From Branchiostoma floridae (taxonomy: Eukaryota > Chordata > Leptocardii > Amphioxiformes > Branchiostomatidae), in assembly GCF_000003815.2 (NCBI RefSeq), contig NC_049983.1:26504192-26568191 (forward strand): a DNA stretch of 64,000 bases, written 5' to 3'. Every line of letters begins with the position of its first letter. Within the stretch, counting starts at the first letter, position 1. The notes under the pieces were generated by a model. That model worked only from the letters and a program-made list of their open reading frames with translations, ran no database searches and had not been told where the DNA came from. This document shows positions 1 to 64,000 of this stretch, in pieces. The position numbers and the translations under genes are program-made.

Positions 1-54
1 ATCATACCGATAGCAAGGTTTTAACAGGTTCTCAAAAGCAAGGTATTCCCTTAC

Positions 55-213
55 CCTGTTTGCTTGCATCGAATGTACTAGTTGTTCTTTGGGCCAGGTA
101 GTTTTCGTCTAATTCGTCGCCATTTGATTGGTTGCCATCAGATATGTCACCTTCTGATTGGTCATCACCTGATCGGTCACCATCCGATTGGTCGCTATCC
201 GACTGGTCGCCAC
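55..213 (-). other. Acidic Asp/Ser/Gly repeat exon of the mosaic gene
   Basis: A 159-bp phase-1 exon with a repeating GDQSD-like pentapeptide (GDQSDSDQSDGDRSGDD and similar, about seven units), then DENYLAQRTTSTFDASKQ. The repeat is also visible in DNA as 15-bp units. The acceptor CGTGTCTAG and donor GTAAGG support a real exon. An acidic repeat of this sort could bind calcium, but nothing in the window proves that. Confidence 0.6.
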
Positions 214-3200
214 CTAGACACGAAATAGCGACATTCATCAAACACTTCTTGTGTAAAGTTACAGCATAGTATCAATGATTTGTCTGACACGATATAACTC
301 GCTTTGTTCATGGCACAGTCGTTCCTTAGACGGTAACTCACCGAGATTGAGCTCCTCCCGGGTTGAAGTAGTTTCCCATGTCTTTGCTGCTGTAGTTGAC
401 GTCATCAGGCTGATGAAAAACGATGTCATCAGACTGGTTCGGGCGGTTACAGTTGTTTCCCTGGTTGAAGCGGCCGGCGTTGTTGTTGATATCACTGTGG
501 CAGCTAATAAAAGGAATAAGCAGAGATTAGAGTGTTGCGTATAATTGTTTCGTGCATCACGAAAGAAGACGTAATGCACGCAATAACTTAAGGTACTGGA
601 ATTTTCCTTCGGTCTCAACACCAGCATTGCAGTTACGGCATATACTCACCGGTCGCCTGATAGCCGACAAGAGGCGCACTCTCTTGCTGAACTCCAAAGG
701 TGGTGATCTCCACCTTGTACATGGAGTCTGCCTGAAGTCCACGGATGACAGCGGATCTATCTCCTGGACCCGGGGAGGGGATGAGGTGTTCTGTGGCCTC
801 CTCCAGTCCGTACATGATGCAGTACCCGGTCACAACCGCATCAGGAGGCACCCAGGTGAAACGCAACTCTGACTCGGTCACATCCACGAACTGCAGGTCA
901 GTAGAAGAGCTCATCGCTGAAAATATGTAAGGTTATTGTTTGATTTTGTTTCAAGAACAAATTGTGCTCTGTCATGTTTCTGATTTTCTTAGTATGGCAT
1001 TTTTCAGAGTATATTTCTATCGTCCATAAAATTCATACACACATTAAAGTCTTCGCAGGAAGACTTGTTCCACCCTTTCCATTCCAAATAGATCATAACC
1101 TAACAATCAACAGTCCGACTTTATAGTAAAATGCCATTTGAGTTTATTTTTTTATTGGCTATGGCTGTTAGCTAGGTTTGTCCTACCTGTGGATGAGTGT
1201 ATCACCGACGTCTCGCTCTCGGACCTCCAACCATCCGTCAGGAACAGCGAGGTCACACTGATGATGTAATCTGAATCCGGTGACAGATCTGACACCAGAA
1301 ATGACGACTGATCCGTATCTTGATTGACTGCTGTCGTCATGTCTAACTTCGACACCACAACACGGTATCCATGAAGGTCAGGGTCAGAGGATGGGGACCA
1401 CGTGATGTTGAACGCTTCATCCGTGACGTCAGAAACGGCCAGGTTGATTGGCGGCTCCACAGCTGAGGGGACGCGAAGATGAGATGAGAAATGCTCAATG
1501 AATATAGCCAACTAACAATTAAAGAAATTGAATGACTTTTGTATGCCTACTCTTACGTGTAAGAATCACATTGCATTTGATTAGACGGTTCACCATTTTA
1601 TCGTACGGGAAAACCTAGATAGATAGGTATTCAAGCAGTAGTATCAAAGTTTCTTTCTAAACAAAAAGAAGATACCTTCGTTGCAAAGCTGTGTTTTCCA
1701 TCCATCCTGACACCCAGCTGAGCAGATACCCGACATCGCGTCACAGTTTATGTCCCCGCCCTGGCAGTGGCCGCACACTAAGCGTTAAAAGAGTAAATGA
1801 CACATTTTCAATTGCAAACAATGACCAATTATTTTTAAATCTTTGCCACCTTGCTACATGTTCATATCATGTTATAGTCCTCATTACAAAAGCCAAAGTG
1901 ATTTTTTCACGTTTGTATCCATAGGTTCCCTTCTTGAAGTTGAACATTTCGTATCCCAAGACTAAACAGCTAAAGTCAAAGAATTAAAATTTAGATATCA
2001 AACGTCTCCTGACTCGACCTACATCTGGCAAAAGTATGATCCCCTCCTCCCCTTAGATAGTGCCAAGTGCTCAGGGTTCATTCTTTTCTTCTTTCTCCCC
2101 GATCTCCCCAAAGCAAAACATCTGTCATAACCCCAGAAATGTCTAAACTGCGATGTAACAATTTCCCACCTCCACAGCCGTGGGCGTCTGGCATTAGTAC
2201 GAAGCCCTGTCGGCAGAAACACCTGTAGCTGCCCGGGACGTTGGTACAAATCTGGTCACACCAGCCATTCACTGTCGCACATTCGTCGGGCTCTGTAAGG
2301 TACATGCAAATGTTACTATAAAAAAAACACAACAAAACATGACTGACTTTCATTTTTTAGGTACTGCAAAGGCCAACAGGTAAAAAATCACGAGAGTAGA
2401 CTAAGTAACAGAGACATTGAACAAATGTTTTATGAATTCACCTGTCGCGTTATGACCGACCAGCGGCAGGCTTTCCCGTCGACGCCCGATGGTGATGATC
2501 TCCATCTTGTACATGGTGTCTGGCTGGAGCCCCGCCAACAAGGCAGACCTATCTCCTGGACCGGGTGAGGGGCTGAGCTGTTCTGTCGCCTCCTCTTGTC
2601 CGTATATGACGCGGTATCCGGTCACAACCGCATCAGGAGGAAGCCAGGTGAACCTCAGCATGGACGTCGTCTCGGTTACGTTAACGAACTCCAAGTCTGT
2701 AGAGGAGCTCATTACTGAAGAATGCAAGGCCAAAATTATAAATCCAGGCTTAAAGGTATTTAGTCTAACACTAGCCTTACCTTCACCAAACATAGCCAAT
2801 CGCACAATCTCGTCTGTTTTAAAGTGTAACTGTGGCTACTAACTGCATCACTAAAACTATGGTATGGCAAAACTATAAAGGACTAGCCATCTGATTGTTT
2901 ACCGATAATCAGGAAACCAAATCACTCCTTACTCGTGGTTCCTTCGGTTGTTGTCACGTTGCTCTGTGACCTTAGCCCTTCGGACAGGACCAACACCCTC
3001 ACGCTGATGATGTAATCAGTTTCCAGTGTCAGTCCCGCCACCTGAAGCCATGTCTGAGCTGTGCTCTGATTGACAGCTGTCGTTGTGTCCAGCCCGGACA
3101 CCACGACACGGTACCCCTGGAGGTCAGGGTCAGAGGATGGAAGCCATGTGACCTTGAACTCTTCATCCGTGAAGTCAGATACGGTCAGGTTCATTGGAGG

Positions 3201-4819
3201 ATCGACAGCTGCAGAAGGATAACACATGCAGAAGTTAAGATAAATCAGAAATGTTATTAAGCTCTTTTCTTCACTTCCAAATGAAACCATACGTAATTTT
3301 TGGCGTATTTTAGATGATACGTTTATGACTAGTTCTATCACCAGAATGACCAGGTCTACATAGCAGATTTGTAAAACACCTCACTCCTTCATAAAACAGA
3401 CCTAGAGCTTGATGATGAACACTAGAAGCAATAAAAACAAATTATAAGAGCTCAAATCACAACGTACTCTGTTTGCAACGCCGTGTTTTCCATCCATCCT
3501 GACACCCAGCCGAGCAGACACCCGACACCGGGTCACAGTTGATGTCACCGCCCTGGCAGTGGCCGCAATCTTAGCAATGAAATAACGCGATATAAACAGT
3601 GAGTGAAGGTTATTTACAACCGTGTGACCATCACAATTCATTTCATACACACTAGCATCTTCTGAATCGATGAAATAAGGAAAGCGTATTTGCAAGTTCA
3701 TGCCCGAAGGCTAATTGCAAGTACATGGCAGAAACTTAGGAGACATACATGTGAAAGTGATATATGATATTGTAAAAAGAGACAACTCGAATACTAGTAT
3801 GGCTATTTCTATACTTCTTTATTTTCATAACAAGAGTAGATCAGGGATTACGTTAGCTTGGCAAGTGAAACATATCATTTTCCTATCTCTTAGGTGAGCC
3901 CTGCTTAGTGACATTAACATTTTGTAATCTTGTGATCTACATGTATTTTAATTTAGAAAAAAATGAACCTTAGGGCATGCGTTTATCACTGTAATCAATG
4001 ATGATAAACTGATTGTGACACGAAGAAGTAATTTTCATATTTTACGCTTGTAATTAACCAAATTGCAAACAACCGCCCACCTTCACAGCCATGAAGATCC
4101 GCCAACAAAAAATAGCCCTGCGTGCAGGAGCAGTGATAATCTCCCCCCTCAAGACTGGTGCAGTTTTGAGCACACCCGCCATTTTCATTCGCACAGCCGT
4201 CTGCAACAAGAACGGAACGAAGCCAAGGCTCAGGTTAAAACTTAGAACATCGTCAAGTTTGGAGACTTGGCTTCGGTTGATAAAATCTCCGTTTTTGCTT
4301 TGTCAACTGTATTTTAATATACATAATGACAATGTATTTAGTAAATCATACCGCATTTGCTATGATCATATCCTTTAATATTCTATTTAAGCAGGATAAT
4401 CACACTCAGGCTGTTGCCTGCTTGGTGAATATATGCATTAAAATTTCACGAAGAAAGTCGCGGTGCCCCTTGCACAAAACATTGATCATGATCGAGGGGC
4501 ATTTCAATACTTCTAGTGTTTTTGACAGTCCAATCATTTAGTAGGAATTATGTAACTGTTCCATAATTATGAGATACAAATTACTCGCATAATTGGTATC
4601 TGTTAATGTTCCACCTTTCATAAACTTCTTTTTTTTCACATGTAAAACAATGCCAATAGAGATGTCCTAATTACCTTTGCACTTTATTATGTACATCTAT
4701 TGCTAAGCTACCTGCATAGCACGCTCTTTTCTTCTGTTACTCTCCTGGAAAGATTTTGACAAAAACCACTGCAGTTCCAAGCAAGCTGCTTGGGACCTCA
4801 AACCTATACAAATATACAG

Positions 4820-4874
<55 letters not shown>

Positions 4875-7800
4875 TGTAGACTGATACAAGCACACACAGA
4901 CAGACAGACACACAGACACACCCAAAACAATATTATTGTCATGGATATAACAAGTGACAAGCATGAGTGTGGGATAACTTATGTCCTAAAATGGACCCAC
5001 ATACATACCTACTATACCGGTACACACGGTATACACAGTTGTGCCAGAGCCCATCTGTGCTGTGCTGTCCAGAGCAAGACTATCCCATATCTCACGTTTG
5101 CAGGAGGCGAGCGGGCAAGTACCAAAGGCGAAGAACTTGTCACCATTGTGATTAGGAAAAGCCAAGTCCACAACCCTCCCTACACTAACTGCCGGGGGGC
5201 ACCCGAGGATGTTGTTGATGTAGGGGTCGGAGTTGTACTCATCAACACACCTGGAAACAGGACAGCCGTAGTATGTCTACTCCATGTTCAAAAGGAAATT
5301 ATATAGACAGGGACAAGGAATAATCGAATTTGAGGAGGCTTGAAAAAGAGCGTCATGTCAATTTACATGAATCGCAAACTGCGTGGAGCACTTGTTTTTC
5401 CACTCAATGAGAACCTCAGACTGTTTGTACGTTGTGTCTACATGAATCCGATTGTAACGTTAATGGTTCTATCCAAAATATTAAAAGATACACTGGTGTA
5501 TGTGTGCCACATAATGAAAGTCAATTATAGATAATCGATAGATACGTAACAGGTAATATTTCTATACAAAATGACTTAAATAATAGTGAAGTGCTCAATC
5601 TTACAATCTTTTCTTGAATTTTTTTAGAAAGAGTAATGCACCCTGGTCAGATCAGAAGACAGGTGCACTAACAATACGCGATTTCACTGCTAACGTTACG
5701 TGTCACGGATTGTACCGGATATGTCCGAGTGTGCTGCTCCCGCCACCCTCCACTGCATAGTTCTCCCCACAGCCGGTCGCGTTGAGCCCGAACTCTGCGC
5801 ACAGATTTTGGTAGTCCCTGCACCAGCTTTCAGAGGCGGACAGCCCGTAGGTATGGGAAGGAATCCCAGCCTCGATGGCGAAGAAGTCGACGACTCCATG
5901 ATACTGCAGGTTTGCAGTGCGGAGGACCTCGAAAGCGTGGTTTCCTGTCAGTGAGAGATTATGACACCAATAAAAGCGATGCAGCGCCCCTCCATGTTTT
6001 CAAATAGATTAGAGTTTGTCAATGTTATGCAGGTGTATTTGTTATGGACTGTGCATGTAGATGGTGGCTGGTGTTGGTAAGTGGTTGAATTGTTTAATGG
6101 AAGGTGAGAGACAGTGGTGTTGTTCGGGTTAAAGGTGTAAGTAGATGGTGTAACGTTGATTTACTTAAGGGTGGCGTGTTGCTGAGTGATTCAGGTGAAT
6201 AGTGTAAGTGGATGGTTTGGGTGGATGGTGTTGGTGGATGGTTCGGGTGAATGGATAAGTGGATAGTTTGGGTGGCTGGTGTTGGTGATTGTTTCGGGTG
6301 AATGGTGTAAGTGTATAGTGTGGGTGGATGGTGTGGTCGGTTGGTTCGGGTGAACGGGTAAGTGGATAGTGTGGGTGGCTGGTGTGGGTGGATGGTTCGG
6401 GTGAATGGGTAAGTGGGTAGTGTGGGTGGATGGTGTTGGTGGGTGGTTCGGGTGAATAGTGTAAGTGGATGGTGTGGGTGGGTGGTGTTGGTGGATGGTT
6501 CGGGTGAATGGGTAAGTGGATGGTGTTGGTGGATGGTGTTGGTGGTTGGTTCGGGTGAATGGGTTAGTGGATAGTGTGGGTGGATGGTGTTGGTGAGTGG
6601 TTCGGGTGAATGGGTAAGTGGATAGTGAGGGTGGGTGGTGTTGGTGGGTGGTTCAGGTGAATCGGTAAGTGGGTAGTGTGGGTGGATGGTGTTGGTGGGT
6701 GGTTCGGGTGAATGGGTAAGTGGATAGTGTGGGTGGTCGTGTTGGTGGGTGGTTCGGGTGAATGGGTAAGTGGATAGTGCATAATGTTTTTTTAATGATG
6801 CGGATCGATCGATTCTATTTGTTTAAGTGACATAACAAATTGAGGTACTTGCCGTCTCTGCCTCTGCACACGGTGTAAATAATCCTGTTTCCGCTTCCGT
6901 CAAATGTAAAATCCCATGAAACGGTAGAGAACTTACTGTCTCTGTCTGATATATCACGGATGCAGTAATCAAACGAGCAGCTTTTGAAGACGAAAGTGCT
7001 GGTTTCTGTAACCGGGACAGAGAAAGCCAAATTCGCCAGACTTGCAATGTCGGTGTGGTCACGGAAGAGCGCGTTGTCGATGTAGGGGTCGGAGTTGTAC
7101 TCAGTCACGCACCTGATGGAAAAACACACAAACGATTGGTCCTGACAATCTGTACTTTAGCTATTGACGAGAAATCTTTTACAATCTCAAAACAAGATGA
7201 CCAAACTTCCCTTTGTTACCGTTCACATGCACTGGAGACGCAGCGGGTCCCTATCTGGATACACGACATGGTCTTAACGATATGTGAGAATGTAGACAAA
7301 TCTCTAAAGGGGTTTGGTAGGGTATCCATGCATTATAGCCTCCCTTTTCTTGTAAGGGTATCTACGTACAAATCTTACCATGGAGTTGGTTTCAGCACAG
7401 CTTTAACAATGTATTGGTTACCACATTATCTGTTAGAACATTTATTTCATCACCACATCACCTAAACTCCAGGACAGCCCAATGGCATCCATGGTTAATA
7501 CGGACCACAATTTCTAAAAGAAGCTACAGCCCAGTTCAGATAGCTTAAAAAGACAAGTTTAACTATTAGCGTGCACGTGTCAAATCCTACCGCGCAGCGC
7601 CATCGCTGAAATTTGGCCCTCCCTCGACTGCATAGTCCTCCCCAGGGCCCGTTGGTCTGAGCCCGTAGTCCGCACACAAGTACATGTAGTCCGTGCACCA
7701 GGAGTCAAAGTTAGACAGGCCGTCAGCAGGCAGCCGCGCCTCGATGGCGAGAAAGTTGAGTCCGACGCCATTAGAGTGGAATCTCCCAGGGTATGCCTGG

Positions 7801-10800
7801 TTCTTAGTCCTCAAGACTTCAAAGCGGTGGCGTCCAGCTGAGAGAACGGAATTTGCGTTAATATCAACAATTCCTGGCAACAACGTAAGGCTGTAATTAA
7901 GGCAGCCAAGTCGATGTAAATTCCAAAATGGCAAGACGGAGGCCTTTTAGTCAAGGTTACTGACTTTAGATGTTCTTGGTTCCTGGGTTCGATCCTGCTA
8001 TACTACGTAACTTGTGCCCTTGGTAATGGCCCTTTACACGGCATTCCTCACCCCAACCAGGTGCAAAATGAGTCGGGTACCTGACTTCAATAAGGGAGGT
8101 AAAGGCGGTGGAACTACTACTCTTACTATTATGTACTCGTTAGGAGAAATCGCAAAAGACGTAGCCATTGAGTCTTTAATGAAAATAGTGGACCTCTGCT
8201 TAAGTTCAACCACAAATTTCCCTTCTAAAGAAGAATGGTATAACAGTTCCCCACCTTCACAACTACGTCCGTCTGACTGCAACACGAAGCCAGTTTGGCA
8301 GGTACAGGAGCTCCGACCGTCCCAGAAATGCTGGCAGCCGCCATTACCTGTTGGGAGAACAAACCACAGTTTAGGTAACGGTTACGGCTGGACAGGAAAT
8401 GGCGCAACAATCAAGTGGGATCTGGCTTGTTCAAATTAGGACAAATTAGAAATCAGTTATTCTATTGATATGATAGCTGCAAAACTTTTTTTTTGTTTTT
8501 GTTTTTTTTGGGGGGGGGGAGAGAAAACACAATATGAGCTCATATTGATGACATCTTAGCGACAAAGGTGTAAAAAGTTCACGGGTGCGTCTTACAAAAG
8601 TATGTCAACACCAAACTAAAGTTCATTTGCTCCTATTGATAGGACAAACGTTTTGCTCATCAAATCCTCATTGCAAATTTAAGATCATTTTGCCCAAAAT
8701 ATAGGCATTATACATTTATACATTCTTAAGGAGTTAAAAGAAGAAAACTCAATAACATTAAAATTAACAGTTCCGTGCAAAAAGTACATGATCGCGTTAA
8801 CGAAAGCTAACTTCAACGCCAAAGTAGACTTCATTTACTATCAATGTCAAGGAACAGATATTTACTCATTCAATCTCTATACCAAAATTAAATGTATTCG
8901 GCCTCGTAATAGACGCGTGATTTTTTTTATAAAAAGAAACCTCGGAAGAAACCTCAGCAGTAGAAAACGTCTTTATCTTAGTAAGGTGATGGTCAGTGCT
9001 GAACGGAAAATGACGCAACAATAAAACGTTGGGTCCAGATCACTGTGGCCTGACAGTTAGCAGGTTTTGTCCGATAATTTTGATGATTTCTTAATGCTAA
9101 ATTTGGTATGGTAGAAAACGTAAATCATATCGCCGATGGAGGAGGGATCGATCTGCGCATGGTTTCTAATACTTTCACAAAATCCTTAAAGCTTGTTTAA
9201 GAACTTTATCATAGTTTTAACAGTTGTTGCCAAGATCTTTTTTACCAAGCTTCGTAAGTTATGTCGCCACTGAGTAAGGCGAGGAAAGTAACGTGGCCAG
9301 GTGAACTCTTTTCATCACTCTTCTCTGGTATCAATTTTAACTTTTAACCGAGCAATTTAATCAGGATTAAAATCACCATAAAACATGCAAATGATTGTAG
9401 CAAGTATCGTTACGGTGTCATTAATACTATTAGTGCAAAACGTGGTCCTTCTGATTGTGTGCACTTATGAGGAATTATTCACAAACATGTCAAAATATCC
9501 CTCTTACATTGACGAATCGATATACAATTATTATCGAAAGGTGTAAAAAATATATCACAGAACACAACATAGTTTGGACCCGTTCGGTCATTTTAGTCGT
9601 GTAAACTATGTGGATGATTGAGGATACACTTGTTATGAATGTAAAGCGAAATGAGAGGAGTAAGACGACCCGGATACTCACTGTGAACAGATGAACCGTG
9701 ACACACGGTGTACACAGTTTGGTCCCCCTCTCCGGGCAAGGCGCGCCGTATGTTGCGCAGACTGGATAAACTATCGGATAAGTTTCGCTGGCAGGTTGAC
9801 TCCCAACAGTTATCAAAGCCGAAACTCCGAAACTCAGAATTTCGGGCTGAGAAAGCCAACCTCGCAATCTCGTGAACAGCGTCGTGAACATTATCCTGGC
9901 CGCAGCCAAGCACTTCGTTGTTGTAGGGGTCTGAGTTGTATTCAGTCACGCACCTAGGCACATAAGAACATTACTTTGCTGACGATATGGTTACCCTTAA
10001 AAAGCGGATATCAGATGGAAAAAACTCCTACCACATGCAAAACAAAAGGACTATTCCAGGGAATAACCTCGCTGGACAACAAAACAGCACCCGGCAAGGC
10101 CAGACCAGCCAAACGCTACCCAGCAGTTATCCTGGATAGGTTAAATCATCTAACTCTCCACCCAGGAACAACAGCTCATGGCTGCGAAGTGTTACGTTTT
10201 AATAAACCATTCAGTCATTCATTCCTTCAAGACAGATTGAAGGACAGGTAACAAGACAGATCCCAGGACAGGTAACGACAGAGATCCCAAGACGGGTAAC
10301 AAGACAAAACCCGAGACAGGTAACAAGACAGATCACAGGACAGGTAACAAGACAGATACCAGGACAGGTAACAAGACAGATCACAGGACAGGTAACAAGA
10401 CAGATCCCAGGACAGGTAACAAGACAGATCCCAATACATGTAACAAGACAGATCCCAGGACAGGTAACAAGACAGATCCCAGGACAGGTAACAAGGTAGA
10501 TCCCAGGACAGGTTACAATACAGATCCCAGGACAGGTAACAAGACAGATCCCAGGACAGTTTACAAGACAGATCTCAGGACAGGTAACAAGGTAGATCCC
10601 AGGACAGGTTACAAGACAGATCCAAGGACAGGTAACAAGACAGATCCCAAGACAGGTAACAAGACAGATCCCAAGACAGGTAACAAGAGAGATCCCAGGA
10701 CAGGTAACAAGACAGATCCCAGACAGGTAACAATAGAGATCCCAGGACAGGTAACAAGACAGATACCAGGACAGGTAACAAGACAGATCCCAGGACAGGT

Positions 10801-13800
10801 AACAAGACAGATCCCAGGACAGGTAACAAGACAGATCCCAGGACAGATAACAAGACAGATCCCAGGACAGGTAACAAGACAGATCTCAGGACAGGTAACA
10901 AGACAGATCCAAGGACAGGTAACAAGACAGATCCCAGGACAGGTAACAAGATAGATCCCAGGACAGGTAACAAGACAGATCACAGGACAGATAACAAGAC
11001 AGATCCCAGGACAGGTAACAAGATAGATCCCAGGACAGGTAACAAGACAGATCCCAGGACAGGTAACAAGAGAGATCCCAAGACAGGTAACAAGACAGAT
11101 CCCAGGACAGGTAACAAGACAGATCCCAGGACAGGTAACAAGACAGATCCCAGGACAGGTAACAAGACAGATCCCAGGACAGGTAACAAGATAGATCCCA
11201 GGACAGGTAACAAGACAGATCACAGGACAGATAACAAGACAGATCCCAGGACAGGTAACAAGATAGATTCCAGGACAGGTAACAAGACAGATCCCAGGAC
11301 AGGTAACAAGATAGATCCCAAGGCAGGTAACAAGACAGATCCCAAGGCAGGTAACAAGACAGATCACAGGACAGGTAACAAGAGAGATCCCAAGGCAGGT
11401 AACAAGACGGATCCCAAGGCAGGTAACAAGACAGATCACAGGACAGGTAACAAGAGAGATCCCAGGACAGGTAACAAGACAGATCCCATAGGCCCAGGAC
11501 ATCTACAAGACAAATCGTAGGACACGCATTGCCTGGCGGCACAGACCGAATAAAGGACAGCATGCATTGTAACTTCTGGTCATGATATTACCTATATTTC
11601 TCCGGATTATTGGATGCATAGGTGACTGCTTGAAGCTCCCCACAGCCTGTAGGTTGGAGTCCGAACCCTTCACAAAGGTTCTGGTAGTCCCGGCACCAGT
11701 TCTCTGAGCCCGACAAACCGTTAGCCGGCAGGCGCGCATGGATGGCGAAGAAGTTCTCCCCTTGATACTGCTGGTTTGTAGTACGCACAACTTGGAAAGC
11801 GTGATTTCCAGCTGAGAAGAATGAGCATCATAATTAGGCTTGTGATACGATGGAGACAGAAATTGTAATTATAAGTGCTAAAGCAAAAGACATACCAGCG
11901 AGCGTATCCACGGAAACAAGTCTTAGAATTGCAGCATAACTATCTTAACAAAAAGCTATTGATCACAGTTTCTCTAACAGTCCCAAACCATTCGTTTGGT
12001 CTTGAAAAGAAATGAGTATCAAAGAACATTTGCGTACTACACAGAGCTCATAACAACTCCCATACACAAATCATTTAGAAATTCAAACATCTACCAAACA
12101 CCAAATTAGTTTAGAGCATTAGAAGATCTTTAGATGTGCAGAAATGCGAATCACTGTAAAGCAGCCAGCTGCGTCCGCTTTCATGTTTGTGTTCCTATGA
12201 TGTATTGTGAAAACCCTTTATCCGTAACTACGTAACAAACAAGAAAACAAAAACAAAACTTACCGGCTGCTGTTGGAGCTGGAATTCCTGGAATGAGAGG
12301 TTGAAAATTCGTTAGTACATTTTATTTCTGGATTCTTCCAACTCTATTCTATAAATTTGTGATTTAGTCACCATTTAAAAAAAATATACAGAATATAAAT
12401 ATTTATTCTGGGAAACTGGCCTTGGGTTTAATATCTTGCTCTCGTCGTGCACAAAACGCGAGGTCATGTCTCATTAAATATTCAGAGGTTTTATGTATCT
12501 TTACATTATGGTTGATTGCACCTTTTATTTACACAGCTTGCCACTCGTTACTTCCACATGAAAAAAATATGACCATTTGAAAACAACTGTAGGAGTATAA
12601 GAAAAATAGACTTCATGCATCTATTATGGAGAGAGAGTCAGAATTAGAGAAATAAAACAAGTTCCGTGGACATGACACGATAAAGTGGCGGATACACTCC
12701 GAAGCATTGCCGCCTATTTCCGTCATTGCACGGACGATGTGTAACTAATCATGGGTTTAGAGTCTACAGGGACAGAACTGGCATGTGTGGTTGGAACTGG
12801 GATGCGTGGTTGGAACTGGGATGTGTGGTTGGAACTGGGATGTGAGGTTGGAACTGGGATGTGAGGTTGGAACTGGGATGTGTGGTTGGAACTGGGATGT
12901 GAGGTTGGAACTGGGATGTGTGGTTGGAACTCGGATGTGTGGTTGGAACTGGGATGTGTGGATGGAACTTGGATGTGTGATTGGAACTGGGATGTGTGGT
13001 TGAAACTGGGATGTGTGGTTGGAACTGGGATGTGTGGTTGGAACTGGGATGTGAGGTTGGAACTGGGATGCGTGGTTGGAACTGGGATGTGAGGTTGGAA
13101 CTGGGATGTGTGGTTGGAACTGGGATGTGTGGTTGGAACTGGGATGTGTGGTTGGAACTGGGATGTGTGGTTGGATGTTTCTTTGTGTTGTTGGAACTGG
13201 GATGTGTGGTTGGAACTGGGACGTGTGGTTGGAACTGGGATGTATGGTTGGAACTGGGATGTGTGGTTGGAACTGGGATGTGTGGTTGGAACTGGGATGT
13301 GTGGTTGGAACTGGGTTGAGAGGTTGGAACTGGGATGTGTGGTTGGAATTGGGATGTGTGGACAAACAGGCGACTGTTTCTGCATTCTTCCAGAATAAAA
13401 TCACTCTGGACTACATGACAGGGCCAGATAGAAGGTGCTCAAAACACTTTAACAGCCTCTGTACTGCAGATCTGGACCCCGTGTCCTTGGATGGGTGTGG
13501 TCACCTGTTGCAGTTTTTGTGCAAAATATGTGCAAAATACGCGTGCTTTTTGGCAGTAAGTTGCCATCATGTGCGGTAATCTACAAGAAAAAGTATCTAG
13601 AATTTTACCTAAATTTCTTGAAAGAACGAATGTTTGAACGAATATGACAGAGTTTACCTGCCTTTAAAATGTTATCCTATGGGCAAAGTGTTCAGTTTGT
13701 CGAAGCACAGGCACATATGGCGTTCACGTTCGAACCTGCACCTAACTATGTGTACAGGTACAGAGTTCTGGTCACACATTGCAAATAGATGACTGGCTTA

Positions 13801-15458
13801 TTTGCAATAACAAGCATACCGTTACAACATTGCCTGGCTGAATAGGGGAATGAGACAGAGAGCATTCTTAAAAATCATTCAACAACTCTACATTAAATGT
13901 TAAGTAATAGACCTTAAATCTGGAGGTTCTGCACCTGAACCGCCTTAAAGTTAAAAATACAGAATATGAAGATTTATTCTGGAAAACTGCTCTTTGGCCT
14001 TGGGTTTAATATCTTGCTTTCGTCGTGCACAAAACGCGAGGCCATGTCTCATCAAATATTCAGAGGTTTTATGTATCTTTAGAATATGGTTGATTGCTTC
14101 TTTTATTCGCACAGCTTGCCACTCCATACTTCAACATGAAAAAATATGAACATTTGAAAACAACTGTAGGATATAAGAGAAATAGACTTCATGGAAATTT
14201 TGGAAAGAGAGTCAGAATAAGAGAAATAAAACAAGTTCCGTGTACATGACACGATAAAGTGGCGGTTGCACTCCGAGGCATTGCTGCCTATTTCCGTCAT
14301 TGTCCGAACGGTGTGTAACTTATGGGTTTTCCAGTCTACAGGGACAGAACTGGGATGTGTGGTTGGAACTGGGATGTGTGGTTGGAACTGGGATGTGAGG
14401 TTGGAACTGGGTGGTTGGATGTGTGGACAAGCAGGCGACTGTTCCTGCATTCTTCCAGAATTAAATCGCCCGGGACTACAGGACAGGGCCAGATAGAAGG
14501 TGCTCAAAACACTTTAACAGCCTCTGTACTGCAGACCTGGACCCTGTGTCCTTGAATGGGTGTGGTCACCTGTTGCATGTTTTGTGAAATATGTGCAAAA
14601 TACGAGTGCTTTTTGGCAGTAAGTTGCCAGCATGTGTGGTAATCTACAAGAAAGAGTATCTAGAATTTTACATAATTTTCAAGAACGAATGTTTGAACGA
14701 ATATGCCATATTTGAGACAGAGTTTACCTGCCTTAAAAATGTTATCCTATGGGCAAAGTGTTTAGTTTGTCGAAGCACAGGCACATATGGCGTTCAGGCT
14801 CGAACCTGCACCTAACTATGTGTACAGGTACAGAGTTCTGGTCACACATTGCAATAAATAAATAGATGACAGGCTTATTTGCAACAACAAACGTACCGTT
14901 ATAGCATTACCTGGCTGAATCGGGGAATGAGACAGAGAGCATTCTTAAAATTCATATAACTCTACACTAAAATGTTAAGTACTAGTCTTAAATCTGGAGG
15001 TTCTGCACCTGAACCGCCTTAAAGTTGTCGTTTGTCCTCAGTGTTCTGCCGTATAGCCTTCTCTGTTTAGGGGTCTACTAACTAGAGAAGGTGTCCATGG
15101 GGCATTTTGATATGGACAATGCAATTTTCACGCAAAGATTACGGTGTCTCAGGTCCAGGGAAGTAAGTGACAGCTGTTCTAAGGCTCTGTCATAGCTAAC
15201 TTGGCTTCTACCTAGAATTATGGATTCATTCATTCTTCTTCTTTACCACCCTCGAACCACTCCTACTGGGGTATCACTGAGTGAAGGGTGTTGCCATGTC
15301 TGGTCAGTCAGTTGGAACTGTAATTTGGAAAAAAAGCTACATGCAAATATCGCACAGGGAAAAATAGTATATTCCCTACCCGTGACAATCAGCAGCCAAC
15401 AGGCGATTCCAGCGGAGACCAGTCGGCTCCTCGTGGCCCGGCGGTCCCGTCCGGCCAT
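55..15458 (-). CDS. Large mosaic EGF/FN3 extracellular protein with three copies of an unrecognised domain (3' end outside window)
   Basis: Nineteen exons read from high to low coordinates: 15380-15458, 12264-12287, 11592-11811, 9682-9953, 8255-8347, 7591-7837, 6853-7112, 5707-5944, 5009-5250, 4081-4200, 3468-3569, 2933-3208, 2442-2714, 2170-2292, 1676-1777, 1187-1462, 650-916, 342-503, 55-213. Every junction is in phase (phase 1, except phase 2 inside each unknown domain), giving 1178 codons with no stop. The start at 15458 opens a signal peptide (basic start, then LVSAGIACWLLIVTG). Order: signal, short linker, unknown domain, EGF, unknown domain x2, then EGF, EGF, FN3, FN3 twice, Ser/Thr stalk, acidic repeat. 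Phase-1 symmetric exons are the hallmark of extracellular module shuffling. Likely a secreted or cell-surface adhesion/receptor protein; the C-terminus, and any membrane anchor, lies beyond position 1. I do not recognise a named orthologue. Confidence 0.85.
342..503 (-). other. Ser/Thr-rich stalk exon of the mosaic gene
   Basis: A 162-bp phase-1 exon encoding a low-complexity Thr/Ser/Ala segment (VISTTTPAASTRETTVTAR, later TSTTAAKTWETTSTREE), typical of an O-glycosylated mucin-like stalk. Acceptor TTATTAG and donor GTGAGT are clear. A stalk after FN3 domains suggests the protein approaches a membrane or an elongated linker. Confidence 0.65.
650..2292 (-). other. Four-exon block 2: EGF, EGF (Tie/laminin-like), FN3, FN3
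   Basis: Exons 2170-2292, 1676-1777, 1187-1462 and 650-916 repeat the preceding block in the same order with near-identical exon sizes (123, 102, 276, 267 bp). Exon 2170-2292 has DECATVNGWCDQIC; 1676-1777 has CGHCQGGDINCD; 1187-1462 has VEPPINLAVSD; 650-916 has FTWVPPDAVVTGY. The offset between equivalent exons is about 1.75-1.9 kb, so the whole genomic block was duplicated, introns included. Confidence 0.8.
2442..4200 (-). other. Four-exon block 1: EGF, EGF (Tie/laminin-like), FN3, FN3
   Basis: Exon 4081-4200 is a calcium-binding-type EGF (GCANENGGCAQNC, YHCSC). Exon 3468-3569 is a short cysteine-rich EGF of the Tie/scavenger-receptor kind (CGHCQGGDINCD, GCQDGWKTRRC). Exons 2933-3208 and 2442-2714 are FN3 domains: the first has VDPPMNLTVSD and GYRVVVSG, the second FTWLPPDAVVTGYRVIYG and MYKMEI. 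All are phase-1 symmetric. Residues about 559-815. Confidence 0.8.
4815..4885. repeat. (CA)n microsatellite
   Basis: About 25 uninterrupted CA units, then degenerate CAGA units, in the intron between the third unknown domain and the first EGF of block 1. Confidence 0.95.
5009..5944 (-). other. Unknown domain, copy 3 (exons 5707-5944 and 5009-5250)
   Basis: The first half has NHAFEVLRT, FFAIEAGIPSH, WCRDYQNLCAEFGLNATGCGENYAVEGG. The second half has CVDEYNSDPYINN, FAFGTCPLASC and VYTVCTG. About 160 residues. It follows copy 2 directly without an EGF between them, so copies 2 and 3 look like a tandem duplication of the two-exon unit. Confidence 0.75.
6175..6780. repeat. 51-bp minisatellite
   Basis: About ten imperfect units containing TTCGGGTGAATGGGTAAGTG and GTGGGTGGATGGTGTTGG, in the intron just downstream of unknown-domain copy 2. 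The period is a multiple of three, so spurious open frames appear on the reverse strand. Confidence 0.9.
6853..7837 (-). other. Unknown domain, copy 2 (exons 7591-7837 and 6853-7112)
   Basis: The first half has HRFEVLRT, FLAIEARLPADGLS, WCTDYMYLCADYGLRPTG, EDYAVEGG. The second half has CVTEYNSDPY and IYTVCRG. About 169 residues. Only a GC donor (ACG|GCAAGTACC) at the end of the second half keeps phase 1 into the next exon; the GTACCT four bases later would shift the frame. Confidence 0.75.
8255..8347 (-). other. EGF-like exon between unknown-domain copies 1 and 2
   Basis: A 93-bp phase-1 symmetric exon encoding NGGCQHFWDGRSSCTC then QTGFVLQSDGRSCEG. It has the C-x-C and final cysteine of an EGF module but is shorter than the other EGF exons (120-123 bp) and lacks the first cysteines. 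Acceptor AACAG and donor GTGGGG are clear. Confidence 0.65.
8348..9681. other. Intron of the mosaic gene, no gene content seen
   Basis: Contains a G homopolymer at about 8510 and AT-rich sequence. No exon with matching splice sites and phase was found; the flanking exons 9682-9953 and 8255-8347 already join in phase. Confidence 0.6.
9682..11811 (-). other. Unknown domain, copy 1 (exons 11592-11811 and 9682-9953), residues about 35-198
   Basis: The first half carries HAFQVVRT, FFAIHARLPANGLS, WCRDYQNLCEGFGLQPTG. The second half carries CVTEYNSDPY, several cysteines and YTVCHG near its end. The halves join in phase 2 after the residues EKYR. The intron between them is filled by a 24-bp minisatellite. 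About 164 residues with six or more cysteines suggest a disulfide-bonded extracellular fold. I do not recognise it as a named family. Confidence 0.75.
10226..11505. repeat. 24-bp minisatellite
   Basis: Roughly fifty units of CCCAGGACAGGTAACAAGACAGAT with single-base variants, occupying most of the intron inside unknown-domain copy 1. The period is divisible by three, so long meaningless open frames occur. Confidence 0.97.
12380..13949. repeat. Tandem segmental duplication, unit 1 (with expanded 19-bp array)
   Basis: Unit 1 of a two-copy duplication in intron 1. Its left part (TTTATTCTGG, then ACAAAACGCGAGG) and right part (GACAGGGCCAGATAGAAGG, CCTGAACCGCCTTAAAG) recur in order in 13950-15027. 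The two units differ mainly in the length of the 19-bp array between these parts. Confidence 0.9.
12781..13362. repeat. 19-bp minisatellite, expanded copy
   Basis: About thirty units of GTGTGGTTGGAACTGGGAT with GTGAGG and GCGTGG variants, lying inside duplication unit 1. Confidence 0.95.
13950..15027. repeat. Tandem segmental duplication, unit 2 (contracted 19-bp array)
   Basis: Same flanking sequence as 12380-13949, but the 19-bp array has only about four units (14348-14416). The unit ends at CCTGAACCGCCTTAAAG, the same point where unit 1 meets unit 2. Confidence 0.9.
15380..15458 (-). other. First coding exon: start codon and signal peptide of the mosaic gene
   Basis: The ATG is at 15458 reading left. 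Residues 1-27 start MAGRDRRATRSR and run into a hydrophobic core ending LLIVTG. The exon closes with a GTAGGG donor in phase 1. It joins the 24-bp exon 12264-12287 (encodes IPAPTAA), which joins the first unknown domain in frame. A Met 21 codons upstream in the same frame is possible but would put a polar stretch before the signal peptide. Confidence 0.75.
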
Positions 15459-18119
15459 GGTTAGTCCGTCTCTGCAAGTGACGCCGGGATCGTCTGGTTT
15501 TCGGTCGGTTGAGAAAAACATCGTGTCCTTGGCTGTTTGACGTCATCTGTTGCCTAGTGCGAACTATGTTTACCATGTTTCCATGGTTGTTGCCATGGTT
15601 ATACCGCGGTCGCGCCCAGTTAATGTCTGTCCATCTCTGCGATTGACGTAGACATCGTCACATCTTTGGTCTGTACAGAAAAACATCATGTCCTTGGACG
15701 GGTGTGGCCACCTGTTGCCAGGCGCGAGTCATTTTTCACCATATTCCTATGGTAATTCTCATGCTTACCCAATGTTGATATACAAACACTTCAAACCGAA
15801 CTAAGAACATCATTAATCTCTGGGCACACAGCTTGTTGGTCTCGCTGATGAAACTGAGGCTTACCAAATGGGTATTTGTTAAGTCGAAAAGGTGTCAAAA
15901 GAATGACGGCTGCGACATAACAATTTCCCGCTTTACCTTTTATTCAAAAGTTTTAATCAGAATGACAAGAGAGTGGTACCGCACTTGCTTTTATAATTAT
16001 AGACAAGTTAGGGCCGGGCGTCCTGAGCAGTTCGGACAGGTTTTAAAATTCATAGCGCCAGGGTTACGGATATGGATGTTACCACCATTGTCCAGGGTGC
16101 GAAACCAGGGTGAAACCAGCTAAAACCTTTAGTACGACGGCGGCAAAGCATATAAACTAATGAGTTGTACGATAAATATAGTACTACTATTATTAGAGCT
16201 GAGAATTTTACAAGTTTGTGGCCAGAAGTATAAAGTAGCCAGCACTAACCACTGTAGCTGTTAGTTGGTATCCCCCGATGACCTCACGGGTCACTACATC
16301 CGTATCCCTAGCACTGTGAATTATGGGAAGTGTGCAAGTCGTCTATGTAAGATCCCTCGAAATCATGACCTCTGCCCCCGCCCCACGGCTTCATTAACGG
16401 CAGGAAAACACACCGGAAGATTGATTAGCTTGCTGCTCCAACATACGATCTTTGAGAGCTCAAATTTTCAAGGTTTTATGTCATACTTGTTACTGGTTTT
16501 ATAAAGCACTAGAAAGAATTTGCATGCCAGCGGTAGATTTTTACTGACAGATAGGTGATGAAAAGTGTCGGATAAAAGGGGTGTCGAATATACAGTTTGT
16601 GCCGTTACCTGAAACATCTGACGTTTTAAAGTTGATTGAGAAACTGCTATTTGGAGTATCATATTTATTTTATGCCTGTCACATTGGTGCTACGCTCACA
16701 TTATAACGTGTCACACGCCCATTTTCCAAATGAACGCCGACGCACAAAGCGTCATGAAATATTCATGCATTCATGGACGGCCCCAGCCCTCCCGTACTGT
16801 GTGCTATTCAAGGCCTCCCCATCCCATTATACACTTTCTTTTTTTCTCTCAATATTTTTGTTACCATCACTCTACTGCCATACATTTGTGATAGAAATAT
16901 TGCTTTGTATACGTTTTGTTTTTTGGCCCTACACCCCCCCCCCCTTCAGATAAAGGCGACGACCTTTACGAAGCTGGACGACCATTTTAAAGGTCGGTGA
17001 CCGTTTCCGATTCGCCGACAAATTGTCAACATCATGCTGCATAATCTTCAAGCAGATCCTACGGTGCCATAAGACAGTATCAAAGCTGGCCAAGGATTAT
17101 AGCTGTCAAAGGGAGTCAAACGGGCACTGGGGTCGCATACACACTCCAAGGCACGCTTCACTCCTGTGCCAGCTTTTGACACTATCTTATTCTACCGTAG
17201 GATCTGCTTGGAGATTAATGCTGTACAGGTGTGGCGATGGAGAAACAAACAGCGTTTATTTGCGGTAGGTTTATTCATGAATGGTCCTATAAACGTTTAC
17301 AATTTGGTTTTACCTGGCAACAAGCAAAAATTCCTAAAGTCTGTTTCTAATAATCGTCAAATATTTAGCGACCAAACCGATTACATGTTCACATAATTTG
17401 TCTCGGTGTGGGCGGTGTTGCCCAGCTTACATAAGTTACTTTCATCTCTGGTTTCTGATGTTGTGATGTAAGGCTTTATATTTCTTTGAGTCTGGGACTA
17501 CTCTGGAGTCGGCAGGCGCCTTGCCAGGAGCAGGACGTGTTTTTGCTGTGCAGAAACCTTACAAAACATGTTTCGATTGGAAGGGCAGCAGCAGTCCGAG
17601 ACAAGTGACGCAGGTATCTTTGTAAGATGTTTAAACTTAGAAGGCTGAAATTGCAAAGTGACGACCGGTCATTGCTGCTATCCCGTGAGCTTGTTGCCCA
17701 ATATTTTGTAGTAGCGTGGCACGGTGCGCAGTCCAGTGGTAAGTGACCCTGCCCCACGACCAACAAGCCGCGAGTTCAATTTACTAGTTGCTCCCCCGAT
17801 ATGCACGCTACAATAAATGGTCGTATATGCCTTGTGCTTGTTGAAAAGAGCTAGGAGAATTTCCAATTAACCTGAACATACTGTACATAGCGTCTGTCTT
17901 CTCTGTCAAGACCAGTGGAAGAGCAACTCTTCAGAAAAATTAACTCATCTTCCTTTTCCTTCATGTTGAGGCAATAGGATGTAACCAATGTTTTCCTTTT
18001 ATCTACTTTTAGATTTTTACGTTGGGGTCACCCTTTAATAAACCTTTAGCCATTAACGCCCCGGTATTTTCTACAAATAAATTTTAAAATACATAAAATA
18101 CTGTAATTTTTTCCAGCAG
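15459..18119. other. Intergenic region: 5' flank of the mosaic gene, then upstream of the lectin gene
   Basis: 15459-15760 is the putative promoter flank of the mosaic gene and contains two related copies of a segment with AACATCGTGTCCTTGG and CACCTGTTGCC. 17049-17210 is a hairpin (listed separately). No convincing coding exon was found here, although the missing first exon of the lectin gene should lie in this interval. Confidence 0.5.
17049..17210. repeat. Inverted repeat / long hairpin
   Basis: Arms of about 42 bp, 17049-17090 and 17168-17210. One begins CAAGCAGATCCTACGGT and the other is its near-perfect reverse complement. The spacer is 77 bp. Could be a small foldback element or a transcribed hairpin. 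Confidence 0.8.
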
Positions 18120-21100
18120 GTGCGGCACCCACGCATCGCCCTCAGACTGATTGGCAGGCACGTGCCGACGCCGCCGCGAATGTGCCAAATCCCATGTACG
18201 ACTCCAGACCAGGTAAAACGCTTTCAAGCCCTTTTGTTGTCTCTCTTTGTGGTGCTTACTTTGATTCTTCAATCAATGTACCTAAACAGTATTCTATTGC
18301 ATACCGCCGGCGGGATCTCAAGTCGGCAGTTTTTCCCAGAAGCTGCATGAATCCACGTAACTGCCTCAGACTGGTATTTTACCTTATCAAACCTTGAAAC
18401 AACCTTCAAACCTTTTCCGTAACCAATGGCAGCCTCACCGACGACAGCAGGATACATTTTCAACATAAATGTAAAATTATTTGTTACCATTTACTACCGT
18501 TATTATGATCTCTTGTTAAGAGGTTATCATCTGTTATCCTTTACTGTTATCGTTATTTTCTGATTAGTTAAATTCATATCTATATGATTTTGATTGAAGG
18601 GATGGACTAAAACAAGCCCCATGACTTTTCTCCCCTGATTTCAAAATGGGCGAAAAAATAAAATCACATCAATAATATCAATTATGACGTAATTACTGCA
18701 ATCATGGAAGTTTGTTTTGTTTCCCTCCCACAGGAGTTTACAATCCGCCCACTTGCAACAAGGCGGAATGGTCCAGGCGATGTAAAATGCTGTGGAATAT
18801 CGTTGGTCCTTTGTTTGCCATTGCCATTGCCGTTATAATAACACCATATTTTGCAGGTCAGATTTTAATTTCATACATTCATAGATTGGATAACAAAGTC
18901 CTTAATTCACAACCATGAAGTTACAGCAACCGCCATTTCCGTGACCTTTGTTACCTTTATAACGTTGAATATAGTCAGAAAGGCTAGGAAATTAATATGC
19001 AAATAAATTACAAATTAAGGTACAGAATATTATTTAGAGTTCCAATGTTTCAGTCCAAGAGTCAAATAAAAGCTCTGCGTGGTTGCACAGGGTGATATTC
19101 AGTCACAGTGGAGTTCATTGTGTTTTTTTTTTGTGTAAGGCATAACTCAAGAAGTTGTTGATCGTGATGGACCTCAATAAATTTGATATGAGGGTCGGGG
19201 TCAGGAAACAAAGGTCAAGTTCGACGATGAGCCCCCTAGTGTGCTTTCGAAGGTACTGCAGTGAAATTCAGTTTTTGAGACCTTGTGTTCTGGACATACA
19301 GTCAAACCTGTATTAGCGGCCACCTTTGCATACCGGCCACCTGGCCGTAGTGGCCACTTTTTGTCGGTCCCTTGGAAACACCTTTCTCACGCGGCGGCCA
19401 TGATAGATCTAAAACGAGTTCAATGTGGCAAACAAAAGGCTGTCCATCATAATTAGCAGTTCGACCAATGGTAGCCTGCCAATTAGGAAATCGACCAATA
19501 AGTGAATGGCTGCAAATTCGTTACAAATTTGCATTATCATGTTGTTATTTTGCATCTCTTAAGGGACTATGGGTCCAGTCTACACTACTCTAAATTGGTA
19601 CATCTTTCGGTGCATAACACTTCAAGTAATATTTATTATTCTATCTTATATCATGAAAATTTGTGTGGTTTGGGGGAAAACTAAATGGGACCTGATTTTA
19701 GAAATAAGTTTTGTCTGTTTGCCTCATTGACCTCTTCTTCGATCTATCATGGCCGCCGCGTGAGAAAGGTGTATTCGTAATGATTAAGAAATAGGCTTAG
19801 CGGCCACCTGCCCAACGCGGCCACGGCCACACGATTTCCGGTCCCGCAGATACAGAAACACTGCCGATTACGGCCACGGCGGCCGGCTGATCTACGGTGC
19901 GGCACGCATTTGGCCATACAGCAGCCGTATCGTCACCTTGCGCCGGATTTAAAACCTCTTTATTTCCAAACAAAACTGCTTTACCGCCGACAAACGAGGT
20001 CATATAAGGTCAACAGACGACACCACTATTACGGAGGTACATTGTGGTAAAGTTACGTTCTAACACACTATCACTGAGGTTAATTTACATTACAAAAACA
20101 TTCTAAATAAATTGTTACACAGATAAAATAATGAACTTAAGACTTTGGTGATTTATTCCTACATTTATTAAGAGATAATTCTAAAATGACAGGCTTTTCT
20201 TGTGAGTACCACATTAGCATAATGGTGGAATCTGACGTATGAACGCGCGAGGGAACGCATGGACGGCGAATTATCAAAGAAATATGACGATACCGGTCTC
20301 TTCAGACAAAATCAACTGTAGAACATTTAAAACTTTTATTTAGCTTTTATTGTCTTCATTCATACAGTACTAACAATCATTGCAGTGCATGTATAGTACT
20401 TTATTATGTGAATGAAGATCAATGGGTACTAAAACCATGTGTAACTTATTGCTTGTGGTCAATTAACCAGCATTTTCTCTATAGTGGCCACCTCTCTATA
20501 GTGGCCAATTTTGACCAGTCCCTTGAGTGGCCGCTATAGACAGGTTTGACTGTACTGTCATAATGATGTTAGCGTTGTAGGTACCTATTGGTGTATATTT
20601 GAGCCCTCTAGCGGCTATTTGAAATCTTTCTAAAATGTTTCATAGAGTTTTGTAAAACCTATCGGCAATATTTTTTTATACACAGTTAAATTCGCCGGGG
20701 AGATAGAAGAACTTCGCGCCCAAGTAAAGGAGCTGAAACGTGAGTATGCTGATATTTCACAGAGTTTCAACTTTGTAGCAAGAGGGCAGCCTCTACTTCC
20801 ACATGTCACTTGAAAACAGTACAAATTGGCCAAACAGACAGATAACATACCAGATGAGTTAGCCGGCCCAAAGCTACAGTTTGCGACATGGCGAAAAGTA
20901 AAAGTTTTGGCCCGCTATCTCCCCTATTAATTGGTGGCCAGGTGAAGATCTTGACAGTTGTGGACCAATGCAAGAGCGGTTTGTTTTATTTGCTGTCGTT
21001 TGGTTGTATGATACAATGGACAATGGAAAGAACAATGAAGAAATGTGTATGTCTGACCCCCTTAATTTCACGAATACAGGTCGAAATCTATTTACAAACT

Positions 21101-22427
21101 GCTAGTAGCATAATCTACGACTTAGTTCATCCTCCGTTCGATTTTAAACAATGATAGAAATATATGAACATGTTTGCTTCATGGTTGATGTGATTGATAG
21201 TACATAACTAGACATATCACGTGTTCAAACATTGTATTCTTCACATTCCCGTCATCTCGACACGACAAATGCCTGGGACTTTCGGGTAGACGACACGGCA
21301 GAGGCGGCTGGGTCTGTCGAGCCTCCTGGATCTCCGGGAGCAAAGGGAGCTATGGGTCCGGTCGGCCCTGTGTCTGCCGGGCCACCTGGACCTCCCGGAG
21401 AGAAAGGAGCCATGGGGCCAGCTGGCCCTGTGGGAGAAAAGGGAGCCATGGGGCCAACTGGCCATTTGTCTGCCGGGCCACCTGGACCTCCAGGAGAGAA
21501 AGGAGCCATGGGGCCAGCTGGCCCTGTGTCTGCTGGGCCACCCGGACGTCCGGGAGCAAAGGGAGCCATGGGACCAGCTGGCCCTGTGGGAAAGGACGGG
21601 CCGCCCGGACCAGTTGGGCCCAGAGGGCTGAAGGGACCCGTCGGGCCGCCCGGTCCAAATGGGCCCAGAGGGTTGATGGGAACCATTGGGATGCCTGATC
21701 CTTCAGAGAGCTCAAAGTGCCTGCCTGACGATGCAGGTAAAACATACACCTTGTCAGTGTCAGGTTTTATGTGAAATTCTTGAACAATTTTACTCTTTTT
21801 TGGTGCATTTGTCCCATGTGTTTTTTCCCGTTGATTTTAGCGTTTTCACAGTCAATACACATGATGCTCAGTATAGCAGTTTTCTGCCCAAACAAAAAGC
21901 AAAATGTCGTTTTACTTGAAGGCAGGCAATGAATAATCCTTGCGAATGTTTGAGTTCTTAAAATATCTTATGCATCGAAGATGTTCATTCCCGCAGCTTG
22001 TCCCAAAGATTATACAAAGTTCCGCGGAATCTGCTACAAGGCCTTCGACACTCCTACGTACTTCAGCACAGCAGCCGCGGCCTGTCGTGATGACGGCGGC
22101 ACCCTCGCCATGCCCCGAGACGGTGCGAGCAACATCTTTCTGGTCTCCTTGCAACGTCCTGGCATCAGCTACTGGATCGGCCTGCACGATCAGCGCAAAG
22201 AAGGGCGCTTTGAGTGGGTGGACGGTTCTGCACTTGGTAACTTCAGCTCGTGGGCAAGGAGCAGACCAAGTAAGAGAGAACGCGACGCCAAGGTGAAGGA
22301 TTGCGTCATTTTTGACGCAACGCTGTGGAGCGACTTCCCATGTAATCGGCCGTATCGCTTCATGTGCCAGGTGGTTCCCGGCCCGGCAGCCAACCGTACT
22401 GTTGACTGGCCGACAGACTTGACGTGA
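18120..22427 (+). CDS. Type II membrane collagenous C-type lectin (first exon not found)
   Basis: Five exons, all phase 1: 18120-18212, 18734-18856, 20686-20739, 21290-21736 (or from 21302) and 21997-22427. Exon 1 encodes a cytoplasmic stretch with NPMYDSRPG, an NPxY-type internalisation motif. Exon 2 encodes a basic segment and a membrane span ([19 protein letters not shown]). Exon 3 is a short coiled coil ([13 protein letters not shown]). Exon 4 is collagen Gly-X-Y ([17 protein letters not shown] and repeats). Exon 5 is a C-type lectin-like domain with CYKAF, YWIGLHD, FEWVDGS, six cysteines and a stop at 22425-22427. The layout resembles collectin placenta 1 / scavenger-receptor lectins: a surface pattern-recognition or scavenger receptor with its C-terminus outside. 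The canonical EPN/QPD sugar motif is absent and WND is replaced by WSD, so calcium-dependent sugar binding is doubtful. The start Met lies upstream of 18120. Confidence 0.85.
19299..20552. mobile_element. Non-autonomous pogo/Tigger-like DNA transposon with TA target duplication
   Basis: Ends are inverted repeats: CAGTCAAACCTGT at 19299 and ACAGGTTTGACTG ending 20552, flanked by TA on both sides (19297-19298, 20553-20554). This terminal sequence and TA target fit the pogo/Tc1-mariner superfamily. Sub-terminal GCGGCCAC motifs recur. An internal inverted pair (CACGCGGCGGCCATGATAGATC near 19389 and its complement near 19742) suggests a composite or nested insertion. No transposase frame remains. 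It sits in an intron of the lectin gene. Confidence 0.85.
21290..21736 (+). other. Collagen exon with duplicated Gly-X-Y blocks and Ser-Ala interruptions
   Basis: The collagen run contains near-identical blocks ([20 protein letters not shown], three related copies), each preceded by a two-residue Ser-Ala break in the Gly-X-Y register. DNA of the blocks is also near identical, indicating recent internal duplication. The 3' splice site is either TAG at 21287-21289 or CAG at 21299-21301; both keep phase 1. Confidence 0.75.
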
Positions 22428-23309
22428 ATTACCATTGCAGAAAGATAATTATGGGGTATATCTATTCATTAGACTTTATTGTCACCATTATTTAAAACCT
22501 AAAACGCCTGGCAGGGCTGCGGCTTGTACCGCGGGAGCAGCTCGCTTGTATGTCCGCACGCCGTGGCGGTCAGTGTCGAAAATAGTGGTTAGGCTCTGTG
22601 CACCGTAGGTGATCCTATTTATTGTCAGTTCGAACCGCGTGGAACAAACCGAGCGTACCGGCACCTTAGGTGCCGCCTTCTATAGAACAGTTTTCCGTTA
22701 AAGGTCATTCCTACTGTTGAACACGCCGGACATTGAACAGAGACGGGGGCGACACAGGTTAACTGGCACTTACGACCCGTTTCTGCAGTAACGTGGCCGT
22801 GACGTTACGTCCTATAATTAGCAAAAAAGAGTAGCCGACAATTTAAGTATGTCCCATTTAAAGTGTTCATGACGTAAGTTTAAGCCTTCCTCTCATAATG
22901 TACTTTACCAATATTCAAATTTCATTTACAACACAAATGAACCTAATGCTAATCATGTACATACATTTGTACTAAAGCAAAGCAAAGCAAATCAGCATTC
23001 CTGTGACTTTGATTTAAAACTTCGCATAAAAGACGAATCACGCCTGCACATGGCAATATATTATATGTGATGAAAGCGACTTATTTAGAATCAAGATGGG
23101 ATAATCTATAACTCTCTGTTAGCGTTATGTCTTGGATTTAATACCTAAACTGATTTGATCGCTGTGTGCTATTGCGCTAAGCATGTGCTTATACAATGTT
23201 AGTCGACCCTTAGTAATCATGAAGAGATGTTGAAATGTTTGTTTCTTGTCAAAAATGATGATGTAACTGTAGGGCGTATTTCAATATTTGGAAGGAATCA
23301 GTAGAACAT
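22428..23309. other. 3' flank of the lectin gene, nothing recognised
   Basis: GC-richer sequence at about 22500-22690 then AT-rich sequence. I see no exon, RNA gene or complete mobile element. Confidence 0.5.
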
Positions 23310-24235
23310 TTTGAACTGTTCAGCACCATGGACAGGAATGTTTATCTGCGTGTGAATGGTATTCAGCACCAATGACAGGTGTGTTTAAGTGTGTGGTGTT
23401 CAGCACCAGCGACAGGTATGTATATCTGTGTGTGGATGGTGTTCAGCACCAAGGACAGATGTGTGTACCTCTGTGTGGATGGTGTTCAGTACCAGGGACA
23501 GGTGTGTTTACCTGTGTGTAGATGGCGTTAAGCACCAGGGACAGGTGTGTTTACCTGTGTGTGGATGGTGTTCAGCACCAGGGGCAAGTGTGTTCGCCTG
23601 TGTGTGGATGGTGTTCAACACAAGGGACAGGTGTGCTTACCTGTGTGTGGATGGTGTTCAGCACCAGAGACAGGTTTGTTTACCTGTGTGTGGATGGTGT
23701 TCAGCACAAGGGACAAGTTGTATGTGTGTGAGTGGTGTTCAGCACCAGGGACAGGAATGTTTACTTGAATGTGTGGATGGTGTTCAGCACCAGGGACAGG
23801 AATGTTTACTTGAATGTGTGGATGGTGTTCAGCACCAGGGACAGGAATGTTTACTTGAATGTGTGGATGGTGTTCAGCACCAGGGACAGGAATGTTTACT
23901 TGAATGTGTGGATGGTGTTCAGCACCAGGGACAGGAATGTTTACTTGAATGTGTGGATGGTGTTCAGCACCAGGGACAGGTGTGTTTACTTGAATGTGTG
24001 GATGGTGTTCAGCACCAGGGACAGGAATGTTTACTTGAATGTGTGGATGGTGTTCAGCACCAGGGACAGGAATGTTTACTTGAATGTGTGGATGGTGTTC
24101 AGCACCAGGGACAGGAATGTTTACTTGAATGTGTGGATGGTGTTCAGCACCAGGGACAGGAATGTTTACTTGAATGTGTGGATGGTGTTCAGCACCAGGG
24201 ACAGGAATGTTTACCCGTGTGTGGTTGAGCACTGA
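23310..24235. repeat. 45-bp minisatellite
   Basis: About twenty units built around GTGTGGATGGTGTTCAGCAC and CAGGGACAGGAATGTTTAC. The right half is nearly homogeneous and the left half is divergent. Open in several frames on both strands because 45 is divisible by three. Confidence 0.96.
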
Positions 24236-26620
24236 GGACAGATGTATTTATTTCTGTGGATGTACCATATGAACATGTGACTACATGAATTGACATATGT
24301 ATATATTTCATAATCTTTATTGATGCTTTTCAATATTGCAATAGTATTTCTGTAGAAAAGTCTTATAATTCTTCATGCCTTTGATTCAAGTTTTGCCATG
24401 GAACATAGAATTGTATCACATCGAAGATGAGAAACCTTTTGAATTATTATGGATGAACCTTCTATAACATAGTGACCATGACATAATCAGATTATCTTTT
24501 TTAGTGATCAACTGTGTATGACGACCATCTCTGTATAGCAACCAACTGTGTACAGTGACCATATTTACTTAACTACGTTTTAAAATGGATACATGTATAT
24601 ATAGAACAATACAACAAATGTATTACCAATAAACAATGTCATCAGATTAGTGTAGTAGCCGTTGCCATACGTTGTATCCTGTACAATTGTCGAGCAATAA
24701 AATTCATTCATTCAGATTGAAATGTCACAATTTCATTGCCGGGATAAAAAAGGCATCGGCCCTAAGATGTTACGAAAAACAGAAAAATTCTGACAGGAAG
24801 GGTAGAAAAACTCTTAGGCCATGCAAAATTATCTTCTAGATTCTCAGATTTTGGCAGAAAACACTTTGGGAGGGTGGGCAAAATGGAAAAAGCGAATCCA
24901 CATTGTTGGAAGGCACAAAGTTGTAACAACATGCTAGTCAGAATTTGAAACAGTTGATTTCGAACCAGATTTACATACTGATTGGAATGTAGGATCTTCA
25001 CATAACAAATCTTAAAATCAAGTGAATCTGAGAACCCAAATGTTAAGATTGTATGGCCTCAGCTATACATTTATGGGAATGGCGCTTTTTGAAGGTTAAA
25101 ACATGTAGGATAAGTGCAGTCACTCTACTAGCTCCATAGCATATCATTTGTGTAGACAACAGCCATAGCTTTATTGTTATAATAATATTAATTATTAATT
25201 AACAATGTTATCATAATATTCCTGATCCATTATCTCTACAATACCTTTAAAAAACAAAGTGATAGTAGCTTTTGCCCAGCATAAAAAACAGTTTGCTATA
25301 TCATATGCTCATTAGTTGCAGTGAAAAAGATTAATTGCATTCCAAGTTTAATATAAACTTATAAATAAAAATTTACCATATTACATAAACAATATATCCA
25401 TTTTACATAAACCAAATTTTACAATTGTTAAAAATCATTTGCCTTTTGATACATTTTGTCACCTTGAATTTCATAAAATATACATGTATATTGAGAAAAC
25501 ATACTGCAGTTTTAATTGCTATATACCAATTATGTTAAGTATGAGCCTCTGATTAACCTATAACCTATATAACCTACAACCTCTAACCTTTGTGTTTGGG
25601 GTTATTCCAAGTTATGAACTTGAAACTGGCCTTTGACACAATATTTCCCACCCCAGCTATCAAATTGAATAAACTAACCTACTACCTGCAATCCTTTCCT
25701 TTTGACCTATAACTTCTGACCTATGACATTATTTCTAGAAAAGAACATTGAACACCTGGTCCAGCTTTGTACACATTATTCTATTCATCTGCATACACAT
25801 TGGAAGAATTTGCATTTTCATAAAAGCTTTCAATAAGATTGAAAAATTACATCAAATGGCAGGAAAAACTTTGCTAATAAACAGGTACCTAACATTCATT
25901 GAAAATCCTCAGAGCATAAACGATAATCATTCAATAGATATTATTCAATGCTGTCTCTGGCTTTGAAATTAAAACCACCATCTCAAAGCAATGAGTCTCC
26001 TCCTTACTTAATCTTAAACCAATCATATCAGGATAAAATGGTCTCAGATCTGTAGCAAACACTTAAAGAGTTCAGGGAAGAAAAGTGAATAACATTCCCC
26101 AAAACTGCTATCCTTGCACTGGTCCCTCAGCCATTAAGGTTCATCCTAACACCAGCTTATATTGAATAAGAAAACTTATAAACCATGCATTGTCAACATG
26201 TTAGTTTGAAAAACATAACGTACATTGTACATGTTTATCAACTACCTAACTTGCCAATATCATTTACACCGAACAGCAGTTTCATTGGCAATATAATTTC
26301 TCTTCTGCTATTACTTCCACTTGGATCTAGTCTATCAGAAATTAGGTCTGTCTAACCTACTAAGTGGAAATGTTACAACATTTTGTTATAATTTTTCTCC
26401 ACCATGTGACTTGACTGCCAAAGAGTTTGGGATGATTAAAGCTTTGGCAGTCTGCACTTCTATATAGTAGTGATTTGTAATCTGCCATACACACAGTTAT
26501 ATGACAAGGAAAATAACATTCATGACATTTCAGCAGCATTTTGATTGTGCTACAGTTTTGTCCATTGCTGCCACTGACATTATTGCCATGGTATTCTAAG
26601 TCTTTGTTCCCATACTTTTT
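24236..26620. other. AT-rich intergenic stretch with LINE-like 3' tail remnants
   Basis: 24680-24715 (CAATAAAATTCATTCATTCAG) looks like the 3' tail of a CR1/L2-type LINE. Around 25555-25730 there are degenerate AACCTATAACCT motifs. No gene seen; the left part may belong to the phosphatase 3' UTR. Confidence 0.45.
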
Positions 26621-26624
26621 GCTG

Positions 26625-26945
26625 TAACAGTTGTTCCCATACCACTTTCTACTTGTTCCCATACTGCTTTGCTGCTGTTCCCATACTTCTTTGCCGCAAC
26701 AGTTGTTCCCATACTGCTTTGCTGCTGTTCCCATACTGCTTTGCTGCTGTTCCCATACTGCTTTGCTGCTGTTCCCATACTGCTTTGCTGCTGTTCCCAT
26801 ACTGCTTTGCTGCTGTTCCCATACTGCTTTGTAGTTGTTCCCATATTGCTTTGCTGTTGCTCCCACGTGTTGTGCTTTGTAGTTTTCCCATATTGCTTTG
26901 CTGTTGTTCCCATGGTGCTTTGCTGTAGTCCCCATGACACTTTGC
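26625..26945. repeat. 22-bp minisatellite, probably in the phosphatase 3' UTR
   Basis: About fourteen units of TTCCCATACTGCTTTGCTGCTG, variable at both edges. It starts roughly 100 bases beyond the phosphatase stop at 27050-27052 in the direction of transcription. Confidence 0.93.
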
Positions 26946-27049
26946 TGTGGGCTTTGTCTTTTTTTCTGTTATGCGATACTGTGTATATCCCCAAACAACC
27001 CCAAACATGTACACACACACGTGTACACACCATCAGCACAGTGACTTCA

Positions 27050-30000
27050 TCAGGCTGATAGCGTGTCTTTTCCTTTGGCCTTCCGGAACCAGTTCTTTGG
27101 TGGATCCCTGGGGCCTTTTGGTTTCGCCACTCTCTTCCCAAAACCTTTGGGAGGAGATCAGTTGGCATTTAGTACAGGTTTGACAAAGTTTGATAGCCTG
27201 GGTACCATTCTTGGTAGAAACCGCTGGCCCTATCTTTTCCCTTGCTAACCATGGAGCAAAGAGATTGAGTCAGCGATTTCTATGGAAAATGATAGTATGG
27301 CAAGTTTGTTTTTATATAACTCCGGTTGGTCTTGGAGTTCTGTTGTACATCACGTGACTGATGATCATATTTATCAAATCATGACAGGACACAGTTATCA
27401 TCTAAATCCATTTTTGTTCAGGTCAGGAATGAAGTAGCTCAATCGGAATGATGGAAATATCATTTGTAATCTATTTGACTTTCAGAGTACAGAAATAAGT
27501 CATACTGTATAGAGCCTGTACTTTTCATTTCAGAAAATTAAACAAGAGCAAGAAATGCCTACAGTTAACTCTACCCTCATCAGGAGGGAGGGATGGAAGA
27601 AATGAGATGATGACTTTATTGAAAAATTCGCAGTGTGACCACTGAATTGTATTCAATTCACATTCAAAACACACAATAAAAGATTCAAATATTACACGTT
27701 ACTAGGAATGAGTACTATTTACATAACATACATAGGTTAAAATTTCATTTGGAAGATTGTCTGATAACACGGGAGTATTATTTGGGTGACATGGATATGA
27801 CAATGACTAATGCTGGAATTATGGTCCGGATGCATTGAGCAGATTGCTCATATATAGGGAATCGGTGAGTTGCTATATCGGTTAGTTCTACACATATGAC
27901 CGTTCAATTTGTGGCTATTTCTGGTGGCTCGTCCCGAGATCTGGAATCTAGTCCCAGAAGAAGAAGAAGAGGAAAAGATGGAGACAGAAAGAGACGACTT
28001 ACCAATCTCCTGGTTGTTGTGGATTGCAGACTGTCCAGTGTAGGTGGGCTGGTACGGTCTGAACTGGGCCTCCGAGCAGTCTACAGGGTAACGACACAGG
28101 GAAGTTTAGTCTCAGTAAAAGTGACGTCCTGTGTAAGGGCGTTAAGTAAAGGATTGCATGATTTCCTGTAAGTATGATGCAACTCAGCCCATACGCTTTA
28201 GCAGTTAGTGATGACACGAAAGAAGGAGAAGAAGCCCATGCACTGTCATGTTTTTATTTAAACAAGTGCTTTTAAAAAGCTGGCATTTTGCCAATGTTTG
28301 CGTGTGTGAACGTTTTTTTCTAGTTATTAGAATGTCATATAAATAGAACAGAGTAACTAAACCTGATATTGGCGCATGGAGAGATTCACATATGTGCCTG
28401 AATCTAGATCTAGACGCCACCTGTTAAAATTTGCGTGAAGTGCAGCAAATTTCACTACACTGCCTGTTTTTGAGTGAGCTCTGTTGCGGGGCATTTTTAA
28501 GTTGTTTTTTTTTTAATTTTTATTTCTATTCGGCAAAAAAACGAAGCGGCGAATCCGTTAACCAAAGAAATAAATTGGTGTGGCCAAATGGATGTAAAAA
28601 TTAGTATTTTAATGGTGTAAAAAAGAAAAAAAAAATCTACCTCCCCGGAATCGAACCGGGTGCATTGGTTTAGAATGCGTAAACTTTAACCACTGCGCCA
28701 GTGCGAACGTGTTCAAAAAATGCCCTTTTTAACAGGTATAGAAATGTTTGGCATGAATTGAACAGGTCCGTTCATCTCAACATCACTCCATCACAACGGC
28801 GACTACTATGGATAGAAATGCAAACAAGAAAAAATAAAATTCGTTCGGTGATTTTTATCATTAAAGATCGACAAATCCTTTCAAGTTGACAAGACGGCGA
28901 AGCGCAAGCGCAGTAAAGTGGGGGTTCCCGGAAGTGTGGAAGCAGGATCCGAAGACCCGACCTCCCCGCTTACACCGGCGAATTTCTGGCATTTTTAAAA
29001 ATTTACAAGCAAAATAAACACATCACAAGAAAAAGAAACTTATATCCTTTATTTTGATGGGTAACTTTACCTCTAGAACCGGATAGTTTTTGTACCGCGG
29101 GTGTGGGAAGATGGTAGGGAAATTTACGGATCGCCGTACTGCTTTCGCGGATCAAATTATGAATATTCGCAAGGGCCTCTGGGACGCTATATGTAAGTGT
29201 TATGTATATATATTCGATTTATTTGGAAAACATTTCATCTTTATGAATTGCTAATGCATGGTTAAATGTTAAAGCAATTATTTGATGATATGCTGCACCA
29301 ATCTAAGGAATATCATACTTCATTTATTAAATTTAATGAAATATCAGGGGCAATTACGGACCACAAACAATGACTTATGACAGAGCTTTTAAGAAGTATA
29401 CAAATTCTTAGCAGATACTGTAAATCACTTTATCTTCACGGTACCAAATTTTCACGGTCTGAGAAAATTGAACTTGTTCTCGGAACTATATGTTCACTGT
29501 CGAGGCAAGTGCACATGAAAAATGTCTGTGAATTATTTTTTATCGGTAATGATAAGTTCACGTTACAGTCGTCTCCGTGAAAACAGTGAACATAACATTA
29601 CAGTGAAAAAAATCAGGAATTACAGTATTGAACAGGTCCGTTCATCACAACGCCCACTATTCTGGCCTCAGAGCATTTTGCCGCTAAGGCGGCAAAATGC
29701 AAAAATAGCAGCACTTATTAAAACTATATGGTGTAACATTGTATAATGGAAATTGAAGAAACACTTACAGACATACAGACCCCCCCACTACACACACACA
29801 CACACACACACATACATACACATGTACACACACAGACACATACACAACATACACTGACTCTCTTTCTCAAAATCACTTACTTACACACACATACACAATT
29901 GCACACAGAGACATACACAGTCTCTTTCTCACACACACACACGCGCGCATGCACACACACACACGCTGACACACACACACACACACACACACTGACACAC

Positions 30001-33000
30001 ACACGCACACACAATAAGACATTTAGCCACAAAAAACACTTAATGACTCCTTTTGGCTTCAATAGCAAAACAAACATGAAACCGAGACTGGACCAGTAAA
30101 AGGGAACAAGATTAAACTTTCTTCGCAAAGGTAAATCCAGAATGAAGAAAATGAGACAAACTTAAGACAAAAAACAGACCTTGCAGTTCCTTCTTCTCCT
30201 GCTCTGTCAAACCTGCGCTCTGGTTGATCTTTAAGATGTTCTTCCCCTTGTGTAAGAAGTTCTTCATCTTCATCTTCCGTGCACTGAAAAATCATCAAAC
30301 ACTACGTAGTCAGATCCAACCCTAATATGTAGCCTTTTGGGTTGACTGGAGACCCACATGCACATCCTCAAGGCTTAGCAGTTATTACTGGTTGTCAATT
30401 TTGCAATCTTCTATTAAAACTTCTAGTTCTGTCCCAAGGCCACATGATCTTGATTTTAAGAATGACATTATCATTTAATGCAAAAATGAAAAGTTGTCCC
30501 AGGCCTGTTTGATAGAAAACATTTCGTCAAAATTGAACTTAAAGAAAAAAAATGAATCAAAATTCTGCACCAATTAATGCACACAATATTCAGTGGGGTC
30601 ACTAAAGCCTATATGTCAATGGACTGTAGGCAATAGTGCCAGGCATCTGGAAAGTGGCACAAATTGAGACAATTTTAGGCACAACCATTTTGTTTATATT
30701 TTTACCCATATCATGTATCAGTGTGACTGTAAGAAAAAATTGGCACAAATTTGCAAAGTATGTGCAATTTGGCGCAGTCTAGTGACATACACACAGTAGA
30801 CAATTGATTAACAGATGATTTCAGAAAAAGGACAAATTCCTACATTTTTTTGGCACTTCAAGATAGATGGAATATAAAGAGAGTTAAGGAACTGAGAGAC
30901 CTTAATACAGAGAGATTAAGAAACTACTGTGAGAGACCTTTCTGCCACAGTCCGCACTTCAGTTTAAGGAGAAGGACAGAATCAGATACACCAGGGCGGC
31001 CTGTACCACTACAAACAGCAGGGGGAGCAGGTTCATGAGGGAGGGGAAGTTGGAGCGGGGAGAAGGACTGTGAGAAAATAGAGGGAAGAGAAGAGAAAGA
31101 AAAGAACAAGTAATGAAAATGAGAGGACAATTTCTACATGCTGCCATGTTGATGATTACTGATGCATGAGAAACTATAAGAACAAAAAGACCAGAAAAAT
31201 GAAAATCAGAGAAAACAAAAATTGATGAGATGATACAAAGATTTAAAAGAACATACATGTAATACATTGTGTAGTTTTACAGATAGGATGTTCAAGACTG
31301 TTTAACCCTGTTTAACAAGACAGAAAATGTAAGCAGGAGGAAGTTTGAATGTTCAAGGTCAAGCCTTCTGTCCTGACCTTGAGGCGGGGGTCGCTGTGTC
31401 CCTGGGAAGGGAGTCAGACTTGTCAGAGGAATGGGTGGAGATTCGGTCCATGTCCTCTGTGGGAGGGGGGGGGGGGAATAAAGAATGGATCAGTCTAGGC
31501 ACAATCAACACAGTGAGTTTGACACAACTAGTCTTTACGGTTTACCTCTCACTGGCCATTATGAGATAGTCTGTACAACAATAATTTTAAAACAGATATC
31601 TTCCTTACCTAAAGTTTGTACATGTACATCTATAGAATTTCGTTGCGCTTGAAAACAGCAAATGATATTTACCTACAGCCATGGCAGTCTATCAAAATGC
31701 TAAATTTAATATATTCCGTCAGCATGTACACCATGTATTAGCAGTTGCTAATAGAAGACATTTTCAATACCTGGTCCAAGCATGACATTGAATATTAATA
31801 CTTGGCAAAATGGACAACACTTCGTCCCTTTAGCTAACATACAGTTAGTAAGTAATTACAACTTATAGCTAATCTAATGGTGTAAGAAAACAACATTTAC
31901 ATTATAATTAGCAATTTACAAACTAGTGATCAACTTCTAATTTTGCCACCAGTCCTGATATTTGACAAAATAGAACAATTATAAAGAGATTCTGAAAACA
32001 AGATTTCAAGGTCACCTTCCCCATACTCGTATGACTCCTTGGTGCGGGTCGGAAGGGGAGGCGCAGAGTCATCATCACTGCCCATATCATCGTCTCCACC
32101 CTGTGAAATGTCAATCAATCATTCAACCAATAATAATCAACTAAGGCACATGCACAACGAAACTTGGATGTTCACTACAAAATGTTCCATAAATCTCAAC
32201 TGAAGGTCATAGGTCTGACTTCAAGGTCACAGAATACCTGCCCCATCCCCCACCAGCCGCAGAACAGTTTCTACAGTTACTAATGTGTCATATATATACA
32301 TATGGCCACACAAAATTATCCACTGCTGTATTGGATAAACTTTTAATAATTGGCAAAACACAATAATTGTTTTTTATCAATTTAACATGCCCCAAGGTAA
32401 GTACACATTTTACTTATTTCAATTCAGATTATTTTTTCAATGAAGCTCAAAATAAGGCTCGATCCCTACCAAACTGCACGTGCTTGACCTCTGGCTGTGC
32501 GAGGCTCTGAACTGTCTTACGTCGACTGTGGCGTAGGTTCCGTCGTCCTCGAACGTGTTCTTGATCTCCATCCGACCCCTGGGGCTGTTCGCGAAAACCT
32601 CATCCTCCATATTAACCTCCGTGTAGTCTCCAAAATTCCCACTGCCGTTGACCTGTCGGTTCTTTGGTTTCACCTCCGAGTACACTTGTGGGCCGTCCCC
32701 CGTCGTATCCGTGGAGGCAGCGCCAGACTGAAGGTCGTACGGTGTGGTATACTCGGCAAGGTCGTTAGATTGGCTGCTACTTCTGTTAAGATCGTGGGTG
32801 TCCTTGACGTCTGCATAAAGGTCAACGTCTTTCACCTCAGAGTAGAGGTCCGTATCGGCGACAGTTCTGGGGGGGTTGGGTCTCGGGGGAGGTAGCATGG
32901 GACGCCTGTCTACTGGCACAGCAGGCTTCTGCGGGTGTTCTAAGGAATCGTCCTGCTTTGCGTCGGGGTCGGTGATTGTTTCGGTCGCTTTTGTGTGTGG

Positions 33001-36000
33001 TAGGAAGACCCCCTTCATAACTGCCGCGAGCCCGTCCGTTGGTGATTTCCCATGTTTTGGCCTGGTTGGCGGACTGTCTTTGGGCTTCAATGCAGAGCCG
33101 GTTGGAAGAACACTTATCCCTCCAACCGGAAGCCCCTTTCGTCCAACCCTTGGTGGCGCCACTGTGTTAGAACTATTGCTATTGGTTGAGCTACCGCTGG
33201 CCGCTGTGCTAGGAAACACACTCACTCCTCCTGTAGGTTTGGAAGACTCGCTACTGCTACCCTCCTCCTTTTTGTTACGACCGAACGGAAAGTTGAGTCT
33301 CTTGAACGGAAGTTTGGAATGTTTCTCGTCTTCTTCAACCTTGGCGTCGTCTTCGGCCTTGGCGTCGCCTTCGGCCTGGAAACTCTGAAGCTGCTGCTGC
33401 AAACGGATTTTCTCCAGGTGTGCAAACCTGGGAAGGTGTGGGTGCTGCTTTCCCCTTGACTTCTCATCCTCATCTGTCTCTCTCGCTCCCTCCTTTTCCG
33501 AGGGATCCCCCTTTGTGTAGTCTATATCTTCGTACGGATTGTCGGCGCTTGCCTCAGAGGCGGGTTTCGCTGGAACGACTGGCCTGCGAGGTGCGGTCTG
33601 GGGTTGCGTCGACTCGTCGGATCGGCTTGCGATTCCGGAATTCCCGCTGGAATTTGAGCTGGGGTCTGCCAGATTTACGTTTTCGTACTGCGTCGCACCA
33701 GAACTTGGGCTCTTGGCGGGGAGAACAACGTTTTCGTACGCAGCACCCGGCGCGCTGGTGTTGGGTTTAGTCAGGATGGGAGGTTTGGCTTTGAGGACCG
33801 GTTTCCGTGGTGCGGTGTGGTCCACGTTTGCATAGTCTGTGTCGAGGAGGTTGGGAGGCTGGGGGGAGTTGACGTAGGCAGGAGACTGGGGCTTGGGGGG
33901 ATGGAGGGGCGGTCTGGCCGGCACCTCTGGTCTTCTTCTAGTGGGCTTGGGTGGAGGCTCTTCTGGGTAGGAGTCTGAAAATACAAGAAAGTTGCAGGTT
34001 GGTTATCAAATTAGTTGATCCTTTGAAAATCACACTTAAATTCAATTAAAACATAATGATTTTTCAAGTGACCAACTGTACATAAAAAAAAAAATTCACG
34101 GGTCTTAGTGGCAAGTGTGCAGATGTTGACACACTGGCAGCACCAAATCTGTAGGTGTTTTTGGCACCTTTAGACAGACTAGCCATGAGGCTTGGTGGGA
34201 GTCACTCCACTGTCATGGAGGCAGGGGCATGGCGAGTATCGAACTCGGGACCTATATACTGATTCTGATTCCAACGCTCTAGCCGTTGCCCCACACAGAC
34301 CCCTCACCAACTGTACCAACTGTACAACACAATGTACATAAGGACCATTGTAGCCAACATAATCACATTTTGGTGGTCTTTTACACCTAGTAGCTATTTA
34401 CATTGACACAAGTATCTGACTGAGAGATACTTACAGCTCTACAAAAAATGGCATCACCTACCTTCATCCAGAAGGGCTACTACCTCATAGTCGCTGGTCA
34501 GAGAGGCCTGGAGATGGAGTACAACACCTTGTTAAAGATGGTGGGTAAAAGCATGGTTACAACATATTATTATTATTAGGAACAAAAAAATGTAAGGTAG
34601 GTAGGCAGTCGACATATGGGGTTATACCGCGTATGGGGTTATACGGCACCGTTGGGGTTATGCCATCCGGTGACATACAAAAAACATGTAAAATGTACCC
34701 TTTGTTTGGCTGATACAAGACGGAATGTGTGATGTCTCCCATCAGGGTTAATGTTGTAATCATAATTAATGGTGGGTAAAATCATTAATGATTTTAATAC
34801 AAAATTATAGCTATGATGTTTTAAGGCAAAATAAGGCCACAACAATTCCATGGACTTGATCGTTGTTACACCTATCCTATCCAGGGATTAGTTCTCTAAC
34901 CCATGCCTGACGTTGAATAACAGACATTAAACCAGATACTGAGGTAGTGAGTTTGAGTGAGTGAGTGAGTGAGTGTGAGTTAGTGAGTGAGTGAGTGAGA
35001 GTGAGTGAGTGAGTGAGTGAGTGTGAGTTAGTGAGTGTGTGAGTGAGTGTGAGTTAGTTAGTGAGTGAGTGAGTGAGAGTGTGAGTGAGTGAGTGAGTGA
35101 GTGTGAGTTAGTGAGAGTGAGTGAGTGAGTGAGTGTGAGTGAGTGAGTGAGAGTGAGTGAGTGAGTGAGTGAGTGAGTGAGTGAGTGAGTGAGTGAGTGA
35201 GTGAGAGTGAGTGAGTGAGTGAGTGAGTGAGTGAGAGTGAGTGAGTGAGTGAGTGAGTTTGAGTGAGTGAGTGTCAATTGTACAAATCATGTACCTGTCC
35301 GTTGTTGAAGGGGAAGTTCTCATAGTTGTGCATCCGCTTCAGACTGTCCTCCACCAGTTCCAGCACCGCTCTGTTCACTAACTCGTACTGCTCCTGAGAA
35401 TGGCAGTACATAAGTTAATGTTACTCATTTGTTTCTATTGCAAACCCGGTAAGCCTCCTCATGGCATAACACAACTACAAGATATATACTCAGAGACACT
35501 CAAATAATCACTCTTCCTTCAAGTTGGTACCACATGTAATATATATTTCAGCTATGTGACTCTTGTACTTTTGTAAGATTAAAATATGTCTGGCATCAAC
35601 CTATTATATAGCTATGAAAAGTCACTAATGGATTCCTACTTTATTTCTATTGCTGGCAGTGCAATGTCACTGTAGTAACAGCACCTCCTGCTGATTATCC
35701 ATAGAAGTGCAAAATATATTGGTTTCTGTCCATTGTAAACATTTAAATAGTATTAAACCTTCTCGATTCTGTAGCAGCATTTTGCATTAAATTTAGTTTA
35801 ATTTAGATAGACCGAATGGGTGTATGACTACATTGTAATTTTGTACACCGGACTGAATAATGTCTGGCATCAGATCAAACTGACTCAAGCCTTTTATCAC
35901 AAATGCCTTGCAGTGTGATATATCAGTGTAGCAACAGCACCTCCTACTGATTATCCACAGAAGTGCAGGAAAATTAATAACTGTTGGTAGAGACTGACAT

Positions 36001-39000
36001 GTACTGTACGGGAAGTTGGTCTCTCTCTTTTATTGTGTCTTTTATGTATCAAGACTTTGGAGGTATTATCAATACAACCATTTACATCTCTCTCTCCTCT
36101 TCTTCATTTATAAAGGGAGCAGTTGTCTGTTTTTGTCAGCAGGGCAAGCCCTTTGTTATAGCCACAGGCAAATTGAAAAGCCCTGGCTGTGCGTGCTTTA
36201 CAACCCAACCAATAATTCTATACAAGATATAGAGAGGAGTTGCCCAACTGTCAATGTAACGGTTCAAAATCAAAATTACTGGTTTGGACATCACAGCCTG
36301 GTACATTTGTAGCTCCCTCTATGGCCTTCATCAGTCAGTTCTGACCACATCTACCTGTGAATGAATAGCATGAATAATCATAATACAAAAAGTATCCCAG
36401 TGCCTAATGTTATCATGATTGATCATCAGCACCTACCTTAGTCTGTACGATGGCCGGTCTCTGTCGTCGCATGTCCGTCACCAGCTCATACATACTCAGG
36501 TCTTTGAATTGCTGAAGGGCACAAAAAAAGTACAAATGAATATCACAAACTCATAGGTACAAGTTTCTTTCCCTCTCTGTGTCTCCTTTGCTGCAGAATT
36601 GGCTGGCAAAAAAAGTGTGACACCATAACCTGTCATTTCCATATTTCCATGCTCCCTTCCAGGAGTAACCCTTCCCTTCTCACATGATCTAATCGACTGT
36701 CCTTACCCCTTTCTTGATGAGGCTCCAGGTGTAGTCTATGGCACAGATGGTTCCAGTTCTCCCACAGCCAGCACTGAAATGAACAAGATAAGAATGTGTT
36801 TAACACCCTCCAGTTTAATTTTGGGACTATATTCCACTGTTGAGCAATCTTAATCTTCAGTAATGACTTGATATCACATCCGGTAGGTAAAAAAAGAGGT
36901 TAAGGTCTGACTTAAAAGCCACTGATGACCCCAAGGATTAGCCAACTTCTGCAGAATTCTGCATTTGGCTGCAGATTTCTGCTTTAATTTTGTCTGCAGA
37001 ATTCTTTACAGAACACTGCATTTGGCTACAGAAGTCTGCATTTGGCTGCAGAATTTTGTACAGAATTCTGCACTTGGCTGCTAACTGCACATTCTCCCAA
37101 CTACATGCAGAATTCTGCAACCCATTTATACAATTATTATACTGAAATGCATTTTGCAGAATTCTCCGTACCTGCAGTGCACACAGATCGGGTTGTCGTC
37201 TGTAGGTTGGACCTGTCTGAACTGCCCGATGAGGTCTATGATGGAGCGAGGGGACAGCTTACCTTAACCCTAACCCTACCGAACCTGCAGTGCACACAGA
37301 TAACCCTAACCCTACCGTACCTGCAGTGCACACAGATAACCCTAACCCTACCGTACCTGTAGTGCACACAGATAACCCTAACCCTACCGTACCTGTAGTG
37401 CACACAGATAACCTTAACCCTACCGTACCTGCAGTGCACACTCTTGTCAGATAACCTTAACCCTAACCCTACCGTACCTGCAGTGCACACAGATAACCCT
37501 AACCCTACCGTACCTGCAGTGCACACTCTTGTCAGATAACCTTAACCCTAACCCTACCGTACCTGCAGTGCACACAGATAACCCATACCCTACCGTACCT
37601 GCAGTGCACACAGATGGGGCTGTCATCCATAGGCTGGACCTGTCTGAACTGCCCGATGAGGTCTATGATGGAGCGAGGGGACAGCGGTACCCCGTGGTCA
37701 GGCCAAGTTGTGTAGTGGAACTGGACTAGCTGACGCGTTTCCTAGAGTAACAATCAATCAATCAATAAATAATCAATTAATGCTTTATTGGTTTATCAAA
37801 TTAAACTCCTTTAGCTGTCACACTCAAGCTTTTGTATCTAGATCTGTATTGTATCATCATCATCGGCATTCGCTCATGGATGAGTATTAAAGTACACATT
37901 GTGTAGCATTGGACAACTGAATAACCGTCCTTCAGTGTAACACATTTAGATAGTATCTGTAGTGCATTTATCCTTTGCAAACATATCATCTACATGTAAC
38001 TCTAACAATCTTTTTAAAGCTATCAACTGAGGATGCCCCTACAATAACTGTATCGCCTTACAATCATGATAAAATGAATTCTTTGAAAAAACGAAATTTC
38101 AAATCCTTTGATCCACAACTCAAGTCTTTTACTATTTTTTATATGGCAATGACTGTTTCTTACATAACAAACTGAAGAACCTTCCAGCATAAGATAAAGG
38201 TAAACACAAGACTTACCGAGCCTTTTTTAGCCACAATGATCCGTCTTAGGAAGTCTTCAGTTATCTTGTTCTGATCCTCCTGAAAAATCGTAGAGATATA
38301 GAAACTTTAAAATTTGTTCTGTACTTTTCAATGGTTCAGCTAATAGCGTGTATTAAACAGGGCTGATTATTTTTGTTCAACATCATCTTTATTTCTCACA
38401 AGAAAACACTTTTAAAAGGACACGTCTAAAATCACGAGTACAAGATGAAGGTTTAAAAATACACCTCGGACGACCCCTTATTCAGATACACAATGATCTG
38501 CAGGGCGCAAGGTTACAAAAAAAGTGGTGCTATACATCAGCCTTTCAATATTTCAATTCTATACGTCGCTTCTTAACTATTGCACAGATGTGACATTGTC
38601 ATTATGAACTACACATACATTGCACAAGTGGGGTATTATTAACTAGCCTCTCTGTGGCTATTATAAAGGGCTAGCCCTGTTGACAGAGGCAGCATATAAC
38701 TTTATAGATAAACATGTATTAAGGCATTACAAAAATTCATTTGGTTTACAAATTACGCTTGAGTCAAATTACGAATGAGTCAATGTCATTTCTTCCTGAT
38801 CATGATCACAAAGACTCCATTTAATTCATACTGCTGACATTTGAAAGTCAGACCCCACCATAATGCAACTGTGTAAGAATGAACGAATGAATGAGTGTGC
38901 AGGCCAGCCTTGCATGCGAACTGTGCAAGCTCTTGGGTCCATGTTTTAATGCACAATCAACACAGATGAACTTTCAAAAGAAAAGACCACAGAGCCTAAA

Positions 39001-42000
39001 TATGATCCTTGCAAGTTTCACAAGACTATAGTATAAGAGACCAGAAATTCTACCATGATCACAGTTGAAATGATAAAATCCCCAAAGTATTGAGGCTGGG
39101 ACTGTGCGTTACCATGGAGACTGTGATGTCCCCAAAGGTTTTCTCCTCCCCTCGGTTGGCCCAGTAACGCTCACACTTGTGCTGTGGGGGGAGAAACAAA
39201 ACAACCAAATCTGAGTTATTCTGACTTATTGTTACAACAGAATAATACAGTTTATGCTGGCATCTGTGTCAAAATTTCAATCCTTCTTTCAGTTGAGAGA
39301 TTGGTTCTTAGGATTAAGGAAAAACAGGAGTTGGAAATAGTTTATCAAACAAAATCTAATAATCTGATAATGAACAAAAGAGCCAAGTGGATGGAACAAG
39401 GAGAAAAGTGTACGAATTTTTTTATGAATTTAAATGGTAGAGGACATGTAAGAAAGAATATGACAAAACTTGTAAAGCCAGATAGTTCAGTGGTAATTGA
39501 TCCGGAAGAAATTTTAAGACAACAAAATTTTATGCCGACCTGTACACTTTCAAAGACCCCCCTATGTCTCTAGACAGCGATGTCTTTTTGCCTTTCTTTC
39601 CGCAACCTCCACCAGTAAGTTTATTTGATAGTCAGCGCGATAGCTGTGAAGGGTTTATTACAGAAGTTGAACTAAAAAAGGCTATTGAGTCATTTTCTGT
39701 TGGTAAGTCACCCGGTTTAGATGGCCTTCCCATAGAATTTTATAGGGTCTTTTTTCAAAGTTTAAAACAACCACTGTTGGCTTCCTTTAACCATTCGTTT
39801 CAGGTTGGTTGTTTATCAGACACACAGAAAACTGGACTCATCACGTTATTACTTAAACAGGATTCCACAAAGAACCTTCGCATATAAAAAACTGGCGCCC
39901 GGTGACCTTATTAAATTGTGATAACCGTATACTGTCTAAATGTTTGGCCCTCCGAATGAAGAATGTTATCTCATCTCTTGTTTCGTATGATCAGACTGGC
40001 TTTATGAAAGGGCGATCCATTAGTGACACTATACGGAGACTTTTAGAAATCATAGAATACTATGACCGAAATGAAATGCCGGGTTTGATATTTTGTGCAG
40101 ATTTTGAAAAAGCTTTCGATAAAATTCGACATGATTTCATTTTTAAGGTTTTGAAGTATTTCGGTTTTGGTGATTCATTTATTACATGGATAAAAGTTCT
40201 GTATAAAGACACTTTTAGCAAAATCATCAATAATGGTTATATTTCCGACTCGTTTGCCCTTAACCGTGGAGTCCGACAAGGATGTCCCATTTCGCCTTAC
40301 CTATTTGTCTTAGGTGTGGAGTTACTAGCTATGAAAATTAGGAGTAATATTGAAATTCAGGGTTTAACAACATATGGTCTTGAAACAAAACTTTTACAAT
40401 TTGCCGACGATTCCAATTTTCCCCTGGTTCCAAAGCTTGGTACCCTGTATGCCTTGGTAAAAGACATAGAAGTGTTCTCAACATTGTCAGGTTTAGTGCC
40501 AAATTTTGATAAGTGTATGATAGTACGAATAGGTTCGTTAAGAGACACCAACTTCTTTATTCCTTGCTTACTACCATTACAGTGGACAGATGGCCCTGTA
40601 GACATTTTAGGAATCCATATCCCCAAGTATCTATCAGATATTGTTGCTTTGAATTTTGACCGAAAAGAATCAAAGATAGATAAGCTTTTAAATCCCTGGA
40701 AAGGAAAACTACTTTCTCTTCTAGGTAAGGTTACTCTAATTAATTCCCTGATAGTGTCGCAATTTATCTTCTTGTTTCAATCCCTTCCTTCTCCACCTCC
40801 CTCTTTCTTCGAGAGGTTTGAGAAAAAAATATTTAAGTTTCTGTGGAGTGGTGGACCAGAACGAGTGAAAAGAAAAACAGTTTATAATCTCTACGAATAT
40901 GGCGGTCTCAAACTTAGGAACTTGCAGGCTGTTGATCTTACCCTGAAGGCTTCTTGGGTGCCCAAATTGTACCATAATGATAAATGGTTCTGCTCTAAAC
41001 TGCTACTTTGCTCAAGTGTTTTATTTACAACTAATGTATTTCCCTTTTCGCAACTCACACTTCGTGATTTCGAAATAGTTATGAAAGAAAAGGCACAAAT
41101 CAGTCAATTCTTTAGGCATGTCATACAGGCGTGGCTAAAGTTTCAACTACGCCCTCCAGAGACTGCACAGGAAGTGAAACAACAGCCTATCTGCCTAAAT
41201 TCACACATTCGCATATCCGGAAAACCATGCTTTTTGATGTCACTATACAACAGGGGGGTAATCTTTGTAAATGATATTTTAGACTCACAAAATAAGCTTT
41301 TAACTTTCCAAGACTTACTATTAAAATTTGGAGACACCTGTGCAGAGTTTAAGTATAATCAAATCATATCAGCAATTCCTAGCAATTGGAAACATTTACT
41401 ACGACAGGTGTCACCAGAGTTAAGGGTTTGTGTTCCGGCGTGTAGAAACATAAACTGGCTTCAATTTCCAAATATCAATAAACATTTGTATTCATTTTTC
41501 ATGTCTGACGCCAGGCTATGGGATATCTCTGACCGGATCCAATACTCGTGGGGGGAATACTTAAACACACCCATACAATGGAAAATAGTATACAGTTTAC
41601 CCTATAAAGTTACCATTGATTCCCAACTACGCATGTTTCAATACAAATTACTATTTAAATTTCTAACTACCAATAAGATATTGCACAGGTGGGGGGTAAT
41701 AGATACATCACTTTGCAGTTATTGCACAGAAGAGGAAGAATCAGACATTCATTTATTTTGGGATTGTAGGATTGTTACAAAATTTTGGATACAGGTACAG
41801 GATTGGTATTTTAAGCACACTGGGAATTATTTACATCTTACTTTGTTTAATGTGTTATTTGGTATTATAAGTGATCGTGTTCCAGCTTTGTCCAATTTTG
41901 TTATTTTGTTAGGTAAACATTTCATTTTCAAATACCGGAACAGACGTCTTAGCCTAGAATCATTTATTTCATATATGTCATATTATTTTAAATTAGAAAA

Positions 42001-45000
42001 TATCATCGCCAGAAGACTAAACAAAACTAAAAAACATATTGGTAAATGGGGTAAATTGATTGGTTATATATAATTTGTTATGTCTCATGTACTACTGCAA
42101 CGGTAATTGGGGTATAATTTCTTGAACTTCATTTCTTATTAAGTTCACTGTGTTTTACTTATCAGTTTTATAGGTTCACACATGTCTCTTTCTGTTTACG
42201 ATTTACGTGCCATGCATGTGTTTGTATGTGTTTCGTTTCTTTGAAAATCAATAAAAAAATTTAAAAAAAAAAAAAAATGAATCGGTGTGTCCTACATGTA
42301 ATGGATGTGTCAGAATCAGGGCTCTAGCCAGCGTCCTTTTTCCGCCAATTGACGGAAATTTGCTGCGTGAGACGGAAAAATTTTAAAACCAATCCGTCAA
42401 CTTTGACGGACAAAAATCTGACAAAAGCTCCTTGGTGGGAGCTACAGGCGGCTTGGGGACGTCGTCCACGGCAGTAAAAGCCACACACTGTTTGTTTTGC
42501 TATTGTTATGATTGTTGACAATGTGTGTCTGTGCCCTTTTGCATATGATAATCTCATTAAAACCTGTTTTTCAAGGTCTCAGTTCAGTCTCTCTAACTCC
42601 TGGAATAGTGTTTTCGCGACAATGGGAATTAGCTGACGGAGAAAAATGTCGAGCTGGCTAGAGCCCTGGTCAGAATAGATGTACAGCACTTTCAAAATAT
42701 GAATCTTACACATTTGAGTATCTCTCCTTACCTTTCCCTGTTCCACCTCCCGACAGGCCATGATAACAACCTGCAAAATGACACCATTTCTATTAGTTGT
42801 TGCAGTTATGATGAAGTTTAGGACATTTAGGCACCAATTACAACCAGTGGATTAGCAACCATACTTTTACAGCTTTGTTGTTATTATTTTCACTCCGCGT
42901 ACCGTAGGTACGCTTCGAGTGAAAATATTGTTTTCATACGGTTTCTTCTTTCTTTCTTTCTCCTGTCGCGACCTTTAAAGTGATTCCTCTCCGTCGTTCC
43001 TGGACCAAATGGCCTGAAATTTGGCACAAGGGTACAGTAGGCCAATACCCAGACCCGTTTTTCTCATTTTCTTGATAGATACCTTTACAATGATTTTAGG
43101 GATGTTTTAAGGTCGTTTTCTGGCCCGGCTGTATATTCATGTCTCCCGTGCCCAGGTATTACGTCCAGATGACTTGAAAGTTGGTATGATACTGCGTGAG
43201 ATACTTATTAAAAGGACCCCGGTATTATTTTTGGCCAATCGTCACTTCAAAATCATTTAAAAGCCAATTTGGCGGGGTATCTACGCATATTTTCACCGAG
43301 CTCGCGTTTCGCGCGTGTAACCATATATGGTCACGTTTGCACGTGCGTCCGTTGCACCATATATGGTTATGGACGTTTCCGCGCGTGACGTAAGCTGTTT
43401 ACCTGCAGCTGTGCATTGTGGCTAATTGAATTTAGAAGGGAACCAATATGCGCCCGACACTTAGCGGAAGCGATGACCTGATTGGTCAGCTCGGGTACAG
43501 CCAATGAGGAAGGGTTTTTCAACTTAGCGGCTGGGAGTACATATATGTCGCCGGGAAGAAGTCCGTTAAAAGTAAGTGAAAAATTGTACTGTTTATCTTA
43601 AAATTGGCAACAATACACAAACGCAGTAACAAATTTGTGTAACTTGTCGTCGTTATTGTGTAGTTTTTGTTTGATTTACCCACGTTTAGAGTGTCTGGAT
43701 AAGCGATACCGTAGCGTCAGAATGCCGCGGTAAGTGGGAGCGCATGCATGGAATATTGTTGCGCTTTGCAGTGACTGATGAGACAGTACTAGTATTGTAT
43801 CATCAAGCTTTATTGACACGACAAAAAGTACAGTCAATTTTGTAGGGCCAACTTTAAACTGCAACGAAAAAAGAAAGAATACAGAGTATATCTTACAATT
43901 CTACTAATTAAACATTATGATATGATTCTACTAATTATCGGTGAAAAGTGTACAGTAGTTCTCTTCCATAGTAACGTTATATGATAGTACAGATTTTCAA
44001 GGGCAAATCTACTAGTACAAACGTTACACTATGTTGTGAATTGTCCATTCAGGTTGGTTGTACAAGAATATATGTAATCAGGTGTGGCTTTTTTTCTAAT
44101 CAACAAACAAAAAGGATCTTCCTTTTACTCTGGGTGGCAGTACATGAAATTACACAAAGGAAATACTAATTATTGTATTCTATTCTATTTTCTACTGGAG
44201 GAAGAGGATTCACCACCAGGACTGTTGTGCAGACAGGTGGGGTTGTGCCTTGATAGAGGGTGTCAATTTGACAGTGCTAAATTCATTATTGGTCGGGTGC
44301 TCGAACTCAACTAATGCCACAAAGTCTGGCCTGTCAGGGAACACAATAGTCAACTGGCTACAAAGGTGGCATCAACAGACACCAAGGAGAGGATAGCAAA
44401 GTCACGTACAAGAAGCGTTACTGTGACAGAAACACCAGCTTTATGTATGATTAGGCTATTTGGGACAATATTGTAACTAGTAAACTAAGTGACAATTAGA
44501 GATATTATTATACCAACCATGAGTTCAAACATTGTATTTCATGACAGGCATGAATAAGTTTTTATGACTTTTCAGACACCACGTCATGGTATATGCTGTG
44601 TAATTTAGTAATGCACTGTACTACAAACAGTTAATCAGAATAATTAGATAATCATAAACTGATTAGTTTATGTGGAAAATAAATGGGACGTTAAGTTTAT
44701 AACAGACGTATAATAACTGCAATTGCTGCATCCTTTTTTCAGACAAAAAGCATGCAAAACATTTAGATATGCAAAACAGACTCCGTGCAAACATACAGTC
44801 GCTAATTAGCTTTGTTCATCAATATAATGTATTAGCTGATTAACTCTAAGCTTAAGTATAAAAACAGAATGCGATCCTTTTTGTCTGAATACAATGTGCA
44901 TACATTTATATGCATTTGTAATGATAATGTAATTGCAGAGCAGCCATGATATCCAATTGGATTTTTTTTTAAATTGCACTTCGCTAAAAACGGCTAATAA

Positions 45001-48000
45001 GCATATCTTGGTAAAGAGTTAAAAGTGTAGTGCAGTTTGTTTGGAGAGGTCTGCTTGTATGAAGATTAGTTATGCTTGTGACAACCTTGAATAAGTGCAG
45101 TAATTGCCCTTGCCTTGTGTAAATAAGCAGGAAAACTTTAATCATAACCACGCTATTGTCTGCTGTGGGTACGTAATACCAACGTTTAGGGTCACATAAC
45201 GTGTTGCATCTGTAGAAAATTTCCGTTTGTGACATAATTTTTTTTTTTCTTGAAGTAAAACGGTGCTTGCTTTGTTAATGTGTGTAACATTAGCATGCTG
45301 TGTGCGTGTTGTAATAAAGAAATAAAAGTTTGATTACCGTACAGTACTCACATTGGATTTTTCAAGTTCAATTTTGGAAAAGTCCATTTTTGCATAAAGG
45401 GGAGAGCGGAGTGAAAATAGCTGAATTTGCTCCTAAGCAAATACCGGCCTTTCTAGTTTAGTGTTGTTATCTAATGTTATTGTGTTGTTTCTGCCCAGGA
45501 TTGCCTGAAAAACAGGTCTAGGTTTGACCTGAGCTGTATTACTCCTGGTTAAATAAAAAGTGAAAGTGAAAGTTGCAATGCTTTGTACATTGTATGACTG
45601 TCAAGCGATAAAGTTCATTCATCATTGGTCATAAATGTTGTTCACAAGGATGTCTAATGTTCATAAATACCCACTTGCAAAGCTCAGCGATACAGTAGAC
45701 AAATACTGGTCCAGGAACTCTTTTCTATTGTGATTCCAGGGCATGACAAAAGATACACATATCTGAATTACAGTCTCTAATTTGCTATAAGGAAACCTTT
45801 CTGATACATAATCCTCTAAAGCATTAACATTAGAAACACTCTGACTAGGAAAAAGGGGAAGGACACACACAGGAGATATCTCCTCTACTCAGACATCATT
45901 GTCAACGATCTGTCCGATGACTGGTTGGCAAAAAACAAGAACCTGTCGCATTATGGCACGATTAAAGAACATTTTGTGAAGTTTGGTTCCATCTAAGAAT
46001 GGATGGGCAAGCCACTGGCAGAGTGTTCCCACAGAGCCAGAGACAGGAGGGAGTGGAGGAGGCTGGTACTGGATGCCACCATAGTCCCCGACCCTCAGAC
46101 ATGAGGATGGGACTAGGTAAAGGTTCCATGCAGGCATTTCGTTTTTGTTATTTATGTACTTAGAAATCAACCCCCAATAAGTTGAAGGGGCTACCCACAT
46201 GTCTTGAGATCAATAAATCAATAAATCTGACCTTGACATTGTACTCCCACAGCATTCTCCAGAAGTCCACCACGGTGGCGGGAAGCGGGGCCTGCGACGC
46301 GATGTACGTTCTCTCTCCCGTCGCTCCCTGGGGGGAAAATCCACCAAGATTATAGCAAAAGTTGTACAGAAAATAATGTTCACTATCATAATAACAGTTA
46401 TTTAATATCTAGTGCAGCTAAGTCTCTGAGTATCCAGGTCAAAGTAGGTCTCTATAACCGACTGAGGAAAAGTGTTTGGTGACTGCCGAGGATGATTGTT
46501 CCAGGGTCTTATGAAGTATGTAAAATTAGACACTGTGGCTTATGACTGGAGATGGTTGTCTGCTATTCTAAAATTTGATCTCTTGATTCAAGTCCTAACA
46601 GCTCTATTCAGCAATTTTGAGATTGCAGGGTTTGACAAGTCCACTAGCCCGATTGTCCCCGGCAAGTGAAAGCGTCCTTCCCCGCTTGTCCGATTGGGCA
46701 AGTAAGATTTTTGCATGAGATTTTGATATACTTGTTGCTTATCACAGTTACCACATCACGCATTGGTCAACACAGAAAAATAGAGCCAATAATAAAAGAA
46801 TTCTAATTTGCTGCACGTGAAAATACATAGTGAAAACTGTTACTTAAATTTTTGGGCAAGCAGAAAGCTGGTTCGGGCATGTAAATTTTGCATGTACTTG
46901 CCCGATAGGACAAGTGAATTTTAGAAAACTTGTTAAACCCTGGATTGGACTATTCAGCAATTTTGAGATTGGACTATTATGTACTTATTTCCTGACAGTA
47001 CATTTCTAGTAGTACCTTGAAGGCTAGCTGGATTTCATTTAGTTCTTGTTGAGTATCTATCAATAAAAAGGAAGATGACATCACAAACCTTAAGAAAATT
47101 GGCATTGATGTAATCTGACCCTGGTGATCCTTTGACCTCTGACAGTTGAACTCTGGTGTAGTCAACTGTAACATGCATCAAACACTTCATTATCAACTGG
47201 TTCATATTCTGTTGTGCAAATGCCTTATCAGCTATCCATTCAAAGGAATGAATGAAGAAATGAATGAAAAAATAAATGGCAGAAGAAAGGGATGATGGAA
47301 TGAATAAATGAGGGCATGAATAAAGCCTCATAGTAATGAATGAAAGAATGAATAAATGAATGAATGAAAGAATGAATGAATGAATGAAAGGAATGAATGA
47401 ATGAGTGAATGAACAAAGGAAAGAATGAATGAATGTCCTTTCTTACATGGCAAGATATCCTTGTATCTGTTTTTCCTCCTGTTACATTCCTTCTCTCCAT
47501 GAGTGGTGGAGTAGGTCTTGTCTAACTTGTACTGCATCGACTGCTGCTTCAGTTTCTGGGAAAACACAGGAGAAAACATTGATTTCACTCATCATGTCTG
47601 CATCAAAGTTCATCTGAGACCAACATATTGTAGTACAACAGACAGTCCAATCATGAAGTGACTGTAGACGATATCAAAGATTTAGATTAAAAGTTGTTGA
47701 CACTACATGATAAATTCCATTGAAGAAGTACTACGTCTTCACAGAATAGAATAAGGCCCACTTCACATTGACAACAGTATACATGTACTGCCATGCGACG
47801 CTTCGCTGTGGTGACAGTAGTCGTTAGTTAACACTGAAACCGACTCCCTGACACAACTTGGGGTTAAATACTGATAATCTGACTTGAAGAATTTGTCTGG
47901 AATAAATGACAATAATTATTTCTCTAAAATTGTCTGATAGCATCAAATCTTTTCCATTCTAAACTTACCATCACTGTATAGCTATCTGGGTGGCCCTGTG

Positions 48001-51000
48001 GATGTTTGGGTCTATATAAGGACTTGGGTCTGGCACAGAGTCAGGGGAAGTGAGGTCAGCCTGAAATCCTCACATCAAAAGTTGGGGGGGGGGGGGGGCG
48101 TACATGTACATTCAGGCTACATCAATTCGATCTGGTGGTTCTTTGAGATTAAATTTTTAAAAAAAGTGCTGCACTGGAAGTTTACCATCATGTCGTTTGG
48201 AGCTCAATATGAAAATAGTTTGTACACAAGTGTGCGGACAGATTTTCTTCTGTTTATGATTTTACTTTTTTAGACAGTCTGAGAACAAAGAACCACAATG
48301 TTACATTGGTGCTGCCTCAGCATACTTGTTATGTAACTCTCATTAATGCAAAAAAAATTATCACAGCCTGGATTGAAATAACAGATCATGTTTACCTTAC
48401 AAATAATTAGCAAAGCAAAATAATTACCTTGATTAGAAAAAAACAATGTTTGTAGATGTTCTCAAGTTCAAGGTAACACTAACAGCAATGTCTTTGTTTG
48501 GTTGTCAAACATCTAATTTAACAGTTACTAATTAGGTCACAACAAGCAGAAATTATTGACTGGAAGGAGGCCTTGAATACTACAAATTGTACTTCGTTAA
48601 AGCATGAATCTAAAAGATAAATGCAACGACGTACAATGCACTTAGTATATATTTGCTTCGAATTCCCTAAATCTTCTATTCTTAAAACTGATCTTTCTTC
48701 GAATTCTCAAAGATATTTCCGTAACACTACTGAGGACAACTGGATATTGCAGACTTTGAAGCATTCATCTAAAAAGGAATACATGCTACAACATTTTTTT
48801 TATATATATGTTTGCTTTCCATTCTTAAAATTGACCAAGTTTCTTCAAATTCTCAAGGACATTTCCGTAACACTACTGAGGACAACTGGATATTGCTGAC
48901 GTCACTTTGCATTGTTGATGCCACTTAATTACCATGCTGACATTTTGAGGTCGCAAGATCCAAACAAAGCAAATGTTCAATACTAAACAATTAGAACATT
49001 ATACCATGACACATTCATATAATGTTTGGTACATATCATTAGAATGTCTTTCCTTATAACTAAATAAATTGTGTTCTTTTCTGAAAAACCATGCACTCAA
49101 CATTATGACTACGCTAGTTTCAAGGACTTTTCCTTTGTACTAAGTATACATGGACATCATCATTGTTGATATTTTGAAGGTCACAGGATCAAAACAAAGC
49201 AAATTCTCAAAACTATAGAATTATGAAATTATACTATGACGCATTTTGTACAAATCATTGAAATGATATCTATCCTATATAATTAAGACTTTTCTTGAAC
49301 CAAGCGCTTGACATTTAGACTGATAACTACAATAGTTGCACCTAAGCAGCATGTAAGGAGGACTGTTCTTCAGACGTCAGGCGGCATTGTTGCCATGTCA
49401 GAAGTGCCTGTATAATCACCGCCTCAGGCCAGGTCTGTAGAAATGTGGCCGGCGAACAATCGTCACGTTTTGGGGTAGGGAGACTCAAGGCTGGGAAACA
49501 ACAAACAATTCCCCCGCAATACACGAGGTCACAGGAGGACACACCCACAGATGGGTGCTTCTGAGCTTTCAAAAGCAGGAGTTGGTAGAAATTTCAGTAT
49601 AACTATAAGAACTCCAGAAGGTGTATTTGTGTACTAGAATGTGTATGTGTTTGTGAGAGTGTGTGTGTGCATGTGTGCATGCGAATTTATGTGTCACTGT
49701 GTGTGTACATGTACAAATGTATATGTGTGGGTGGGTACTTGTGCGTATGCATATGTTAATGTGTATGTATGTGTGTGTATGTATCTGTTCGTGTGTGTGT
49801 CTGTGCATGTGCATGTGTATGTGCATGTGTGTGTATGTGTATGTACGTGTGTGTGTATGTAGGGATGCGTACCTAAACCCACGTTTAGGTACAGGTCCGG
49901 ATTCGAATCCAGAGGTTTAGGTACAGGTCCGGACCTAATGAGTCCGGACCGAAATGCATGGCATTGAATATTATATCATAATATTATATTATGATATGTT
50001 ATAACGGCAAATCAATGTATTAAAATGGGTAGAAGCATGTTTGAACCAATAAAAACATGTTTATTATGGTATTATTATGGTAGACACATGATGCAACAAA
50101 AAATCGACCCTTGTTGCTTTTCCCTCACTGGGGCTCAGGACTGCTATGGTGATTTCACAGTAATTTTAAGTGTCAAAGTGGCCATCCCCTAACCTGTTAT
50201 CCTGCCTGGCTTGCACTAATTAGATACAGGTCCAGTACCGGTACACCAGGGTTCCGGTATTTTTGTATCTGTACCTAATTGATTGTACCGGTACTGTATC
50301 GGTACACTGTACCGGTACACATCCCTATGTGTATGTGTGTGTGTGTGTGTGTATTTATGTTTGTGTGTGCGTGCATGTGTCGATTCCTGTCTTTCAACTA
50401 ACGACTGCAGCATTAAGCCCACCCTGGTAAAAAAAAATGCAATAAATATCATTCCAACAGATCTGGAAACCTTCACATCACAAATTGAATTGTAAGAAGT
50501 GCCTCAGCTGGGAAATCAACTGGGAGGGGTCAAGCTGTGACCCGACATGACCCCTGCACCTGCTGACAAACTGCCACCCTGAGCATCAGTGGTGTTTATT
50601 AGCCTCCACTGAGCTCTCCTAGAGGGGTGTGGAGATGGTAGAATTCATATAAAATTAAATTGGGAAATTGGCCAGGGGAGTCAGTCCATTCTTAGATAAC
50701 GCAGCGACCAACTCCTCTGGTAGCAAAATGAAAATGTGATTCGTATGATGTAATTGAAAGCGATCGTACTACCAGTACCACACTGTTACATTGTATCCTC
50801 ACGATAAAATACTGTTACAGTATATATAACATGAAACCAAACTTTGTGTTTTTAAGAACAGGGTAAATAATACAATAAAAATAGCTTTGAAAAGGTCATG
50901 AACAGCCTGATCGCAATTACATTTTGTGTATTAATAATGTTATGTGAATGTTATGTGAATGTTAATAAAGGTTGGTAAAAAAAAATCCTCTGGTAGCAAA

Positions 51001-54000
51001 ACTCTGTTGGCAAATTATTTTCTTTTAATGATGTTTGCTAGCGTAGTCAGTCTGACAAACTGTCACCTCCCACTGTGTCTCCGTGGTGTTTATGACGTGT
51101 GGAAGGGGAGGGACATGGTGAGAGGTCCGCATGTTTGGGATATCTCCAGATAACTGGTTATTTAAAGACATGCTGTGGCCATGCTTATCTGTTGCAATGA
51201 TCCCCTGTTGACAGTTCAGAGATAAAGCATAAAGATAAGCAAGAGGATGAGGTAAAAACAGGTTTCAGAAGAAAAATTGATACTATATTGGACTATATAT
51301 ATTCAATCAATGAAAATGACTGTCTTTGTGTACTTAAGTTAGATTGTTGTTATTAATTGTTATTCTGTCCATGCATGTCAAATTTGTATTGTTTCTGTCT
51401 GTCAGCAGGGCTAGCCCTTTGTAATACTAATACTAGCCACAATAGCTTGTTGGGCAGCCTGGCTATACATGTGTACAAGGAGGTTAAAAAAAGGTGTATT
51501 TTAACCTTCTTGATACTTCTAAACAGCCAAGCCAATAAACAAATAAATGAAAATGTGCAACCCAATTGTATGGTACAGACTTCCTCAAGCTCAGTTTCAA
51601 TTTTGATCTTCCGGTTCGGTATCACTTCTTTTAAATCAGAGAAGCAATGAATCAAACTACTGTGGCCCAACAAGGAAAATGGGCATGACCCCACTAACTA
51701 TAGAGTAAGCCCCACTGAACCAATACACCGAGTGGGACACAGCCGTGACAGCTGTTGTGCCCTGTTATCCAAATTAGCTCTCTGGAGTTGGCAGGTTTCA
51801 GATAATTGTCTATTTCTGCTAATGACTTTATTTTCATGAGCTTAATTTGTCAGTCTTGGAATCTTTTCATGGAATGGATGTATTGATATTTCAGTATTGT
51901 TTCAAACACCCAGAATCAATGAGTGAGGGAAAGAAAGAGAGGGATAGGAGGTCCTTTTTATATTACAATTGTGAGGCCTTACTGTACATGAACAACTAAC
52001 TTACCAATTGAAATACAGTGCTTCCAACATAAAAAATCCTAATGGAGTTTGTACACCTATTTTCCATATTTCCTAAAATGAATACCATAAAGATAGACTG
52101 ACCTACAATTAGATCCTAGCCATACAGTACAACAGTACAAGCCAATGCATGTACAATGTACCACTCGCAGACCAAAGGTTACCAATATCCTTATCAAACC
52201 TCACTTTATGTTTGATCTAAATACATACATATACACAAAAGAAAAATAGGTAGACAGAACTTTTGACAGGTAAAGGTACATGTACTAGTAGTAGAAATAG
52301 TAGTAAGTCATGTACACTCAGTGTAGTACTAGTACAAATACATTATGTACATCACACACTGATCAAAGGTTACCAATATCATTCAAATCTCACTTTATGT
52401 TTGATTTAAACATATACACAAAAGAAAATAGGTAGACAGGGCTTTTGACAGGTAAAGGTGCATGTACTAGTACTAGTAGTAGTAGAAGTAGTACTAGAGT
52501 CATATAGTTAGTACTAGTACAAACTATATATATATGTACACACACACACTGATCAAAGGTTACCAGATATCATTATCAGACCTCACTTTATGTTTGATTT
52601 AAATTTAAACACAAAAGAAAATAGACAGGGCTTTTGACAGGTAAAGGCACATGTTCTAGTAGTAGAAGTAGTACTACTAGTAGATCTATAGAGTCATATA
52701 GTTAGTACTAATATGTACACACACCCACTGATCAAAGGTTGCCATTATCATATCTCACAAGTCAAACATCTGTCCAACGCTTATCTTCTATAGTAACAAC
52801 CCTCTCTCCACTTCACATTACCGAGAAACCCGCTGGACTTTCATCTCGCACGAACTCTAGTCTGGACCCCAGCCTTGCTCAGGGTTGGACAAGTCCTCTA
52901 GCCCTATTGTCCAGGGCAAGTGAAAGTGGCTATCTGGCAAGTGCACGATCTACCCCTCATGCCCAATCGGGCAAGTAAGATTTTTCTATTGAGTGAGGTT
53001 TTGATATATACAAAATGTACTTGATATTTTTGACAGTCATGACTTCAAGCAATGATCAACATACTAGAAAAACAGAGGCAATGATAAAAATTTCATTGCT
53101 GGAAGTGAAAATGCATACAAAAGAGACATTTGAATTTTGGAAAATTTGTTCAGGCAAGTAAATTTTTTTATGTGCTTACCTAAACTTCAGAAAACTTGTC
53201 CAACCCTGCACTGGTTCCTAGAGCTAAGCGACCATTGGGAGCAGACAAACACTCTATTATACACTTGTATAATATGGCTCGACTCTACTAGTAGGCAAAC
53301 CAAGATTGTCATCATTGGACAGATGCAGGCCTTTTGTGAGTTGATGAGGTGACATTTTCATGTCAGCCATCATGCACAGGCTTCTCTAGTTAAACTACTT
53401 GTTTCTCTGACAAAATAAAAACCCTATACAAAATTGCAAAAGAAGAGATTAGAGAAATGAGGAAGAGGTGTGAGTGTGGATGTTCACACATGTAATAATT
53501 ACTAACTTAAAGATGCTACATTTTTTATGCAGGCTTTGCAACTTATCGATCTTTATGGATCATGTTTAGTTGTCCTTCCTTCTTTCTTCCTACCATTTCA
53601 TGAATTATGTATAACCTGACATGTGCATGCCAAACAATTAATATTGTTAGACCACAGGCTTTATTCATTATCTCCAACAGAAGCTCTAGACTGCCATATG
53701 GCACATTCTGGTTTGCGTGAAAGAAAAGGGAAATACTGAATCTGTTGCTTGGTCCCTATCATAAAAAAAGTAAGGAATCTGTTATACTTATCTTTTGACA
53801 AAAACCTTGGACTAGAACTTGAACTTGCCTTACATTTTGTTTAACTTCTAGCACATGCGTATGGGTGGGTATGACATAATCAGTCCAAAATCTGATCCAC
53901 GGATTTTTTTCTGGACCAACAAGAAAAAAAACGGTTTTATACCGGTACTGTCGGTACCCACCCCTACCCTTCACCCATCGGCCAATCCTACATTTGTACC

Positions 54001-57000
54001 TGCGGTCAGCTGGCACCTCGGATGATACGGAATACTAGTTGTGTGTATTCTACAATCCCAACTTTTTTTTTCAAGTTACAAGATGCAGGAAGATATTTCA
54101 AGCCTTGTTATCTAGACATGTTTTATTCTTATCTGTCCTTGATCAGCATAATCAGCCCCTATCACACATACCTGTCCCTACCCTCTTTTGTTCGCAATAC
54201 TTCCTGCTTTCTTTCTTTCTTTCTACTTGACTTTTGTTTTGTCACACAATCCTCGAGTTCTGCTTCTGCTCTGCTCCGCTTGACTGTGGGTTGGTCATGA
54301 CGACATGCAAATACTTCTAAAGTACTGTACTGGTGTGACAGTCACCCTGTCGACCCTTTCAATATCATGGGATGCGCCAGATGATTTACATGTGAGGAAA
54401 CATAAATCTTGAAAAGTTCAAGTGGCTTTTTGTTTTGTTTGTTTTGTATACCCGGTAAATCGCCTTAAGGCGTAACACACCAGGTTTGTACTGAACAGTA
54501 CTAGTACAAGCTGCATATCCAGACGGATTTATTTGTACACTCACACCAGGAAGGTCCCCTACTCTTTTCGATAAGTGCGGCGGGTTCTTTAACGTGCTCG
54601 AGGTGTGGCTGTCCTCGAATATGGGGCCTCCATTTAACGTCCTATCCAAGGGACGGCCCTAACTGACACTAGGTACTCATTTTAACCTGAGTGAAGTGAG
54701 GAAAGTCTTGTTTAAGTGCCTTTCCCAAGGACACAAGATCGACGGCACATCAACAGATTCGAACCCAGAACGTCTGGGTTGTGAATCGAACACCCTGTTG
54801 ATTGCACTAGATGATCCCATTGGTTGGTTCCATTTATCATGAAAAATGTTTGCAGCAATGTTTTATTATGTGATTGTATAGTTCAACAGTGACAGTGAAC
54901 ATAAACTAAAAGAGCTCAGGAAAATCCCTTTGACAAATAAATGAAAATGGCCTTAAATTCCAATTCTCCTGCAAAAGAAATTAATTTACGGTAAGCCTGA
55001 CCAAGTTTTATAAAACACAGTACAATGAAACTACTGTACATGTATGTGACTTACTAACACGTAGTACATGTATCAGTACGTGACCCTTTACGACTCCATA
55101 AGGCAGAGTTACAGTCACACATGGGTCAGACGGGCCCCTGACCATGTACTACGCTTACCACTTCCTCCGGCAGCAATGGTCAAACTACATGTATGTGCAC
55201 TACTCGTCGTATAGAGTCACCCCTGACCCTTCTCAAGTTAACCCTCTCCCTGCTGCTTAACCCGTATAACCAAGAGAGATTTGAGGACCAAATTTAAACA
55301 GCTACTGTAAATGCATTTGAGTTCGCGGGGATTTGATTTTGCGGTAGCGGGAAAAACTTCGGAACTTTTCGCGGTGGTTTTAAGTTTGCGGTTATTAGCA
55401 ACATGCACTGTAGTCTCTTAGTCTTACTGCTATGGAATAATGTTCGTGGTGGATTTGAATTTGCGGTAAGGCGGCCTCCGCGAAAACCGCGAACATTAAT
55501 CCACCGCAAAAGTTTCTGCATTTACAGTACCTTGGTATGCTAAAGGTTAATACATAGACACAGTTACTGTGGCACATGGGTGAGAATGTGACCATGTAAG
55601 TTACAGCCATGGCCTTCCAGTAGTCAAACTATGTGGCATTACTAGACCATGGGATCACCCCTGACCCTTCTGGACTCAATGGAGACAGGGATACACTGAC
55701 AGTGACACGTGGGTCAAAAAGATGGACTATGGGAATAGCTACATGTACTAACTTCCTCCAGGAATGGTATAAAATATGTGGCGTTAAAAGTCTGTGGGAA
55801 TCACCCCTAAGTCTGGCCATTCTGTACCCAATGATAAGACAGAGAGAGACACAGTGAAGTGGCACATGGGTCAGAGTGATGGACTGTAGCTACCGACTTT
55901 CCCCAATGGCAATGGAGAAACTATCATTGTATAGAATGAAATGTTTGTGTATTATTATTAGTGTGGAACCAAGGAGGTACAATTGTACAAATGTACAATT
56001 TCATAAAACTGTTTCATCTGCAAACTTGAGAAACACGGATAGCAGTGATTGCCGGTGAACCTTTGTTTTTGAAAGCTGATAATAATAGGTTACAGACAGG
56101 AGGGAAATAGTTGTCATCGAGAGAGTTCCAGAGTTTGGCAGTCTGGGGAAAGAAGCTATTGCTGTAGAAGGACTTTGAGTTTGAGATCGGAAATTGAAAA
56201 AAAAACGTGTTGAGGAGTTGCACTGAAAGGCTGTCAGTGGAGGGACACATAATGGAGCATTGGAGATACAGAAACATGCCCGTCCGTTTCCCATCTGCCA
56301 TGCTGCAGTCCTGATGCTGCTGTTGTCATCATGGGGATGTTCAAACAGTTGTCATTGAGAGAGTTCCATAGTTTTGTATTATGGGAAAAGAAAAATACTG
56401 TACTGAAGGACTTTGAGATTGGTAATTGAACAGTCTGGCGATGTGAGGGACAAGTCCTGTGAGATCATGAATGAATGAATGAATGAATAAAGTTTATTGC
56501 GCAACATTTGTACATGGTACAATGTAAGGCAACTTTGAGCAGTGGAGATACAGAAACGTCCGTTCCCCATCTGTTATGTTTGGGGCCTGACTATCAGCAG
56601 GACGTGTTGTCATCATGGGGAGTCTTCACGCACCATTGAACAACCTGCTGTCAGCCCGCTGCATGTGTCAGCCGGGAAACATGTCGGCGTTTCAGTATGC
56701 CCTTATGTGATGACAGCCACAACGTGCCATTTCCTGATGGTTTTGTATCGTTTGCTGAAGGTTTGTCAGTTAGAATGCTGTTTTTTTGACGCCCTATTTA
56801 AGTTGGACCGCAAATAACTTACAAAACCATACCACGTTACGGAGTTGGCAAATACTGTAGAAACAGTAAATAGACAGTTGAACATATCTTTCAACGGTGT
56901 TGGTTTTTAGCCCATTCCTTCTAGCGGGAAACTGAAAGTAGTTTTGCCCAAACATAGCGCGTCGCGCTCCGCCTGGCGACCCACAGTCAGGCGGGTGGTA

Positions 57001-57180
57001 GACGCGGAAGTGGTGGAAACAGGAAATCGGGACCTGAAAAAAATCGACCCACAAAAAAAAACAAGCGAAGTTTTAACTTACCGCGAATTCCCGGGCGAAC
57101 CCGTCCACCCCGTCCGCGGAGGTCTTCTCCAGTTCCTCCACCGTCCGCACGAAGGCCTGCAGGCTCTCCTTAGACTGCAT
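27050..57180 (-). CDS. PTPN12: PTP-PEST family non-receptor tyrosine phosphatase (PTPN12/18/22 group)
   Basis: Eighteen exons in phase: 57082-57180, 47447-47555, 47089-47165, 46232-46327, 42732-42770, 39113-39181, 38217-38279, 37599-37741, 36707-36773, 36437-36511, 35295-35393, 34462-34507, 32470-33974, 32016-32100, 31378-31456, 30180-30283, 28003-28080, 27050-27144; 975 aa. The phosphatase domain covers about residues 30-310: [26 protein letters not shown] with Asp199, and P-loop [10 protein letters not shown] with Cys231 and Arg237; Asp199 and Cys231 match human PTPN12 numbering. The tail holds a Pro/Tyr-rich region, the motif [11 protein letters not shown] and a C-terminus [18 protein letters not shown], the C-terminal homology segment known in PTP-PEST proteins to bind PSTPIP scaffolds. 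Expected role: dephosphorylating cytoskeletal and adhesion signalling proteins in the cytosol. Whether it is the direct PTPN12 orthologue or pro-orthologue of the trio cannot be settled here. Confidence 0.93.
28635..28705 (-). tRNA. tRNA-like sequence (SINE head or tRNA pseudogene)
   Basis: On the minus strand TGGCGCAGTGGTTAAAG resembles an A box and GGTTCGATTCC is a perfect B box with a CCCGG/CCGGG T-arm. A GTTTA/TAAAC anticodon-like stem closes a 7-base loop, but the base before the anticodon is not T and the acceptor ends do not pair. More likely a tRNA-derived repeat than a working tRNA. Confidence 0.4.
29416..29627. mobile_element. Small inverted-repeat element (MITE), TACTGTAA ends
   Basis: Begins TACTGTAAAT and ends TTACAGTA, with internal TTCACGGT and its complements. 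Related in ends and style to 55303-55529. No coding capacity. Confidence 0.6.
29787..30012. repeat. (CA)n-rich microsatellite
   Basis: Interrupted CA tracts with TACACA, GACACA and GCGCGC variants in the intron upstream of exon 28003-28080. Confidence 0.92.
30959..31067 (-). other. PTPN12: Alternative last exon encoding a C-terminal membrane anchor
   Basis: Preceded by a long pyrimidine tract ending TTTTCTCACAG and entered in phase 2, exactly the phase left by exon 31378-31456. It encodes [14 protein letters not shown], then a hydrophobic segment ([15 protein letters not shown]) and SFSLN before a stop at 30959-30961, giving a 919-aa isoform. Skipping it joins exon 30180-30283, also phase 2, and restores the conserved family C-terminus. 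It therefore behaves as an alternative terminal exon producing a tail-anchored isoform. No clear polyadenylation signal was found nearby. Confidence 0.65.
32470..33974 (-). other. PTPN12: Large phosphatase tail exon rich in Pro and Tyr motifs
   Basis: A 1505-bp exon, residues about 328-829. It has polyproline runs ([19 protein letters not shown]) and at least nine tyrosine motifs of YxxV/I/L type: YANV, YENV twice, YEDI, YSEV twice, YADV, YTEV, YATV. YxN forms are candidate GRB2-type SH2 sites. The exon also has Ser-rich and acidic PEST-like segments. Predicted disordered docking region. The apparent Met at 33924 is a GTG inside the exon and not a start. Confidence 0.88.
34226..34296 (-). tRNA. 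tRNA-like sequence, probably a SINE head
   Basis: On the minus strand it begins GGGGCAACGGCTAGAGCG and ends CATGCCCC, so the acceptor ends pair over six bases, with a GAG-TTCGATA-CTC T-arm. The middle does not form a clean anticodon arm. Same sense as the host phosphatase gene, in the intron between exons 34462-34507 and 32470-33974. Confidence 0.45.
34944..35274. repeat. (GTGA)n microsatellite
   Basis: About 330 bp of GAGT units with occasional GTGTGA and GTTA breaks, ending about 20 bases from exon 35295-35393 on its donor side. Confidence 0.97.
35560..35985. repeat. Diverged direct repeat of about 265 bp in a phosphatase intron
   Basis: ATGTCTGGCATCA ... AACAGCACCTCCTGCTGATT near 35586-35697 recurs near 35860-35955 with scattered changes. 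No coding content. Confidence 0.6.
36930..37120. repeat. Short-unit array of GCAGAATTCTGCATTTGGCT
   Basis: About seven degenerate units of 20-26 bp containing the palindrome GCAGAATTCTGC, adjacent to the exon-edge array at 37166. Confidence 0.85.
37166..37598. repeat. Exon-edge array: copies of the phosphatase active-site exon end, its donor and CCCTAA units
   Basis: The true exon end (37599-37741) on the minus strand reads TGTGTGCACTGCAG|GTACGG. That junction recurs about nine more times across 37166-37592 in 36-bp units that also carry ACCCTAACCCTA. The copy farthest downstream (about 37168-37258) is much longer and duplicates about 28 codons ([20 protein letters not shown], then PICVHC). 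Two units carry a CTTGTCAG variant. Confidence 0.92.
39200..42276 (+). mobile_element. 5'-truncated LINE (L1/Tx1-like) reverse transcriptase, inserted antisense in a phosphatase intron
   Basis: Reverse-transcriptase coding sequence in three frame pieces: about 39200-39570, 39530-39887 and 39902-42073. Motifs: [75 protein letters not shown] (catalytic box), then a C-terminal CSYC ... HLFWDC zinc-knuckle-like end. A poly-A tail at about 42249-42276 marks the 3' end. The endonuclease part is missing, and there are frameshifts at about 39530 and 39887, so it is inactive. The long last frame (723 codons) suggests a fairly recent insertion. Confidence 0.9.
42317..42668. mobile_element. hAT-like MITE with perfect 8-bp target duplication
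   Basis: Terminal inverted repeats CAGGGCTCTAGCCAGC and GCTGGCTAGAGCCCTG are perfect over 16 bp. The 8-bp flank GTCAGAAT at 42309-42316 is repeated exactly at 42669-42676. The CAGGG ends and 8-bp duplication fit the hAT superfamily. No transposase. Confidence 0.93.
42887..45417. mobile_element. Candidate 2.5-kb inverted-repeat element carrying promoter-like sequence
   Basis: TTTTCACTCCGC at 42887 and GCGGAGTGAAAA ending 45417 are perfect 12-bp inverted repeats with TA on both sides. The left end itself is a 39-bp near-palindrome (42887-42925). Inside are two identical CCATATATGG CArG-type boxes (43321, 43357), a TGACGTAA site (43386) and two GTAAGT-type donors (about 43572, 43731). No large frame. 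The termini are short, so the boundary call is tentative. Confidence 0.5.
46626..46942. mobile_element. MITE, CAGGGTTTGACAAGT ends, copy 1
   Basis: Starts CAGGGTTTGACAAGTCC and ends ACTTGTTAAACCCTG. The interior shares GGGCAAGTAAGATTTTT and other blocks with 52880-53208. The host sequence CTATTCAGCAATTTTGAGAT appears on both sides, so the locus also carries a small direct duplication. Confidence 0.8.
47224..47436. repeat. (GAAT)n microsatellite next to a phosphatase exon
   Basis: Degenerate GAAT units, ending about 10 bases from the donor side of exon 47447-47555. Confidence 0.93.
48640..48900. repeat. Two-copy direct repeat
   Basis: A block containing ATTTCCGTAACACTACTGAG and GACAACTGGATATTGC occurs twice (about 48650-48755 and 48815-48897). 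Confidence 0.7.
49635..49860. repeat. (TG/TATG)n microsatellite
   Basis: Degenerate GTGTGTATG repeat that serves as the insertion site of the element at 49860-50327 and resumes at 50328-50352. Confidence 0.93.
49860..50327. mobile_element. Inverted-repeat element inserted in a TG microsatellite
   Basis: Starts TAGGGATGCGTACC and ends GGTACACATCCCTA. TGTGTATG lies on both sides, consistent with an 8-bp duplication, though the microsatellite makes this ambiguous. The sub-terminal parts are packed with GGTACCGGTAC-type and TCCGGACC palindromes. Confidence 0.7.
52170..52745. repeat. About 185-bp tandem repeat, three-plus copies
   Basis: Each unit has CTGATCAAAGGTTACCA, TCACTTTATGTTTGAT, CTTTTGACAGGTAAAGG and a CTAGTAGTAG run. 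Starts are near 52175, 52362, 52550 and 52730. Confidence 0.88.
52880..53208. mobile_element. MITE, CAGGGTTGGACAAGT ends, copy 2
   Basis: Starts CAGGGTTGGACAAGTCC and ends ACTTGTCCAACCCTG. Same family as 46626-46942 in the same intron set, in the same orientation. No obvious 8-bp duplication. Confidence 0.8.
53862..53970. mobile_element. Short inverted-repeat remnant with GGGTGGGTA / TACCCACCC ends
   Basis: GGGTGGGTATGAC at 53862 and CGGTACCCACCC near 53953. Contains ACCGGTACTGTCGGTACC, similar in style to 49860-50327. Confidence 0.4.
54430..54830. mobile_element. Dispersed SINE-like repeat, copy 1
   Basis: Contains CGCCTTAAGGCGTAACACAC, GGGTTCTTTAACGTGCTCGA, CGAGGTGTGGCTGTCCTCG and a tRNA-type B-box region (GGGTTCGAATCT on the minus strand). 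The same ordered blocks occur at about 63183-63662. Confidence 0.65.
55303..55529. mobile_element. MITE with TACTGTAAATGCA inverted ends
   Basis: Starts TACTGTAAATGCA and ends TGCATTTACAGTA, perfect over 13 bp. The interior has GCGGTTTTCGCGG-type inverted blocks. No coding capacity. Confidence 0.85.
56014..56580 (-). mobile_element. Two tandem remnants of a LINE reverse-transcriptase C-terminus
   Basis: On the minus strand 56014-56301 encodes [19 protein letters not shown], the usual end of CR1/L2/Rex-type LINE proteins. 56340-56575 is a more decayed second copy, split by a GAATGAATGAATAAAG tail at about 56468-56500. Both lie in the first phosphatase intron. Confidence 0.65.
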
Positions 57181-57730
57181 TTTGGTTAGGATCTTCTACT
57201 GGAAATTCTCGTTCTAATCATACCCCGACCCGCGGCCATGTAACCCCCTTCCTCCGGCGACTACAACTGCATAAAAACATCCGGACAGTCGGTTTCTACT
57301 AAATCCAACGGCGCAAAACCTTAGTAAAAAAAGTCTTTCTAGGCCGTAGACTTGTTAACGAAGGCACCAAGACGGCAGAGAAAGAGTTATTTGAGGAGGA
57401 AACTTCCCCACAAGTCCGGACTTTCTCCTTTCTCTGTACCAAAGTTTTCACAGGAAGTCACGCCTCCATTTCCGGTTTTAGAAACTTGGTAAAGTCCACA
57501 CTAAAATAGGGGTGTTTTATGAATATGTAGACAACCATTTACCAATATTTAGACAAACATGATGAATAGAAATTACAATTAGATAATGCAAAATCTTATT
57601 TAGATACTCAATATAGGTGAGGACAAAGATCAAACTTTTATATGATATCAAAATATATGTCTTTTTTCGCCCCATTTCACTCATGGCACGTCCTGATGAG
57701 TTTGGATCACGGGAAGGATCCAACATGGCG
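57181..57730. promoter_or_regulatory. Shared 5' region between the divergent phosphatase and MON1 genes
   Basis: About 500-600 bases separate the phosphatase ATG (57180, minus) and the presumed MON1 first exon (plus). The sequence is moderately CpG-rich, with TTCCGG ETS-like sites (about 57472) and AACATGGCGGCC (57720), a YY1-like element. Head-to-head layout suggests a bidirectional promoter; this is inferred. Confidence 0.45.
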
Positions 57731-57823
57731 GCCTAACATGTCGAGTTCGCGACTGTCACCGCAAAGTTCTCACATCTCGAAGGGTTTAAGACGTCCCACG
57801 CCAACCGATTACGGTTTTAACAG
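57720..57823 (+). other. MON1: Probable non-coding first exon of MON1
   Basis: Sequence after AACATGGCGGCCTAA reaches TTTTAACAG|GTTTGTAAG, a usable donor. The next exon begins after CTGCTGCTCCAG at 58874. It contains a three-codon upstream frame (ATG GCG GCC TAA). The 5' boundary is a guess. Confidence 0.35.
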
Positions 57824-58892
57824 GTTTGTAAGATTCTACACACAAAATCCTTGCAGTTTTTGTGTTATTTTGTCAGATTATGTCAGAGTTAGGTGATAAA
57901 AATCTCCCCCAGTTCCGGTCAGACCGGTAAATAATTTCTCTCGTGATCTCTCAGTTGTGCCCCGCCTTTTCCTCTGAAGCCGCATTTAAAAATATATATA
58001 TATATATTGTTTACGAAGGCACCAAGACGTAATTTTAGTTCCCACCTATACATATATATATATATAATTCTCAGACTGCATTTAACACGCACTACAGTAC
58101 AATAGATTAGCTATTGTGTTTTATAGGTATTTTAGAGGTATATTTTTATCCGACATAACTAACTGAGAAATGTGTTCACAAATTAAGTATTCTTCTTCAT
58201 CATCTTCATTGTTGTCTTAATTAAGAATTCATCTTCATCAATAGGATATCATTGTTTTGTTAATGGTAGGTCTGATAATTAGATAGATTGATTTAAAATG
58301 GATTGATTGAAAAACAAAGATAGTTAAACTGTTCAACAGGAAACTAAACTGATTATAGCTCGTAGTACTTAGTAGTTTTGCAGCGGTACAGTGCAGATGG
58401 AAGACCAAGAATCTGACATAGAGGTATAAGGCTCTGTAGGATCACAACAACCTTGCGGGAGGGATTGCATTACCAAACTAATACTATGCTTTTATTTCAA
58501 CAAACTAAAACAGTTTGCACATGGGTGTAACTCACCGTGCAAGTTTGCATGGTGAATGCAAAATGCAAACCATTTACAGTCGCATTGTTTGCAGTTTGTA
58601 AGCCAAGAGTCTCCTTGGCCAAAGAAATCAAAACATTTTGATCTTTGGCATCGTAAATGGGGCCTTAAGGGCTGAAGTCTTCCCTCTCTGAGTGCCAGGT
58701 TTTTTAATGTGTATATGTGTGTTTGTGAGTGTGTCTGTGTGTGCATGTGTAGGTGTTGTGTGTGTGTCTCTCTATGTGTGAAGTGCCTTTTCTGTGTGTT
58801 CTGCTAGGATGTGCACCATGTGTAGAGTCTGCCATCTCTGATCACTTTCCTATATTTTCTCTCTGCTGCTCCAGTGACTGACTGGCTCCAAG

Positions 58893-61800
58893 ATGGCCGC
58901 CCTGACAGAACCCACGCTCCCAGTGCAACCACTCCCTCCTAACGACCTTGAAGAGGTCACACCGGACGACCTTGTGGAGGAAGGTGCACCAGGCGCAAGC
59001 GAGGATCACATGCTCATCGCCGCCGAGTCTTACGAGGACATAAACGTCGCGATAGACGAGCAGTACCACCGCGGGAAAGATGAAAAGGACAAAACGAAAA
59101 ACGAAATCGAGCAGTCCGCGAGAGAACTGAGTATCGATGACAGAAGCACGACTCCCAGCGACGAGGGGAGGGAAACGCCGAAAGAGGAAGTGTCATCGGC
59201 AGAAGGGAAGGACCGGTCGAACAGTATGTTAGGAAACAGGGACCGGCCGCAGCACGTTGAGGAGGAGTGTTACAGCCCGGAGTGGAGACAGCGACAGAAA
59301 CACGTCTTCATACTCAGCGAGGCAGGTAAACCCATCTACACGCGGCACGGGAACGAGGACAAGCTGGTTACCACGATGGGTGTGATGCAAGCGCTGGTCT
59401 CGTTTGTACAGGACAACGATGATAACATCAGGTGTGTATTACTATTACTGGTACTACTGGTAGTCTGTGGATCAGAGGGTTGACCAAGGTTTCCATTCTC
59501 ACCTGCAAGTCTTGTTTGTACAGGTAACATCAGGTGAGTATGTGGTAATGTTTATGGTCTACAAGTAGAGCTATATGGATCAGAGGGTCGAGGGTTCCAT
59601 ACTGTGCAGGTCTCATTTGTACAGGAAAACGATGATAACATCAGTTGAGTATATATTTGGTAATGTGTATGGTCTACTGGAGTAGATCTATTGTTAGTAT
59701 TGATCAGTCTTGTTTGTGCAGGAACATCAGGTAAGAAATTGGTCTAGTGTTTATGGTCAACTATAGATGTCTACTATGCATGCATGTCTACTGTATAACA
59801 TGAGGTGAAAATATGGTACATGTAGTATGCATGTGTATAGTGTACAAATAGATCTTTGGACAAGAGGATTAACTTGATCGCAGGCAGCCACAAGTTCGTG
59901 TTCCTGAACAGACCTCCCGTGATCCTGGTGTGCGTGACTCACAGCGTGTGTTTCTTTTGTTTCCACAGGTTCATGATCGCAGGCAGCCACAAGTTCGTGT
60001 TCCTGAACAGACCTCCCGTGATCATTGTGTGCGTGTCTCACAGCGTATGTTTCTGTCTCACAGCGTGTGTTTCTGTCTCACAGCGTATGTTTCTCCTTTC
60101 CACAGGTTCATGATCGCAGGCAGCCACAAGTTTGTGTTCCTGAACAGACCTCCCGTGATCCTGGTGTGCGTGACTCACAGCGTGTGTTTCTTTTGTTTCC
60201 ACAGGTTCATGATCGCAGGCAGCCACAAGTTCGTGTTCCTGAACAGACCTCCCGTGATCCTTGTGTGCATGTCTCACAGCGTATGTTTCTGTCTCACAGC
60301 GTGTGTTTCTGTCTCACAGCGTATGTTTCTCCTTTCCACAGGTTCATGATCGCACTGATTCGCAGGCAGCCACAAGTTTGTGTTCCTGAACAGACCTCCC
60401 GTGATCCTGGTGTGCGTGACTCACAGCGCGTGTTTCTTTTGTTTCCACAGGTTCATGATCGCAGGCAGCCACAAGTTCGTGTTCCTGAACAGACCGCCCG
60501 TGATCCTGGTGTGCGTGTCTCACAGCGTATGTTTCTGTCTCACAGCGTGTGTTTCTTTTGTTTCCACAGGTTCATGATCGCGGGCAGCCACAAGTTTGTG
60601 TTCCTGAACAGACCTCCCGTGATCCTGGTGTGCGTGTCTCACAGCGTGTGTTTCTTTTGTTTCCACAGGTTCATGATCGCAGGCAGCCACAAGTTCGTGT
60701 TCCTGAACAGACCTCCCGTGATCCTGGTCTGCGTGTCTCACAGCGCGGAGTCGACCCAGCAGCTCCTCTTGCACCTGACCTACGTGTACAACCAGATCAT
60801 CAGCGTCTTAACCTTCAGCCAGCTCAGCAAGATCTTCGAGAAGAAGAGCAACTACGACCTGAGGAGACTTCTGACGGGAACAGAGAAGTTCTTAGACAAT
60901 CTCATCAACCTGATGGACCGGGACGCCATGTTTCTGCTGAGCGCTGTGCGGTGCCTGCCGCTGGCGAGCTCGGTACGCGACATTATCGGACAGAGCATCG
61001 CGCAGTGTAAGGCCAAGGACCTGGTGTTCGCCATCCTGGTAGGGCGGGACAATCAGCTGGTTACCGTGGTGAGGATGAAGGAACACAGCCTCCACCCCGC
61101 GGACCTCCATCTCGTGTTTAACCTGGTGGACGCTTCCACGTCCTTCCAGTCCGCAGAGTCGTGGACGCCCATCTGTCTGCCAAAGTTCAACTCTAACGGG
61201 TTTGTTTTCCCTTTTATCACAAAGGCTCTTAATGCATCCAAAGGGAATTGTTAAGTTGTTACTTACACTTACGTGTATGTCTTTCTTTATTGTTGTAGTT
61301 ACTTGTGCAAATTGCTGTCATAATGGGAATGCAAGGCCTTAGGGTCAGACAAATTATATTATAACAGAGAAAGAGAAGGAAAAGGCATGACTAAGGCCTA
61401 AAATTGAATGAGAAATTACAATATAATCCTGAAAGTGAAAGAGTGGAAGGTGACATATGGTCACAGCAAACATAGATGTACACCTGCTTACCTGGATTGA
61501 TACCCGTACCTGTTGCAGGTACCTCCACCCACACCTGTCCTACCTTATGTTAACACCTGTACCTGTACCTGCAGGTATCTCCATGCACACGTGTCCTACC
61601 TTGTGTTAACACCTGTACCTGTACCTGCAGGTATCTCCATGCACACGTGTCCTACCTTGTGTTAACACCTGTACCTGTACCTGCAGGTATCTCCATGCAC
61701 ACGTGTCCTACCTTGTGTTAACACCTGTACCTGCAGGTATCTCCATGCACACGTGTCTTACCTTGTGTTAACACCTGTACCTGCAGGTATATCCACGCAC

Positions 61801-63886
61801 ACATGTCTTACCTTGTGTTAACACCTGTACTCATACCTGCAGGTATCTCCACCCACACCTGTCCTACCTTGTGTTAACACCAGTACCTGTACCTGCAGGT
61901 ATCTCCATGCACACGTGTCCTATCTTGTGTTAACACCTGTACCTGTACCTGCAGGTATCTCCATGCACACATGTCCTACCTTGTGTTAACACCTGTACCT
62001 GTACCTGCAGGTATCTCCATGCACACCTGTCCTACCTGGACGAGGAATGCTCCGCCTGCCTGCTGCTACTATCCGCCGACAGGGACGTTTTCTTCGAGCT
62101 GTCGGAGGCGCGACAGAAGATCGTGACGCGTCTGAACAAGTACAACTGCCTGCAGGCCATCCGCGAGTCTCTCGCCAAGGGGTCGTACAAGGTCGCGCAG
62201 ATCGGCATCCCGGACCTCAGACACTTCATGTACAAGTCCAAGTCCACCGCTCAGTACACAAGCTCGGAACTAGAGGCACCCTATACAGGTTAGTATGGTA
62301 TAGAGACACTGTACAGGTCACCAAATCTGAACAAGAGGTACTGGAGTATAGACTATAGTGTACAGCACACTATACAATAGAGGCACCCTGTAGTCACTAT
62401 TCTGGTCAGTACAAATCAACCTGGCTTGAAGTTTGGATGTCTGTAGCCACAATATGCATCAGCCATCAGACTATGATGCCTGTGAACGATTGATTGATTG
62501 TCAAAGGCCTATACAGGTCAGTACACCAGCTCTAGACAAGAAGTACCCTATACTTGTGAGTGTGAGTACACTATAGAGGCACCCTATACTGGTCAATACA
62601 CCAGCTTGAAATTAGATCCACCCAATTTAGGCGAGTGGTCCTTGGAATAGCCTGCATATGCAAAGTCATTGACGAAACTTACTGGATTGCTACCTGAAAT
62701 ATTTCACCGTTTCCACAATATTATTAGTTGCTCGAGTAACTGCTGTTTTGCATGAACTCTATCCTATTCTTTGTGTTACAGAGGAAGGCGAGAGGCATCG
62801 GCTGTTCGGGATGTACCAATACCTGCACCACAGGGTCCACAACTCCGCACGGCCCCTCAAGATTCTCTTCCATGTGGGGTCCAAGGAGACCATGCTGGGA
62901 TGGGTACGTACATGGAGGGGTTTGTTTTGCTTAGCCTTTAATTTGCCTCAAGGTAACAGACCAGTTTTGTACTGTAAGACCAATTAATGGTACATGTATG
63001 GTTTGATCCACTCACACATTGCTAGAGCTCAAGGAGACCATGCTGGGATGGGTACGTACATGGTAGTCTGTAATCAGTATTTGACTATACTGCTGCGGGG
63101 GTCCCTGACACGGGTAGGCAGCAGTTGGCTAGTCTTTACACTTTACACTTCCAAGTGGCTCTGTTTAGCATGTTCACCCTAGCAGCTTAGCCATTAATCT
63201 GCCTCAAGGTGTAACACACCAGTTTTGAGTAAGGTTTGATGAACTCACACAAAATTAGAACCTAACAATCATCAGTAAATTCAAGAAAGTTAAAGTCCTT
63301 CCAACACCAAATAATGCATTAGGCTGCACACACCTCTTTTTCTGTAACCCTGGGCCACACAAGTTTGTACAATCACTACAGCAGGAAGTTGTTGTAATAA
63401 TTATTGTGTTCAATGACCATACTCTTTCTCAAATGAGTGCCTAGCTGAGAAAGCAGCATGTACCATTTTTAATCTCTGACTCGACTGGCGATCAAACTCA
63501 CACTTGCATAATTGTACCAGTGTAGATATGTTGGGTTCTTTACTTGAAAAGACTTGAGGTGTGGCTCTTCTCATACGCGGGACCTCCAGCTTAACACCCC
63601 ATCCAAAGGCCATCCCTAGTGAAAGCTACTGGTACTCATAAAGTCGTATTCACCTGAGCAGTGAAGTTTATTCTTTTCAGGTCTAAGAACCGACAAGTTA
63701 ACTTGCTCTTGTCTAACATGTAGGATTTGCTGTTCTTGTTCCCAGATCACCTCAGGGTTTGAGCTGTACGCGACCTTTGGCCCGCTGGTCACCAAACCGG
63801 CCGCCATCAACGCAATCAACAAGCTGCTGCGATGGATCAAGAAGGAGGAGGATCGGCTCTTCATACTCAACTCTTATACTTACTGA
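58893..63886 (+). CDS. MON1: MON1, subunit of the Mon1-Ccz1 Rab7 guanine-nucleotide exchange factor
   Basis: Five coding exons in phase: 58893-59431, 60669-61199, 62011-62288, 62782-62903 and 63746-63886; 536 aa, close to vertebrate MON1A/B. The exon containing the start begins at 58875 after CTGCTGCTCCAG; the ATG sits in AAGATGGCCGCC. Residues 1-125 are acidic, low-complexity and probably disordered. The conserved core starts at [19 protein letters not shown] and continues with [94 protein letters not shown] and a C-terminus [20 protein letters not shown], all MON1 family signatures forming its longin-type domains. With CCZ1 it activates Rab7 on late endosomes for endosome maturation and fusion. 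All splice junctions match by phase. Odd: most exon edges are flanked by extra tandem copies of themselves. Confidence 0.95.
59509..59740 (+). repeat. Exon-edge array: three extra copies of the MON1 exon-2 end with donor
   Basis: The true edge is TTTGTACAGGACAACGATGA then TAACATCAG|GTGTGT (59404-59437). Copies: 59509-59540 (ATCAG|GTGAGT), 59610-59650 (ATCAGTTGAGT, donor damaged) and 59706-59736 (ATCAG|GTAAGA). Each is followed by a similar TGGTCTAC tail, so the unit is about 100 bp. Two copies have donors closer to consensus than the authentic one. Confidence 0.88.
59873..60668 (+). repeat. Exon-edge array: seven extra copies of the MON1 exon-3 start with acceptor
   Basis: The true edge is TTTGTTTCCACAG|GTTCATG at 60669. 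Copies of about 75 exonic bases begin at 59873 (no acceptor), 59969, 60106, 60205, 60342 (10-bp insertion), 60451 and 60570. Spacing alternates around 99 and 137 bp. Six keep a full pyrimidine tract and CACAG. Copies encode the same 25 residues (start [16 protein letters not shown]) with almost only synonymous changes. Confidence 0.95.
61505..62010 (+). repeat. Exon-edge array: about nine extra copies of the MON1 exon-4 start with acceptor
   Basis: The unit is 56 bp or less: ACCTGCAG|GTATCTCCATGC and CACACGTGTCCTACCTTGTG. Copies start at about 61519, 61574, 61631, 61687, 61738, 61790, 61843, 61899 and 61955; the authentic exon begins at 62011. Copies include about 25 coding bases (YLHAHLSYL). 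The junction CAG|GTATCT can be read as acceptor or donor. Confidence 0.93.
62365..62640 (+). repeat. Degenerate copies of the MON1 exon-4 end
   Basis: The true edge is AGAGGCACCCTATACAG|GTTAGT (62270-62293). Related pieces: AGAGGCACCCTGTAG at 62370, CCTATACAGGTCAGTACACC at 62509 and AGAGGCACCCTATACTGGTC at 62575. More diverged than the other arrays. Confidence 0.65.
63028..63063 (+). repeat. Copy of the MON1 exon-5 end with donor
   Basis: AAGGAGACCATGCTGGGATG|GGTACGTACATGG at 63031 repeats the true end of exon 5 (62883-62915) almost without change, including the GTACGT donor, about 150 bases into the intron. Confidence 0.9.
63183..63662. mobile_element. Dispersed SINE-like repeat, copy 2
   Basis: Shares ordered blocks with 54430-54830: CTGCCTCAAGGTGTAACACA, TTGGGTTCTTTACTTG, GAGGTGTGGCTCTTCTC, GGGACCTCCAG, ACTGGTACTCAT. 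It lies in the last MON1 intron. Confidence 0.6.
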
Positions 63887-64000
63887 GTAACCTTCATCTT
63901 CATATCTTACAAGTTAAATACTGAGTAACCTTCATCCTGAACTCTTATACTTGCTGAGTACCCTTCATCTTCAACTCTTATACTTACTTACTGTAACTTT
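63860..64000 (+). repeat. Tandem copies of the MON1 stop-codon region
   Basis: The true end CTCAACTCTTATACTTACTG then AGTAACCTTCATC recurs as CTGAACTCTTATACTTGCTG at about 63932 and CAACTCTTATACTTACTTAC at about 63973, plus a partial unit at 63915. It continues to the window edge. Confidence 0.85.

Follow-up and report, generated by a model that had tools for sequence, protein, structure and literature searches.

Mirage-type tandem arrays at five splice junctions and the stop codon of an amphioxus MON1 gene

Mirages of amphioxus are the closest described counterparts of the arrays reported here. They have been described in the globin genes BflGb6 and BflGb9 of Branchiostoma floridae, with one boundary named for each gene in the accessible part of the source (PMC3087553). 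The same account cites Adh3 mirages in two species together with their length and somatic instability, reports a homogenisation of the inner copies in BflGb6, and proposes mirages as a route to new introns (PMC3087553). The Adh3 data and RT-PCR of the globins suggest that splicing stays regular despite the mirages (PMC3087553). The mirage of PGBD5 comprises two arrays in one gene, and troponin C is cited as a further case (PMC3902484). As far as these partly accessible accounts go, mirages consist of minisatellite-like copies across 5′ and 3′ boundaries, many of them with an intact AG or GT, and have units of 10-160 bp (PMC3087553, PMC3902484). MON1 resembles them in these respects. Unlike BflGb6 and BflGb9 with one boundary each and PGBD5 with two arrays, however, MON1 is affected at five boundaries and at the stop codon. 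The MON1 arrays therefore belong to a described kind and are richer than the cases in these publications, and the statement in the preliminary description that no such system had been described does not stand, as amphioxus mirages of the same kind have been published (PMC3087553, PMC3902484). In the openly accessible literature on amphioxus minisatellites, no mention of MON1 was found.

The window, i.e., the whole analysed stretch of 64,000 nucleotides, contains MON1 at 58893-63886, and the exons and arrays of the gene are all given on the plus strand. The gene model was derived from splice signals and the reading frame and has five coding exons with GT/AG borders and an open frame of 536 codons. 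Exon numbering follows the preliminary description, in which the first coding exon is exon 2 (58893-59431); exon 3 (60669-61199), exon 4 (62011-62288), exon 5 (62782-62903), and exon 6 (63746-63886), the last coding exon including the stop, follow downstream. All five exons are backed by protein alignment. The 536-amino-acid protein matches human MON1A (9lol_B) with an E-value of 2.8e-157 and zero gaps at all four splice joins, and all three FUZ/MON1/HPS1 longin domains are present. The first coding exon also holds two adjacent copies of a 24-bp sequence (58933-58980) that are 75% identical.

Copies were detected by comparing the 40-mer centred on each edge with its best ungapped match at most 1 kb away, and 400 shuffled positions served as background, with a maximum of 24/40. 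By this measure, local edge-spanning copies are found at five of the eight MON1 splice junctions and at the stop codon; across nine settings of length and threshold, the number of copied junctions ranges from two to five of eight. The best copy reaches 40/40 at the exon 3 start, 39/40 at the exon 4 start, and 35/40 at both the exon 5 end and the stop codon. The exon 2 end (27/40) and the exon 4 end (26/40) have degenerate copies only. No copies above background were seen within 1 kb of the exon 3 end (21/40), the exon 5 start (18/40), and the exon 6 start (20/40). All edges listed in the preliminary description thus exceed the shuffled maximum, although its wording that nearly every exon boundary is copied goes too far, holding for five of eight junctions and the stop and failing for the three junctions at background. 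MON1 therefore carries boundary-spanning tandem copies at its exon/intron edges as mirages do, and the periods of its regular arrays (33-137 bp) fall within the unit range of mirages (approximately 10-160 bp).

The individual arrays differ in their structure. At the exon 2 end, a degenerate mirage in intron 2 (59392-59817) is made up of short copies of GTTTGTACAGG...AACATCAGGT, and the short motif AACATCAGGT has four further copies. The mirage at the exon 3 start (59875-60745) contains seven acceptors and one leading copy without an acceptor. The last intron bases of these acceptors lie at 59968, 60105, 60204, 60341, 60450, 60569, and, for the authentic one, 60668; six further copies match at 28/40 or better. 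The periods of this array are 99, 119, and 137 bp, and two unit types are mixed in a 236-bp higher-order repeat whose two members (59875-60110 and 60111-60346) are 99% identical. The exon 4 start mirage (61514-62037) is built from 9.6 copies of a 56-bp unit, of which eight further copies match at 28/40 or better, and an additional, more divergent acceptor at 61518 brings the total to ten. One base of this unit is variable, being G in five of nine copies, A in two, and C in two, with C in the authentic exon. A degenerate mirage covers the exon 4 end (62246-62640) and, like that of exon 2, is irregular in period. The exon 5 end and its single copy span 62882-63063, with 62882-62915 repeated at 63030-63063 over 34 identical bp. 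The last codons and the stop are copied by an array with a 33-bp unit (63859-64000), which extends approximately 246 bp past the window (L027:1-246) with several further copies. The copy numbers given earlier compare with these as follows: seven at the exon 3 start (counting the authentic acceptor), degenerate copies at the exon 4 end, and one copy at the exon 5 end are all recovered; nine at the exon 4 start sits between the eight further copies and the ten acceptors; three at the exon 2 end falls short of the four found; and the copies of the stop region are real but continue beyond the stretch from which they were counted.

One reading of such numbers is that array size has been inflated by assembly error. 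Repeats of this type are hard to assemble, and the BflGb6 mirage was misassembled in the draft genome (PMC3087553). The MON1 copies, however, differ among themselves by substitutions and in one case by a 10-base insertion, and copying during assembly cannot produce the degenerate arrays, so that this explanation is extremely unlikely. The copy number of the exon 3 and exon 4 arrays is nevertheless uncertain.

It is highly probable that the arrays are mirages in the sense of minisatellites whose unit extends across an exon edge by chance and which are tolerated and then amplified. Their formation would start with a tandem duplication that reaches from the intron to a few tens of bases inside the exon, or the reverse, and one duplicate would stay joined to the full exon. 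The spliceosome would keep choosing this exon-joined copy, leaving the extra copies in the intron and the protein unaltered. Such a duplication would be tolerated, and may be nearly neutral, because the protein does not change, whereas duplications within an exon would mostly not be tolerated. Unequal exchange or slippage would subsequently multiply and partly homogenise the intronic copies. Unequal exchange would account for the 99% identity of the 236-bp higher-order repeat and for the regularity of the 56-bp register, and the G/A/C pattern in the exon 4 unit agrees with inner copies having been partly homogenised, as described for BflGb6.

Splice sites were scored with a self-trained weight matrix. 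The scores of all acceptors in the exon 3 array (seven) and the exon 4 array (ten) differ by no more than 0.6 from those of the authentic sites. Among the four donor copies of exon 2, two exceed the authentic donor (8.1 and 7.3 versus 6.5), one scores below it, and one lacks GT. A single gene thereby offers arrays of seven and ten near-equal acceptors as well as donor copies that outscore the authentic one. The effect of using a copy instead of the authentic site was modelled for 19 single alternatives (three exon 2 donors, six exon 3 acceptors, nine exon 4 acceptors, and one exon 5 donor): 17 lead to a premature stop, and two, which place the exon 3 start at 60342 or 60570, lead to an in-frame insertion. 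The intact frame and the conserved protein suggest that splicing probably uses the exon-joined copy. If MON1 mRNA is regular, the gene reveals how much weight the attached exon body has in the choice of site.

The same scores also count in favour of the copies being decoy splice sites under selection, which might for instance slow or tune the splicing of MON1. The acceptor copies of exons 3 and 4 are nearly as strong as the authentic sites, two exon 2 donor copies are stronger, and GT persists in three of the four copies of the exon 2 end and in all three donor copies of a MARVEL-domain gene in the C3 block (see below). Under selection for decoys, old copies are expected to keep GT better than their flanks. 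The copies of exons 3 and 4 are too similar to be informative in this respect, and among the older copies at the ends of exons 2, 4, and 5, GT is retained in four of nine when copies are chosen ungapped on their flanks, a count in which flank matches go down to 14/26 and some may be due to chance. The best-preserved exon 2 copy (flanks 23/26) reads TT. Three gapped exon 2 copies that are missed by the ungapped choice keep GT, raising the count to seven of 12. Neither number requires selection, and the decoy role raised in the preliminary description is unproven and distinctly unlikely; its assertion that copies always include the splice signal is contradicted by those that have lost it.

A replication or repair process aimed at exon ends would make such copies throughout the genome, and the five of eight copied junctions in MON1, with five of six arrays on an edge against 1.6 expected (counted post hoc), are in its favour. 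Its prediction was followed in a sample of 314 kb, 27 kb of it N, consisting of 250 kb of this genome and the window. An exon finder was trained on the sample; as its first version was too permissive, costs were raised and the finder was retrained. On MON1, which is part of the training set, it finds nine of ten edges exactly and places the exon 3 start one copy upstream; its false calls in this gene are three pseudo-exons in the exon 3 array and one in the exon 4 array. Most of the stronger predicted peptides were checked against Pfam. From the 470 predicted exons, 50 were chosen that belong to genes known by Pfam, by their peptides as judged by eye, or, in some cases, only by their position in line with such exons. 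This choice was made after the copy scores of strong exons were known, includes some exons without a Pfam match of their own, and left out a strong exon end in the C3 block (33277, junction copy 28/40) for want of homology. Three pseudo-exons in the window that consist of array only (10272, 10751, and 13011) were excluded from both junction counts. The chosen exons provide 98 edges with AG or GT (50 acceptors and 48 donors), one of which sits at a predicted gene end.

Outside MON1, only two of these 98 junctions have a local copy at 26/40, compared to 7.6% of 53,000 intron positions, and when every strong predicted exon outside MON1 is counted without selection, copies occur at three of 103 junctions. 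Exon-interior positions have local copies in 1.0% of 10,854 cases and thus also lie below the introns. The junction rate is lower than the intron rate at all nine settings (0/98 versus 4.3% at 30/40), and 98 random intron points show two copies or fewer in 1.8% of draws, a rough figure because neighbouring positions are not independent. The intron copy rate varies from 0 to 36.6% across 11 gene spans, and tandem repeats with a period of at least 10 make up 2.3-12.8% of the four sample blocks. The chief weakness of the comparison is that misplaced predicted edges would make the junction count too low. A junction tabulation of the kind proposed in the preliminary description, run on these 314 kb, yields no enrichment: the sample shows no preference for junctions, which are, if anything, avoided, in agreement with purifying selection on exon edges. 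In this small sample with predicted edges, both junction counts speak against a general bias of duplication toward exon ends, which is very unlikely. The sample also gives a rough mirage rate of approximately 2% of junctions (2/98, 95% interval 0.2-7.2%).

One of the two matches is a second mirage. It is located at the donor of a gene with a MARVEL domain (L026:6031, C3 block 46031), which is followed by three copies at block positions 46149, 46273, and 46401, i.e., 118, 242, and 370 bases downstream. In each copy, the donor position is occupied by GTAAGT or GTACGT. The other match involves an acceptor region with one degenerate copy, which lacks AG.

MON1 is an outlier against this background (5/8 versus 2/98 junctions, Fisher P 1.1e-5, post hoc), and a rate of approximately 2% per junction does not explain five copied junctions in one gene. 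Tests inside the gene are likewise post hoc, as MON1 was picked for being striking. The excess of arrays that touch an edge has a P of 0.005 with array limits drawn by eye, and rotating the copy profile against the MON1 junctions gives five copied junctions seen versus 2.8 expected (P 0.034). However, a local copy exists for 45% of the MON1 intron positions in any case. Most of the excess is explained by abundant tandem duplication at this locus, and a mild excess at the edges remains. The earlier view that the arrays centre on splice junctions is in this way retained for MON1 and lost for the sample. It is unlikely that some genes are prone to mirages, with duplications that preferentially start at exon edges, perhaps in connection with co-transcriptional splicing, so that copies accumulate at most edges of one gene, and with a spliceosome that skips up to nine near-equal sites and prefers the exon-joined one. 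If this were true, MON1 would offer a naturally occurring test of exon definition.

The MON1 arrays share traits with two further systems. Ordinary intronic minisatellites are alike in unit length, partial homogenisation, and higher-order repeats, but the MON1 unit contains coding sequence and a splice signal. The Rogers model, in which an intron is gained via an AGGT segment, likewise relies on tandem duplication with splice signals, as far as the accessible part of its source goes (PMC4974935); in MON1, by contrast, the copies enlarge existing introns, and no new intron is shown. Exons 3 and 4 of MON1 begin with GT after the AG, as is the case for eight of the 50 sample acceptors. A resemblance between the 5′ end of an intron and the start of the next exon was not seen by eye for MON1 introns 2 and 3.

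Elsewhere in the window, predicted minus-strand exons (342-57195) encode fibronectin III and tyrosine phosphatase domains and probably represent one or more receptor phosphatase-like genes. Between predicted minus-strand exons lies a 24-bp array of 52.6 copies (10228-11488) with CAGGTAA in its consensus. One 19-bp unit occurs in two arrays approximately 1 kb apart (12775-13361 and 14347-14411). An open frame of 738 codons (39857-42073) resembles a LINE-type reverse transcriptase as judged by eye.
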